From positions 1 through 36,499 of IMG/VR virus record IMGVR_UViG_3300032213_001225: DNA of 36,499 bases; one strand, written 5' to 3'. The stretch comes from a virus. This document shows, one piece after another, positions 1 through 36,499 of this stretch. The number at the start of each line of letters is the position of its first letter. Within the stretch, counting starts at the first letter, position 1. Made by a program: the position numbers and the translations under genes. The notes below the pieces were generated by a model. The model did no database searches. It was not told the origin of the DNA and saw nothing but the letters and a program-made list of their open reading frames with translations.

Positions 1-123
1 AGTCCTGCTTTGCAAAGCACTTCGAGTCCATCGCATCTTCCTGTGATCCGTGGAGCGGTGACGATGCCGGTGAAGGTAGGGTTGGCAAGTGGAGCCTTGA
101 GTGCCAGGGCATCGAATACTGCG
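1..123. repeat. Terminal direct repeat, left copy (assembly overlap)
   Basis: Bases 1-123 are identical to 36377-36499. The repeat lies inside the tail-fibre gene, and the reading frame continues correctly when the two ends are merged. This is best read as the overlap of a circular assembly rather than a natural packaged terminus. An exact odd-length overlap fits a k-mer overlap. Confidence 0.95.
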
Positions 124-317
124 TTTCCTGAAACAGCGTTCACGCTGCCATCGATGATCGTTTGATCGACTGTTACGGATGCGCCGGCTGGGCCGCGTGC
201 TGTCACAACAGTAACAGCCGCCTCTTGGGCGCCTGCGGTCACAACTGTAACAGTTGATTCTTGTCCCGCCTGAGTGACGATCACTTCTCCAACTGCTCCT
301 GATTGCGTCACGTTCAT
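1..317 (-). CDS. Tail fibre, N-terminal part (continues at 36376 across the circle)
   Basis: This is the first part of the tail-fibre gene. The ATG at 317-315 overlaps the TGA of the preceding gene by four bases (ATGA). The frame stays open to base 1 and resumes at 36376, giving a 649-residue protein ending at 34744. The N-terminus carries short beta-type repeats (TVTVVTAGAQ, then VTVVTARGPAG) of a kind common at the virion-attachment end of fibres. A segment reading ALKAPLANPTFTG follows, a motif typical of phage fibre proteins. Called in isolation from the linear end, the gene would wrongly begin at an internal GTG near 36396. Confidence 0.9.
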   Translation of the reverse strand, partial: MNVTQSGAVGEVIVTQAGQESTVTVVTAGAQEAAVTVVTARGPAGASVTVDQTIIDGSVNAVSGNAVFDALALKAPLANPTFTGIVTAPRITGRCDGLEVLCKAG

Positions 318-622
318 AATGGAGTGATCGTTTTTCCGAGGTTAAGATAAAAAACATCCGTAATATCTCGCCCGGCGTTGTTTTTGACGATGATGTCGAT
401 GTCATAAACTCCAGCGATTAAATCATCGGTTGCTTGTACGATTTTGACTTTTCCAGCCACGATCGTGCAGGTCAAAATGATTGGATCGCAAGTGCCTTTC
501 AAGCGCATGGCCGAGGTTGCGGTATAGGTGCCATCTAACGTGATTGGCACACCGGCCTCGTCGATAAACTCGGCGGTGATGTCCAAGTTTTGACCCCGCT
601 TCAGATAGATCGTGTCTGCCAT
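314..622 (-). CDS. Small baseplate or tail-tip protein, BppU-like
   Basis: A 102-residue protein encoded directly before the fibre. It begins MADTIYLKRGQNLDI and is made mostly of predicted beta strands with the pattern D.TAEFIDEAGVPITLDG. This resembles the immunoglobulin-like N-terminal domain of baseplate upper proteins (BppU family) that link fibres to the tail tip. The stop overlaps the fibre ATG by four bases, so the two are probably translationally coupled and physically associated. The family assignment is by pattern and position only. A generic structural protein is the alternative. Confidence 0.6.
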   Translation of the reverse strand: MADTIYLKRGQNLDITAEFIDEAGVPITLDGTYTATSAMRLKGTCDPIILTCTIVAGKVKIVQATDDLIAGVYDIDIIVKNNAGRDITDVFYLNLGKTITPL

Positions 623-625
623 GGG

Positions 626-1489
626 TTATGCTCCTGCGTGTATGTCTAAGATCAGTGTGATTGGTGCGGTTGCACCGGTGAATGTCACGGAATCGCCTGT
701 AAATGGATGAGCGCCACCCTGCGATGCTTGCAAGTGGATGAATGGTGTTGCAATAGTCAATAAGTTGGTTCCTTCGCCAATCGCCACCGTGCCGCTGGTC
801 GATGCAGAACGAATCAGCATCGAATGCAGTTTTGTCATGGTAGGAAGTGCGATTCCTTCGTTGTCGGTCGCGTTCCATGCCGTGCCATCAAATTTGTAAG
901 CTCGGGTTGTCCCGACTCCTGCTGTTGTGTTTGCAGAAGTTGATGCGGTCGTAATCCCAACGCATGTCCCGTTGGCATGTGCCATGTTCAGCGTGGCATC
1001 GTTTGCCGCGTTGTTGATGGCGCTGGTCGTCAGCGAGTAGGTCGCACCAGAGCCGCCTACGGTGTAATGCGCAGTAATCGCCGCGGTGGCGTTCAAAGCT
1101 GCTCGGACTTTTGTAGCGACTAGGCTGGCGGTGTTGTCCGTCAAAAGCAATGCAACTGGAATAAGTAAAGGTGATCCGGTGACAAGTGCAGATGTAACAG
1201 TGACGTTCAAGTCGCCTGCTGTGGTCGCGCCCGCGGCCGCCACGATCGTTGCAGTCTCGACCTGGGCAGTTCCTGCTGCCGTGCCAGTAACTGCGCCGGT
1301 GGCAGTGTTTAGGGTCAGCACGCCAGCGGGTTGAATGATCATTCCCATCGAATATGCGACAGTCGGCGCGTTCGTGTAAATCAAAGATGCAAGGGACGTC
1401 CCAATTGTTTGAGAACCAGAAACATTTATTGCGCCAGGGTCAGCGGTAGCAATCATGCCGAAACGAACTTCTGTGCCGGAAAGAGTCAT
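626..1489 (-). CDS. Tail-associated adhesin-like structural protein
   Basis: A 287-residue protein rich in Ala, Thr, Gly and Val, with few charged residues. Residues about 77-195 read VETATIVAAAGATTAGD, then ALNATAAITAHYTV, NNAANDATLNMA and ANTTAG. This is an arrangement I recognise from a beta-rich domain recurring in phage adhesion and capsid-decoration proteins. It is placed between tail-tip genes and the fibre. The start at 1489 is 21 bases after a copy of the 14-base element at 1511-1524, which suggests separate control. Exact function is not known. Confidence 0.6.
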   Translation of the reverse strand: MTLSGTEVRFGMIATADPGAINVSGSQTIGTSLASLIYTNAPTVAYSMGMIIQPAGVLTLNTATGAVTGTAAGTAQVETATIVAAAGATTAGDLNVTVTSALVTGSPLLIPVALLLTDNTASLVATKVRAALNATAAITAHYTVGGSGATYSLTTSAINNAANDATLNMAHANGTCVGITTASTSANTTAGVGTTRAYKFDGTAWNATDNEGIALPTMTKLHSMLIRSASTSGTVAIGEGTNLLTIATPFIHLQASQGGAHPFTGDSVTFTGATAPITLILDIHAGA

Positions 1490-1510
1490 GGATTAACGTT
1501 TTCCGTTAAG

Positions 1511-1524
1511 TGGCGAAAGTCAAA
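1511..1524 (-). promoter_or_regulatory. Repeated 14-base upstream element, copy 1
   Basis: The coding strand reads TTTGACTTTCGCCA. It lies between the stop at 1530 and the ATG at 1489, and ends 21 bases before that ATG. Three identical copies occur at 6537, 8086 and 15047. It contains a TTGAC promoter-like hexamer, but no good -10 box follows. Confidence 0.7.
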
Positions 1525-1529
1525 TTTGA

Positions 1530-2291
1530 TCAAGTGAACTGCAAGCCCATGGTTGTCGATCCTGTCCACGAATCACCTGCGCCCCAAAAATCGTTTTGTT
1601 CAATCAAAAAATCTTCCAAAGATTGTGAGTATTGTGTATTAGATTCATTTGCCCAAGGATCTACCCAAGGCAGTCTTAAAATCCGCGCACCAGGGATAAA
1701 ACCCATGCCAGCGAAAACCCATGGGCCACTGGCGCCGATATTAGCAGTAATGCTTACACAATTTGCATCGTTCTCTGCACCCCTTCCACCAGAAATCGGA
1801 TCTCCACCGCGAAAGTTATTAAACCCGAAAACTGGATACCATACGCCTGTAATATCTGTTGTTTCTGAAAATGTTTCAACCCATTCATCTTCGGGTGTAT
1901 CCCGTTCGTAAGATGTCACTGTGTGTTCGCCGATGGTAATTTCTTCATGTTCAGCACCTAATTCAAAATCACACCTCCAAAAATAAGTGTTTTCATGTGT
2001 GAAATTAAACACCCCAGTATTTGTTGGGATTCCCGCTTCAATTACTGGTAATTCTTGCTCATAAACTCGCGTCCAACTAGGTAAAAGCGAAAGATCTACA
2101 TCAAATGTTTCTTTAAAACCAAAACCTCCATCTTCCAATTTTCTGGCATCAAATTCATAATACAGCGTGCCAGTGAACTGAATAGATGCTAATCTGTGAG
2201 GGTGGTTATTCACATAATCACTTACAAAAGAATTTTTCGCAGCCTTTACTGATTCGAAATTGTTGGCGTGAGGTCTATATATGGCACTCAT
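1530..2291 (-). CDS. Unrecognised tail-tip region protein
   Basis: A 253-residue protein. I chose the ATG at 2291 because it overlaps the preceding stop at 2288 by four bases (ATGA), the usual junction here. An in-frame ATG at 2309 would add six residues. The sequence is rich in aromatic and acidic residues (TLYYEFDARKLEDGGFGF, EDFLIEQNDFWGAGDSW) and Gly-rich near the end, as in secreted or virion beta-sheet proteins. There is no signal peptide or membrane segment. Position between the tape measure and fibre suggests a tail-tip component, but I do not recognise the family. Confidence 0.6.
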   Translation of the reverse strand: MSAIYRPHANNFESVKAAKNSFVSDYVNNHPHRLASIQFTGTLYYEFDARKLEDGGFGFKETFDVDLSLLPSWTRVYEQELPVIEAGIPTNTGVFNFTHENTYFWRCDFELGAEHEEITIGEHTVTSYERDTPEDEWVETFSETTDITGVWYPVFGFNNFRGGDPISGGRGAENDANCVSITANIGASGPWVFAGMGFIPGARILRLPWVDPWANESNTQYSQSLEDFLIEQNDFWGAGDSWTGSTTMGLQFT

Positions 2292-2797
2292 AATAGTCTG
2301 GCCATCCATTTTGAATCTCGCCCACCGCCAATCACTACAGATATGGGTCCGTAAGTATATTGAGCCGTCTCAGCTGGATCAATGCTTATTTGTCCATCTG
2401 AAAGCGTAACTTTAGCAATCGTGAGGTGGTAATTTGTAGTAGTATCGGTTGGAACGGTAGTCACCCACTCGACTGTTGAGCTAGTAATAACTCCACTTGT
2501 CGAGTTGATAATAACTTTTGCGAGTAAATAGTGAACCCCATCTGCGGGGTTTGCTTTTTCTTGAGATGCTATGCTGACGCTGCCAAGCAAGCCGGGGGCT
2601 GATTTGAGTAATTCACCGCTGGCACTTATTTCAAATGGATAGGGTTTTTTGCGACTTTCTTTTGCAGTCGCTCCCACAATCTTCCTGTCGCGCAGCTCTT
2701 GCAATGTCTTATTGACTCCACGCGCCCAGCCTATTAACCCTCCGACCGTGGATGGCCGCTTCGGTATCGTGATGCTGCCTTGTAGCCTGAATTTCAT
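2288..2797 (-). CDS. Unrecognised tail-tip region protein
   Basis: A 169-residue protein whose ATG shares one base with the upstream stop (TAATG), implying coupled translation. Residues 1-60 are basic (PKRPSTVGGLIGWARGVNKTLQELRDRKIVG). The rest is Ser/Thr/Val-rich, probably beta (INSTSGVITSSTVEWVTTV). The basic helical start with a beta-rich remainder resembles short phage proteins encoded near fibres, but no named family is evident. It belongs to the tail-tip cluster by position. Confidence 0.6.
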   Translation of the reverse strand: MKFRLQGSITIPKRPSTVGGLIGWARGVNKTLQELRDRKIVGATAKESRKKPYPFEISASGELLKSAPGLLGSVSIASQEKANPADGVHYLLAKVIINSTSGVITSSTVEWVTTVPTDTTTNYHLTIAKVTLSDGQISIDPAETAQYTYGPISVVIGGGRDSKWMARLL

Positions 2798-3645
2798 TAG
2801 TAGTCGTAAAGGAACTGGTTTTTTGCGTTGTCTTGAATCAATCGAAAATCAAGGGTTTTGATAAAACGATCTGGTCCCGACTGACTTTGATTGGGTGATG
2901 CTAAAAGCCATGTCCAGCCAGCACCGGGGTCTTGTGGGTTCCCTGGAGGGTTGGCGACAATCTTGCCAAGCGAGTTAAGCTGCGCAGTCGTGAAGCCGGT
3001 TTCTGACTCAGTGTGGTAACTGTATGTCCATCCTCCCCTGTCCCATGTCTGGTCGCCCTGAGCAATGATTCTAGCAAACGTAAGAGCATCGCCAGTTGGG
3101 GGGTAATTTGCCCCATCGTTATCAATCACTGGGACAAAAACTCTAGAAATTCCATCTTCTTGATACGTTCCCCACAAAGTGAGATTTGCATTCATGGTTA
3201 TGTCTCCATTGATTTGCTGTCCTAAAAATGATTTGTCAGTATTGTTAAGCGATTCCCACTTTGGATGCGAAGAAAGCGGTTCAGATGTAAGTTGCCCAGT
3301 AAGCGTGCTGGTTGCTTGGACAACTTCACTTCCAACTCCACCTCCACTCGATTCTAAGCTGACAAACTGATACCCGGTAAAAGTGCATTTAATAATTGAA
3401 AAACCATCTCCCCGGTCTGTCGGGTCAAAGTTTTTCATTGTTAAAAAACGATAATTTCTTGGGACTTCAGGAAAAATAGTTTCCCATGCAGTGCCACGAT
3501 TAAAAACCGTTACGGTTGAAAGATCCGAATTGCGGATCAAGATGTCCTGAGTCGCTTCGATGCCGCCGTTCTCGGTATAGGCAACTGAGAAGCCAGCTTG
3601 CGGCACCCATTTGATTGACGAGTTTAAAAACTGTTTAATTGCCAT
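2797..3645 (-). CDS. Unrecognised tail protein following the tape measure
   Basis: A 282-residue protein encoded three bases after the tape measure gene, where many siphophages encode the distal tail protein. It is beta-rich and aromatic, with a Gly run near residue 101 (SSGGGVGSEVVQATSTLTGQ) that may be a flexible linker and a WTYSYHTESETGFT stretch later. I do not see a clear Dit or hub signature. Roles in tail-tip assembly or host contact are inferred from position only. Confidence 0.6.
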   Translation of the reverse strand: MAIKQFLNSSIKWVPQAGFSVAYTENGGIEATQDILIRNSDLSTVTVFNRGTAWETIFPEVPRNYRFLTMKNFDPTDRGDGFSIIKCTFTGYQFVSLESSGGGVGSEVVQATSTLTGQLTSEPLSSHPKWESLNNTDKSFLGQQINGDITMNANLTLWGTYQEDGISRVFVPVIDNDGANYPPTGDALTFARIIAQGDQTWDRGGWTYSYHTESETGFTTAQLNSLGKIVANPPGNPQDPGAGWTWLLASPNQSQSGPDRFIKTLDFRLIQDNAKNQFLYDY

Positions 3646-3648
3646 GGC

Positions 3649-4917
3649 TTAGGGTTGTGGTGAAAGTTTTCTGTCGATGCTATTAAGGATTTTTTCAATA
3701 CTGTTTCCATCCATCAAAATTGATGGATCATTTGATCCCGGACCCAAGTATTTTGATGGGGGGTTTTTGGTGGCGTTGGCCAAGGGGCGAAGAGTTTCCA
3801 CTAAAGCTTCAATTTCTTTCCTTACCGCATCTCCTTTGTTTTCTTTAAAAGCATCACTAATTTTCCCACCTTTTCGCCATTCTTCAGACCCTATTTTTCT
3901 GAGGGGGTTATAATCTTCCAACATCTGCCAGAATGATTGAGCAAATTCTCGACCTACTGCTTTTATGCCGATTTTTATGCCTCCACCAATAGCTGTTCCA
4001 ATTAGCTCGCCAATACTTACAAGCCGTGTCATATCTCCACTGACTGCTTCCTCAATTGTTTTTCCGATCGTTTGACCTAATTCCGCAAACTTAGCCATAA
4101 GTTGAGGCAGCTTGGTGCTGGCAGCATCCAAAGCGATCTTCAGTCCGTCATTAAATCCCGTTCCAAATGCAACTTTTAATCCTGTTACTGCTGCTCCAAA
4201 TTGGTTGATCTTGGCGTTTGTTCCAGAACTTCCCTTGTCGATTGCGCGGAAAAACCTTCCTCCTTCACTTGTAGCATTTACAAAAGCTTGTTTGACCATG
4301 GCAACGGAAATTGCTCCATCTTCCATGTCTTTTTTTAAGTCTTTCATTGATCGACCTGTATCGCGGGAAATCTGTTCAAGCGGGTTGAATCCAGCGTTGA
4401 CGAATTGCAAAACTTCCTGACCCATAAGTCTGCCAGCTGCGGTAGTTTGAGCAAAGGCAAGTGCAAGGCTTCCAAATCTGTCAGAATTGCCCATAGACAC
4501 ATCGCCAAGCATTCTGAGAGTCGGCATGATGTCTTTCACTGATCCGCCAAAAGCCAAAATTGTTTTTGCTGCTTTTGAATAATCTTCAAGATTTAAAGCA
4601 GATTTCTTTTCCTCTTCACGAAATTGTTTGATAAGGCTTTTGGCTGTTTCAAAGCTACCTGTCAAAACTTCAAGTTGGATAGTCAAGTCTTCCACGGATG
4701 CAGCTGCGGAAGATGATCCTTTGACAAATGACATAAGACCACCGACCAAAGCTCCGGTTCCAAGTAAGGCAGTCAGACCGGCAAACGGTGAAAGCAAGCT
4801 CTTGCCAACCTTCATCGATACTCCACCGAGCGACTTAAAAGCCGATTGCACGCGAGCAAGTCCGCGTTCGACGGATGCTCCTACAAATTTTAAGGTGAAC
4901 GTAGTGCTGATAGCCAT
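3649..4917 (-). CDS. Tail tape measure protein
   Basis: A 422-residue tape measure protein that sets tail length and is ejected with the DNA. Residues about 40-70 are hydrophobic (SPFAGLTALLGTGALVGGLMSF). Residues about 150-200 contain AAGRLMGQEVLQFVNAGFNPLEQIS, which matches the conserved region of TP901-type tape measures. A second Gly-rich hydrophobic stretch (GELIGTAIGGGIKIGIKAVG) follows. The protein is short for the family; at about 0.15 nm per residue the tail would be near 60 nm. It follows the G/GT chaperone, as expected. The leader reads AAAACATTATG with no Shine-Dalgarno. Confidence 0.9.
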   Translation of the reverse strand: MAISTTFTLKFVGASVERGLARVQSAFKSLGGVSMKVGKSLLSPFAGLTALLGTGALVGGLMSFVKGSSSAAASVEDLTIQLEVLTGSFETAKSLIKQFREEEKKSALNLEDYSKAAKTILAFGGSVKDIMPTLRMLGDVSMGNSDRFGSLALAFAQTTAAGRLMGQEVLQFVNAGFNPLEQISRDTGRSMKDLKKDMEDGAISVAMVKQAFVNATSEGGRFFRAIDKGSSGTNAKINQFGAAVTGLKVAFGTGFNDGLKIALDAASTKLPQLMAKFAELGQTIGKTIEEAVSGDMTRLVSIGELIGTAIGGGIKIGIKAVGREFAQSFWQMLEDYNPLRKIGSEEWRKGGKISDAFKENKGDAVRKEIEALVETLRPLANATKNPPSKYLGPGSNDPSILMDGNSIEKILNSIDRKLSPQP

Positions 4918-4923
4918 AATGTT

Positions 4924-5516
4924 TTAAAAATTGAATTTTGGTTTTGGTCGTCTCGCTATTGCCGCGAGTTTGGCGTTGATGTCCTCGGCAACTTTCCCGC
5001 GCTGCTCGATGCCTTCGATCTCACGGCCAGCCTCAATCCAAGCACAAGACATGAGCTGGTTGACGAATGCGGCTGGGAGTTCATAAAGGAGTTGATCGCT
5101 GGTTAGGTTGGATTTTCCGAGGGTGTAGATGATTACTGCTTCCGCGCACGGGTCGCAGGCTTGCGCTTTTTTGATGCCTGCGCCGGGGCTTTTTTTGGCA
5201 CGGTCATCGAGGAGAAGTAGTTCTCGATCTCTTTGCTTGCATGCGTCCAGAGCGCCACTAAAGACTTGCTTGTGGATTCCATTAGGAAAGTTGTCACCCG
5301 TGCCTTTGCCTGCGCTCCTTTGATGTTCTGGAGGCTCTTAGGGTCGGTGGTGAAAGCGAAGCAGATTTCTGCTAGGCTGTAATCATCGACATTGCCTTTC
5401 TGAGTCATCAATGGATTTTTGCGCTCAGTGAGCCAATGAATATGTCCATAGGTGCATGGATAGACCTTGTGGCTGGCCACGGTCTGCGGTGTTGCGTATG
5501 CTGGTGCTGATTTCAT
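4924..5516 (-). CDS. Tail assembly chaperone GT-like fusion made by -1 frameshift
   Basis: The frame that opens after 5133 has no start codon of its own but is clean down to a TAA at 4926-4924. It encodes AVIIYTLGKSNLTSDQLLYELP, AAFVNQLMSCAWIEAG and a basic tail. It is the -1 frame of the preceding gene. Two canonical slippery heptamers lie in the overlap: A-AAA-AAA at 5196-5190 and A-AAA-AAG at 5172-5166. Slippage at either gives a 197-residue protein. This is the lambda G/GT arrangement, in which G and GT together load the tape measure. The downstream LPAAFVNQ...GIE segment is like T-domain sequences. Confidence 0.8.
5133..5516 (-). CDS. Tail assembly chaperone, G-like (unshifted product)
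   Basis: A 127-residue protein encoded just before the tape measure. The ATG at 5516 overlaps the upstream stop at 5513 by four bases. The body (DDYSLAEICFAFTTDPKSLQNI) looks alpha-helical, and the C-terminus is a basic Lys/Arg/Ala tail (KKRKPATRARKQ). Size, position between tail tube and tape measure, and the -1 slippery sites near the 3' end identify it with lambda gpG by synteny rather than by sequence. It is probably the major of the two products. Confidence 0.75.
   Translation of the reverse strand: MKSAPAYATPQTVASHKVYPCTYGHIHWLTERKNPLMTQKGNVDDYSLAEICFAFTTDPKSLQNIKGAQAKARVTTFLMESTSKSLVALWTHASKEIENYFSSMTVPKKAPAQASKKRKPATRARKQ
5166..5196 (-). promoter_or_regulatory. Tandem -1 ribosomal frameshift sites
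   Basis: Read on the coding strand in the G frame, the sequence holds A-AAA-AAA (5196-5190) and, 24 bases on, A-AAA-AAG (5172-5166). The latter is the dnaX-type heptamer. Both frames are open between the sites. A short GCGCA/TGCGC pairing just after the second site could act as a weak stimulatory hairpin. Confidence 0.75.
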
Positions 5517-6070
5517 AGGTAGGAAAGTAGTTGAAGCTGTTTTTTCTTTGGCAGCTTGCCGTCGAGCATCACAATGGACGGACCGGCGTTGACGACAGTT
5601 TTCGGGATGGAGTTTTTTGCCCAATCAATCGCCGCCCAGCGGTTCACGATGTAGCAGCAGATGTAAGTGAGAGGCGATTCTGGCAGCTCGTGTTCCAATG
5701 CTGAAACTCGATCTAAATCTTTGCGGATGCTGTCTCGTGCAATGCCGAGAAAGGATGCTGCTTTTTCGACCCAATCAGGCTTTGATTTTGCTCCTCGTGA
5801 ATGATCGATGAAGTCCATGATAAGCATGAACGGATGCGTTGGGAACTCACGGCGGAAAGCATCCTTGTGCGTCCATGCTCTATTGATTTCTTTCGTTTCA
5901 TATTGTCCACATTCTGAGAATGAGTTAAGACGAAAAGATAAGTAATCATGCCCATCGTCGCACTGAATTACTTCGGAAGGCTCAGGAAAACACGGCGAAA
6001 TGCCGATGGTCATGCATGCCGCGAAAAAATTGATGTCACCCGTTCGATGGGTGGAAAGGTTTGCTGTCAT
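5513..6070 (-). CDS. Unrecognised protein between tail tube and tail chaperone
   Basis: A 185-residue protein with Cys and aromatic residues near the start (INFFAACMTIGISPCF) and a helical middle (PDWVEKAASFLGIARDSIRKDLDRVSALEHEL). It ends with a basic tail (LPKKKQLQLLSYL). It is coupled to the G-like gene by an ATGA overlap. In lambda nothing sits here, but many phages place an extra tail-assembly gene in this slot. It may be a chaperone or an accessory tail protein. I do not recognise a family. Confidence 0.6.
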   Translation of the reverse strand: MTANLSTHRTGDINFFAACMTIGISPCFPEPSEVIQCDDGHDYLSFRLNSFSECGQYETKEINRAWTHKDAFRREFPTHPFMLIMDFIDHSRGAKSKPDWVEKAASFLGIARDSIRKDLDRVSALEHELPESPLTYICCYIVNRWAAIDWAKNSIPKTVVNAGPSIVMLDGKLPKKKQLQLLSYL

Positions 6071-6088
6071 ATTTCATAGGGTGAGTCT

Positions 6089-6514
6089 TTAAGTCAAGCT
6101 GACTGGTGCGTTCGTCACAACTTCTGGATGGAAGATCGCGGAGCAATCGCCTGTCTCAAAATCGCTGTTGACGCGCTTTAAGCTGGCTGCATAGACGACC
6201 ACGCCAGCATTGGCAACTGCGGTTCCAAAGATGCCCTTGGTATTAAGTCCAAGCGTATCGGCTGAACTGTTTGCAAGAGTAAGAACTGATGCAATAGCTG
6301 GAGTAAATCCTGCCGTCTTAGTCGTCACAACTCCAGAAAGTTTGATGTCGGTGCGAGGATCCGAAAGCGTAAAACCTACAGTGGAGCTGATGTGGTTCTT
6401 AATATCAACCTTGTCAGATTGGTAATCGTAGGTGATTTCACCAAGAAAAAGTCCAGTTGCCGAAGATTCATCGACGGTTCCAAAACGGGCAAGGGAAAAG
6501 TTGCGTGCGGCCAT
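6089..6514 (-). CDS. Major tail tube protein
   Basis: A 141-residue protein in the lambda gpV position, between the tail terminator and the tail chaperones. It is beta-rich (ITYDYQSDKVDIKNHISSTVGFTL, SLKRVNSDFETGDCSAIFHPE), starts MAARNFSLARFG and has the length expected of a tail tube subunit that polymerises into hexameric rings. Its ATG lies 22 bases after the repeated element at 6537-6550, as would suit a gene needing its own high expression. Assignment is from synteny and composition. Confidence 0.7.
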   Translation of the reverse strand: MAARNFSLARFGTVDESSATGLFLGEITYDYQSDKVDIKNHISSTVGFTLSDPRTDIKLSGVVTTKTAGFTPAIASVLTLANSSADTLGLNTKGIFGTAVANAGVVVYAASLKRVNSDFETGDCSAIFHPEVVTNAPVSLT

Positions 6515-6536
6515 GAATTAAGATTCTTGCCAACTG

Positions 6537-6550
6537 TGGCGAAAGTCAAA
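6537..6550 (-). promoter_or_regulatory. Repeated 14-base upstream element, copy 2
   Basis: The coding strand reads TTTGACTTTCGCCA. The stop codon of the tail terminator gene (TGA) lies inside the element, and the ATG of the tail tube gene begins 22 bases after it. It is identical to the copies at 1511, 8086 and 15047. Confidence 0.7.
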
Positions 6551-6968
6551 TTGAGCAAGATATGGCTGTGACTTTCCAAGTCGTTACACGGTATCCATCT
6601 GCCTCAGTTGTTTCGGGTGAGTTAGCAAGTAGCTGAAAAACACGGATTCCAATTTGCCCGTCCATCCATGCTTCCGCCTGATCCGATTCAATATATTCGG
6701 CAAGCGCGTTCCGTAACGCATCATGCGCGGCTTTGCTGGTCGCTTGCTGTGCATCTTCGCCAGGCGTGGTGACGAGCTTGGTTTCCCATTCTATCTTGTA
6801 AGTGTTGCCATCTTGCACGCCGCCTGATTCGAATCGAGATACGTTGTCTCCATCGATGTATATCCCGGGGTATGCTTTTGTATCCTCAGTGTCGCGCATA
6901 GCCACTGGCAAGGTGGTTCCTCGTTGAATCCAGCGTTTCCATGCTTCAAGTAGTTTGTCAGTTGTCAT
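6546..6968 (-). CDS. Tail terminator (lambda gpU-like position)
   Basis: A 140-residue protein, close in size to lambda gpU (131 residues). It is encoded directly before the tail tube and overlaps the tail completion gene by four bases. The N-terminal helix (TDKLLEAWKRWIQ) followed by alternating strands (YPGIYIDGDNVSRF, NTYKIEWETKLVTT) and a helix rich in Ala (QQATSKAAHDALRNALAEYI) suits the terminator fold that caps the tail tube. The call rests on synteny and predicted structure. Confidence 0.65.
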   Translation of the reverse strand: MTTDKLLEAWKRWIQRGTTLPVAMRDTEDTKAYPGIYIDGDNVSRFESGGVQDGNTYKIEWETKLVTTPGEDAQQATSKAAHDALRNALAEYIESDQAEAWMDGQIGIRVFQLLANSPETTEADGYRVTTWKVTAISCSI

Positions 6969-7732
6969 TTTGTTTTTCGTTTGAGTTTTGCTGCCATTGC
7001 AGATTCATACCATTTCACGGTCATTCGACCGCCAGTGTTGATTGCATCAATTGCATCGGATTTTTTTAAGACGTAATCGGTTGAGACGTAGGAGATATTG
7101 TTTGTGATCTTTCCAATCGGGTTCCATTGAGATGGTAGTAGCTGCGCGGATCCACCGCCTTTAAACTTATGGGCGTATCCAGCAATGTTCTTTCCGATCG
7201 TCAAACGTGAGCCTTTGCGCTGTTTTGCAGCGATAGCTAACCCAGCTCCGATCCATGCACCTTTTGCTTTGCCTGCGTTCTTAAAGCGGATGCGCAGCGC
7301 CCTTGTCATTGCTGCGCTCGATGTAATGCCTTTTTCATTGCGCTTCATCGTAGGCACGCGGTTTCGCTTGCTCGTCTGCTTGCGGTCGATAAATGCGTTG
7401 ATTTCTTCAGGTGTTTTTAGAATGCGATCCGGCGTGAATGTCACAAGCTGACCGTTGATGACGAGTCCAGAAAGTTTCCCACTTGCGACACCGTTGACGT
7501 ATGTCCCCTTGGAAACGCTATAAACTGCCCTGTTTGCATCCTTTTTTATAGATTCCTCCTGCTTTTTTTTGGCTTCTGTGCCATCTCCCCATGCTTGCGT
7601 GCCTTTGACTAACCTGCGGCAGGTAGCCACACCCCATCGGCAAATTGCCGATTCATTCGACTCACCAAAGTCTTTAGCCATTGACATAATTTGCCGCTTT
7701 AGACCCTTGGTGTCTATGTCCGTCTTTATCAT
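6965..7732 (-). CDS. Tail completion or neck protein (lambda gpZ-like position)
   Basis: A 255-residue, strongly basic protein coupled by ATGA overlaps on both sides. It lies between the head-tail connector and the tail terminator, the lambda gpZ slot, and is longer than gpZ (192 residues). Basic segments include RKQTSKRNRVPTMKRNEKG and AAKLKRKTK, and the start (MIKTDIDTKGLKRQIMSMAKDF) is helical as in minor tail proteins. An insert around residues 60-150 may account for the extra length. Function is inferred from order. Confidence 0.6.
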   Translation of the reverse strand: MIKTDIDTKGLKRQIMSMAKDFGESNESAICRWGVATCRRLVKGTQAWGDGTEAKKKQEESIKKDANRAVYSVSKGTYVNGVASGKLSGLVINGQLVTFTPDRILKTPEEINAFIDRKQTSKRNRVPTMKRNEKGITSSAAMTRALRIRFKNAGKAKGAWIGAGLAIAAKQRKGSRLTIGKNIAGYAHKFKGGGSAQLLPSQWNPIGKITNNISYVSTDYVLKKSDAIDAINTGGRMTVKWYESAMAAKLKRKTK

Positions 7733-8064
7733 GCCGATTTGTTGGTTGATACCAGCCCCACCGTCACAAAAAATGCGCCTTTGCTGATGGATGATACGCG
7801 CCAGGTATCGCCACGGCCTGCGGCTGCTTTGCCGAGGTAGCTGGTGACCGCTGCGGTGTAGGCAGTTGAGAATGTAGCTGTTTGAACGACGAAATCCAAC
7901 ATTGCGTCCCGCTCAAATCCACCTTCTTCATAATCCCGTGAATGCCTGGCTTCTGAATAAGTCCCGCTGATGGCTGTGCCACCTCCAATGGATAGCGTCT
8001 CCGCGCCAATCACGGTTCTCGCAATAGGTGATACGGTATCAATGAAATCGCTCAAAATAGACAT
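7729..8064 (-). CDS. Head-tail connector (head completion) protein
   Basis: A 111-residue protein at the start of the tail gene run, matching the lambda gpFII position and size (117 residues). It contains GGGTAISGTYSEARHSRDYEEGG and a beta-rich end (RGDTWRVSSISKGAFFVTVGLVS), compatible with a small beta-barrel head-completion protein. The ATG is 21 bases after the repeated element at 8086-8099. Family assignment is by context only. Confidence 0.6.
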   Translation of the reverse strand: MSILSDFIDTVSPIARTVIGAETLSIGGGTAISGTYSEARHSRDYEEGGFERDAMLDFVVQTATFSTAYTAAVTSYLGKAAAGRGDTWRVSSISKGAFFVTVGLVSTNKSA

Positions 8065-8085
8065 GAACTAGGTTTTTCTTAATTG

Positions 8086-8099
8086 TGGCGAAAGTCAAA
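8086..8099 (-). promoter_or_regulatory. Repeated 14-base upstream element, copy 3
   Basis: The coding strand reads TTTGACTTTCGCCA, ending 21 bases before the ATG at 8064. The TGA stop of the glycosyltransferase gene (8095-8097) lies within it. It marks the switch from the glycosylation module back to tail genes. Confidence 0.7.
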
Positions 8100-8658
8100 G
8101 CTCGGGGGCCGCGGTCGTGGCCGCGTCGTGGATGTAAGTGTGCAAGACCTTGTTGATGTGATGCCCAGTCTTAATTCGCTTTCTTGCTTGCTGGCTCCAG
8201 ATGATGTCCTCGCCGTAATTGCTGAACCCAAAGACGCATCCCTTCACCTTCTGGTGATTCCAAGCACAAACGTGCCACGGTCCGCGAAGGGTAATGCCAC
8301 CTGGGTTGAACTGGCCGTCTTGGTTTTTTACGCCAAAATGCACCTCGCTTTGCAGACCGTTGTAGATTGCTTTCTGATTGAACGTGATGACATCGGCTTT
8401 TATTTCAATGGCTTTCAATAACTCAGAAACGTAGTTATGAGAAACGTCATCATCGTCGTCACAAAACGCGATGTATTCGCCATTGGCAATATCAACCAAA
8501 GATTGCCGCTTCTCTCCGATGCTGCGCTTGCGGTTGTCGCTCAATATCAGATGCTCAACTGGTAAATCACCGATCTGCTTTGCCAGTTTTTCGCTTAGAG
8601 CCTTCAGTTGGCTTTCCCTGCTTGGAATCGTCGGTGTCAGTATGCTTAATTTCATCAT
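8095..8658 (-). CDS. Family-2-like glycosyltransferase
   Basis: A 187-residue single-domain glycosyltransferase of the GT-A fold. The N-terminus is the nucleotide-sugar strand (KLSILTPTIPSRESQLKAL). Residues 63-71 (IAFCDDDDD) hold the metal-binding DxD-type motif. GEDIIWSQQ near residue 155 supplies a likely catalytic acidic pair after a Gly/Cys-rich stretch (KGCVFGFSNYG). It lacks a membrane anchor. The start at 8658 (MMKLS) follows an A-rich leader; 8655 is equally possible. It overlaps the 58-residue gene by 92 bases. With the 723-residue protein it forms a glycosylation module; the acceptor is unknown. Confidence 0.8.
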   Translation of the reverse strand: MMKLSILTPTIPSRESQLKALSEKLAKQIGDLPVEHLILSDNRKRSIGEKRQSLVDIANGEYIAFCDDDDDVSHNYVSELLKAIEIKADVITFNQKAIYNGLQSEVHFGVKNQDGQFNPGGITLRGPWHVCAWNHQKVKGCVFGFSNYGEDIIWSQQARKRIKTGHHINKVLHTYIHDAATTAAPEL

Positions 8659-8743
8659 TTTTCTTTTCTTTGTTTTTCCAAAGTGGGCATTCATCCCACG
8701 CTTTACGGTTTTTAACTCTGTTCCAGCTGCCTTTGTGACTCAT
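8567..8743 (-). CDS. Small basic protein overlapping the glycosyltransferase
   Basis: A 58-residue protein whose ATG overlaps the preceding stop (8740) by four bases. It begins MSHKGSWNRVKNRKAWDECPLW, a pattern I have seen in short phage proteins of unknown function, and ends in a long Lys/Glu-rich disordered tail that runs 92 bases into the next gene. The N-terminal half is the more convincing coding part. The tail may be a readthrough extension kept because the downstream start lies inside it. Confidence 0.55.
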   Translation of the reverse strand: MSHKGSWNRVKNRKAWDECPLWKNKEKKNDEIKHTDTDDSKQGKPTEGSKRKTGKADR

Positions 8744-10911
8744 GGTTTTTGATTTTGTTTGATCCAGCATCTGCCGATGATGGTGTATTTGATGCCTAGT
8801 GACTCCAATGCTTTTTGAACGCCTTCTGAGTCGGCATCATGTCCGCCGATAAAGCCGCCATTCTTGACCTTTGGGAGCCATGCCTCGATGTCGCGCTTGG
8901 CGCTGGCGTAATCATGCGCTGCATCGATGAAAACGCCGTCAAGAGCATCGTCAGCGAATTGTGCCGCTGATCCTGCGCTGTCTCCCTCGATGATTGAAAT
9001 CTCACGAGAGCCTCGGTTGTTTTTAAACTCCTCCAATACATCGATCCTGCCGGTTTCGTCATCGCCTTTGAAGGTATCGACGACATGAAACTTGATCTGC
9101 TTGTTGATGTCCTCCAGGCGGTCTGCAAGATAGACTGCGCTTTTTCCTTTCCAAGCGCCGACCTCGACGAACTGGCCGCATTCTGGAATTGTTTTTGCGA
9201 CGTAATCATAGACATCTCGGAAGTCGAACCATCCGTGAATATCTGTCGATATGGGCGAGCCTGAAACCAAGCGATTGAAGATGCCCTGACCTGTCAGATA
9301 ATAAAAGCCATCATTGCTGCGCTCGTATGTCTGATCTGATTTAGCTTTGCCAAATGCTGGGTGAACGTGTTCAAAAACAATATCTGCCTTGGCATCGATG
9401 ATGACGCCGTCCTTTGCGGCCTTGTAAGAAAACCAATTATCCCAGAACATTGAGAAAAACTCTGGGTGGAAGAAATACCCCTGTTCAATGTATCGCGCCC
9501 GGGTAATGATTGCCATGCAAAGCAAATCGTCTTTTCGGAATCCGTCGGAAATGGCTAGAACTTTTGATTCCGATGTGTCGCCGATGGCACGAATGATTTC
9601 CTGATCCCATCCTTGGAATGGTTTCCAATCATCGCTCAACTGAATCAATATATCTCCAGAACATGATTTTGCCGCTGCGTTCCACGCTCCGACGCATCCA
9701 GAATTATGGGTGTTAATCACGCACCTGGCATTTGCAAGAGGGTATGATTCGAAATCATCGATGTCGATTGCAAAGATATGCTCAATAGCATCTGGATTCG
9801 TTGCAGATCGTAACCATTCCATCCTTGCTCGCCATGCTTGGGCCGGTCGTCCTCTGGTCGCGTGAAGTAGTGATATCTTAGCACCGTTCCGCAGGAAATG
9901 ATTTGTTTCGATTGCGTCGGCTTCTTCTCTGCGATTGTTTGCGCGTAGAGCCATACCACGCAGCCCCACACCGAGTGAGCCGTAATATGGACGGCGCAGG
10001 TTCCACGGCGGCTCTGGCGATATCTCCAGACCCATCATGGCATCGGTCCATCCAAGTGCTGAATCTGGGTCTGATATGGTTGCAGCTAGTCCAAGTTCTC
10101 CGTATGCTTCGCGTCGGCTTGGATCTGTTGCAAGCGCAGCCAGCAGCATTTGTTTTTTAGTTTCTTCATCTTCAGCGAGTCGAGCAAGTTGGAAATATGC
10201 TTCATAAAGCTCATTCTTGCCGACTCCCTCGGATTGCACAAACTCAAGAGCCGCTTGGATCGCCTCATCATTCCGGTCCAGTGCGATCAAGCTCTGGAAT
10301 GTATGGAATTTTTGTGAGATGGTTTGTTCTGTTACTGGAATCGAATTCAGGATCCGCAGATTGCGCTCATCTCTAGATGCGCTGCGTTTTTCGCTGGCAT
10401 GGACGATCTCGGCACCATCGAATCGCATGTGCTTGGTGCCTTCCTCAAATTTTAAGCATTCGTGAATTGGATGCTCCCACCTGGCTGAACCTTTGCGCCA
10501 TATTCTTTCGCGCCAGTTGATGATGTTATCTTCTGGCACGACGTAGCGCATCAAGACGCCATGAACGTCTTTGTCATCAATATCAGCAATCAACTGCCTG
10601 ATCTGATCACCCGAATCCTTGGTCATGATGTCATCGGTGTCGGCCCACATGAGCCAATCACCGGTGGCAAGATCAAGTGCTGCATTACGCGCTGCTCCGA
10701 AATCATCGACGTGATTCCAATAGCCCATTTTGTTGAAATACTCTCCGACTTTGCATCCTCTGCTTGTAGCAATATCAAGAGTGCCATCTGGCTCTTGGTT
10801 TCCGATTGCTCTGACGATGATAACCTCATCGAAAAATGGTTGGAAGTTGTTTAAAAAACGCTCGATGTAGTTCTCGGCGTTGCCCGTAATGACGCAAAGG
10901 GATAATTTCAT
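8740..10911 (-). CDS. Glycosyltransferase-TPR-glycosyltransferase-methyltransferase fusion
   Basis: A 723-residue multidomain enzyme. Residues 1-190 form a family-2 glycosyltransferase (KLSLCVITGNAENYIERFL; DTDD at 91-94; WEHPIHE near 145). Residues about 195-300 are TPR-like helices (LYEAYFQLARLAEDEE). Residues 345-525 form a second glycosyltransferase-like domain (NTHNSGCVGAWNAA; IQLSDDW at 423-429). Residues 575-715 are a class I SAM methyltransferase of the Methyltransf_24 type (VEVGAWKGKS at 582-591, FIDAAHDY at 661-668, GGFIGGHDAD). The parts suggest stepwise building and O-methylation of a glycan. Acceptor (virion protein, host envelope or DNA) is unknown. It sits after the capsid terminator behind a probable promoter. 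Confidence 0.85.
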   Translation of the reverse strand: MKLSLCVITGNAENYIERFLNNFQPFFDEVIIVRAIGNQEPDGTLDIATSRGCKVGEYFNKMGYWNHVDDFGAARNAALDLATGDWLMWADTDDIMTKDSGDQIRQLIADIDDKDVHGVLMRYVVPEDNIINWRERIWRKGSARWEHPIHECLKFEEGTKHMRFDGAEIVHASEKRSASRDERNLRILNSIPVTEQTISQKFHTFQSLIALDRNDEAIQAALEFVQSEGVGKNELYEAYFQLARLAEDEETKKQMLLAALATDPSRREAYGELGLAATISDPDSALGWTDAMMGLEISPEPPWNLRRPYYGSLGVGLRGMALRANNRREEADAIETNHFLRNGAKISLLHATRGRPAQAWRARMEWLRSATNPDAIEHIFAIDIDDFESYPLANARCVINTHNSGCVGAWNAAAKSCSGDILIQLSDDWKPFQGWDQEIIRAIGDTSESKVLAISDGFRKDDLLCMAIITRARYIEQGYFFHPEFFSMFWDNWFSYKAAKDGVIIDAKADIVFEHVHPAFGKAKSDQTYERSNDGFYYLTGQGIFNRLVSGSPISTDIHGWFDFRDVYDYVAKTIPECGQFVEVGAWKGKSAVYLADRLEDINKQIKFHVVDTFKGDDETGRIDVLEEFKNNRGSREISIIEGDSAGSAAQFADDALDGVFIDAAHDYASAKRDIEAWLPKVKNGGFIGGHDADSEGVQKALESLGIKYTIIGRCWIKQNQKP

Positions 10912-10919
10912 GCGCCCAA

Positions 10920-10948
10920 GAAATAGGCGATTAACTTTTCTTAGTCAA
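10920..10948 (-). promoter_or_regulatory. Candidate promoter for the glycosylation module
   Basis: On the coding strand TTGACT (10948-10943), a 17-base spacer and TATTTC (10925-10920) precede the ATG at 10911 by eight bases. If real, the message would be leaderless or nearly so. The -35 overlaps the U-tract of the upstream terminator. The -10 match is weak. Confidence 0.45.
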
Positions 10949-10983
10949 AAGAAAAACGCCGCCCTTTTTTACGGGGCGACGTT
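10947..10983 (-). terminator. Rho-independent terminator after the capsid gene
   Basis: On the coding strand AACGTCGCCC pairs with GGGCGGCGTT (ten pairs, one G-U) around a nine-base A-rich loop, followed directly by TTTCTTTT. It begins 26 bases after the major capsid stop codon and should end most late head transcripts. Confidence 0.9.
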
Positions 10984-11008
10984 TTGAACTACAAACTACA
11001 CCAGAGAA

Positions 11009-11902
11009 TTATGGTTTCGTGCCGAATGCAAGGCCGAGGGTGAGACCAGTTGCAGTTCCGTAGAGGCACTCGAAAGCACCGAACATTTGACCAGTTGCTT
11101 GGTCGAAGCTGCGGCGATATCCCATGACGATGCCGGATGGATCGGCGGCACGCTCAACTGCGAGATACTCAGTGCCTGCTTGCGGCTCAAGATAACGCAT
11201 TGCAATGCTGATTGCATCTGGGTGAGCTGCGAAGCAAACAAGCGAAGTTGCAGCGGTTGGAAGAATGTTGGTTTCGTAAGTTGGGAAACCGACGAGTTGA
11301 CCGAGTTGACCTTGACGAGCGGCTTGGTTGTCGCCGATTGCGTAGGCTTGAAGAACGTTGGTGCTGCCAAGAAGTGATGCACCGACAACAGTGTTGTGGA
11401 TGAACGAGCAAACGCCAGGATCGACATCAACATTGCGGCCAGCAAGCACAGCGCGAAGTGCGATCAGTTGAGCCAGACCGTAGTTAGCCTCACTGGTCGT
11501 CACCGAAGCGGATCCGAAGTTGGTGGTGGTGATCAATTTCCAGATGTTTTCCAGAACTTTTTGACCAAGTGCGCGGCCAGCTTGCATTGCAAGTTCGTCA
11601 AAACGTGCGCCAGAGCTATTTGCATTCTGAAGGTCGGTGATGTCGAAAGTGACGATGTTGTGCTGATTGAGGTTGACCGTGTTATGAGTAACTGCGCCGC
11701 CACCAGTTTGATAGTTGGCGGAAGTTGCGTTGAAAGTCGTTGCGGTCAAAGCAGAGATGAAAGGAACCACGATGGCATCACCTTTGCCTCTTGCGGAATC
11801 GTCAAGAGAGCGGGAGAATGCACGAAGTGGAACGAGCTTTGCGGTAAAGGCTTTGAGAGCCTCTTGAGCAAAGATGGTATCGTTGAATGAAATGGTAGCC
11901 AT
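11009..11902 (-). CDS. Major capsid protein
   Basis: A 297-residue protein following the protease-scaffold gene by nine bases. This is the standard major-capsid position. It begins MATISFNDTIFAQEALKAF, has a helical segment (RFDELAMQAGRALGQKVLENIW, roughly residues 100-122) like the spine helix of HK97-fold coat proteins, and an Ala/Gly-rich C-terminus. The size and MATISFND-type start resemble P22-coat-like capsid families. It is followed by a strong terminator, consistent with being the most highly expressed late gene. No cleavage site is evident, so no propeptide can be assigned. Confidence 0.85.
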   Translation of the reverse strand: MATISFNDTIFAQEALKAFTAKLVPLRAFSRSLDDSARGKGDAIVVPFISALTATTFNATSANYQTGGGAVTHNTVNLNQHNIVTFDITDLQNANSSGARFDELAMQAGRALGQKVLENIWKLITTTNFGSASVTTSEANYGLAQLIALRAVLAGRNVDVDPGVCSFIHNTVVGASLLGSTNVLQAYAIGDNQAARQGQLGQLVGFPTYETNILPTAATSLVCFAAHPDAISIAMRYLEPQAGTEYLAVERAADPSGIVMGYRRSFDQATGQMFGAFECLYGTATGLTLGLAFGTKP

Positions 11903-11911
11903 TTGATTTAG

Positions 11912-13300
11912 TTATTTAGAGATTTGTGAACGGATTTCAGCAGAGTGCGCGGCGTAGTATTCGCTGCGCTCTTTGCCTGTAAGTGATTGGAGAATTTGAA
12001 GATGGTTTTTAGTTTCTTCGATTGGTGAGTTTGAACCCAGATCTAGCGGCTCGCCGTGTCCCATCGCTGCGAGCTTTTGAGCTGCGGCAGTGTCAATCTT
12101 CTCGGCGTTGATTGCGTTTGCAGCTTCAAGATCAATGATCTTGGCTTCCAAAGTTGGAACTAGCTCGGCAAGAATGCGAAGTTCAATGTTCTGGGCGGTG
12201 ATTTCGGCAGCTTCTTGAAGTGCTAGTTCAGCAGCTTCAAGTTTTGCTTGAAATTCTGCAGCTTGCGCGGTGATGTCTGCTTCAAGCACGGCGATGCGCT
12301 CGATGGACTCTTCGGAAGATGGATTTGTGAGGCGATTAAGGAAGCTCATATGCGAAGATTCAGATGATGTTTGGCGAATGTCAACTTGCTCACCTAGCAC
12401 CTCGTCAACAAAGCCGTTGGCTAGTGCCTCGCGTGCATTCATCCATGTTTCACGCATCATCATTTCTCGAACCTCTTTTTTATCCATGCCGTTGCGGTCA
12501 CTGTAAATTACGGCGATGTCCTCACTGATTGCTTCTAAGAGATCAGCGGTTTTGCGAAGTGATTCTGCATTTCCAACTGCTCCGCTAGATGCGTCATGAA
12601 TCATCATGCGTCCATGCTTTACGATTGATATTTTATCAGCGGCCATTGCAATAACCGATGCCATCGATGCAGCCATGCCGGTAATAGTAGCGTTCACCGT
12701 CACGCCACGATCACGAAGTGATTTGATTTCTTGGTAGATCGTGTATCCATCAAAAACTGAACCGCCTGGTGAATTGATTTCTATTTCCAGAACGTCAACA
12801 GCATTTTCAGCTGAATTCATAATCTCACCGAAATTAGCGCCTTCTGCCGATGCTTTTGCACCGAAAAGTCGCCCGATCTCGTCAATCATGCGTTTGATAC
12901 TGTCTCCAGTGACCGCTTCGTTGAGCTTCACTTTCCCGCCTTTGTTTTCAATCTGAATGATTTGATTCATGTTATCTGCTTCTTTGTTAAGTTGTCTGTA
13001 TTTTAATCTTGCCCAAGATGCGCCAACATCGCCGCCCCAGAGCGCCCACGCGATTCGACCAGCCGATGGGTAGCCATCCTCGCCAGGTGAAAAACCTTGC
13101 CCTTCTTTGTCCACCTCATGCCGTGCAAAATAGCTCACCATCCGCCCGATCGTGTCAGGAGATAGATTGACTCGGTTGCTGATATCGCGTGCGCGGGCCA
13201 CTCCGACCTCGGTGCCTCCTCGATTAAATTCCGAACGCCACTCAAGTCCGAGCTTTGCCTCAGCTGCCATGGCCTCAGTTGGTTGGAGATTGATCGTCAT
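11912..13300 (-). CDS. Head maturation protease fused to a scaffold-like C-terminus
   Basis: A 462-residue protein overlapping the portal gene by 26 bases. Residues 12-100 form a phage domain (GLEWRSEFNRGGTEVGVARARD, RHEVDKEGQGF, PSAGRIAWALWGGD). Residues 112-305 are a ClpP-type serine protease: INSPGGSVFDGY at 175-186, GMAASM with likely nucleophile Ser212, and MIHDASSG with likely His235. Residues 330-410 are a coiled coil rich in Ala and Glu, as in scaffolding domains. In lambda, gpC and the internally initiated scaffold Nu3 are arranged similarly. ATGs at 12970 and 12349 could start the protease and scaffold alone. Confidence 0.85.
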   Translation of the reverse strand: MTINLQPTEAMAAEAKLGLEWRSEFNRGGTEVGVARARDISNRVNLSPDTIGRMVSYFARHEVDKEGQGFSPGEDGYPSAGRIAWALWGGDVGASWARLKYRQLNKEADNMNQIIQIENKGGKVKLNEAVTGDSIKRMIDEIGRLFGAKASAEGANFGEIMNSAENAVDVLEIEINSPGGSVFDGYTIYQEIKSLRDRGVTVNATITGMAASMASVIAMAADKISIVKHGRMMIHDASSGAVGNAESLRKTADLLEAISEDIAVIYSDRNGMDKKEVREMMMRETWMNAREALANGFVDEVLGEQVDIRQTSSESSHMSFLNRLTNPSSEESIERIAVLEADITAQAAEFQAKLEAAELALQEAAEITAQNIELRILAELVPTLEAKIIDLEAANAINAEKIDTAAAQKLAAMGHGEPLDLGSNSPIEETKNHLQILQSLTGKERSEYYAAHSAEIRSQISK

Positions 13301-14753
13301 TGCTTGAGTTATCGTTATGCGGTTGTTCGTTTGATGTTACAAGTCGCACGCTCCGCGGGTCGATCTCAACCCCGTATTTTGCATTCTTCTCTGCAATCTT
13401 CACGAGGAGCTTGGCAGCTTCCTCGGTGCGCTCGTCAATAGATTCATCGAAGTCGGTGGATAGCTCTCCCATGATGGACGTGGCGTTGACCAGTCCGTCT
13501 TTGTAAAGTGCCATCTTCTCCTTGAGGCTGCGGCCATCGTCAATCGTAAGTTTCGGGGGCTTAGTAAATCCCCAGTTCCACCATTGATCTGACATTGGCA
13601 CGCGACCATTTTCCATGGCCCAAGCAATCGCCTTTGTGACTCTCCACTTGCCGATCTTCTCCAGCGTCGATTGGCGATCCTCGACAAAACGACATGCTTT
13701 GCCGATGTCCTCGCGCTGTGCTGTGCCTTGGCCGGATGGCTTCCAGAGTGTTGCCGGTAAGCATGCACCGACCAGACATTGACGGGCCTGCATATCGTAG
13801 AACTCGTGCCAAGGGTTGCCTGGGCGGAAGTTTTGATGCTGCGTGATCTTCTCACCTGATCCGGCTTTTGCATACATGATGCGACCGCCTTGCAAAAACT
13901 CGATGTCAAGCTCGCCGCAGTTGGTTACTGGCTCATATCCAGGTTCTTCCATGTCTGGACCACCCGATTCATTTTCAACGGTGTAGTTGAGCGATGACAT
14001 GGAAAGCAGGTTCATGCGTTCCCACTCTTCGCTCTGCATGATGTCGCGCAGGTTGTTCAGCGAATGCCAGAAAAGAGGAAGTCCTCGGCGTTGCTCTGGC
14101 CAGTAGCGGTCAAAAACATGCAGGATAAATTTCTTGTCAATGAACTGCTTGTGTTTGCCGTCAACGTCGCACAATGAGTAAGCGACTGGGATCGATGTGT
14201 TGGGGAAATAGACGATGCCGTCATACAAATCAAATCCCTGGTAAGTGCCGGTTTTTTGAATGCCATCAGATAGTCCGCCGCTGTCTATGCGGTGCGATGG
14301 TATTTGCTGTATCTGTGGATAACCGCTGGGCGATGATGTGAAATACTCGAAAACTTCTCCGTCACGATCCATGGAAACCGAATCGATGAACATGTCTGAG
14401 GTGAAATCAGCGATGTCTCCAATGATGTTGCAGATCGGATACCATTCATCCTTCAGCCACTCTTTTGCAATGTCACCGAACTCTTTGTCTTTGCCTTTGT
14501 AGGTCGGTAGCCATGCGTTGCCGACGGCGTAAATCCCGATCTGGTTGGATGCTCCGACCATGAGAGGAGAGTTGAGATATAACGTCCTGCTTGCTGATTG
14601 CAGCGTCTGCCTGTCATATTTTGTGACGATCTTATGCAGATCGCGGAGATTGCGCGATTCGCTTGGCCTGTCACCGCCACCTAAATTGGCGTGGCGTGAT
14701 GGTCTGCGACTTGAGTAGGATGTGGCAGCATTTCCGAATTGGTCGAGTATCAT
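13275..14753 (-). CDS. Portal protein, lambda gpB family
   Basis: A 492-residue portal protein that forms the dodecameric DNA channel at one capsid vertex. The N-terminal segment (YDRQTLQSASRTLYLNSPLMVGASNQI) matches the conserved start of Phage_portal_2 proteins. RPGNPWHEFYDMQARQCLVGACLPATLW near residues 310-340 matches the conserved core preceding the wing domain. The length fits lambda gpB (533) before processing. The ATG overlaps the gpW-like stop by four bases, and the stop lies inside the protease gene, as in lambda-type head operons. Confidence 0.93.
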   Translation of the reverse strand: MILDQFGNAATSYSSRRPSRHANLGGGDRPSESRNLRDLHKIVTKYDRQTLQSASRTLYLNSPLMVGASNQIGIYAVGNAWLPTYKGKDKEFGDIAKEWLKDEWYPICNIIGDIADFTSDMFIDSVSMDRDGEVFEYFTSSPSGYPQIQQIPSHRIDSGGLSDGIQKTGTYQGFDLYDGIVYFPNTSIPVAYSLCDVDGKHKQFIDKKFILHVFDRYWPEQRRGLPLFWHSLNNLRDIMQSEEWERMNLLSMSSLNYTVENESGGPDMEEPGYEPVTNCGELDIEFLQGGRIMYAKAGSGEKITQHQNFRPGNPWHEFYDMQARQCLVGACLPATLWKPSGQGTAQREDIGKACRFVEDRQSTLEKIGKWRVTKAIAWAMENGRVPMSDQWWNWGFTKPPKLTIDDGRSLKEKMALYKDGLVNATSIMGELSTDFDESIDERTEEAAKLLVKIAEKNAKYGVEIDPRSVRLVTSNEQPHNDNSSNDDQSPTN

Positions 14754-15025
14754 AAGAATCGGGCGCGGGTGGTTCGGTTTCCGGCAGAATCGCGGTCAAT
14801 CATGCCCATGAGGATTTGAAGAATTTCAAAACGCTCGGCTGGCGTAGAGGTTGCTTTACCTGAAAAGGATTGTCCGTTGACGGTAGCACTTTCCACTTGG
14901 ATCCCGCCGGTCGTCGATGTCAGCGCAACTGCGGCAGCTTGATATGCGGCTTTTTGCGCTTCAATCAGCGTTGAATTTCCACGAATAGCGCGGAAAATAC
15001 CTTGAGCTTGACGAAACGGTGACAT
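14750..15025 (-). CDS. gpW-like head-tail joining protein
   Basis: A 91-residue protein placed between large terminase and portal, the lambda gpW slot. It starts with a helix (SPFRQAQGIFRAIRGNSTLIEAQKAAYQAAAVAL), then a beta hairpin around TTGGIQVESATVNGQSFSG and a second helix (AERFEILQILMGMIDRD). This helix-hairpin-helix order is that of gpW, which joins head and tail. It is 21 bases downstream of the repeated element at 15047-15060. Assignment is by position and fold pattern. Confidence 0.65.
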   Translation of the reverse strand: MSPFRQAQGIFRAIRGNSTLIEAQKAAYQAAAVALTSTTGGIQVESATVNGQSFSGKATSTPAERFEILQILMGMIDRDSAGNRTTRARFL

Positions 15026-15046
15026 GGAGAAGGATTTTCCGCATGT

Positions 15047-15060
15047 TGGCGAAAGTCAAA
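15047..15060 (-). promoter_or_regulatory. Repeated 14-base upstream element, copy 4
   Basis: The coding strand reads TTTGACTTTCGCCA, ending 21 bases before the ATG of the gpW-like gene at 15025. It lies in the 47-base gap after the stop at 15073. This copy is entirely non-coding, which argues that the sequence is conserved for a regulatory reason. Confidence 0.7.
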
Positions 15061-15072
15061 CAAAGGCAAATA

Positions 15073-15387
15073 TCATTCTTCACTTTCTCGAATCAGTCCT
15101 TTCACCATAGCCTGGGCAACAATCATTCTTGCCGCTGCGTATTTGTCAAATTTGTCAGATTTTCCTTCAATAGCCATTCCAAGCTCTGCCTCAGTTTCTG
15201 GATCGATGTCCTCGGTCTTTATGTAAAGTCGGCGGTTTAGCGGAACCGCTTTGTATTCTCGACCTTTCAAGCTCACCCATTTTTTTGTGTCATCCTCGAA
15301 ATAGATGCCGCTTTCTCGCCTGCGCTCATCGTTGCGCTTTTTAGTTTCCAGCTTTCGGCTTCGATATGCTCCGCGTTTTTTACTCAT
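15073..15387 (-). CDS. Small basic protein after the large terminase
   Basis: A 104-residue protein overlapping the terminase stop by eight bases. The first 25 residues are highly basic (SKKRGAYRSRKLETKKRNDERRR), followed by a strand region (YFEDDTKKWVSLKGREYKAVPLNRRLYIK) and a helical end. The basic arm suggests contact with DNA or with the terminase. I do not recognise the family. Confidence 0.6.
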   Translation of the reverse strand: MSKKRGAYRSRKLETKKRNDERRRESGIYFEDDTKKWVSLKGREYKAVPLNRRLYIKTEDIDPETEAELGMAIEGKSDKFDKYAAARMIVAQAMVKGLIRESEE

Positions 15388-17125
15388 CAGATTTAGGTGG
15401 GGTAAAGATTCTGAACATTAAAGCTGCGGCAACTTGATAAACCTCGGTGTCACGACCGTGGTTCGCTCCGTGCCTGACCCATTTCTTAATCTCTCGACCT
15501 TTTGCATCTTTTGCTGTTTCGAGTCGTTCTCCGTTAAGCTGTTTTGCGTAGCTTGGCGGTGCATCATCCTCGACCATCCACGCGGCTCCATCGCCAGACA
15601 TAAGCCTTTGCAGAATGTATTGCATCGGCTCGGTGGCAATGTGCCAGCAAGTCGCCGGTTTCTTTTCCTTGGAAAGTGCCACCCAGCGTTTCGAGTAAAG
15701 ACGAATTTCTTTTTTTGTATCGTCGCCCTTTACTGGCCAGTCCCATCCACTTTTTCGGTTGCCATCGCCTTTCATTCCCTGCCATCCATATTTGACGATG
15801 ATGCCGGCCATGCGCTCTTGATCGAAGCCAACATCGAGAAAGGTATGCTTCGGCTCGACGTTGTATCGAGCGCGGATTTCTTCGCACTCCGCAACGCTGT
15901 TGATGTAGCCAAAAAACAATCCTTTTGATTCTCCACCCTGGCACCATGCCCGGATGCGAAGCCAAAAGTGATCGCCGCCTGCGTCGATCGTGCAGAACCG
16001 TAAAACCTCGCCGTCGATCTTCTGCCCTTCGGTGTAGTCAGTCCGAGTGTATCCACTTGGCTTTAGGATAATCTCGGATGCTTGAAGATTGTCCGTCCAG
16101 CCTTGCGCACGGTCTTTCTGCGTCCATTGTTTGAGAGCAGTGTAATCTCCGGCCTTCGCTTGCTGGTCGGCAGACAATTTCCGCAGCACGTCATCGCCCC
16201 ACGGCTGCCACCAAACTGCGGTCCTGTCGGTGTGAAATCCTTCGTATCCACGTTGTCCGGTGTCGCTGGCTAAAAGGTAGCCGTCATCCTGCTGATACGA
16301 ATCATGCAGTCGCCTGCGCGTAGCGATATCATCTGAAAATTCATGTTGGCACCCACCGCAGACCATCACGACCGCATCGGCTCGCTCCTGATTCGTTCCT
16401 GTTTCTGGATATTTCAGCGACTCAAAAGCAAACGGTTGGGCGTGGTTGCATTCTGGGCATTGCCAGGCGAATTCCCATTTGCGGCATTTGTCATGCTCGG
16501 CGTGCAGCTCGCTTGTCACGCCATGTCCATCCTCATTGGCAATCTCGCCGCCTTGAGATACCAGCACGAACTTGCGGTTTTCTCGGTTGTGGCTCCGAGC
16601 ATTCCATTCGCGGACCATGCCATGCTTCCACTCCCATGCCTCATCGCCGTGTCCATGCGTGATCGATACTTCTTGAAAGTTGCTGCGGTTGGCGCCACCA
16701 AGAACCATGAACATATGCGGCCAGATAATCGCATCTCGGCGGACCGAGTTCCTGGCGTTGCGCGGCCAAAGATGATCCAGCGGCTTGCACTTCTTGGCAG
16801 CTTTCAGAAATCGCGTCTCCCCCCATAGCTCGGCGTTCGGGTCAGTGATCGATGCGTAAAGAACCGAGCCAGGTGATTCCGACACGATCCAGCAGTTGAT
16901 CGCCTCAAAGAACGTGCTTTTGCCTGTTCCGGTCGGCATTAAGCAGACCATCTGGCGCGTCTCATAGTCGGCATAATGGCCCATCGGTTTTCTCCACCAG
17001 CGAGTCTGCGACGGGTCGAATTTGTCGGAGCGTTCTGAGTTCTCGACATAGACATGCTCCGCGCACCAGTCCGCCGGGTGAAGGTCAGATGGTGCTTTCA
17101 TGGCTCTGGCGAAAATCTCAATCAT
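15380..17125 (-). CDS. Terminase large subunit, lambda gpA family
   Basis: A 581-residue packaging motor and nuclease. The ATPase Walker A motif is PTGTGKS at 64-70, with DE (161-162) in VSITHGHGDEAWEW as the likely acidic pair. A zinc-binding cluster typical of GpA terminases is formed by CPEC (223-226) and CGGC (256-259). The C-terminal nuclease part contains acidic residues in FCTIDAGGDHFWLRI and HTFLDVGFDQERM. Lambda gpA has 641 residues. Its ATG overlaps the small terminase stop by four bases. Membership of this family suggests cos-type packaging. Confidence 0.95.
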   Translation of the reverse strand: MIEIFARAMKAPSDLHPADWCAEHVYVENSERSDKFDPSQTRWWRKPMGHYADYETRQMVCLMPTGTGKSTFFEAINCWIVSESPGSVLYASITDPNAELWGETRFLKAAKKCKPLDHLWPRNARNSVRRDAIIWPHMFMVLGGANRSNFQEVSITHGHGDEAWEWKHGMVREWNARSHNRENRKFVLVSQGGEIANEDGHGVTSELHAEHDKCRKWEFAWQCPECNHAQPFAFESLKYPETGTNQERADAVVMVCGGCQHEFSDDIATRRRLHDSYQQDDGYLLASDTGQRGYEGFHTDRTAVWWQPWGDDVLRKLSADQQAKAGDYTALKQWTQKDRAQGWTDNLQASEIILKPSGYTRTDYTEGQKIDGEVLRFCTIDAGGDHFWLRIRAWCQGGESKGLFFGYINSVAECEEIRARYNVEPKHTFLDVGFDQERMAGIIVKYGWQGMKGDGNRKSGWDWPVKGDDTKKEIRLYSKRWVALSKEKKPATCWHIATEPMQYILQRLMSGDGAAWMVEDDAPPSYAKQLNGERLETAKDAKGREIKKWVRHGANHGRDTEVYQVAAALMFRIFTPPKSDE

Positions 17126-17652
17126 GCTGATTCGTTCTCAGGGTGTTCATTCCAGAAATCGGTGGAGGTGTTTGCCAACACGTCTTGCAGTTCCCGTGTT
17201 CTAGCTTTTACAAGCGGTGTTGATTTGGAGATTGGAAGTCCAAGGCACAAGGCTGGAATCTCGCGCTCATAGCGGCGAAGATAAGATTGCATAGACATGG
17301 CGATCTGGATGAGTAACTCCTCGACTTCGTGACGCGGAATTAGTTTGCCCCGTTCTTTGTCCCGCTTGATCTCAAGTAGATCGATTTCGACCGCGACTTT
17401 GACCGCCAGCAGTTCCTCCCGGCTCTTGCTCGGCTTCCCGTCGAAATGCCCAGCGTCGGGGTTTTCCTGAAACCATTTCCGCCATTCCGCCAGCGGCTCT
17501 TTGCCGCCAATCTTGTCCGGCACGTTTTTTCCCTCTTTGCGCCACTGAGCAATCGTCTTGCGATTGATTTCAAAGATTTCAGCCAATCGAGATGTTGTCA
17601 CTGTCTCGGTGTCTTTTCCGGCCTTCTTTATTGGTGCTTTCTTTGCGCTCAT
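17122..17652 (-). CDS. Terminase small subunit, Nu1-like
   Basis: A 176-residue DNA-binding subunit that selects phage DNA for packaging. Residues 18-42 (TVTTSRLAEIFEINRKTIAQWRKEG) form a winged helix-turn-helix like that of lambda Nu1. KVAVEIDLLEIKRDKERGKLIP is the conserved Nu1-type helical segment seen before the gpA-binding end. Length is close to Nu1 (181). It is coupled on both sides by four-base overlaps to the zinc-ribbon gene and the large subunit. Confidence 0.88.
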   Translation of the reverse strand: MSAKKAPIKKAGKDTETVTTSRLAEIFEINRKTIAQWRKEGKNVPDKIGGKEPLAEWRKWFQENPDAGHFDGKPSKSREELLAVKVAVEIDLLEIKRDKERGKLIPRHEVEELLIQIAMSMQSYLRRYEREIPALCLGLPISKSTPLVKARTRELQDVLANTSTDFWNEHPENESA

Positions 17653-17849
17653 GGTTTTTGGATGATCTGATTCTTGGTCATCTTGGCTCCGCAGTCAATG
17701 CAGACCCAATAGTCTTGACACTGCACCGGCGTTCCGTATCGGCAGAACGGACAGTCAGGCATGTCGGCAAACGATCGAGGAGCGTGGAAGGGTTGACCGG
17801 CTGGACTGTGGACGTCCTTGACCGTTGGGATTGATTCATAGCCTTTCAT
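17649..17849 (-). CDS. Zinc-ribbon protein upstream of terminase
   Basis: A 66-residue protein with two CxxC knuckles (CPFCRYG and CIDCGAKM), a classical zinc ribbon. The first 30 residues are probably disordered. It overlaps the small terminase start by four bases. Similar short zinc ribbons (Lar/Com-like) occur widely in phages, but function here is unknown. The zinc-binding call is good; any role in packaging is inference from position. Confidence 0.7.
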   Translation of the reverse strand: MKGYESIPTVKDVHSPAGQPFHAPRSFADMPDCPFCRYGTPVQCQDYWVCIDCGAKMTKNQIIQKP

Positions 17850-17949
17850 GCTCGTTACCTTGTCTTAGTTTAGTTTTTGTAGGTTTTCCCCGGAGTCGGC
17901 ACCCCGTGGGGTCAAATATTTAAATAAGAGGTTACCTTTTTTATAAGTA
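17850..17949. other. Non-coding gap upstream of the terminase operon, cos candidate
   Basis: A 100-base gap between the HNH gene and the terminase operon. It holds a GC-rich core at 17888-17912 with a near-perfect dyad (ACCCC-GT-GGGGT at 17901-17912), an AT-rich stretch with AAATATTT, and an eight-base direct repeat GTTACCTT at 17853 and 17931. In lambda-type phages cos lies just before the small terminase gene, so this is the natural place to look. No cleavage site can be assigned from the sequence. Confidence 0.35.
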
Positions 17950-18855
17950 TCAACTAGTTGCACATAGTAGCAAGGACATTTGTGGTTCGGTTATGTTGCA
18001 TCCCTTGTCTATGTTCTTCTTAGCCTCAAGAGCGCGAAGGTTAGTCCAATGCCAGCATTGCGCGCGTTGCTTTTCGTTAGTCTGGTCAAATATTGCACAA
18101 GGTAGGATGTGGTCAACGTGCCAATAGCTGCCATAGTTCTCCCATGTCATTTGCTTTGTGAATCCTGATTCTAAGTGCCGAGCAAGTTGGCTAGTTGAGC
18201 ATCCAATGAATGATGATCGGATATTAGCTCCACCTTTGCTTGCTGTGCCAATAAGCTCCCTGAGTCTTTTTCTTAGGTTTCGCTTCACTTTTGATTGGGG
18301 GTTTTTGTTGCGAAAAAGTGATGACCAGTCAGGATAAATGCTTTTGAAGTTGTGCCTTAAAATATCTCGATTACATGCCCTAATGTATTGACTCTCTGGT
18401 GAATTGTAATATCGCATGGATTTCTTGTTTTGGTGTTCTTTTGTCCATTCGCAACCCCAATCAGGAAAACGTGAATGAAACCTAATATCCTCCATACAAG
18501 CCATTTTATAATGCCTCAATGCCTCGCGTTGTGCCATTTCATTTGGTGAGTATTGTCTTTCAATCTTAACCCTGAGTCTTCCAGCTTCAATACCCGCTCT
18601 TTCGTCACGCTTGATTCCTCTTTTCTTCCATTGTCGGCTAATTGTTCCTCCAGTTATGCCGAGTAGCTTTGCGGCCATTTTTGATCCAATCCCAGCTTTA
18701 GCCATGCAAGCCGAACAAGGAAGCCACTTCATCACTCTGAACTCATCATAACATTTATTGCTGCAATAATTGTTCTTCTCTCCGTAAATGCCGAAGAAGT
18801 CCACTCCGCATTGTTTGCAAGTTGATGGAAGTTTTCTGGATCTATTTTTATTCAT
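17950..18855 (-). CDS. HNH endonuclease with N-terminal zinc finger
   Basis: A 301-residue HNH nuclease. Residues 13-35 form a Cys4 zinc finger (CKQC and CSNKC). Residues 57-78 (IGSKMAAKLLGITGGTISRQW) look like a helix-turn-helix. The HNH core is at 245-284: WHVDHILPCAIF (His246, Asp248, His249), Asn272 in WTNLRAL, and NIDKG. The MTWENYGSYWHVDHI context is common in phage HNH proteins. Position beside the terminase and a visibly more AT-rich sequence than the terminase genes fit either a free-standing homing endonuclease or a packaging-linked HNH nuclease. Confidence 0.85.
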   Translation of the reverse strand: MNKNRSRKLPSTCKQCGVDFFGIYGEKNNYCSNKCYDEFRVMKWLPCSACMAKAGIGSKMAAKLLGITGGTISRQWKKRGIKRDERAGIEAGRLRVKIERQYSPNEMAQREALRHYKMACMEDIRFHSRFPDWGCEWTKEHQNKKSMRYYNSPESQYIRACNRDILRHNFKSIYPDWSSLFRNKNPQSKVKRNLRKRLRELIGTASKGGANIRSSFIGCSTSQLARHLESGFTKQMTWENYGSYWHVDHILPCAIFDQTNEKQRAQCWHWTNLRALEAKKNIDKGCNITEPQMSLLLCATS

Positions 18856-18879
18856 CTTTCAGCCATCGACTTGGACATG

Positions 18880-18951
18880 TTATTCTGTGCTTGGCTGTGA
18901 ACGTTCTTGACGGTCACCGTTGATTTTGAGTTCGTTATGCATCTCACTCAT
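18880..18951 (-). CDS. Possible 23-residue peptide
   Basis: An ATG at 18951 overlaps the stop of the helix-turn-helix gene by four bases (ATGA), the same junction used by confirmed genes here. The frame encodes only 23 residues (MSEMHNELKINGDRQERSQP then STE) before TAA. It fills most of the 92-base gap before the HNH gene. It may be a true peptide, a coupling relay or a remnant. Confidence 0.3.
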   Translation of the reverse strand: MSEMHNELKINGDRQERSQPSTE

Positions 18952-19154
18952 AATTCTTTGATCTTTGGTCGATAGTTTCTGATTTCTTCGACATATCGCT
19001 CATGCAGCCACTTCGGAGGCGTGCGCCTGCCTGATCGCCAGTCATAGGCGGTCGGCAGGCTGCAACCAATTGCGGCCGCGATGTGCTTCGCTGGGTAGCT
19101 GGCAACTTGGGAGCTAAATGATTGAGCTTTGAGCTTTGCTATCATTGATTGCAT
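18948..19154 (-). CDS. Helix-turn-helix DNA-binding protein
   Basis: A 68-residue protein with a Cro/CI-like helix-turn-helix (YPAKHIAAAIGCSLPTAYDW) followed by basic residues (RSGRRTPPKW). I chose the ATG at 19154, one base after the upstream TAA. An in-frame ATG at 19181 would give 77 residues and a 26-base overlap. It sits between the replication block and the late terminase operon, so it could regulate the switch to late genes; this is inference. Confidence 0.65.
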   Translation of the reverse strand: MQSMIAKLKAQSFSSQVASYPAKHIAAAIGCSLPTAYDWRSGRRTPPKWLHERYVEEIRNYRPKIKEL

Positions 19155-19155
19155 A

Positions 19156-19347
19156 TTACTGATTCTCTTTGGCTTTGGCAATCTTTAATTCTGCGCGAGC
19201 GTCAGCGAGTTCGGCTTTCATCGCTGCATAGTTTTCGATGAGCCAGTCGAGCGCCTCTCCGATCTCTTTCGGGTGAGGCTGCTCGATTACGTCTGAGCCT
19301 CGGCGCCATGCGTTGAAGCGTTGGAGGATTTGAATGTGGTTGATCAT
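19156..19347 (-). CDS. Small phage protein with coiled-coil end
   Basis: A 63-residue protein coupled to the preceding gene by an ATGA overlap. It begins MINHIQILQRFNAWRRGSDVIEQP, a pattern recurring in small early phage proteins of unknown function (RFNAWRRG...P.P.EIG). It ends in an Ala/Glu/Lys coiled-coil segment (MKAELADARAELKIAKAKEN). No function can be given. Confidence 0.65.
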   Translation of the reverse strand: MINHIQILQRFNAWRRGSDVIEQPHPKEIGEALDWLIENYAAMKAELADARAELKIAKAKENQ

Positions 19348-19604
19348 TGTTTTGGTCTTTCGTTGTAAATGTATTTAATCCAGCTTCCACCGGCATATTC
19401 AACTGGCGGAAGTCCCAGCTCATGCCTGGCAATGTCGATAAGGTGCTGCGCTCTGCGTGATTGAGCAATCTGCCTTGGAGCTGGTTCGGTGTATGCTCGG
19501 TTAAGCGTGTATTGCCAAAAGAACCCTTTGCAGTAGATTAGTTTTGAGACTCGAAGATTGGCTTCTTTGACCGCTCGTTTTTTTGTATTGGTGTGGATGC
19601 TCAT
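19344..19604 (-). CDS. Unrecognised small basic protein
   Basis: An 86-residue protein coupled at both ends by ATGA overlaps. The N-terminus is basic (TNTKKRAVKEANLRVSK), with an aromatic segment (YCKGFFWQYTLNRAY) and a helical middle (SRRAQHLIDIARHELGLPP). No catalytic motif or membrane segment is evident. It probably acts early, given its place below the replication genes. Confidence 0.6.
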   Translation of the reverse strand: MSIHTNTKKRAVKEANLRVSKLIYCKGFFWQYTLNRAYTEPAPRQIAQSRRAQHLIDIARHELGLPPVEYAGGSWIKYIYNERPKQ

Positions 19605-19813
19605 ATTGTTTTAATTCCGTGATCTTCGTCGGTGAGGTTGTCGGCGGCTTCGCGTAGGATCTCAGCCACTTCGTCGATGCTGTGGTGGTAGTTGTATGGA
19701 TTCGGCGCCCAGTTCTCGACGTGGCGGAGGATCTGGGAGAGGAGGTATGTTGGTGCTTCGGGGGTCGAGTCGGGCGGCGCGGTGTATCTTCTTAAATCCT
19801 CATCTAATGGCAT
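19601..19813 (-). CDS. Unrecognised small acidic protein
   Basis: A 70-residue protein, the first gene below the iteron region. It is acidic (MPLDEDLRRY, DEVAEILREAADNLTDEDHG) with a helical C-terminal half. Its leader ends AAAACACTATG, the A-rich start context seen at several other genes here. It begins the overlapping series of genes at 19813, 19604 and 19347. Family unknown. Confidence 0.6.
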   Translation of the reverse strand: MPLDEDLRRYTAPPDSTPEAPTYLLSQILRHVENWAPNPYNYHHSIDEVAEILREAADNLTDEDHGIKTI

Positions 19814-19910
19814 AGTGTTTTGTGGTTTGTGGTTAGTTTTTTTAGTTATTCAATCAATCGTTTGAAAAGTTAATATGTAGCAAAACTACTGTTCAAAATG
19901 TATTGGCAAG

Positions 19911-20053
19911 CGTCCCAGCGTCCCACACGTCCCACCCGTTACCCCTAAATTCCTGAATAGCTACCCACTTTCTGTATTTACTTACTTTTTCCAAAAGTTG
20001 GGTAGTCATTCTAGATAATAGGGTGAACGTGTGGGACGGGTGGGACGATGGGA
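19911..20053. other. Candidate replication origin: inverted iteron arrays
   Basis: Three forward copies of CGTCCCA(C/G) start at 19911, 19919 and 19928, and two reverse copies (GTGGGACG) lie at 20031 and 20040. The arms form a near-perfect inverted repeat: CGTCCCACACGTCCCACCCG against CGTCCCACCCGTCCCACACG on the other strand. Between them is an AT-rich centre with a second dyad (CTACCCA at 19961, TGGGTAG at 19999). It lies 17 bases below the primase-helicase gene. The remainder of the 256-base gap holds no gene I can support. Confidence 0.6.
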
Positions 20054-20069
20054 TTGTTGAGACTCATTC

Positions 20070-22646
20070 TCAAAAGAGACTCTCTGGTTTTTCTTGATTT
20101 TGAACACTGTTCAATAGGTGTTCACCTGTCGTAATTAGATACTGTTTGCGCTCTCGATGTTCCTTCCGATGAGGGTCATATTCATGCTCAATAATGCGAG
20201 TAATGTTCATTCCGTCAATCGAAATAACATCATCTCCAGCGTCCTTAAAAAGCCTTCCTAATAGGCGACCGACGCGCATATCTATCGACTCGCTTGATGA
20301 CTTGTTACCTGGCAATGGCAGGTCGTGATCCTCTGCCGCTTCTCCGAAATCAGAAGCCGTCAGAGTTTTGTTATTGTGACCATCATTCAAGATGGCTCGC
20401 ATAATATCGCGAAGCCATTGCAAACGCGGATTGGCAGTCCGCATCTGTTCCTCGCGGTGACCGTCAAGAAGCGGTGGAAACTCAAAAATGTTCTGCACAA
20501 TCCAGTCCATCACGCGGCACCATGTCCTGAAATCATGGCGGCCTTCGTTTGTCATTGGCATTCCATGCCTAACCCATTCTCGGATGATTGCATGAACCGC
20601 GCCTAGGTAAATGGGTTGATTGGCTTTGATGTGAGATAGCAGATCACCTTCTGGAAATACTTGGAAGGTATGGTTGTCAGCACGCTTTCTAATTCTCGTT
20701 ATTACAGCACGATTGGCAAGATCTCGCGTCAATTCAGCCCCGTTAGTTGAAAGTTGCCAGATAAACGGAGTGCAATCAATATCTGCCTCGGTTCGCAAAG
20801 CTCTTGCCGCTACCTTTCCGAGTCCACGGATGGCGGTTTCCATGATCTGTGAATCCATGCGTCCGCGAAAGTTGTCGAAACTGATAAATGGTCGACCAGT
20901 AATCAGAGCGCGTGACACACGCTCATCAAGGCTTCCGACTCCTCCAGCGGCTTGTGTAATGGCTGACGGATGTTCTCTGTAAATCGCGTGAATAACTTTA
21001 AACCGATAGCTTTTGCCTGATTGTGACTGATCGGCCTCAGCAAGATCCAGCGGGAAATCATCATCAATCCATCCGCCAATTTTCATAGCAGGTGAAATCA
21101 GTGAAGCCAGAGCGCGTGAAGCATCGCCACCATCTGGGAAATCAAAATCTGCCAATGCTTTTTGAAGTAAAGCGACCGCCTTTGAAAGATCTATGGTTGG
21201 TACTTCATCACCGCCGGTGACGTAAGTTCCACCGGCATGATTGTGGTAGCCTTTGTGAATAACTTTCACGCCGTTTTTATCGTCATGGATCAGCACTGGA
21301 GCAGAAACGAGCTGACGGATTCGTGGCAAAAACTCTCTTGCTCCATTTGATGAAAGAGCGACATCAGCGGATGAGTTTGGGAATGTAGTAGAACGCCAGC
21401 GAAGCGTTCCGTCTTCACGAGCCTCCCTTCGCATGACCTTTGAACCGAATGTCTCAATGAGAGAAACTAAGCGTTTTGAAGTAACTGGGACCATCGCATG
21501 AGAATCACCGTCCTCAACTGCCACCTCGTGAACAATGGATCCACGCATAAAAAGCCGATTTGATGGAGCAATCACAGCAAAGATGTGACGTGCGGCAAGA
21601 TCATGCCCAATCTCTCCAGCAGGGACTGGGAAAATTTCACAAGGAATGACGTTCGGATCATCATCTGCATCTTCGCTTGTGATTTGTGAAGCGGCATTTT
21701 TTCTAGTGGTTGCTGATACTGGAGCGGGTTGAATCCATCCATAATCCTTAGCCAAATGAACAAGTGTCCCGGTGTGTATGTCTTTTAGGCGGCTTTTGTA
21801 TTTTTCGGAGTATTCACCGACAATCTTTTCGGGTGACCAATCGATCAAGGCTGCTGTCCCTTCATCTTCTCCGATAGCGTCCCAGACTGCTGAGGCAATC
21901 TTCAACCATTCTTCATAGGATGGACTTGAAGGGATAACTGCAAGCATGTCACGAACGGTTTTAGGTGTAATCTCTTTTAATGATCCACCGCCCTTGATGA
22001 TCATGCTCGACTTATTTGATGCTTTAGGTGGTTTAGGTAGATCGCTAGTTACTTCGACCGGCTCAAAGACCGCGGTGCGGTTCAGATCAATCCAAGCGCC
22101 AGGATCGTGACTGACGAACATCAATCTGACTGGATCTTTACATGCTTCGTCGATCGTCAGATTGTGTGAGCGGAAATGATTGCGAGCGGCAGCAAACGCT
22201 GCCACATGTTCATCACGCGTCTTGCAGACTGGTATTCTGGCAATGCCTTTGACTCCGGCACCAGAAGGAGACACAAACGCGGCAACAATGCGCGGCTCGG
22301 CTTGAAGAATCTCGACGATCTCCTCGACCTCCCAGCCGACATTATCGACTGCATCGAAGTCGAGCTGGAGCAGTCCGCTGTGAGTGAATCGCCCCTCCTC
22401 GATCGCTTTCGCCCGGCGACCTGTACAGCATCCTGAGATGCTGACGGCTTGCAGGTCTTTTTTTGCGAGTGAATAGCCGTCGTCGTCACCGGCTGCCAGC
22501 GTGCTGCGGAGCTTGGTAATCTTGGCGGAGAACTCATCTGAGCGGATTGCCTCAATTAGATCTTCAAGGGTTGTCGTTGCCATCGCGGTAGACGCTGTGG
22601 CGGATGAGTAAAAGTCTATTTTTGGATGTTGCATGGTCGTAGTCAT
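20070..22646 (-). CDS. Primase-helicase replication protein
   Basis: An 858-residue replication protein if started at 22646, where the ATG shares a base with the upstream stop (TAATG). An ATG at 22655 would add three residues. Residues about 30-200 resemble the VirE-N/BT4734 primase-like domain (LLQLDFDAVDN, SPSGAGVKGIA, DPVRLMFVSHDPGAW). Residues about 240-310 resemble a PriCT-type primase C-terminal domain (YEEWLKIASAVWDAI). Residues about 500-660 form a P-loop helicase domain with a variant Walker A (ADQSQSGKS), Walker B (FISFDNF) and an LSTNGAELTRDLANRAVITRI motif. It probably primes and unwinds at the neighbouring iterons. Confidence 0.85.
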   Translation of the reverse strand: MTTTMQHPKIDFYSSATASTAMATTTLEDLIEAIRSDEFSAKITKLRSTLAAGDDDGYSLAKKDLQAVSISGCCTGRRAKAIEEGRFTHSGLLQLDFDAVDNVGWEVEEIVEILQAEPRIVAAFVSPSGAGVKGIARIPVCKTRDEHVAAFAAARNHFRSHNLTIDEACKDPVRLMFVSHDPGAWIDLNRTAVFEPVEVTSDLPKPPKASNKSSMIIKGGGSLKEITPKTVRDMLAVIPSSPSYEEWLKIASAVWDAIGEDEGTAALIDWSPEKIVGEYSEKYKSRLKDIHTGTLVHLAKDYGWIQPAPVSATTRKNAASQITSEDADDDPNVIPCEIFPVPAGEIGHDLAARHIFAVIAPSNRLFMRGSIVHEVAVEDGDSHAMVPVTSKRLVSLIETFGSKVMRREAREDGTLRWRSTTFPNSSADVALSSNGAREFLPRIRQLVSAPVLIHDDKNGVKVIHKGYHNHAGGTYVTGGDEVPTIDLSKAVALLQKALADFDFPDGGDASRALASLISPAMKIGGWIDDDFPLDLAEADQSQSGKSYRFKVIHAIYREHPSAITQAAGGVGSLDERVSRALITGRPFISFDNFRGRMDSQIMETAIRGLGKVAARALRTEADIDCTPFIWQLSTNGAELTRDLANRAVITRIRKRADNHTFQVFPEGDLLSHIKANQPIYLGAVHAIIREWVRHGMPMTNEGRHDFRTWCRVMDWIVQNIFEFPPLLDGHREEQMRTANPRLQWLRDIMRAILNDGHNNKTLTASDFGEAAEDHDLPLPGNKSSSESIDMRVGRLLGRLFKDAGDDVISIDGMNITRIIEHEYDPHRKEHRERKQYLITTGEHLLNSVQNQEKPESLF

Positions 22647-22954
22647 TAGCTGCATAAATGTTTGGGAATAATTCTTCTAGCACCAGGCGGTTTCATGTCT
22701 AAAACGCTCGTTTCATTTCTCACCTTCTCAGGGAGTGGAACCCGGTCGATGTAGCTACCTTCTCCGACTCCATAGCGGAACTCCTCGATCATATTACTGA
22801 CCTCAGTAGAATGATCGTCCTCGATCATATTCCCGACGTCAGGAAAATGATCTTTGTTTTGGTTATCGGTCATAAGTGGGTGGTTTCGTGTGGGTTGTAG
22901 GTCGTTATCGCATACGCATCCATCGTGTCCGCAGTGTTTGCATTGTCCACTCAT
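22646..22954 (-). CDS. Small protein with N-terminal Cys/His cluster
   Basis: A 102-residue protein with CKHCGHDGCVC at residues 5-15, a likely zinc site. It contains an internal near-repeat (DVGNMIEDDHSTEVSNMIEE) and a basic end (PPGARRIIPKHLCS). It is joined to the preceding gene by the repeated stop/start junction (here CGAACGAACCATGA) and to the primase-helicase by TAATG, so it is the link between the small-gene nursery and replication. Function unknown. Confidence 0.6.
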   Translation of the reverse strand: MSGQCKHCGHDGCVCDNDLQPTRNHPLMTDNQNKDHFPDVGNMIEDDHSTEVSNMIEEFRYGVGEGSYIDRVPLPEKVRNETSVLDMKPPGARRIIPKHLCS

Positions 22955-23208
22955 GGTTCGTTCGGGGTTAGGGATTGGAGGGCATCTCGTAGACCATTAT
23001 AAGCCAGCATGGTGTTGTGCCTGCCCTTGGCTGCGATTAGTATGGTTGCTGCATTGACCGCCTCCGCCAGCCTGTCCCGCTGCTCGGTGACGGCGGCGAG
23101 TTCGCGTTCTAGTAATCGACTGAATTGCTCAAGACTGTAAAGTGCTGATGCAGTTCTAAATCCTTTGACCTGGTCTATAATGTCGTTAGTTCTCGGTGTG
23201 TCGTTCAT
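22951..23208 (-). CDS. PRTD-type coiled-coil protein, paralogue C
   Basis: An 85-residue protein starting MNDTPRTNDI at 23208, where the ATG overlaps the previous TGA by four bases in a CGAACGAACTATGA junction. An upstream in-frame ATG at 23235 is disfavoured by this. The centre is a coiled coil (SRLLERELAAVTEQRDRLAEA) followed by LIAAKGRHNTMLAYNGLRDA. The latter is identical in the gene at 24103-24492. It ends with the tag LTPNEP. No function known; small PRTD proteins of this kind are frequent in environmental phages. Confidence 0.65.
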   Translation of the reverse strand: MNDTPRTNDIIDQVKGFRTASALYSLEQFSRLLERELAAVTEQRDRLAEAVNAATILIAAKGRHNTMLAYNGLRDALQSLTPNEP

Positions 23209-23441
23209 AGTTCGTTCGTGGTTGTTATTTCCCAAGGCAGCAGCGTTTCATCAGCTTCCTCTTGGCTATCGCATGATAGGTTGCGGTATCTCTCGGCAAG
23301 GCGACGTGCTTCGTCCCGCTGCTCGGTGACTGCGGTTAGTTCGCGTTCGAGGGTTTCTGCGAAGTTTCTCCAAAGGTGATCGTGAGCCATTCCATCAATC
23401 ATTTGATGAGCATCTGTTCTCGGTGTCGGTGTGTCGTTCAT
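23205..23441 (-). CDS. PRTD-type coiled-coil protein, paralogue B
   Basis: A 78-residue protein (MNDTPTPRTDAHQMI...) linked to both neighbours by the repeated junction. The middle has LERELTAVTEQRDEARRLAERY, a heptad-patterned helix nearly identical to that in the neighbouring paralogues, and the end is TTTNEL. Only the segment between the shared start and shared helix is unique, as if modules had been swapped. Function unknown. Confidence 0.65.
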   Translation of the reverse strand: MNDTPTPRTDAHQMIDGMAHDHLWRNFAETLERELTAVTEQRDEARRLAERYRNLSCDSQEEADETLLPWEITTTNEL

Positions 23442-23650
23442 AGTTCGTTCGTGGCTTCGGTGAGCTTTATCCCATCTTTTTTAGCTTGTGCAAAAGTTTC
23501 GTATGTTTTGATAAGCTCTTGATTTTGATATAGGTCGAATACATTGCTTTCGCATATATGAGTTTCGCCCATAGCAAATACAATCCCATCAGGAATACTT
23601 CTTGGTTTGATCGTAAATCCTTCTTTGAATGTATATTCTTTTGTTTTCAC
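23438..23650 (-). CDS. Unrecognised small protein with GTG start
   Basis: A 70-residue protein starting with GTG at 23650; the GTGA overlaps the TGA of the 43-residue gene before it. It is beta-rich (YTFKEGFTIKPRSIPDGIVFAMGETHIC) and then helical (QELIKTYETFAQAKKDG), ending TEATNEL within the repeated stop/start junction. It is unlike the PRTD paralogues in sequence but shares their junction. Family unknown. Confidence 0.6.
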   Translation of the reverse strand: MKTKEYTFKEGFTIKPRSIPDGIVFAMGETHICESNVFDLYQNQELIKTYETFAQAKKDGIKLTEATNEL

Positions 23651-23778
23651 AGATTTCTAATTTTCCAGTAGATTGTTTGGCATATATCGTGAATGATATA
23701 ACGGAAGAAATCAGGATGTCTAAATCTCCAGCGTTCGCCATGTTTTAGGCTTAGGAATAAGCAGTAGCAGTATCTCAT
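23647..23778 (-). CDS. Small basic protein, 43 residues
   Basis: A short gene between two confirmed coupled neighbours. The ATG at 23778 overlaps the previous TGA in the repeated CGAACGAACTATGA junction, and its TGA overlaps the next gene's GTG. The product (MRYCYCLFLSLKHGERWRFR, then HPDFFRYIIHD and ICQTIYWKIRNL) is basic and aromatic with three Cys. Both junctions argue strongly that it is translated. Function unknown. Confidence 0.65.
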   Translation of the reverse strand: MRYCYCLFLSLKHGERWRFRHPDFFRYIIHDICQTIYWKIRNL

Positions 23779-24098
23779 AGTTCGTTCGGGGTTAGGGATT
23801 GGAGTGCTTCGGTTGCAATGCTTTCTGGCTCTTCTTCGGCAAACCTTCCTTGGTAGTCTAGGATACGTTCAAGTGCCTCAGCCAGCCTGTCCCGCTGCTC
23901 GGTTACTTTGTGTAGTTGATCGCTTGCATAATCAATACCCCATCGCAATCCGTCCCGCTGCTCGGTGACGGCGGTTAGTTCGCGTTCTAGTTCATCGCAT
24001 AATTGCAACGCTGAAACATAATCTGCGCTTGCACGGGTTGACATTGCATTTCTTAATGCTTCAAATTCATCAGTCCTCGGTGTCGGTGTGTCGTTCAT
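23775..24098 (-). CDS. PRTD-type coiled-coil protein, paralogue A
   Basis: A 107-residue protein starting MNDTPTPRTDEFEALRNAM at 24098. An open frame extends to 24221, but the MNDTP start is shared with the paralogues. It contains two coiled-coil units, ELERELTAVTEQRDGLRWG and HKVTEQRDRLAEALERI, suggesting internal duplication, then the tag SLTPNEL. Unlike its neighbours it is not preceded by the repeated junction; a degraded form lies upstream near 24130-24160. Confidence 0.65.
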   Translation of the reverse strand: MNDTPTPRTDEFEALRNAMSTRASADYVSALQLCDELERELTAVTEQRDGLRWGIDYASDQLHKVTEQRDRLAEALERILDYQGRFAEEEPESIATEALQSLTPNEL

Positions 24099-24102
24099 AA
24101 TC

Positions 24103-24492
24103 TTAGGGGTAAAATGATTGATGTTCGTTGGCATCATACTTTTTGGGTTGGGTTGTGGATTGGAGGGCATCTCGTAGCCCGTTATAAGCGAGCATAGTGT
24201 TGTGTCGTCCCTTGGCTGCAATTAATACAGTGGCAGCTTCGATGACTTCCGCCAGCCTGTCCCGTTGCTCCGCTGTTTTAATGTAAATGTTTGATGTCAT
24301 CACTCTAGACTCTTCGATTGCATCACGCTGTCCAATAGCGGTCTTCAGCTCCTCCCGTGCGGCGGTGACTTCTTTCTGCGCTGCCTGCCATGCTTCCCAT
24401 GCAAGACCTTGTGGGGACAGTATGTTGCTGTTGTCATATATGACTGTATCCAGCCACTGTTCAAATTCTTTGCGTTGTTGTTCTTTGTTCAT
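24103..24492 (-). CDS. Coiled-coil protein, paralogue D
   Basis: A 129-residue protein starting MNKEQQRKEFEQWL at 24492, where the ATG overlaps the preceding TGA in the repeated junction. It has a helical body (WEAWQAAQKEVTAAREELKTA), then AEQRDRLAEVIEAATVL and IAAKGRHNTMLAYNGLRDA, shared with paralogue C. Its end (TQPKKYDANEHQSFYP) diverges from the usual PNEL tag. This looks like loss of the junction and readthrough into former leader sequence. Confidence 0.65.
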   Translation of the reverse strand: MNKEQQRKEFEQWLDTVIYDNSNILSPQGLAWEAWQAAQKEVTAAREELKTAIGQRDAIEESRVMTSNIYIKTAEQRDRLAEVIEAATVLIAAKGRHNTMLAYNGLRDALQSTTQPKKYDANEHQSFYP

Positions 24493-24725
24493 AGTTCGTT
24501 CGGGTTGGTTGTCCTGAAATTGCAAGCTGGTGAAAAACTAGGCGTCCAGCACCCGTTTTTCTCCTCAATCGCATATTTAAAAATCCCTGTTTCGTTTTTG
24601 ACGTATGCCCATGCAAAGTTATCGTTTCGCATCTTAATCTTAATTTTGCCTTTAGGGAATCCAGATAAAGGAAGCGGGTTCTTTACTCCAAAAATGATAT
24701 TTTGTTTTGTTGTAATTAGTTTCAT
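24489..24725 (-). CDS. Unrecognised small protein
   Basis: A 78-residue protein starting MKLITTKQNIIFGVKNPLPL at 24725 in the repeated junction. It is basic and beta-rich (GKIKIKMRNDNFAWAYVKNE), ends TTNPNEL, and stops inside the next copy of the junction. It is not related in sequence to the PRTD paralogues, so the junction rather than the protein is the shared element. Function unknown. Confidence 0.6.
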   Translation of the reverse strand: MKLITTKQNIIFGVKNPLPLSGFPKGKIKIKMRNDNFAWAYVKNETGIFKYAIEEKNGCWTPSFSPACNFRTTNPNEL

Positions 24726-24940
24726 AGTTCGTTCGGGTTGGTTGGTTCCATCCGCTTGATTTCGCGGTTGATATACCAAGCGGCCTTCTTCAAGTCTTGG
24801 ATCTCACTGTTCTTTTCTCCGGCTCTCCAGATGTATTTGATGGCGTTGCCACGGTTGAAGTTGAAATGCTCGGTGATCCGGATGCACTCGATCCCGCTCG
24901 GATGGCTTTTGTAGTGGGGTGGTTGATTGACTAGGTCCAT
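24722..24940 (-). CDS. DUF3310-type phage protein
   Basis: A 72-residue protein with the DUF3310 pattern: NQPPHYKSHPSGIECIRITEHFNF, then RGNAIKYIWRAGEKN and DLKKAAWYINREI. Such proteins are common in early regions of phages infecting many hosts, sometimes as nucleotide-metabolism-linked domains, but have no established biochemical role. The C-terminal TNPNEL is added by the repeated junction and is not part of the usual family. The leader is A-rich (CACTAAAAAAACAATG). Confidence 0.85.
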   Translation of the reverse strand: MDLVNQPPHYKSHPSGIECIRITEHFNFNRGNAIKYIWRAGEKNSEIQDLKKAAWYINREIKRMEPTNPNEL

Positions 24941-24970
24941 TGTTTTTTTAGTGTTTGGTTTGGAGATTGG

Positions 24971-26326
24971 TTAATTCATGCGCTGGAGAGCGCGGACAGC
25001 CAAGAGCATTCCGCTCTGAGTTTCTGATTTGTCGCGGAGTGCTTCAGCCACCGCGTCATCCACCGTCCCTGAGCAGATGATACGATAGATCAGAGTCTCG
25101 GCCGTTTGTCCAGTGCGAATGAGTCGGGCGTTGGTTTGGACGTAGGTTTCGTGCGAATAGGTGAGTGAGACCCAGATTGCGATCCGGCAGGAAACTTGCA
25201 GCCCGTCGATGCCGTGGCTGAGTGATCGAGCATCGGCGACCCAGACTGGGATCTTGCCTGCCTTCCAGTCATCTAGGTCAGCTTCGTTGAACATCTTGGA
25301 TCCGCGAACCTCGGCGATGACCCGGGCGCTTTCGTGCTTGAACGCGCAGAGAACGAGAACCGGCTCGCCCTTGTGCCGAGCGATGATCGCCTTGAGCGTG
25401 GAGATCTTAGCGGTGTGAACTGGCAGGATGTTGCGCTCGGCATCATAGACGGCTCCAGAGGTGAGCTGGAGGAGCTTATTGACCAACACTCCGGCTGATG
25501 GTGCAGTGATCTCTCCATCCTCGATCTCGGCAAGCATCTCTTTTTCTAGCGTCTTGTATTGTTTGCGAGCTTCGGGAGGCATGACCGCAGCGACATCGAC
25601 CACGCTCGACGCTGGCAGATCAGACTCCTCGCCGATCAAGACCAGAGCAAGGTCTGAGAGCTTGGCGTCGATCGCCTCCTTGGAGCCGGTCACGAGCTTG
25701 TAGGTGTAGCCCATGTAATCCGCTGGGTAGAAATAAGCGTCGCGGTAGCCGGTGAACGTGCGACCGAGGCGGCTGCCATCGTCGAGCATCTTGATCTGCA
25801 TAAAGAGGTCAAGGTAGTTGTTCGGGATCGGTGTCCCGGTAAGACCCCAGCGGCGCTCGATCGCGGCGAGGTGCCGGTGCAGAGCCTTGAAGCGTTTGGA
25901 GGCTGGGTTCTTAGCGAGGCTGAGTTCGTCGATGACCAGCGTGTCCACCGGGATCTCGAAGGTTTTGCTCTTCGGGAACATCTTCGGCAGGCGGCTCGGT
26001 AGCAGCTCGGAGTTGATGAGGTAGATGTCAGCGGATTGCTCGTGCCATGCCTTGAGTCCTGCTGCGGTCCGCAGGTGTGCGATTCTCATCCATCGGGTGT
26101 GCGCCCACCGCTCGACCTGAGCTGGCCATGTGATCGAGCAGACGCGGAGCGGTGCGACGATGAGAGCTGCCTTGAACTTGCCGACCGTTGCCAGCGCGTC
26201 GATCGCGGTCAGAGTGACGACGGTCTTGCCCTTGCCCGGTGAGACGAACAGCGCGGCCCGATCGTTGTCGAGTAAGTAATCGATCATCGGGAGCTGGTAG
26301 GCGAACGGCTGGAAGGTTTGGCTCAT
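24971..26326 (-). CDS. SNF2-type DEAD/DEAH helicase
   Basis: A 451-residue superfamily 2 ATPase. Motif I is SPGKGKT at 29-35, motif Ia APLRVCSITW, motif II DELS at 133-136 and motif III LTGTPIPNN. The C-terminal lobe has LSHGIDGLQVS and motif VI NARLIRTGQTAETLIYRI, as in SNF2 proteins. It is a compact form common in phages, expected to translocate on DNA during replication or repair. It starts three bases after the helicase-methyltransferase stop and is visibly richer in GC than that gene. Confidence 0.9.
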   Translation of the reverse strand: MSQTFQPFAYQLPMIDYLLDNDRAALFVSPGKGKTVVTLTAIDALATVGKFKAALIVAPLRVCSITWPAQVERWAHTRWMRIAHLRTAAGLKAWHEQSADIYLINSELLPSRLPKMFPKSKTFEIPVDTLVIDELSLAKNPASKRFKALHRHLAAIERRWGLTGTPIPNNYLDLFMQIKMLDDGSRLGRTFTGYRDAYFYPADYMGYTYKLVTGSKEAIDAKLSDLALVLIGEESDLPASSVVDVAAVMPPEARKQYKTLEKEMLAEIEDGEITAPSAGVLVNKLLQLTSGAVYDAERNILPVHTAKISTLKAIIARHKGEPVLVLCAFKHESARVIAEVRGSKMFNEADLDDWKAGKIPVWVADARSLSHGIDGLQVSCRIAIWVSLTYSHETYVQTNARLIRTGQTAETLIYRIICSGTVDDAVAEALRDKSETQSGMLLAVRALQRMN

Positions 26327-26329
26327 GCG

Positions 26330-28540
26330 TTAGAATAAAGACAACTGAGCGTTGGCATTTGTTAAGTTTTGGCATGCTTGATTGAAATATGATTCTTTGA
26401 GTTCGCTGCCGATGAATCTGCGTCCAAGTTGGATCGACTTGTAACCCTCGCTGCCGATGCCGGTGAAAGGTGAATAAACTAGATCGCCGGTATTACTCCA
26501 AAGTGTTACGGCGCGTTCAATAACGTCCAACTGCAACGGGCAAATGTGCTTTTCGTCCTTGTGATCTTTTGCGCCGTTCTTATTTAAAACATTACCTTGA
26601 TCGACTGTCATCCAAACTGGACTAGCAACCTCTTGCCACCATGACACGGGATAGTCATTTGCGTTTTTAACAATTGGCTTTGGATTCTTGCCCGGTGCTT
26701 TAAAAACAAGCAGATAGTCAGCGCATCCAACCCTTGAATCCGATGAGTCCTTTTTTAGCGTTGCATGAAGTAAGCCGTGAGCCTTGGTTCTTTGCATCTC
26801 GGTGACGGGTGATTTCCAAATACAGATACGGCTATGGAATAAAAACCCGTGCCTCCAAAATGCGCGGATGATTTCGCCGCTGAAATCTTGGAATTGAATC
26901 GCGCCGTGTTTCCATTTTGTAGCGAGTAAATCCACACAATGAACCGCAACCTCGCGCCCCGGAACCATGATGCGCTTCATCTCTTCAATTAGGATTTCAA
27001 AGTGTGCCGTGAAATCCTCCAATCCGTCACAATTCCCCATGTCTTGAGGATCGTTTGAATAGGTAAAAAGATCTGCAAAAGGCGGCGAAAATACTGAGAA
27101 ATCAATTGTATGATCTTTAATCTCTTTTGCTACTCTGACGCAATCGCCGTGATATACTGTCCATCCGTCTCCTTCTTGTTTATCAATATCTGTTTTCATA
27201 ATGTTTTTTCTGTTTGTAGATTCTCTAAAGCATTCTGCCGCAATCTTCATTTGTGACTGCATTTCTTCGTGTTGTGCTATCTTGCGCTTGATCGTTTTCA
27301 TAATCGCGCCCTCGGTTGTGGCGTGGACGATGTAAGCGTTGACTTCGCGCTTTTGTCCGAACCGATAGGAACGGCGCAAAGCCTGATAGAAGTCCTCAAA
27401 TGAGTATGATAAACCAACAAACGCCACGTTTCGGCAATGCTGCCAGTTCATACCATATCCAAAGATTCCGCTCTTTGAGATAAGAACTCGATGTTCACCG
27501 GATACAAACCCATTGGCGGCGTTTTCTTTGTATTTAGCGGTATCACTTCCCTTGACTTCAATCCCGTCTGGAATCGCCTTTTTAAGCATATCGCTTTCAA
27601 GATTAGTATTACACCAAACGATCCAAGATTCATCCGAGTTATTGACTAAGTTTGCAACCTCATCGACGCGCTGTTGAGCGGTCATTCGTAGCTCTTTGTG
27701 CATCGTGGTTGCGGATAAGGTTGAAATACGAAACATCTCTCCTTCACTTGCTCCTTCGACCTCATCGACATCGACAATGATAGTTTCTAGATTCAGTTTA
27801 GGCAGGTCATACCCTTCATCTGGAAATCCAATATCGGATGGTTTTGATATACAAGCAGCCCAGCTAGATACCCATTCCCAGAACGTAGTTTCAGCGTGCT
27901 TTTTTAGTCTCCAGTCGCCTGTGTTAAATGTATCATTTACAAAGTAAGTTGCGAGCATTTGCATGGGTGAACATACCCCAAGGAAATCAGCGTGTTGACC
28001 AAACTCGGTATAGTCGTTAGGTGATGGAGTAGCCGTGCAGCAAAGACGAAAACGAGTATCTGAAAAGCGATTTGTCAGCCGTCTGCGTGTTTTGCCTGTA
28101 AAGTTTTTAAGAATGCTGGATTCATCTAATACCACTCCGCCGAAGTCCACCGAATCAAAATGATCCAACTTATCATAGTTTGTGATATAAATTCCCGGTT
28201 CAGTAATTTCAGATTCATCTGAAACAACTTTGGCCTGATATCCAAACTTCAAAGCCTCTGATTCAGTTTGCTTTGCAACTGCCAGCGGCGTTAAAACTAA
28301 TACTGGCTTTTCAGTGTAGATTGAAACTTGATGCACCCATTCTAATTGCTGAAAAGTCTTTCCAAGTCCGCACTCTTCAAATAAAGCAGCACGTCCTTTT
28401 TTTATAGCCCATTCAACAACTTGCTTTTGCCAATCAAACAAAGGTGCAGTAATTTTTGATGCTTCAAAACCGTATTCTTGAGCTTTTCTAATTTTGTTTT
28501 TAATAAAGGAATCATAATCCTTAGTATCTTGTTTTTTCAT
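26330..28540 (-). CDS. SNF2-type helicase fused to a DNA methyltransferase
   Basis: A 736-residue fusion. Residues 30-440 are an SNF2-like helicase: GLGKT at 58-62, LDESS at 138-142, TATPSPNDY, and QALRRSYRFGQKREVNAY as motif VI. Residues about 455-736 are an amino-methyltransferase of the beta arrangement: catalytic motif IV SPPF at 485-488 and, near the end, the SAM-binding motif PFTGIGSEGY at 691-700. SPPF-type motifs occur in N4-cytosine and some N6-adenine enzymes; which base is modified is open. An internal ATG at 27199 (Met448) has the phage's own leader (AAAACATTATG), so the methyltransferase may also be made alone. Composition is AT-rich compared with the next helicase. Confidence 0.88.
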   Translation of the reverse strand: MKKQDTKDYDSFIKNKIRKAQEYGFEASKITAPLFDWQKQVVEWAIKKGRAALFEECGLGKTFQQLEWVHQVSIYTEKPVLVLTPLAVAKQTESEALKFGYQAKVVSDESEITEPGIYITNYDKLDHFDSVDFGGVVLDESSILKNFTGKTRRRLTNRFSDTRFRLCCTATPSPNDYTEFGQHADFLGVCSPMQMLATYFVNDTFNTGDWRLKKHAETTFWEWVSSWAACISKPSDIGFPDEGYDLPKLNLETIIVDVDEVEGASEGEMFRISTLSATTMHKELRMTAQQRVDEVANLVNNSDESWIVWCNTNLESDMLKKAIPDGIEVKGSDTAKYKENAANGFVSGEHRVLISKSGIFGYGMNWQHCRNVAFVGLSYSFEDFYQALRRSYRFGQKREVNAYIVHATTEGAIMKTIKRKIAQHEEMQSQMKIAAECFRESTNRKNIMKTDIDKQEGDGWTVYHGDCVRVAKEIKDHTIDFSVFSPPFADLFTYSNDPQDMGNCDGLEDFTAHFEILIEEMKRIMVPGREVAVHCVDLLATKWKHGAIQFQDFSGEIIRAFWRHGFLFHSRICIWKSPVTEMQRTKAHGLLHATLKKDSSDSRVGCADYLLVFKAPGKNPKPIVKNANDYPVSWWQEVASPVWMTVDQGNVLNKNGAKDHKDEKHICPLQLDVIERAVTLWSNTGDLVYSPFTGIGSEGYKSIQLGRRFIGSELKESYFNQACQNLTNANAQLSLF

Positions 28541-28560
28541 ATTTTTTAGTTTGTTAGTAT

Positions 28561-28836
28561 TTATGAGAAGATGATGTCGATGAGTTGCTTGCCGCGATCA
28601 ATGTCGTCGCAATACGCGACCGACATGCCCTGAGATTGAAGGTCAGAGAGCCATTTGAGTTGGAGCGCGGTCGGATGCTTGCCCGGAGCTTTGAACTCGA
28701 CGAACAAGCACCGACCGGAGCGGATGAACAATCGGTCAGGCTGTCCGCGCTGGTTATGCCCAGCGAGCTTGACGATCAAGCATCCTTTGAGCTTGGCGTA
28801 GGCGCAGACGGCCTTCTCGATTGTTGATTCTCTCAT
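28561..28836 (-). CDS. VRR-NUC domain nuclease
   Basis: A 91-residue nuclease of the PD-(D/E)xK superfamily, VRR-NUC type. GQPDRLFIRSGRCLFVEFKAPG supplies the catalytic Asp and ExK, and ALQLKWLSDLQSQGMSV the following conserved helix. It begins MRESTIEKAV at 28836, overlapping the preceding TGA by four bases. An in-frame ATG at 28944 lies inside the upstream gene and is unlikely. Single-domain VRR-NUC proteins commonly sit beside SNF2 helicases in phages and are thought to process branched DNA. Confidence 0.9.
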   Translation of the reverse strand: MRESTIEKAVCAYAKLKGCLIVKLAGHNQRGQPDRLFIRSGRCLFVEFKAPGKHPTALQLKWLSDLQSQGMSVAYCDDIDRGKQLIDIIFS

Positions 28837-29093
28837 AATTTGTCCTTGTGGTTGCAGATTTGAGCGTAGAACTGAGTGCGCAGGCTTGCCATTACATACG
28901 CGTTGACTCCGTCGCTGTTGTTGATGTCGGCAGCAGCCTCGCAAGCGTCGATCTCACGACCTGTCATGAGGTGGCGCACGGTTGCCAGCAGTGCGAGCGC
29001 GTCTGCTTGCAGATCGTCGCCGAATTCTTTGTATTTCTGATCCTCTTCCGAAGTCGGCATGTTGATCGTCTCTTCTGTGTCTGTAAGTGTCAT
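28833..29093 (-). CDS. Unrecognised small acidic protein
   Basis: An 86-residue acidic protein coupled to the VRR-NUC gene by an ATGA overlap. The sequence is helical (DDLQADALALLATVRHLM, REIDACEAAADINNSDG), with no catalytic motif visible. The leader is TATAAAACTATG. Position suggests a role with the nuclease, but nothing in the sequence shows it. Confidence 0.6.
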   Translation of the reverse strand: MTLTDTEETINMPTSEEDQKYKEFGDDLQADALALLATVRHLMTGREIDACEAAADINNSDGVNAYVMASLRTQFYAQICNHKDKL

Positions 29094-29104
29094 AGTTTTA
29101 TATG

Positions 29105-29815
29105 TTAGCGGCTGCTGACGATTGGTTTTTTGAATGCGCGGATGCCGAAGGTTGAGGCGAGTGCCTCGACTTGATAGCCGTGTTCTTCCATGTCCTTGAG
29201 TTCGGCAAGGATCTCAGCTCGGCGTGGTTCAATTCTGACCAGCATTGGCTCTTTTTCTGCGAGCTTGTGCAAGTCGAAGACCTCGAAGTCCCACGCAAAG
29301 CGGATGCCATCGGCGAGTCTGGTTGATGCGAGATCGGCTGATGCTTCGAGCTTCTCAGCGGTGGCTTTCTTAGCAGCGATGACCGCAGCGATCCCGCCTT
29401 CCTCAGCGGCCTCGCGGGCGGCTCTGGCTGCCTCGAATGCTTCGCGCTCGATCCGTTCCTTCTCGGCTTTGATCCGCATGACCTCCTCAGCATGGTTGTT
29501 GATGAGTTGCTTGATGCGTCCCTCCTCGGCATTGATCTCGATCATGAACGCAGCGGCGGCCGCGTCGATCATCTTGCCGATGCGGTTGACCGGCTCCTTG
29601 ACGAGCTTCCGGCTCTTCTCGACCTCGATCCGCATCGCTGCGAGTGACCGGGTGTGGCGCTGCGCTCGTGCGCTGTCGTCGTTGCTGAAGACGGTTGTGA
29701 TCGCTGATGACTTCTCAATGATTGATGCCTTGCGAGCTTCGGCCTCGGCTGAGATGGTCAGTTGGTATCCATCCCCGGCGAGGATGAGCGGCATGATTTC
29801 GTTTGTTTCGTTCAT
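29105..29815 (-). CDS. Coiled-coil early protein, possibly recombination-associated
   Basis: A 236-residue protein if started at 29815 (leader AACACTATG); an ATG at 29824 is also possible. The middle, residues about 50-150, is a long Ala/Glu/Arg coiled coil (MIEINAEEGRIKQLINNHAEE, then AEKERIEREAFEAARAAREAA). The end is beta-rich (IRFAWDFEVFDLHKL) with an acidic-basic helix. DUF1351-like proteins next to phage single-strand annealing genes have a similar plan. I call this only a likeness. It sits between a possible DNA-binding gene and the nuclease-helicase genes. Confidence 0.6.
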   Translation of the reverse strand: MNETNEIMPLILAGDGYQLTISAEAEARKASIIEKSSAITTVFSNDDSARAQRHTRSLAAMRIEVEKSRKLVKEPVNRIGKMIDAAAAAFMIEINAEEGRIKQLINNHAEEVMRIKAEKERIEREAFEAARAAREAAEEGGIAAVIAAKKATAEKLEASADLASTRLADGIRFAWDFEVFDLHKLAEKEPMLVRIEPRRAEILAELKDMEEHGYQVEALASTFGIRAFKKPIVSSR

Positions 29816-29830
29816 AGTGTTCATTTTGTT

Positions 29831-30019
29831 TTATTGGTCGGAGCAAGCGGAGCAGTTGAGTTTTTCGATTGTAGATTCGCCAAATCCAAATGCTCGGAGT
29901 GCAGGCACAATAATTTCATCCCATATCTCGAAGATATTAAGATCGTCATGATTTACAGTCACCTCGACTGAGTGGCTATATTTTGGCTCGGAATGCGTTG
30001 TTTCTAATTTAATTTTCAT
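29831..30019 (-). CDS. Unrecognised small protein
   Basis: A 62-residue protein (MKIKLETTHSEPKYSHSVEV...), beta-rich at the start, with DDLNIFEIWDEIIVPALRAFGF as a helix and a C-terminal CSAC. The leader AATAAAACACTATG is one of the clearest examples of the A-rich start context of this genome. Function unknown. Confidence 0.6.
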   Translation of the reverse strand: MKIKLETTHSEPKYSHSVEVTVNHDDLNIFEIWDEIIVPALRAFGFGESTIEKLNCSACSDQ

Positions 30020-30025
30020 AGTGTT

Positions 30026-30199
30026 TTATTGTTTGGAGAATGGTCTGGGTGGTGAAAGGTCAATGTGGCCGGTGCAGGCGCAGCAGTTAATCAGAAGAGC
30101 GCGGTAATGTTGATGAAAGCAGGTTGGGCAGTGATCCGGTGGGCAGACTCGCGCTCTTGCTTTGTGTGCGCGTTCAGCAAGAACTTGGCGGATGCTCAG
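30026..30199 (-). CDS. Putative small zinc protein with non-standard start
   Basis: An open frame of 57 codons with no in-frame ATG, GTG or TTG. It contains CPPDHCPTC and CCAC, a plausible four-Cys zinc site, and ends PPRPFSKQ seven bases before the next gene. A CTG at 30199 overlaps the upstream TGA as CTGA, mimicking the four-base overlaps seen elsewhere. Either translation starts at CTG, or the frame is reached by a -1 shift from the gene before, or this is chance. The Cys pattern favours a real product. Confidence 0.4.
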   Translation of the reverse strand: MSIRQVLAERAHKARARVCPPDHCPTCFHQHYRALLINCCACTGHIDLSPPRPFSKQ

Positions 30200-30672
30200 A
30201 ACGGCTCGCGGTCGGTCGGCGTGTGCGGGTAGTTCCAGAGCGTCCACGGCAGGCGATTGATTAGGATCGGCGGCAGTCCCTGCCGATTCGGTCGGACCGC
30301 TAACCAGATGACATCTGGTTCGTTTGGGTCGCGCATCACGCAGAGCTGCGACTCGAAAGCTGTCAGCGCCTCGTGCCAAGTCGTCTCCTCTGTATCCGCT
30401 CCGACCGGTGTCATGTTGATCGCCTCGCTGAATGTCTGTGAGATTGCGCGGCGTTCCGCGTGTGCTGCCTTCTCCGCGATCTCTGCCTTCGGCAGTGGAG
30501 TCTTGGAGCTGATGACCAGCCCCGCTCGGCGCTTTCCCGGCGGGTCGATGCGGTCGATGGCTGCTTCGAGTTCGAGATCGTCAGCTTTCGGCATCGGTGA
30601 AGCCGGTGCTGGCTTCGGTTGTGAGGCGGCTGCGGCTTTCTTGGCGGCGATGATTTCGGCGATGGTTGGCAT
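30196..30672 (-). CDS. Unrecognised early protein with Ala/Pro-rich N-terminus
   Basis: A 158-residue protein. Residues 1-35 are low-complexity (IAAKKAAAASQPKPAPASPM) and probably disordered. The rest includes RRAGLVISSKTPLPKAEIAEK and a C-terminal half rich in Trp, Pro and Asn (DVIWLAVRPNRQGLPPILIN, then PWTLWNYP). The pattern suggests a small folded domain with a flexible arm, possibly a replication or recombination accessory. No family recognised. Confidence 0.6.
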   Translation of the reverse strand: MPTIAEIIAAKKAAAASQPKPAPASPMPKADDLELEAAIDRIDPPGKRRAGLVISSKTPLPKAEIAEKAAHAERRAISQTFSEAINMTPVGADTEETTWHEALTAFESQLCVMRDPNEPDVIWLAVRPNRQGLPPILINRLPWTLWNYPHTPTDREPF

Positions 30673-30707
30673 TGGTCAGTTGGTTGGTAGTTTCGCCCAG
30701 AAAACCC

Positions 30708-30728
30708 CATCCCGCGTCGCGCAGGATG
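30708..30728 (-). terminator. Hairpin between early genes, attenuator or terminator-like
   Basis: On the coding strand CATCCTGCG pairs with CGCGGGATG (nine pairs, one G-U) around the loop CGA, followed by GGGGTTTTCT. The T run is short, so it may act as an attenuator or mRNA-stabilising hairpin rather than a full terminator. It lies in the 88-base gap before the gene starting at 30672. Confidence 0.45.
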
Positions 30729-30760
30729 AGGCGTGCCATGCAATGCACTATTCCTGGAGA

Positions 30761-31444
30761 TCAGTAATCGTCGCCACCGAGGAGAGCTGACAACTCAGTG
30801 AGCGCAGCGGCCAGCGGTGCATCCTCTGCCTTGCCGTCAGCCTTTGCTTTAGGTAGCCACTTCTCGATGAGAGTTGCCACGCCTGCCTCGTCAACTTCGC
30901 CGAGGAGCTTGCCCTTGTATTTGCCGATGTGGACCATGATCGTCTCCCAGCCCGGCTCTTCGGCTTTCGCCTCTGAGTTGCCTTCGCCACCTTCGACCTC
31001 GCGGTCACGGATGCGGGTATATTTCCCGCTCGGCTTGAGTGCCTTGTCTTTGTCCGGTGCCATGAACGAGATGTTCGCATAGGTGCGATCATCCTTGGTC
31101 TCGTGCTGGATGATCAGCTTGACGCCGTGACCGATCAGAGCTTCGAGATCGAACTCGCCAAGCTCTGCGGCTGTCAGCTCTCGGCCCATGAGCTTCTTGA
31201 GGTCTTTGCGGAGTGCTGCCTTCTCGTTAAGTGAAGGAGTGTATCCACGCGACCAGATGCAGAACCTGCGGTCGTTCTCTTCGTCCATGACCTCAGTTTC
31301 GAAGACCAGCCGGAACTCGTCCTTCTCGCCGTATTGTGTCACTCGTTTCTTCAGATCCGTGATGTCCACAAGAACGGCCTTGATCGGTCCGTCGGTTTCT
31401 GGATGTGGGGTGAAGTTGCTGTTCTTTTTTTCGCTTAGTTTCAT
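30761..31444 (-). CDS. Possible single-strand-DNA or recombination protein
   Basis: A 227-residue protein started at 31444, where an A-rich leader precedes MKLSEKK. An in-frame ATG at 31531 lies in the upstream gene. The N-terminal 140 residues are beta-rich (IKAVLVDITDLKKRVTQYG, EFRLVFETEVMDEENDRRFC) followed by YTPSLNEKAALRKDLKKLMG and FDLEALIGHGVKLIIQHE. This arrangement recurs in phage early proteins and is compatible with an OB-fold. The C-terminus (VHIGKYKGKLLGEV) resembles small DUF3820/exonuclease-X-tail modules. A DNA-binding role is inferred, not shown. Confidence 0.55.
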   Translation of the reverse strand: MKLSEKKNSNFTPHPETDGPIKAVLVDITDLKKRVTQYGEKDEFRLVFETEVMDEENDRRFCIWSRGYTPSLNEKAALRKDLKKLMGRELTAAELGEFDLEALIGHGVKLIIQHETKDDRTYANISFMAPDKDKALKPSGKYTRIRDREVEGGEGNSEAKAEEPGWETIMVHIGKYKGKLLGEVDEAGVATLIEKWLPKAKADGKAEDAPLAAALTELSALLGGDDY

Positions 31445-31484
31445 TTGTTTTACTTTTGTTTTGTTTGATGTTACTTGGGGAGAG

Positions 31485-31691
31485 TTATGGAAGGAGTCCG
31501 AGGAAGTGTGCCGCGATGACTCCGATTGCAAAGCCGATCAATGCGGCTGAGATGACGACCGCTGCCATTGATGGATCGCGGCGGTAGTTGGGTGACTTCG
31601 TTTCATTGAGGGTAAGTTTGCTCAGGTCGTCGATGTGGAGGCGGAGGAACTTATCAGTTCCGCGAATTAGATCTAGGTCGTTGTTGTTCAT
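31485..31691 (-). CDS. Small membrane protein
   Basis: A 68-residue protein with one C-terminal transmembrane helix (MAAVVISAALIGFAIGVIAA, about residues 42-62) after a charged cytoplasmic N-terminus (LRLHIDDLSKLTLNETKSP). It is encoded at the top of the early block, behind a structured leader. It may modify the host envelope or anchor replication. No family recognised. Confidence 0.6.
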   Translation of the reverse strand: MNNNDLDLIRGTDKFLRLHIDDLSKLTLNETKSPNYRRDPSMAAVVISAALIGFAIGVIAAHFLGLLP

Positions 31692-31726
31692 GATGTTCGT
31701 GTTGTTATTGTTATTAAACCCCCGCG

Positions 31727-31766
31727 CCCTCCTCGGTCAACCGACCAAGGAAACACGCGAGGAGGG
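31727..31766 (-). promoter_or_regulatory. Structured leader: two-stem RNA element
   Basis: On the coding strand CCCTCCTCG and CGAGGAGGG pair (nine pairs), enclosing a second small stem GGTC-GGTT-GACC. The element ends about 36 bases before the ATG at 31691. The GGAGG lies within the outer stem, far from the ATG. No U tract follows, so it is probably an mRNA control or processing element rather than a terminator. Confidence 0.5.
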
Positions 31767-31773
31767 TGGGAGA

Positions 31774-32019
31774 TTAGTTTGCAAGTCTGATTGCGTGCGT
31801 AATATTTTTTGCCCACATACCAGCGCAGTAATCTGTCATGCTGTCGTGATTGTCATTTGGGCGGCGCACATTGATGCAAGTGATTTCTTCGCTGCAACCG
31901 TTGCGAAAGTATTCGATTACATATTTGCATCCTTCTTTTGATGCTTGAATGAACCCGTTATTTTCGGAGATCATAAATCCTGCCTTGGTCAATTTCTTAG
32001 CTGCGTTTTGTGTTGTCAT
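31774..32019 (-). CDS. Unrecognised small protein, first gene of the early block
   Basis: An 81-residue protein (MTTQNAAKKLTKAGFMISEN...) with a likely alpha/beta fold and four Cys spread along the chain. It is the first gene below the 139-base control region and has an A-rich leader (CCAATAACAAAAATG). Its position suggests expression immediately on infection, as with host-takeover proteins. Function unknown. Confidence 0.6.
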   Translation of the reverse strand: MTTQNAAKKLTKAGFMISENNGFIQASKEGCKYVIEYFRNGCSEEITCINVRRPNDNHDSMTDYCAGMWAKNITHAIRLAN

Positions 32020-32158
32020 TTTTGTTATTGGTTAAGTCGCGTTGGCGATGTGAGAAAACTAGGCATTGCCTATGGAAAAGAAAAGCTCATTTTTTGCATG
32101 TAGTGTAAATAGATGCAGAATCCTTTATTTTATAAAGGATTGCGGCTGAAAAATAATT
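32020..32158. promoter_or_regulatory. Control region with two dyads at the head of the early block
   Basis: A 139-base non-coding gap. It holds a perfect ten-pair inverted repeat with a three-base loop at 32119-32141 (AATCCTTTAT / ATAAAGGATT) and a palindrome TAGGCATTGCCTA at 32060-32072. The sequence is AT-rich. Both dyads lie between a probable winged-helix regulator and the first early gene, so operators or a promoter are likely. I cannot assign a convincing -35/-10 pair. Confidence 0.55.
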
Positions 32159-32437
32159 TTAGAGAAACCGATAAAAATTGCACTGCTTGCCATCTTTGAC
32201 CGATTTTCTTCTCGAAATGACTCCCTCATCGGTCAGATTTCTCATATTCCTGCTGGCAACTGTCATGCTGATCTTGATGCCCTGATCTTTCATCTTGTCG
32301 ATGTAGTCATAGATCGTGAACTCGTCCGGCTGGATCGGTTGCAATTCGGCTGCCTGCTCTTTAATGTAAGCATCGAGCGCGCTTAGATGATTCCTTGTGG
32401 ACTGATCCAACTGTCCTCTTCTTTTGTAACTTGCCAT
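32159..32437 (-). CDS. Winged-helix-like putative regulator
   Basis: A 92-residue basic protein. FTIYDYIDKMKDQGIKISMTVASRNMRNLTDEGVISRRKS (about residues 40-79) reads as helix-turn-helix plus wing: short helix, recognition helix with SRNMRNL, then a basic hairpin. It overlaps the phosphoesterase gene by 55 bases. It lies directly before the dyad-rich control region, which makes autoregulation or early-promoter control plausible. Confidence 0.6.
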   Translation of the reverse strand: MASYKRRGQLDQSTRNHLSALDAYIKEQAAELQPIQPDEFTIYDYIDKMKDQGIKISMTVASRNMRNLTDEGVISRRKSVKDGKQCNFYRFL

Positions 32438-33114
32438 ATTTTTGTGCTTCCTGTTTTGGTGTTAATTATCCCGTAAGCGAAACCTTGGCGCCATCCCAGC
32501 TTTGCCGTGTATCGGTCAGCGTATTCCATCTGTTCGATGTCGCCGATGCAGCCGATCGAGAACGCTTCTCCGCCGTCGATGTGACGCCCGGTGTATTGGT
32601 TCGGCGTGTGGACGTGTCCATGCACGCACGGGCCGTATCGCTCGAAGTGCATCTTCGCCGGGTTGACTCCGCTGTGGAAGCCATGAATGAACTTCGGACC
32701 GCCTTCTGGCAAGCGCAGGTAGTTTCCGACCTTGTAAGCGATCCACTTGATCTTGCGCTTTGTGAACTGTCGCTGCGCAGATTCAACGAGTCCTTGGCAA
32801 TGTTCGCGCAAGACGCCGTTGGTCGTTGTCTGAGACATCTGCCAGATCCGATCGTCGTGATTCCCTAGCGTGAGGAAGTTAGGTTGAAAAGCATCGAGGA
32901 AAGCGATCCCAGCGGCGAAGTCTTCTGACAATCCACCGGCTTTCTCATCTGGACTGGCACCTCCTCGAAGTGGAGCGAAGTCGAAGTTGTCGCCAAGGTG
33001 GATCGTGTAATGCGGTTTCCAGTCGGCTTTGAATTTGAGAAGTATCTTCAATGACTCCTGATGAACCATGCTCCCGTGATTGTCGGCAGCGACGATGAAT
33101 TTCTTGAAGCTCAT
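32383..33114 (-). CDS. Calcineurin-like metallophosphoesterase
   Basis: A 243-residue phosphoesterase with all signature blocks: D11-x-H13 (ADNHG), GDNFDF (Asp42), GNHDDR (Asn85, His86), HGFHSG (His144) and HGHVH (His165, His167, His169). These bind two metal ions. It has no signal peptide, so it should act in the cytoplasm. Phage members have been linked to nucleic-acid end processing or nucleotide cleavage, but the substrate here is unknown. It is encoded after the lysis genes. Confidence 0.9.
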   Translation of the reverse strand: MSFKKFIVAADNHGSMVHQESLKILLKFKADWKPHYTIHLGDNFDFAPLRGGASPDEKAGGLSEDFAAGIAFLDAFQPNFLTLGNHDDRIWQMSQTTTNGVLREHCQGLVESAQRQFTKRKIKWIAYKVGNYLRLPEGGPKFIHGFHSGVNPAKMHFERYGPCVHGHVHTPNQYTGRHIDGGEAFSIGCIGDIEQMEYADRYTAKLGWRQGFAYGIINTKTGSTKIWQVTKEEDSWISPQGII

Positions 33115-33117
33115 GTT

Positions 33118-33399
33118 TTAGATTTTAAGTTTATCCCAAGCTGGGAAGAAGATTTCCTCCATGCACCTGACCACTGATTCTTGATCGTAATTCTGCATCC
33201 ATCCGACTCCCGACAGAAGCAGGGAGGCTTCCATCATTTCGTGGCGCAGAGTCTCCTTCTTGACTTTGTCGTTTTTTATCAGATCAGAGATCCAGATGGT
33301 TTTTGAGTCGTGTTCATATTGACCATAGGCGTTCTCAAGTTTGCCGACGCGGATCTTCACGTTCTGACCCGCGATTTTAATTTGTTTGGGTAGGGTCAT
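33118..33399 (-). CDS. Metallopeptidase-like protein with HExxE
   Basis: A 93-residue protein started at 33399 (MTLPKQIKIAGQNVKIRVG). An upstream in-frame ATG at 33510 would lie inside the preceding gene. The layout (strand-rich start, IWISDL, then a helix with RHEMMEASLLLSG) is that of small phage zincin-like proteins, where the helix normally reads HExxH. Here the second His is Glu (HEMME), so zinc peptidase activity may be lost or changed. Confidence in the fold is moderate. Confidence 0.55.
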   Translation of the reverse strand: MTLPKQIKIAGQNVKIRVGKLENAYGQYEHDSKTIWISDLIKNDKVKKETLRHEMMEASLLLSGVGWMQNYDQESVVRCMEEIFFPAWDKLKI

Positions 33400-33418
33400 C
33401 GTGTCTTGGTTTTCGATC

Positions 33419-33676
33419 TCAAACGCTCGTCCGGCGTCCGAAGTGCCAGCGGCATGTCTCCATGCCGCAGCCTTGAGACAATCGTAGCACCTCAGCCTTG
33501 AGCGAGTCAATCTGCGTCTCCTGCATGGCTAGAATCCTGTCCTGCGCTTCAAGGCGGCTCTTCATGAATTGATAAAACGTCGTGGCGAGCGTCCCGACCG
33601 TAGCGCAGAGAACGCCGAACCCAGAGAGGATCCAAGAGATAGGGATTTCGATGATGCCTGTGGCTATAATTGACAT
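33419..33676 (-). CDS. Membrane-anchored coiled-coil protein of the lysis cassette
   Basis: An 85-residue protein with an N-terminal transmembrane segment (IPISWILSGFGVLCATVGTLAT, about residues 11-32). A coiled coil follows (RLEAQDRILAMQETQIDSLKAEVLRL), with a Cys-containing end (CGMETCRWHFGRR). It begins one base after the endolysin stop. The plan suits an inner-membrane spanin or a one-span holin-like protein. Similar TM-coil-Cys proteins sit near phage lysis genes. Confidence 0.65.
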   Translation of the reverse strand: MSIIATGIIEIPISWILSGFGVLCATVGTLATTFYQFMKSRLEAQDRILAMQETQIDSLKAEVLRLSQGCGMETCRWHFGRRTSV

Positions 33677-33677
33677 A

Positions 33678-34244
33678 TTAGATTGTGGCTTGAAAGTGCA
33701 TTGCGTCGCGCCCCCATGCGGATCCAGCGCATGTCCAGCCTTCGGCGGCGAAGATCTCCATCACCTCGATCGGCATGGTGGCTGAGACCGGCCATGCCTG
33801 GCGGTTGCGGTTGGTCGATGGGTCGAGGTCGATCGCGGCTCCGCGTGCGTGCAGCGATGGGAGCGATCCACCGCGCATCGGTCGGTCGTTATAGACGCCG
33901 GCGTATTGCTTGAGCGCGTAGCGGCCCTGTGGGATCTCTGAGAGCTTGGAGATGATCCGTTCGAGTGAGTCGGCGACTTTGTGATGGCAGCGGATCGTTT
34001 TGACCGGCTTTTCATCGTAGCGCACGCCGTAGCTGCTGACATCTATGTTGACGAGTTGCTCCTCGTCCCCGGGCGATCCGTAGAAACCCTGAAGCGCAGC
34101 TTGGCTTGTCGATGGCCAGATGCTTGTCGAGGGTCTGAGCTTTCTCAGATACTCCTGACAAGCAGCGATCGACCGAGCGCCCCAGAATCCATCTGGAACG
34201 GCTCCGATCTTCTCTTGCAGCGCTTTGATCTCGTCGCGGTTCAT
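33678..34244 (-). CDS. Endolysin, M15-type peptidase
   Basis: A 188-residue cell-wall peptidase. The M15 zinc motif SLHARGAAID is at 130-139 (His132, Asp139), and the third ligand His183 is in MHFQ. Residues 6-35 (IKALQEKIGAVPDGFWGARS...) resemble a shortened peptidoglycan-binding repeat. Enzymes of this group cut peptide bonds in peptidoglycan stems (L-Ala-D-Glu or D-Ala-D-Ala type). There is no signal peptide, so export depends on a holin. Its ATG overlaps the stop of the 51-residue membrane gene. Confidence 0.9.
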   Translation of the reverse strand: MNRDEIKALQEKIGAVPDGFWGARSIAACQEYLRKLRPSTSIWPSTSQAALQGFYGSPGDEEQLVNIDVSSYGVRYDEKPVKTIRCHHKVADSLERIISKLSEIPQGRYALKQYAGVYNDRPMRGGSLPSLHARGAAIDLDPSTNRNRQAWPVSATMPIEVMEIFAAEGWTCAGSAWGRDAMHFQATI

Positions 34245-34396
34245 TTGCCTGCATCGCGTGCTTTGATTAGACCGATACCTGCGGTGACTGCTGCGAAGGC
34301 GCCAACGAGGTCAGCAGATTCGCCGTTGAGGAGCTGGATGGCTACATTGGCTAAGGTGGCAACGACTGTTAAGATTCCGAGTGCTGTGGTTTTCAT
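34241..34396 (-). CDS. Holin-like small membrane protein
   Basis: A 51-residue protein coupled by ATGA overlaps to the gene before it and to the endolysin after it. It has two hydrophobic segments (LGILTVVATLANVAIQLL at about 6-23 and LVGAFAAVTAGIGLI at about 30-44) separated by NGESAD, and a basic end KARDAGK. This two-span pattern and its place directly before the endolysin support a holin role, not proven by family match. Confidence 0.65.
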   Translation of the reverse strand: MKTTALGILTVVATLANVAIQLLNGESADLVGAFAAVTAGIGLIKARDAGK

Positions 34397-34737
34397 GATT
34401 CGATTTCTGGTTCTGGTTCTGGAACGGGTTCTGGTTCTGGAGGTGCGATGAAGATGACTGTGCCGTCTGGTTGCGGCTGGAAGATGTTGAAGTCAGGCGC
34501 AGCAAGTCCATCGGCTTGACCTAGTGCTGAGATTGCCGAGTAGAACGTAGCATAGACCGTCAGAGCGTTGACTGCGTTCGTGCTGAACACGTCCATGATT
34601 GCTTGCTGCTCGCCAGCGGTGTTCGCCTTGGCGAAAGCGTTCGACATCATGGATTTGAGAAAGCTGATCGCCTCGGTATTGATCGAGTCGATCTCGTTGG
34701 CTAGTTTCTCTGCTGGTGATTTTTGGATGAGTGACAT
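34393..34737 (-). CDS. Small helical protein with Pro-Glu tail
   Basis: A 114-residue protein between the fibre and the holin-like gene. Residues 1-75 are helical (PAEKLANEIDSINTEAISFL, KSMMSNAFAKANTAGEQQ). The end is a Pro-Glu repeat (APPEPEPVPEPEPEIES), likely extended and disordered. It could be a virion-associated or lysis-associated protein. No family recognised. Confidence 0.6.
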   Translation of the reverse strand: MSLIQKSPAEKLANEIDSINTEAISFLKSMMSNAFAKANTAGEQQAIMDVFSTNAVNALTVYATFYSAISALGQADGLAAPDFNIFQPQPDGTVIFIAPPEPEPVPEPEPEIES

Positions 34738-34743
34738 GATGGT

Positions 34744-36499
34744 TTAAGCAATTTTGCGAGCGGAAATAAATGATCCAACACTAATTTCTGCGGTTTGAAG
34801 AGCGACAGCGACAGCAGGTGCATATTGGATTGCTAAAGTGCCAGCGGCAGTAACAGTCAAATTGAATCGTAAGTGCATAACTCCTCCTCGGTTCGAGCTG
34901 TAATTAAATGCAACTGAAGAATTGAAAACACGCGCTCCATTTTGAGATAAAACTGGAACAGCATTTTGCAGATAAACAGTTGGAGATCCACCTGCTAGGA
35001 AAATAATTGAACTGCCAGTAGCTGTTCCAGTAAAATTTAATTGTCCTTTGGCTGATCCAGTTGATCCAAGACCTTCAACTTGTATCCATGCTTCGACTCG
35101 ATATGTTCCAACTGCTAATGCTAAAGTGCATTGAGTTGATGAGACATAAGTAGTTGTATTTGCTGCGCTAGTTTCAGCAGTAGATTGCGAAACGAATAAT
35201 TGCTGACCATATCTCGTATCAGCAAGAGCGCGAGTCATCGCGCTTGTGTCGTTCGTAGCTGCCTGACCTGTGAGTTCAGTCTGACCGCTGAAGGTCTTAT
35301 TCCCTGCGATAGTCTGTGCGCCTGTGAGCGCGACGTAGAGCGTATCGAGATAAGTTTTGAGAAATGCCTTGAGATTAGTAAAGGTTAGCTTCTTTAGACC
35401 GAACGATGCTGCGCTGTCGGTGATAGGTATCTCGTCTGCGTCAACTGGTGTCGTCTTCGATGTGGCAGCGGTGATGAGTGAAGCGATCCGTGCGCCTGTT
35501 TCGTCGCCAGTGTTCGTGCCGCTGTTCGTGCCAGTGATGTCAGATGTCATCGCTACTGTGCCAGCCTTATTCGGGAATGCAATCGCTCGGTTTGCTGTCG
35601 GGGCGTGGGAAAGCGTGGTGGTGTAAGTGCCGTTGTAAAGTTGGAAAGTGGAACGAGACTGGATGTATGCGTTGGCTCCTGCTGTATAGATTTTAGCGTC
35701 AGATCCTTCTGTGTAGATATCGGCATTGACTCCACTTGTGGAGATAAATCCAAGTTGCCCTTCTGTGTAGATGTTCGCTGCGAATCCAGTCGTAGAGATG
35801 CCACCGCTCGATGTAACCGATGATGCTCCGACGGCTGCAAAGTTCGACCCGCCTGTTGCGTCCCGCAGGACGAGCGTGTTGGCGGTGGCTGCGCTGGTCG
35901 CGTCGGAAATGTCTGCGCTTGTAAGTAGGCGATTCTCCCAGAGAGTTGCACCGCGCATCAATGCTTGTCCTGCAACTGGGCTGGTGATTGCTACATCCGA
36001 AAGTTCATCGAGTTCCGCACCGTTCTGAACCTTGACGTAGATCTCGACAACCGTGTTGCCGGTCTTGCGTGTGACGACTCCGAGATAGACGATGTGATTT
36101 GGCGCGGATGGTTTATTCGCAAGTCCAAAGACCATGCCGCCAGCGGTTGTTGGCGAGAGCCAGATTGGATCTCCCTCGTTGGCTGTTGGCGCAGAGATGC
36201 TGACAGTCATCAGTCCCTCGGTGATGACGTAGCCAGTGGCGTTATGAGCAAGAGTCGATTCGCTGATGCCGATCGTTTTGCTGGATGTCGCCTCTGCATT
36301 TGCCCGTGCAAGACCGATGATGATATTGTTGCCAGATGCTCCGGTGACATAGACCACCTGCCCAGCGTTGATCGCTAGTCCTGCTTTGCAAAGCACTTCG
36401 AGTCCATCGCATCTTCCTGTGATCCGTGGAGCGGTGACGATGCCGGTGAAGGTAGGGTTGGCAAGTGGAGCCTTGAGTGCCAGGGCATCGAATACTGCG
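34744..36499 (-). CDS. Tail fibre / receptor-binding protein, main part
   Basis: The remainder of the 649-residue fibre whose true ATG is at 317 across the circular join; the frame is open to the window end. Middle repeats read IYTEGQLGFISTSG, then DIYTEGSDAKIYTAGANAYI, typical of fibre shafts. SGTNTGDETGARIASL and KAFLKTYLDTLYVALTGAQTIAGNKTFSG are common phage-fibre motifs. The last 150 residues are beta-rich (LALAVGTYRVEAWIQVEGLG, RFNLTVTAAGTLAIQYAP), resembling jelly-roll receptor-binding heads. There is no chaperone domain. Confidence 0.88.
   Translation of the reverse strand, partial: AVFDALALKAPLANPTFTGIVTAPRITGRCDGLEVLCKAGLAINAGQVVYVTGASGNNIIIGLARANAEATSSKTIGISESTLAHNATGYVITEGLMTVSISAPTANEGDPIWLSPTTAGGMVFGLANKPSAPNHIVYLGVVTRKTGNTVVEIYVKVQNGAELDELSDVAITSPVAGQALMRGATLWENRLLTSADISDATSAATANTLVLRDATGGSNFAAVGASSVTSSGGISTTGFAANIYTEGQLGFISTSGVNADIYTEGSDAKIYTAGANAYIQSRSTFQLYNGTYTTTLSHAPTANRAIAFPNKAGTVAMTSDITGTNSGTNTGDETGARIASLITAATSKTTPVDADEIPITDSAASFGLKKLTFTNLKAFLKTYLDTLYVALTGAQTIAGNKTFSGQTELTGQAATNDTSAMTRALADTRYGQQLFVSQSTAETSAANTTTYVSSTQCTLALAVGTYRVEAWIQVEGLGSTGSAKGQLNFTGTATGSSIIFLAGGSPTVYLQNAVPVLSQNGARVFNSSVAFNYSSNRGGVMHLRFNLTVTAAGTLAIQYAPAVAVALQTAEISVGSFISARKIA
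36377..36499. repeat. Terminal direct repeat, right copy (assembly overlap)
   Basis: Identical to bases 1-123. Merging the two copies gives a circle of about 36,376 bp and restores the fibre gene. It is within coding sequence and has no flanking dyad or special structure, so it is not a convincing packaging terminus. Confidence 0.95.

What the first reader, a model, noticed from the sequence alone, without database searches (positions are those of the whole stretch)
22951..24741. Modular small-gene nursery linked by a repeated stop/start cassette
Six junctions share C(C/A)CGAACGAAC(T/C)ATGA, so unrelated proteins all end in Asn-Glu-Leu/Pro and the next gene starts on the same ATGA. The proteins joined include DUF3310, a basic protein, a 43-residue protein and PRTD coiled-coil paralogues. 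The junction is conserved while the proteins are not. That suggests either a strong termination-reinitiation signal or a homology patch used to insert, swap and duplicate small genes. The junctions fall into three sub-pairs with longer shared flanks, as expected if copied with one gene.
Basis: partly seen in the sequence, partly recalled or inferred. Interest (0 to 1): 0.72.

Follow-up and report, generated by a model that had tools for sequence, protein, structure and literature searches.

The report
Repeated stop/start patch for shuffling genes
In a virus lineage that probably infects Verrucomicrobiota, small unrelated genes are joined by one nearly identical short sequence that is both the end of one gene and the start of the next, and related viruses have inserted, lost and reordered whole genes at these joints without breaking the reading frames.

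Summary
Six exact CGAACGAAC(T/C)ATGA copies lie at minus-strand gene junctions between 22951 and 24735 and nowhere else in the 36.5-kb virus record. Unrelated proteins therefore end in N-E-L/P, and the next gene starts inside the stop codon.

Relatives settle most of the interpretation. I found 60 distinct copies of this junction in about 30 IMG/VR contigs. One upstream gene end pairs with up to eight different downstream genes, and one downstream gene with up to four upstream genes. In near-identical relatives the 78-aa gene (window 24489-24725) is present or absent exactly from ATG to ATG: 353-354 of 354 nt are identical before it and 887 of 900 after it. Similarity blocks end at motif junctions 5-8 times more often per base than inside genes (0 of 2000 shuffles) and 2-3 times more often than at other gene starts.

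The phage has almost no Shine-Dalgarno starts, and other A/C-rich leaders serve the same gene family. An obligatory reinitiation signal is therefore unlikely.

Best reading: a short leader used as a frame-neutral homology patch for one-gene exchange, a dense case of the proposed 'conserved boundary sequence'. Breakpoints also occur inside genes, and mosaicism is general in this lineage, so the motif is a preferred site and not the only one.

The parts
24722..24735 (-). junction motif CGAACGAACTATGA: end of the DUF3310 gene / start of the 78-aa gene
24489..24502 (-). junction motif: end of the 78-aa gene / start of the 129-aa gene
23775..23788 (-). junction motif: end of the 107-aa PRTD gene / start of the 43-aa gene
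23438..23451 (-). junction motif: end of the 70-aa gene / start of the 78-aa PRTD gene
23205..23218 (-). junction motif: end of the 78-aa PRTD gene / start of the 85-aa PRTD gene
22951..22964 (-). junction motif CGAACGAACCATGA: end of the 85-aa PRTD gene / start of the 102-aa gene
24722..24940 (-). DUF3310 gene, 72 aa; its C-terminal TNPNEL is junction-encoded
   Evidence: Pfam PF11753 E 3e-14; five different downstream partners in relatives
24489..24725 (-). g2, 78-aa basic protein; the clearest mobile one-gene module
   Evidence: present/absent exactly at the junction in L018 vs L022/L028
24103..24492 (-). g3, 129 aa; its C-terminal half is paralogous to that of g8 (121-nt repeat, 82%)
23775..24098 (-). 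g4, 107-aa PRTD/coiled-coil paralogue; its own start has no motif
23647..23778 (-). g5, 43-aa gene
23438..23650 (-). g6, 70-aa gene with GTG start; its start junction lacks the motif
23205..23441 (-). g7, 78-aa PRTD/coiled-coil paralogue; homologous C-terminal ends have eight different downstream partners in relatives
22951..23208 (-). g8, 85-aa PRTD/coiled-coil paralogue; AlphaFold2 gives a mostly helical model with a low-confidence tail
22646..22954 (-). g9, 102-aa CxxC-containing protein; preceded by the CATG form of the motif here and in L007, L014, L016 and L080
24971..26326 (-). SNF2-type helicase, island flank used to fetch relatives
20070..22655 (-). primase/helicase (BT4734-like N-terminal domain, PriCT-2), other island flank

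Best explanation
The junction is an A/C-rich, Shine-Dalgarno-less leader that sits inside the last codons of the upstream gene and overlaps its stop with the next start (CGAACGAAC-N-ATGA). Because the same ~9-19 bp occurs at many junctions, recombination in one copy joins any upstream gene to any downstream gene and still leaves a correct stop (N-E-L/P) and a correct start. Single small genes are thereby inserted, lost, duplicated and re-paired as [leader + gene] modules near the helicase and primase genes. Shown: the motif, its restriction to the island, the re-pairing, one exact one-gene presence/absence, the enrichment of breakpoints, and the lack of Shine-Dalgarno sites. Inferred: that the patch itself is the recombination substrate (phage- or host-mediated annealing of short homology) and that it supports translation start or reinitiation.
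For: One-gene indel: L018 against L022 and L028 is 353/354 and 354/354 nt identical up to the ATG, then unrelated (the 233-nt g2 module), then 887/900 and 888/900 identical in DUF3310 and beyond. g2 has three sets of left neighbours and four of right neighbours in five phages, always with the motif on both sides. Sixty distinct junction contexts: 9 left types have 2-8 right partners and 6 right types have 2-4 left partners. Similarity-block ends: 30-35 per kb at motif junctions, 4-6.5 per kb inside genes, 10-19 per kb at other gene starts; observed 52 against a null mean of 12 (sd 4, maximum 28), 0 of 2000 circular shifts, and the result holds when only helicase-fetched loci are used, which were not selected by motif. 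When the downstream gene changes, the upstream gene keeps its NEL tail and motif in all such comparisons listed. Synonymous codons are nearly fixed at the DNA level: AACGAAC in 60 of 64 AAY-GAR-CNA-TGA overlaps, against AAC 62% and GAA 52% in the long genes (part of the loci were fetched by motif, which inflates the 60). Leader-type features: A 43% and G 12% before other starts, SD-like sites at 5 of 54 starts, motif starts more open than others (0.70 vs 0.61, P 0.003).
Against: Breakpoints are not exclusive to the motif. Most block ends lie inside genes, with a second enrichment at the EQRD-coding repeat. The lineage is mosaic at many other gene borders, and adjacency conservation is only moderately lower at motif junctions (0.26 vs 0.40-0.45). 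A 9-bp exact patch is short for RecA-type recombination, and no annealing recombinase was recognised in the genes scanned. Block ends are not statistically independent, and a shared motif lengthens alignments up to its own edge. Translation and recombination were not measured.
Confidence: 0.68

Rival explanations
1. Translation-signal view: the motif is a selected start or reinitiation signal for small genes (like start-associated sequences). Genes move by ordinary illegitimate or longer-homology recombination, and only arrangements with a working signal survive, so the motif sits at breakpoints without causing them.
For: The motif lies in the -1 to -10 region of every gene concerned; the genome has almost no Shine-Dalgarno sites and its leaders are A-rich; motif starts are predicted more open; in 6 of 60 sites it is only a leader not read by the upstream gene; cluster K SAS elements are a precedent (PMC3203893).
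Against: At least nine other ATGA overlaps in this genome and many PRTD genes in relatives do with other leaders. Exact CGAACGAAC identity across about 30 contigs exceeds what a loose A/C-rich requirement would fix. Breakpoint density is higher than at other gene starts.
Confidence: 0.22
2. Plain paralogue history: most junctions look alike because the PRTD genes are tandem duplicates, and the motif is simply part of the duplicated gene ends.
For: Several flanks are PRTD paralogue ends (ALQSLTPNEL), and the sub-pairs share longer flanks.
Against: Unrelated genes (DUF3310, g2, g6, g9, the 119-aa 'TPEAQRIAIAEACGW' family) carry the same junction with unrelated flanks on one or both sides. DUF3310/g2 in the window and g2/DUF3310 in L018 are motif junctions between two non-PRTD genes.
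Confidence: 0.07
3. DNA-level recognition site (protein binding, operator or site-specific recombinase target) placed at gene junctions.
For: Near-invariant short DNA string repeated in one orientation in one island.
Against: No inverted repeats in the island; nearly always phased with a start codon; other leader variants replace it in relatives.
Confidence: 0.03

Closest known systems
Short conserved boundary sequences proposed for phage mosaicism (lambdoid phages; cited in PMC3029335 and PMC6466182)
   Same: A short shared sequence at gene borders; adjacent genes are swapped as modules. In PMC3029335 an inserted Island3 gene shares its C-terminal 18 residues with the upstream gene, which is the same logic for one event.
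   Different: Here one string of about 9-19 bp recurs up to six times in one genome and at about 60 distinct borders in a lineage, overlaps stop and start, and encodes a common C-terminal tail on unrelated proteins. [quoted passage not shown]
Start-associated sequences (SAS/ESAS) of cluster K mycobacteriophages (PMC3203893)
   Same: A short asymmetric string repeated upstream of starts of genes of different families, mostly in one orientation.
   Different: SAS (GGGATAGGAGCCC) is a different, G-rich string. Here the string is A/C-rich without Shine-Dalgarno, lies inside the upstream gene's last codons in most cases, and coincides with exchange points.
Mobile regulatory cassettes of T4-type phages (Arbiol et al. 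2010, cited in PMC3797505; paper itself not held)
   Same: A repeated gene-border element linked to modular shuffling.
   Different: From own knowledge those are intergenic early-promoter/stem-loop elements. Here there is no intergenic space, and no inverted repeats were found.
Termination-reinitiation at ATGA overlaps (PMC6728339)
   Same: The same -4 stop/start geometry, common in prokaryotes.
   Different: That paper finds that most groups place an SD motif at such overlaps; this phage has none there, and the conserved string is far longer than the overlap.

Membership tests
Conserved boundary sequence at phage module junctions | the same short sequence at several gene borders whose flanking genes are unrelated | tested here: met
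Conserved boundary sequence at phage module junctions | gene exchange breakpoints coincide with it in related genomes | tested here: met
   exact one-gene indel and enrichment; not exclusive
Conserved boundary sequence at phage module junctions | homologous recombination actually occurs in it | not testable with these tools
   needs crosses or deep population data
Start-associated sequences (SAS) of cluster K mycobacteriophages | immediately upstream of starts of genes of different families, one orientation | tested here: met
Start-associated sequences (SAS) of cluster K mycobacteriophages | sequence GGGATAGGAGCCC or a variant | tested here: not met
   different sequence; consensus quoted from PMC3203893
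T4-type mobile regulatory cassettes | promoter plus stem-loop in an intergenic space | tested here: not met
   no intergenic space and no inverted repeats; promoters not scanned
Integron-like gene cassettes | imperfect inverted-repeat attC-like site after each gene | tested here: not met
   no inverted repeats in 22600-25000
Termination-reinitiation gene pairs | -4 ATGA overlap | tested here: met
Termination-reinitiation gene pairs | downstream translation depends on upstream translation | not testable with these tools
   needs reporters or ribosome profiling

The most novel reading that the evidence does not exclude
A phage lineage maintains, under selection, a frame-neutral exchange patch: a start leader constrained to be read as a harmless C-terminal tail, so that one island works as an open gene-cassette array rearranged by homology alone, without integrase or special sites.
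Probability: 0.15. Interest if true: 0.78.

Novelty: new variant of a known kind. Interest (0 to 1): 0.52.

Why it matters
Short boundary sequences have long been proposed to drive phage gene mosaicism but are seldom found. This lineage offers dozens of copies, with near-identical relatives that differ by exactly one gene. The idea becomes directly testable, and the case shows how a stop/start overlap can make gene insertion frame-safe. It also warns annotators that shared C-terminal N-E-L/P tails on unrelated phage proteins need not reflect protein homology.

Tried and rejected
The helicase-alignment scan of bacterial genomes found no relatives. The motif scan of bacterial genomes gave 8 hits, about the 7-8 I estimate by chance, in unrelated phyla, and is treated as noise. 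The whole-genome terminase search was used only to place the host. A first control for adjacency with loose gene calls (0.24 vs 0.17) was uninformative and was replaced by a close-relatives version. tblastn of a PRTD protein in cultured phages found nothing. Attempts to trace the single base before ATG to the left or right gene gave only weak signals (0.77 right-shared, 0.66 left-shared, 0.50 neither). The paper on T4 mobile cassettes is not held.

Full report
OBSERVATION. The window is an IMG/VR virus record held whole (36,499 bp; completeness not given). On its minus strand, genes between a SNF2-type helicase (24971-26326) and a primase (20070-22655) form a chain of nine small genes. CGAACGAAC(T/C)ATGA occurs exactly six times, all at junctions in this chain. 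No seventh site appears with up to two mismatches, and shuffled sequence gives 0.77 on average. At each site the upstream protein ends N-E-L or N-E-P and the next gene starts at the ATG that overlaps the TGA. Two junctions of the chain (g3/g4 and g5/g6) lack the motif.

WHAT THE GENES ARE. g1 is DUF3310 (PF11753, E 3e-14). g4, g7 and g8 are 'PRTD' paralogues with a common LEREL-TAVTEQRD-RLAEA core. The AlphaFold2 model for g8 is almost all helix (pLDDT 72; residues 21-61 one helix), with a low-confidence C-terminal tail where the junction-encoded residues lie. g2, g3, g5, g6 and g9 have no confident family.

RELATIVES. The helicase fetched 48 loci. Motif and gene searches added more. Across all of them there are 154 copies of GAACGAACNATG in 60 distinct flanking contexts (at least one of the 60, L049, is probably a chance match). 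Gene order is shuffled. Window: helicase-DUF3310-g2-g3-g4-g5-g6-g7-g8-g9-primase. L018: helicase-x-PRTD-PRTD-g2-DUF3310. L022: helicase-x-PRTD-g2-y-PRTD-PRTD-PRTD-DUF3310. L014: helicase-primase-DUF3310-PRTD-g9. The DUF3310 end meets five different downstream genes, the g2 end four, and the g7-type end eight. g9 has four upstream partners and g2 three.

CLEANEST EVENT. In L018, gene X, g2 and DUF3310 follow each other. In L022 and L028, X is followed directly by DUF3310. X and the motif are 353/354 and 354/354 nt identical up to the ATG, and DUF3310 onward is 887/900 and 888/900 identical. The difference is the 233-nt g2 module, cut exactly from ATG to ATG. A related oddity is L104, where the first codons of a g9-like gene run into GAACGAACTATG plus a PRTD gene, an in-frame fusion at the motif.

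STATISTICS. I aligned all loci at 93% identity or more and asked where similarity blocks end. Per kb: motif junctions 34.7, EQRD-coding repeat 23.3, other gene starts 12.0, inside genes 6.5. Motif-junction ends were 52, against 12.3 (sd 3.9, maximum 28) under circular shifts. Restricting to helicase-fetched loci, which were not chosen by motif, gives 33.3, 19.3 and 4.2 per kb for motif junctions, other starts and gene interiors, with 0 of 2000 shifts reaching the observed count. Limits: block ends are not independent, and neighbours also change at many non-motif borders. Conserved adjacency is 0.26 at motif junctions and 0.40-0.45 elsewhere. The motif is thus a preferred site within a generally mosaic lineage.

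HOW IT LIKELY WORKS. Only 5 of 54 predicted starts in the window have SD-like sequence, and leaders are A-rich. Terminase relatives at about 23-35% identity occur in 21 of 388 Verrucomicrobiota genomes and in 0 of 383 genomes each of the phyla of a Bacteroidales and a Gemmatimonadota locus. Some Verrucomicrobiota are described as SD-scarce (PMC10783764). The motif fits as an SD-independent leader, and motif starts are predicted somewhat more open than other starts (0.70 vs 0.61). It is not obligatory: at least nine other ATGA overlaps in this genome lack it, and only 12 of about 46 distinct PRTD starts in loci not fetched by motif carry it. The others use A/C-rich variants such as AACCAACCAACCGAAC(C/T)ATGA (that loose pattern also picked up a few non-genes). 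In six of 60 sites the motif is only a leader, because the upstream frame closes before it, and in two more there is no TGA overlap. The simplest account is a leader with one open frame. A gene end that runs into it gains a short N-E-L/P tail and a -4 overlap, and from then on recombination between any two copies is frame-neutral for both genes. At codon level the string is held as DNA: AACGAAC in 60 of 64 possible synonymous overlaps, a count inflated by loci fetched with the motif.

COMPARISON. [quoted passage not shown] Cluster K SAS elements are repeated start-linked strings of unknown function (PMC3203893). The present case combines both properties, in one lineage, at dozens of borders. 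It is a new variant of a known kind. Neither recombination in the patch nor translation from it has been shown.

Noticed in passing
window 20070-22655; L014, L016 and other loci: The primase is mosaic: most close relatives share only residues ~4-223 (BT4734-like N-terminal part, 76-88% identity) and carry a different C-terminal part.
   Followed up: partly
window 23074-23113, 23313-23352, 23952-23991: A 40-nt repeat coding VTEQRD inside PRTD genes is a second, intragenic hot spot of similarity breakpoints; N- and C-terminal halves of these proteins are recombined among relatives (L022 vs L026).
   Followed up: partly
window 22782-22852: Two adjacent 35-nt repeats (86%) inside g9 duplicate a NMIE-type peptide; L014 lacks one copy.
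   Followed up: no
window 26330-28540: One 736-aa protein joins a SNF2-type helicase and an N6/N4 DNA methyltransferase domain.
   Followed up: no
window 8095-10911: Two glycosyltransferase-like proteins (199 and 723 aa, the latter with a methyltransferase-like end, judged by eye only) lie among the virion genes next to the capsid gene.
   Followed up: no
L031, L032: Contigs with two copies of island or helicase genes (L032 in inverted orientation): possible assembly chimeras or true duplications.
   Followed up: no
related loci L018, L061, L105, L110, L113: A second recurrent leader, AACCAACCAACCGAAC(C/T)ATGA or close to it, occurs at PRTD starts, with tails such as ...NNQPTEP on the upstream protein: possibly a parallel patch.
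   Followed up: partly
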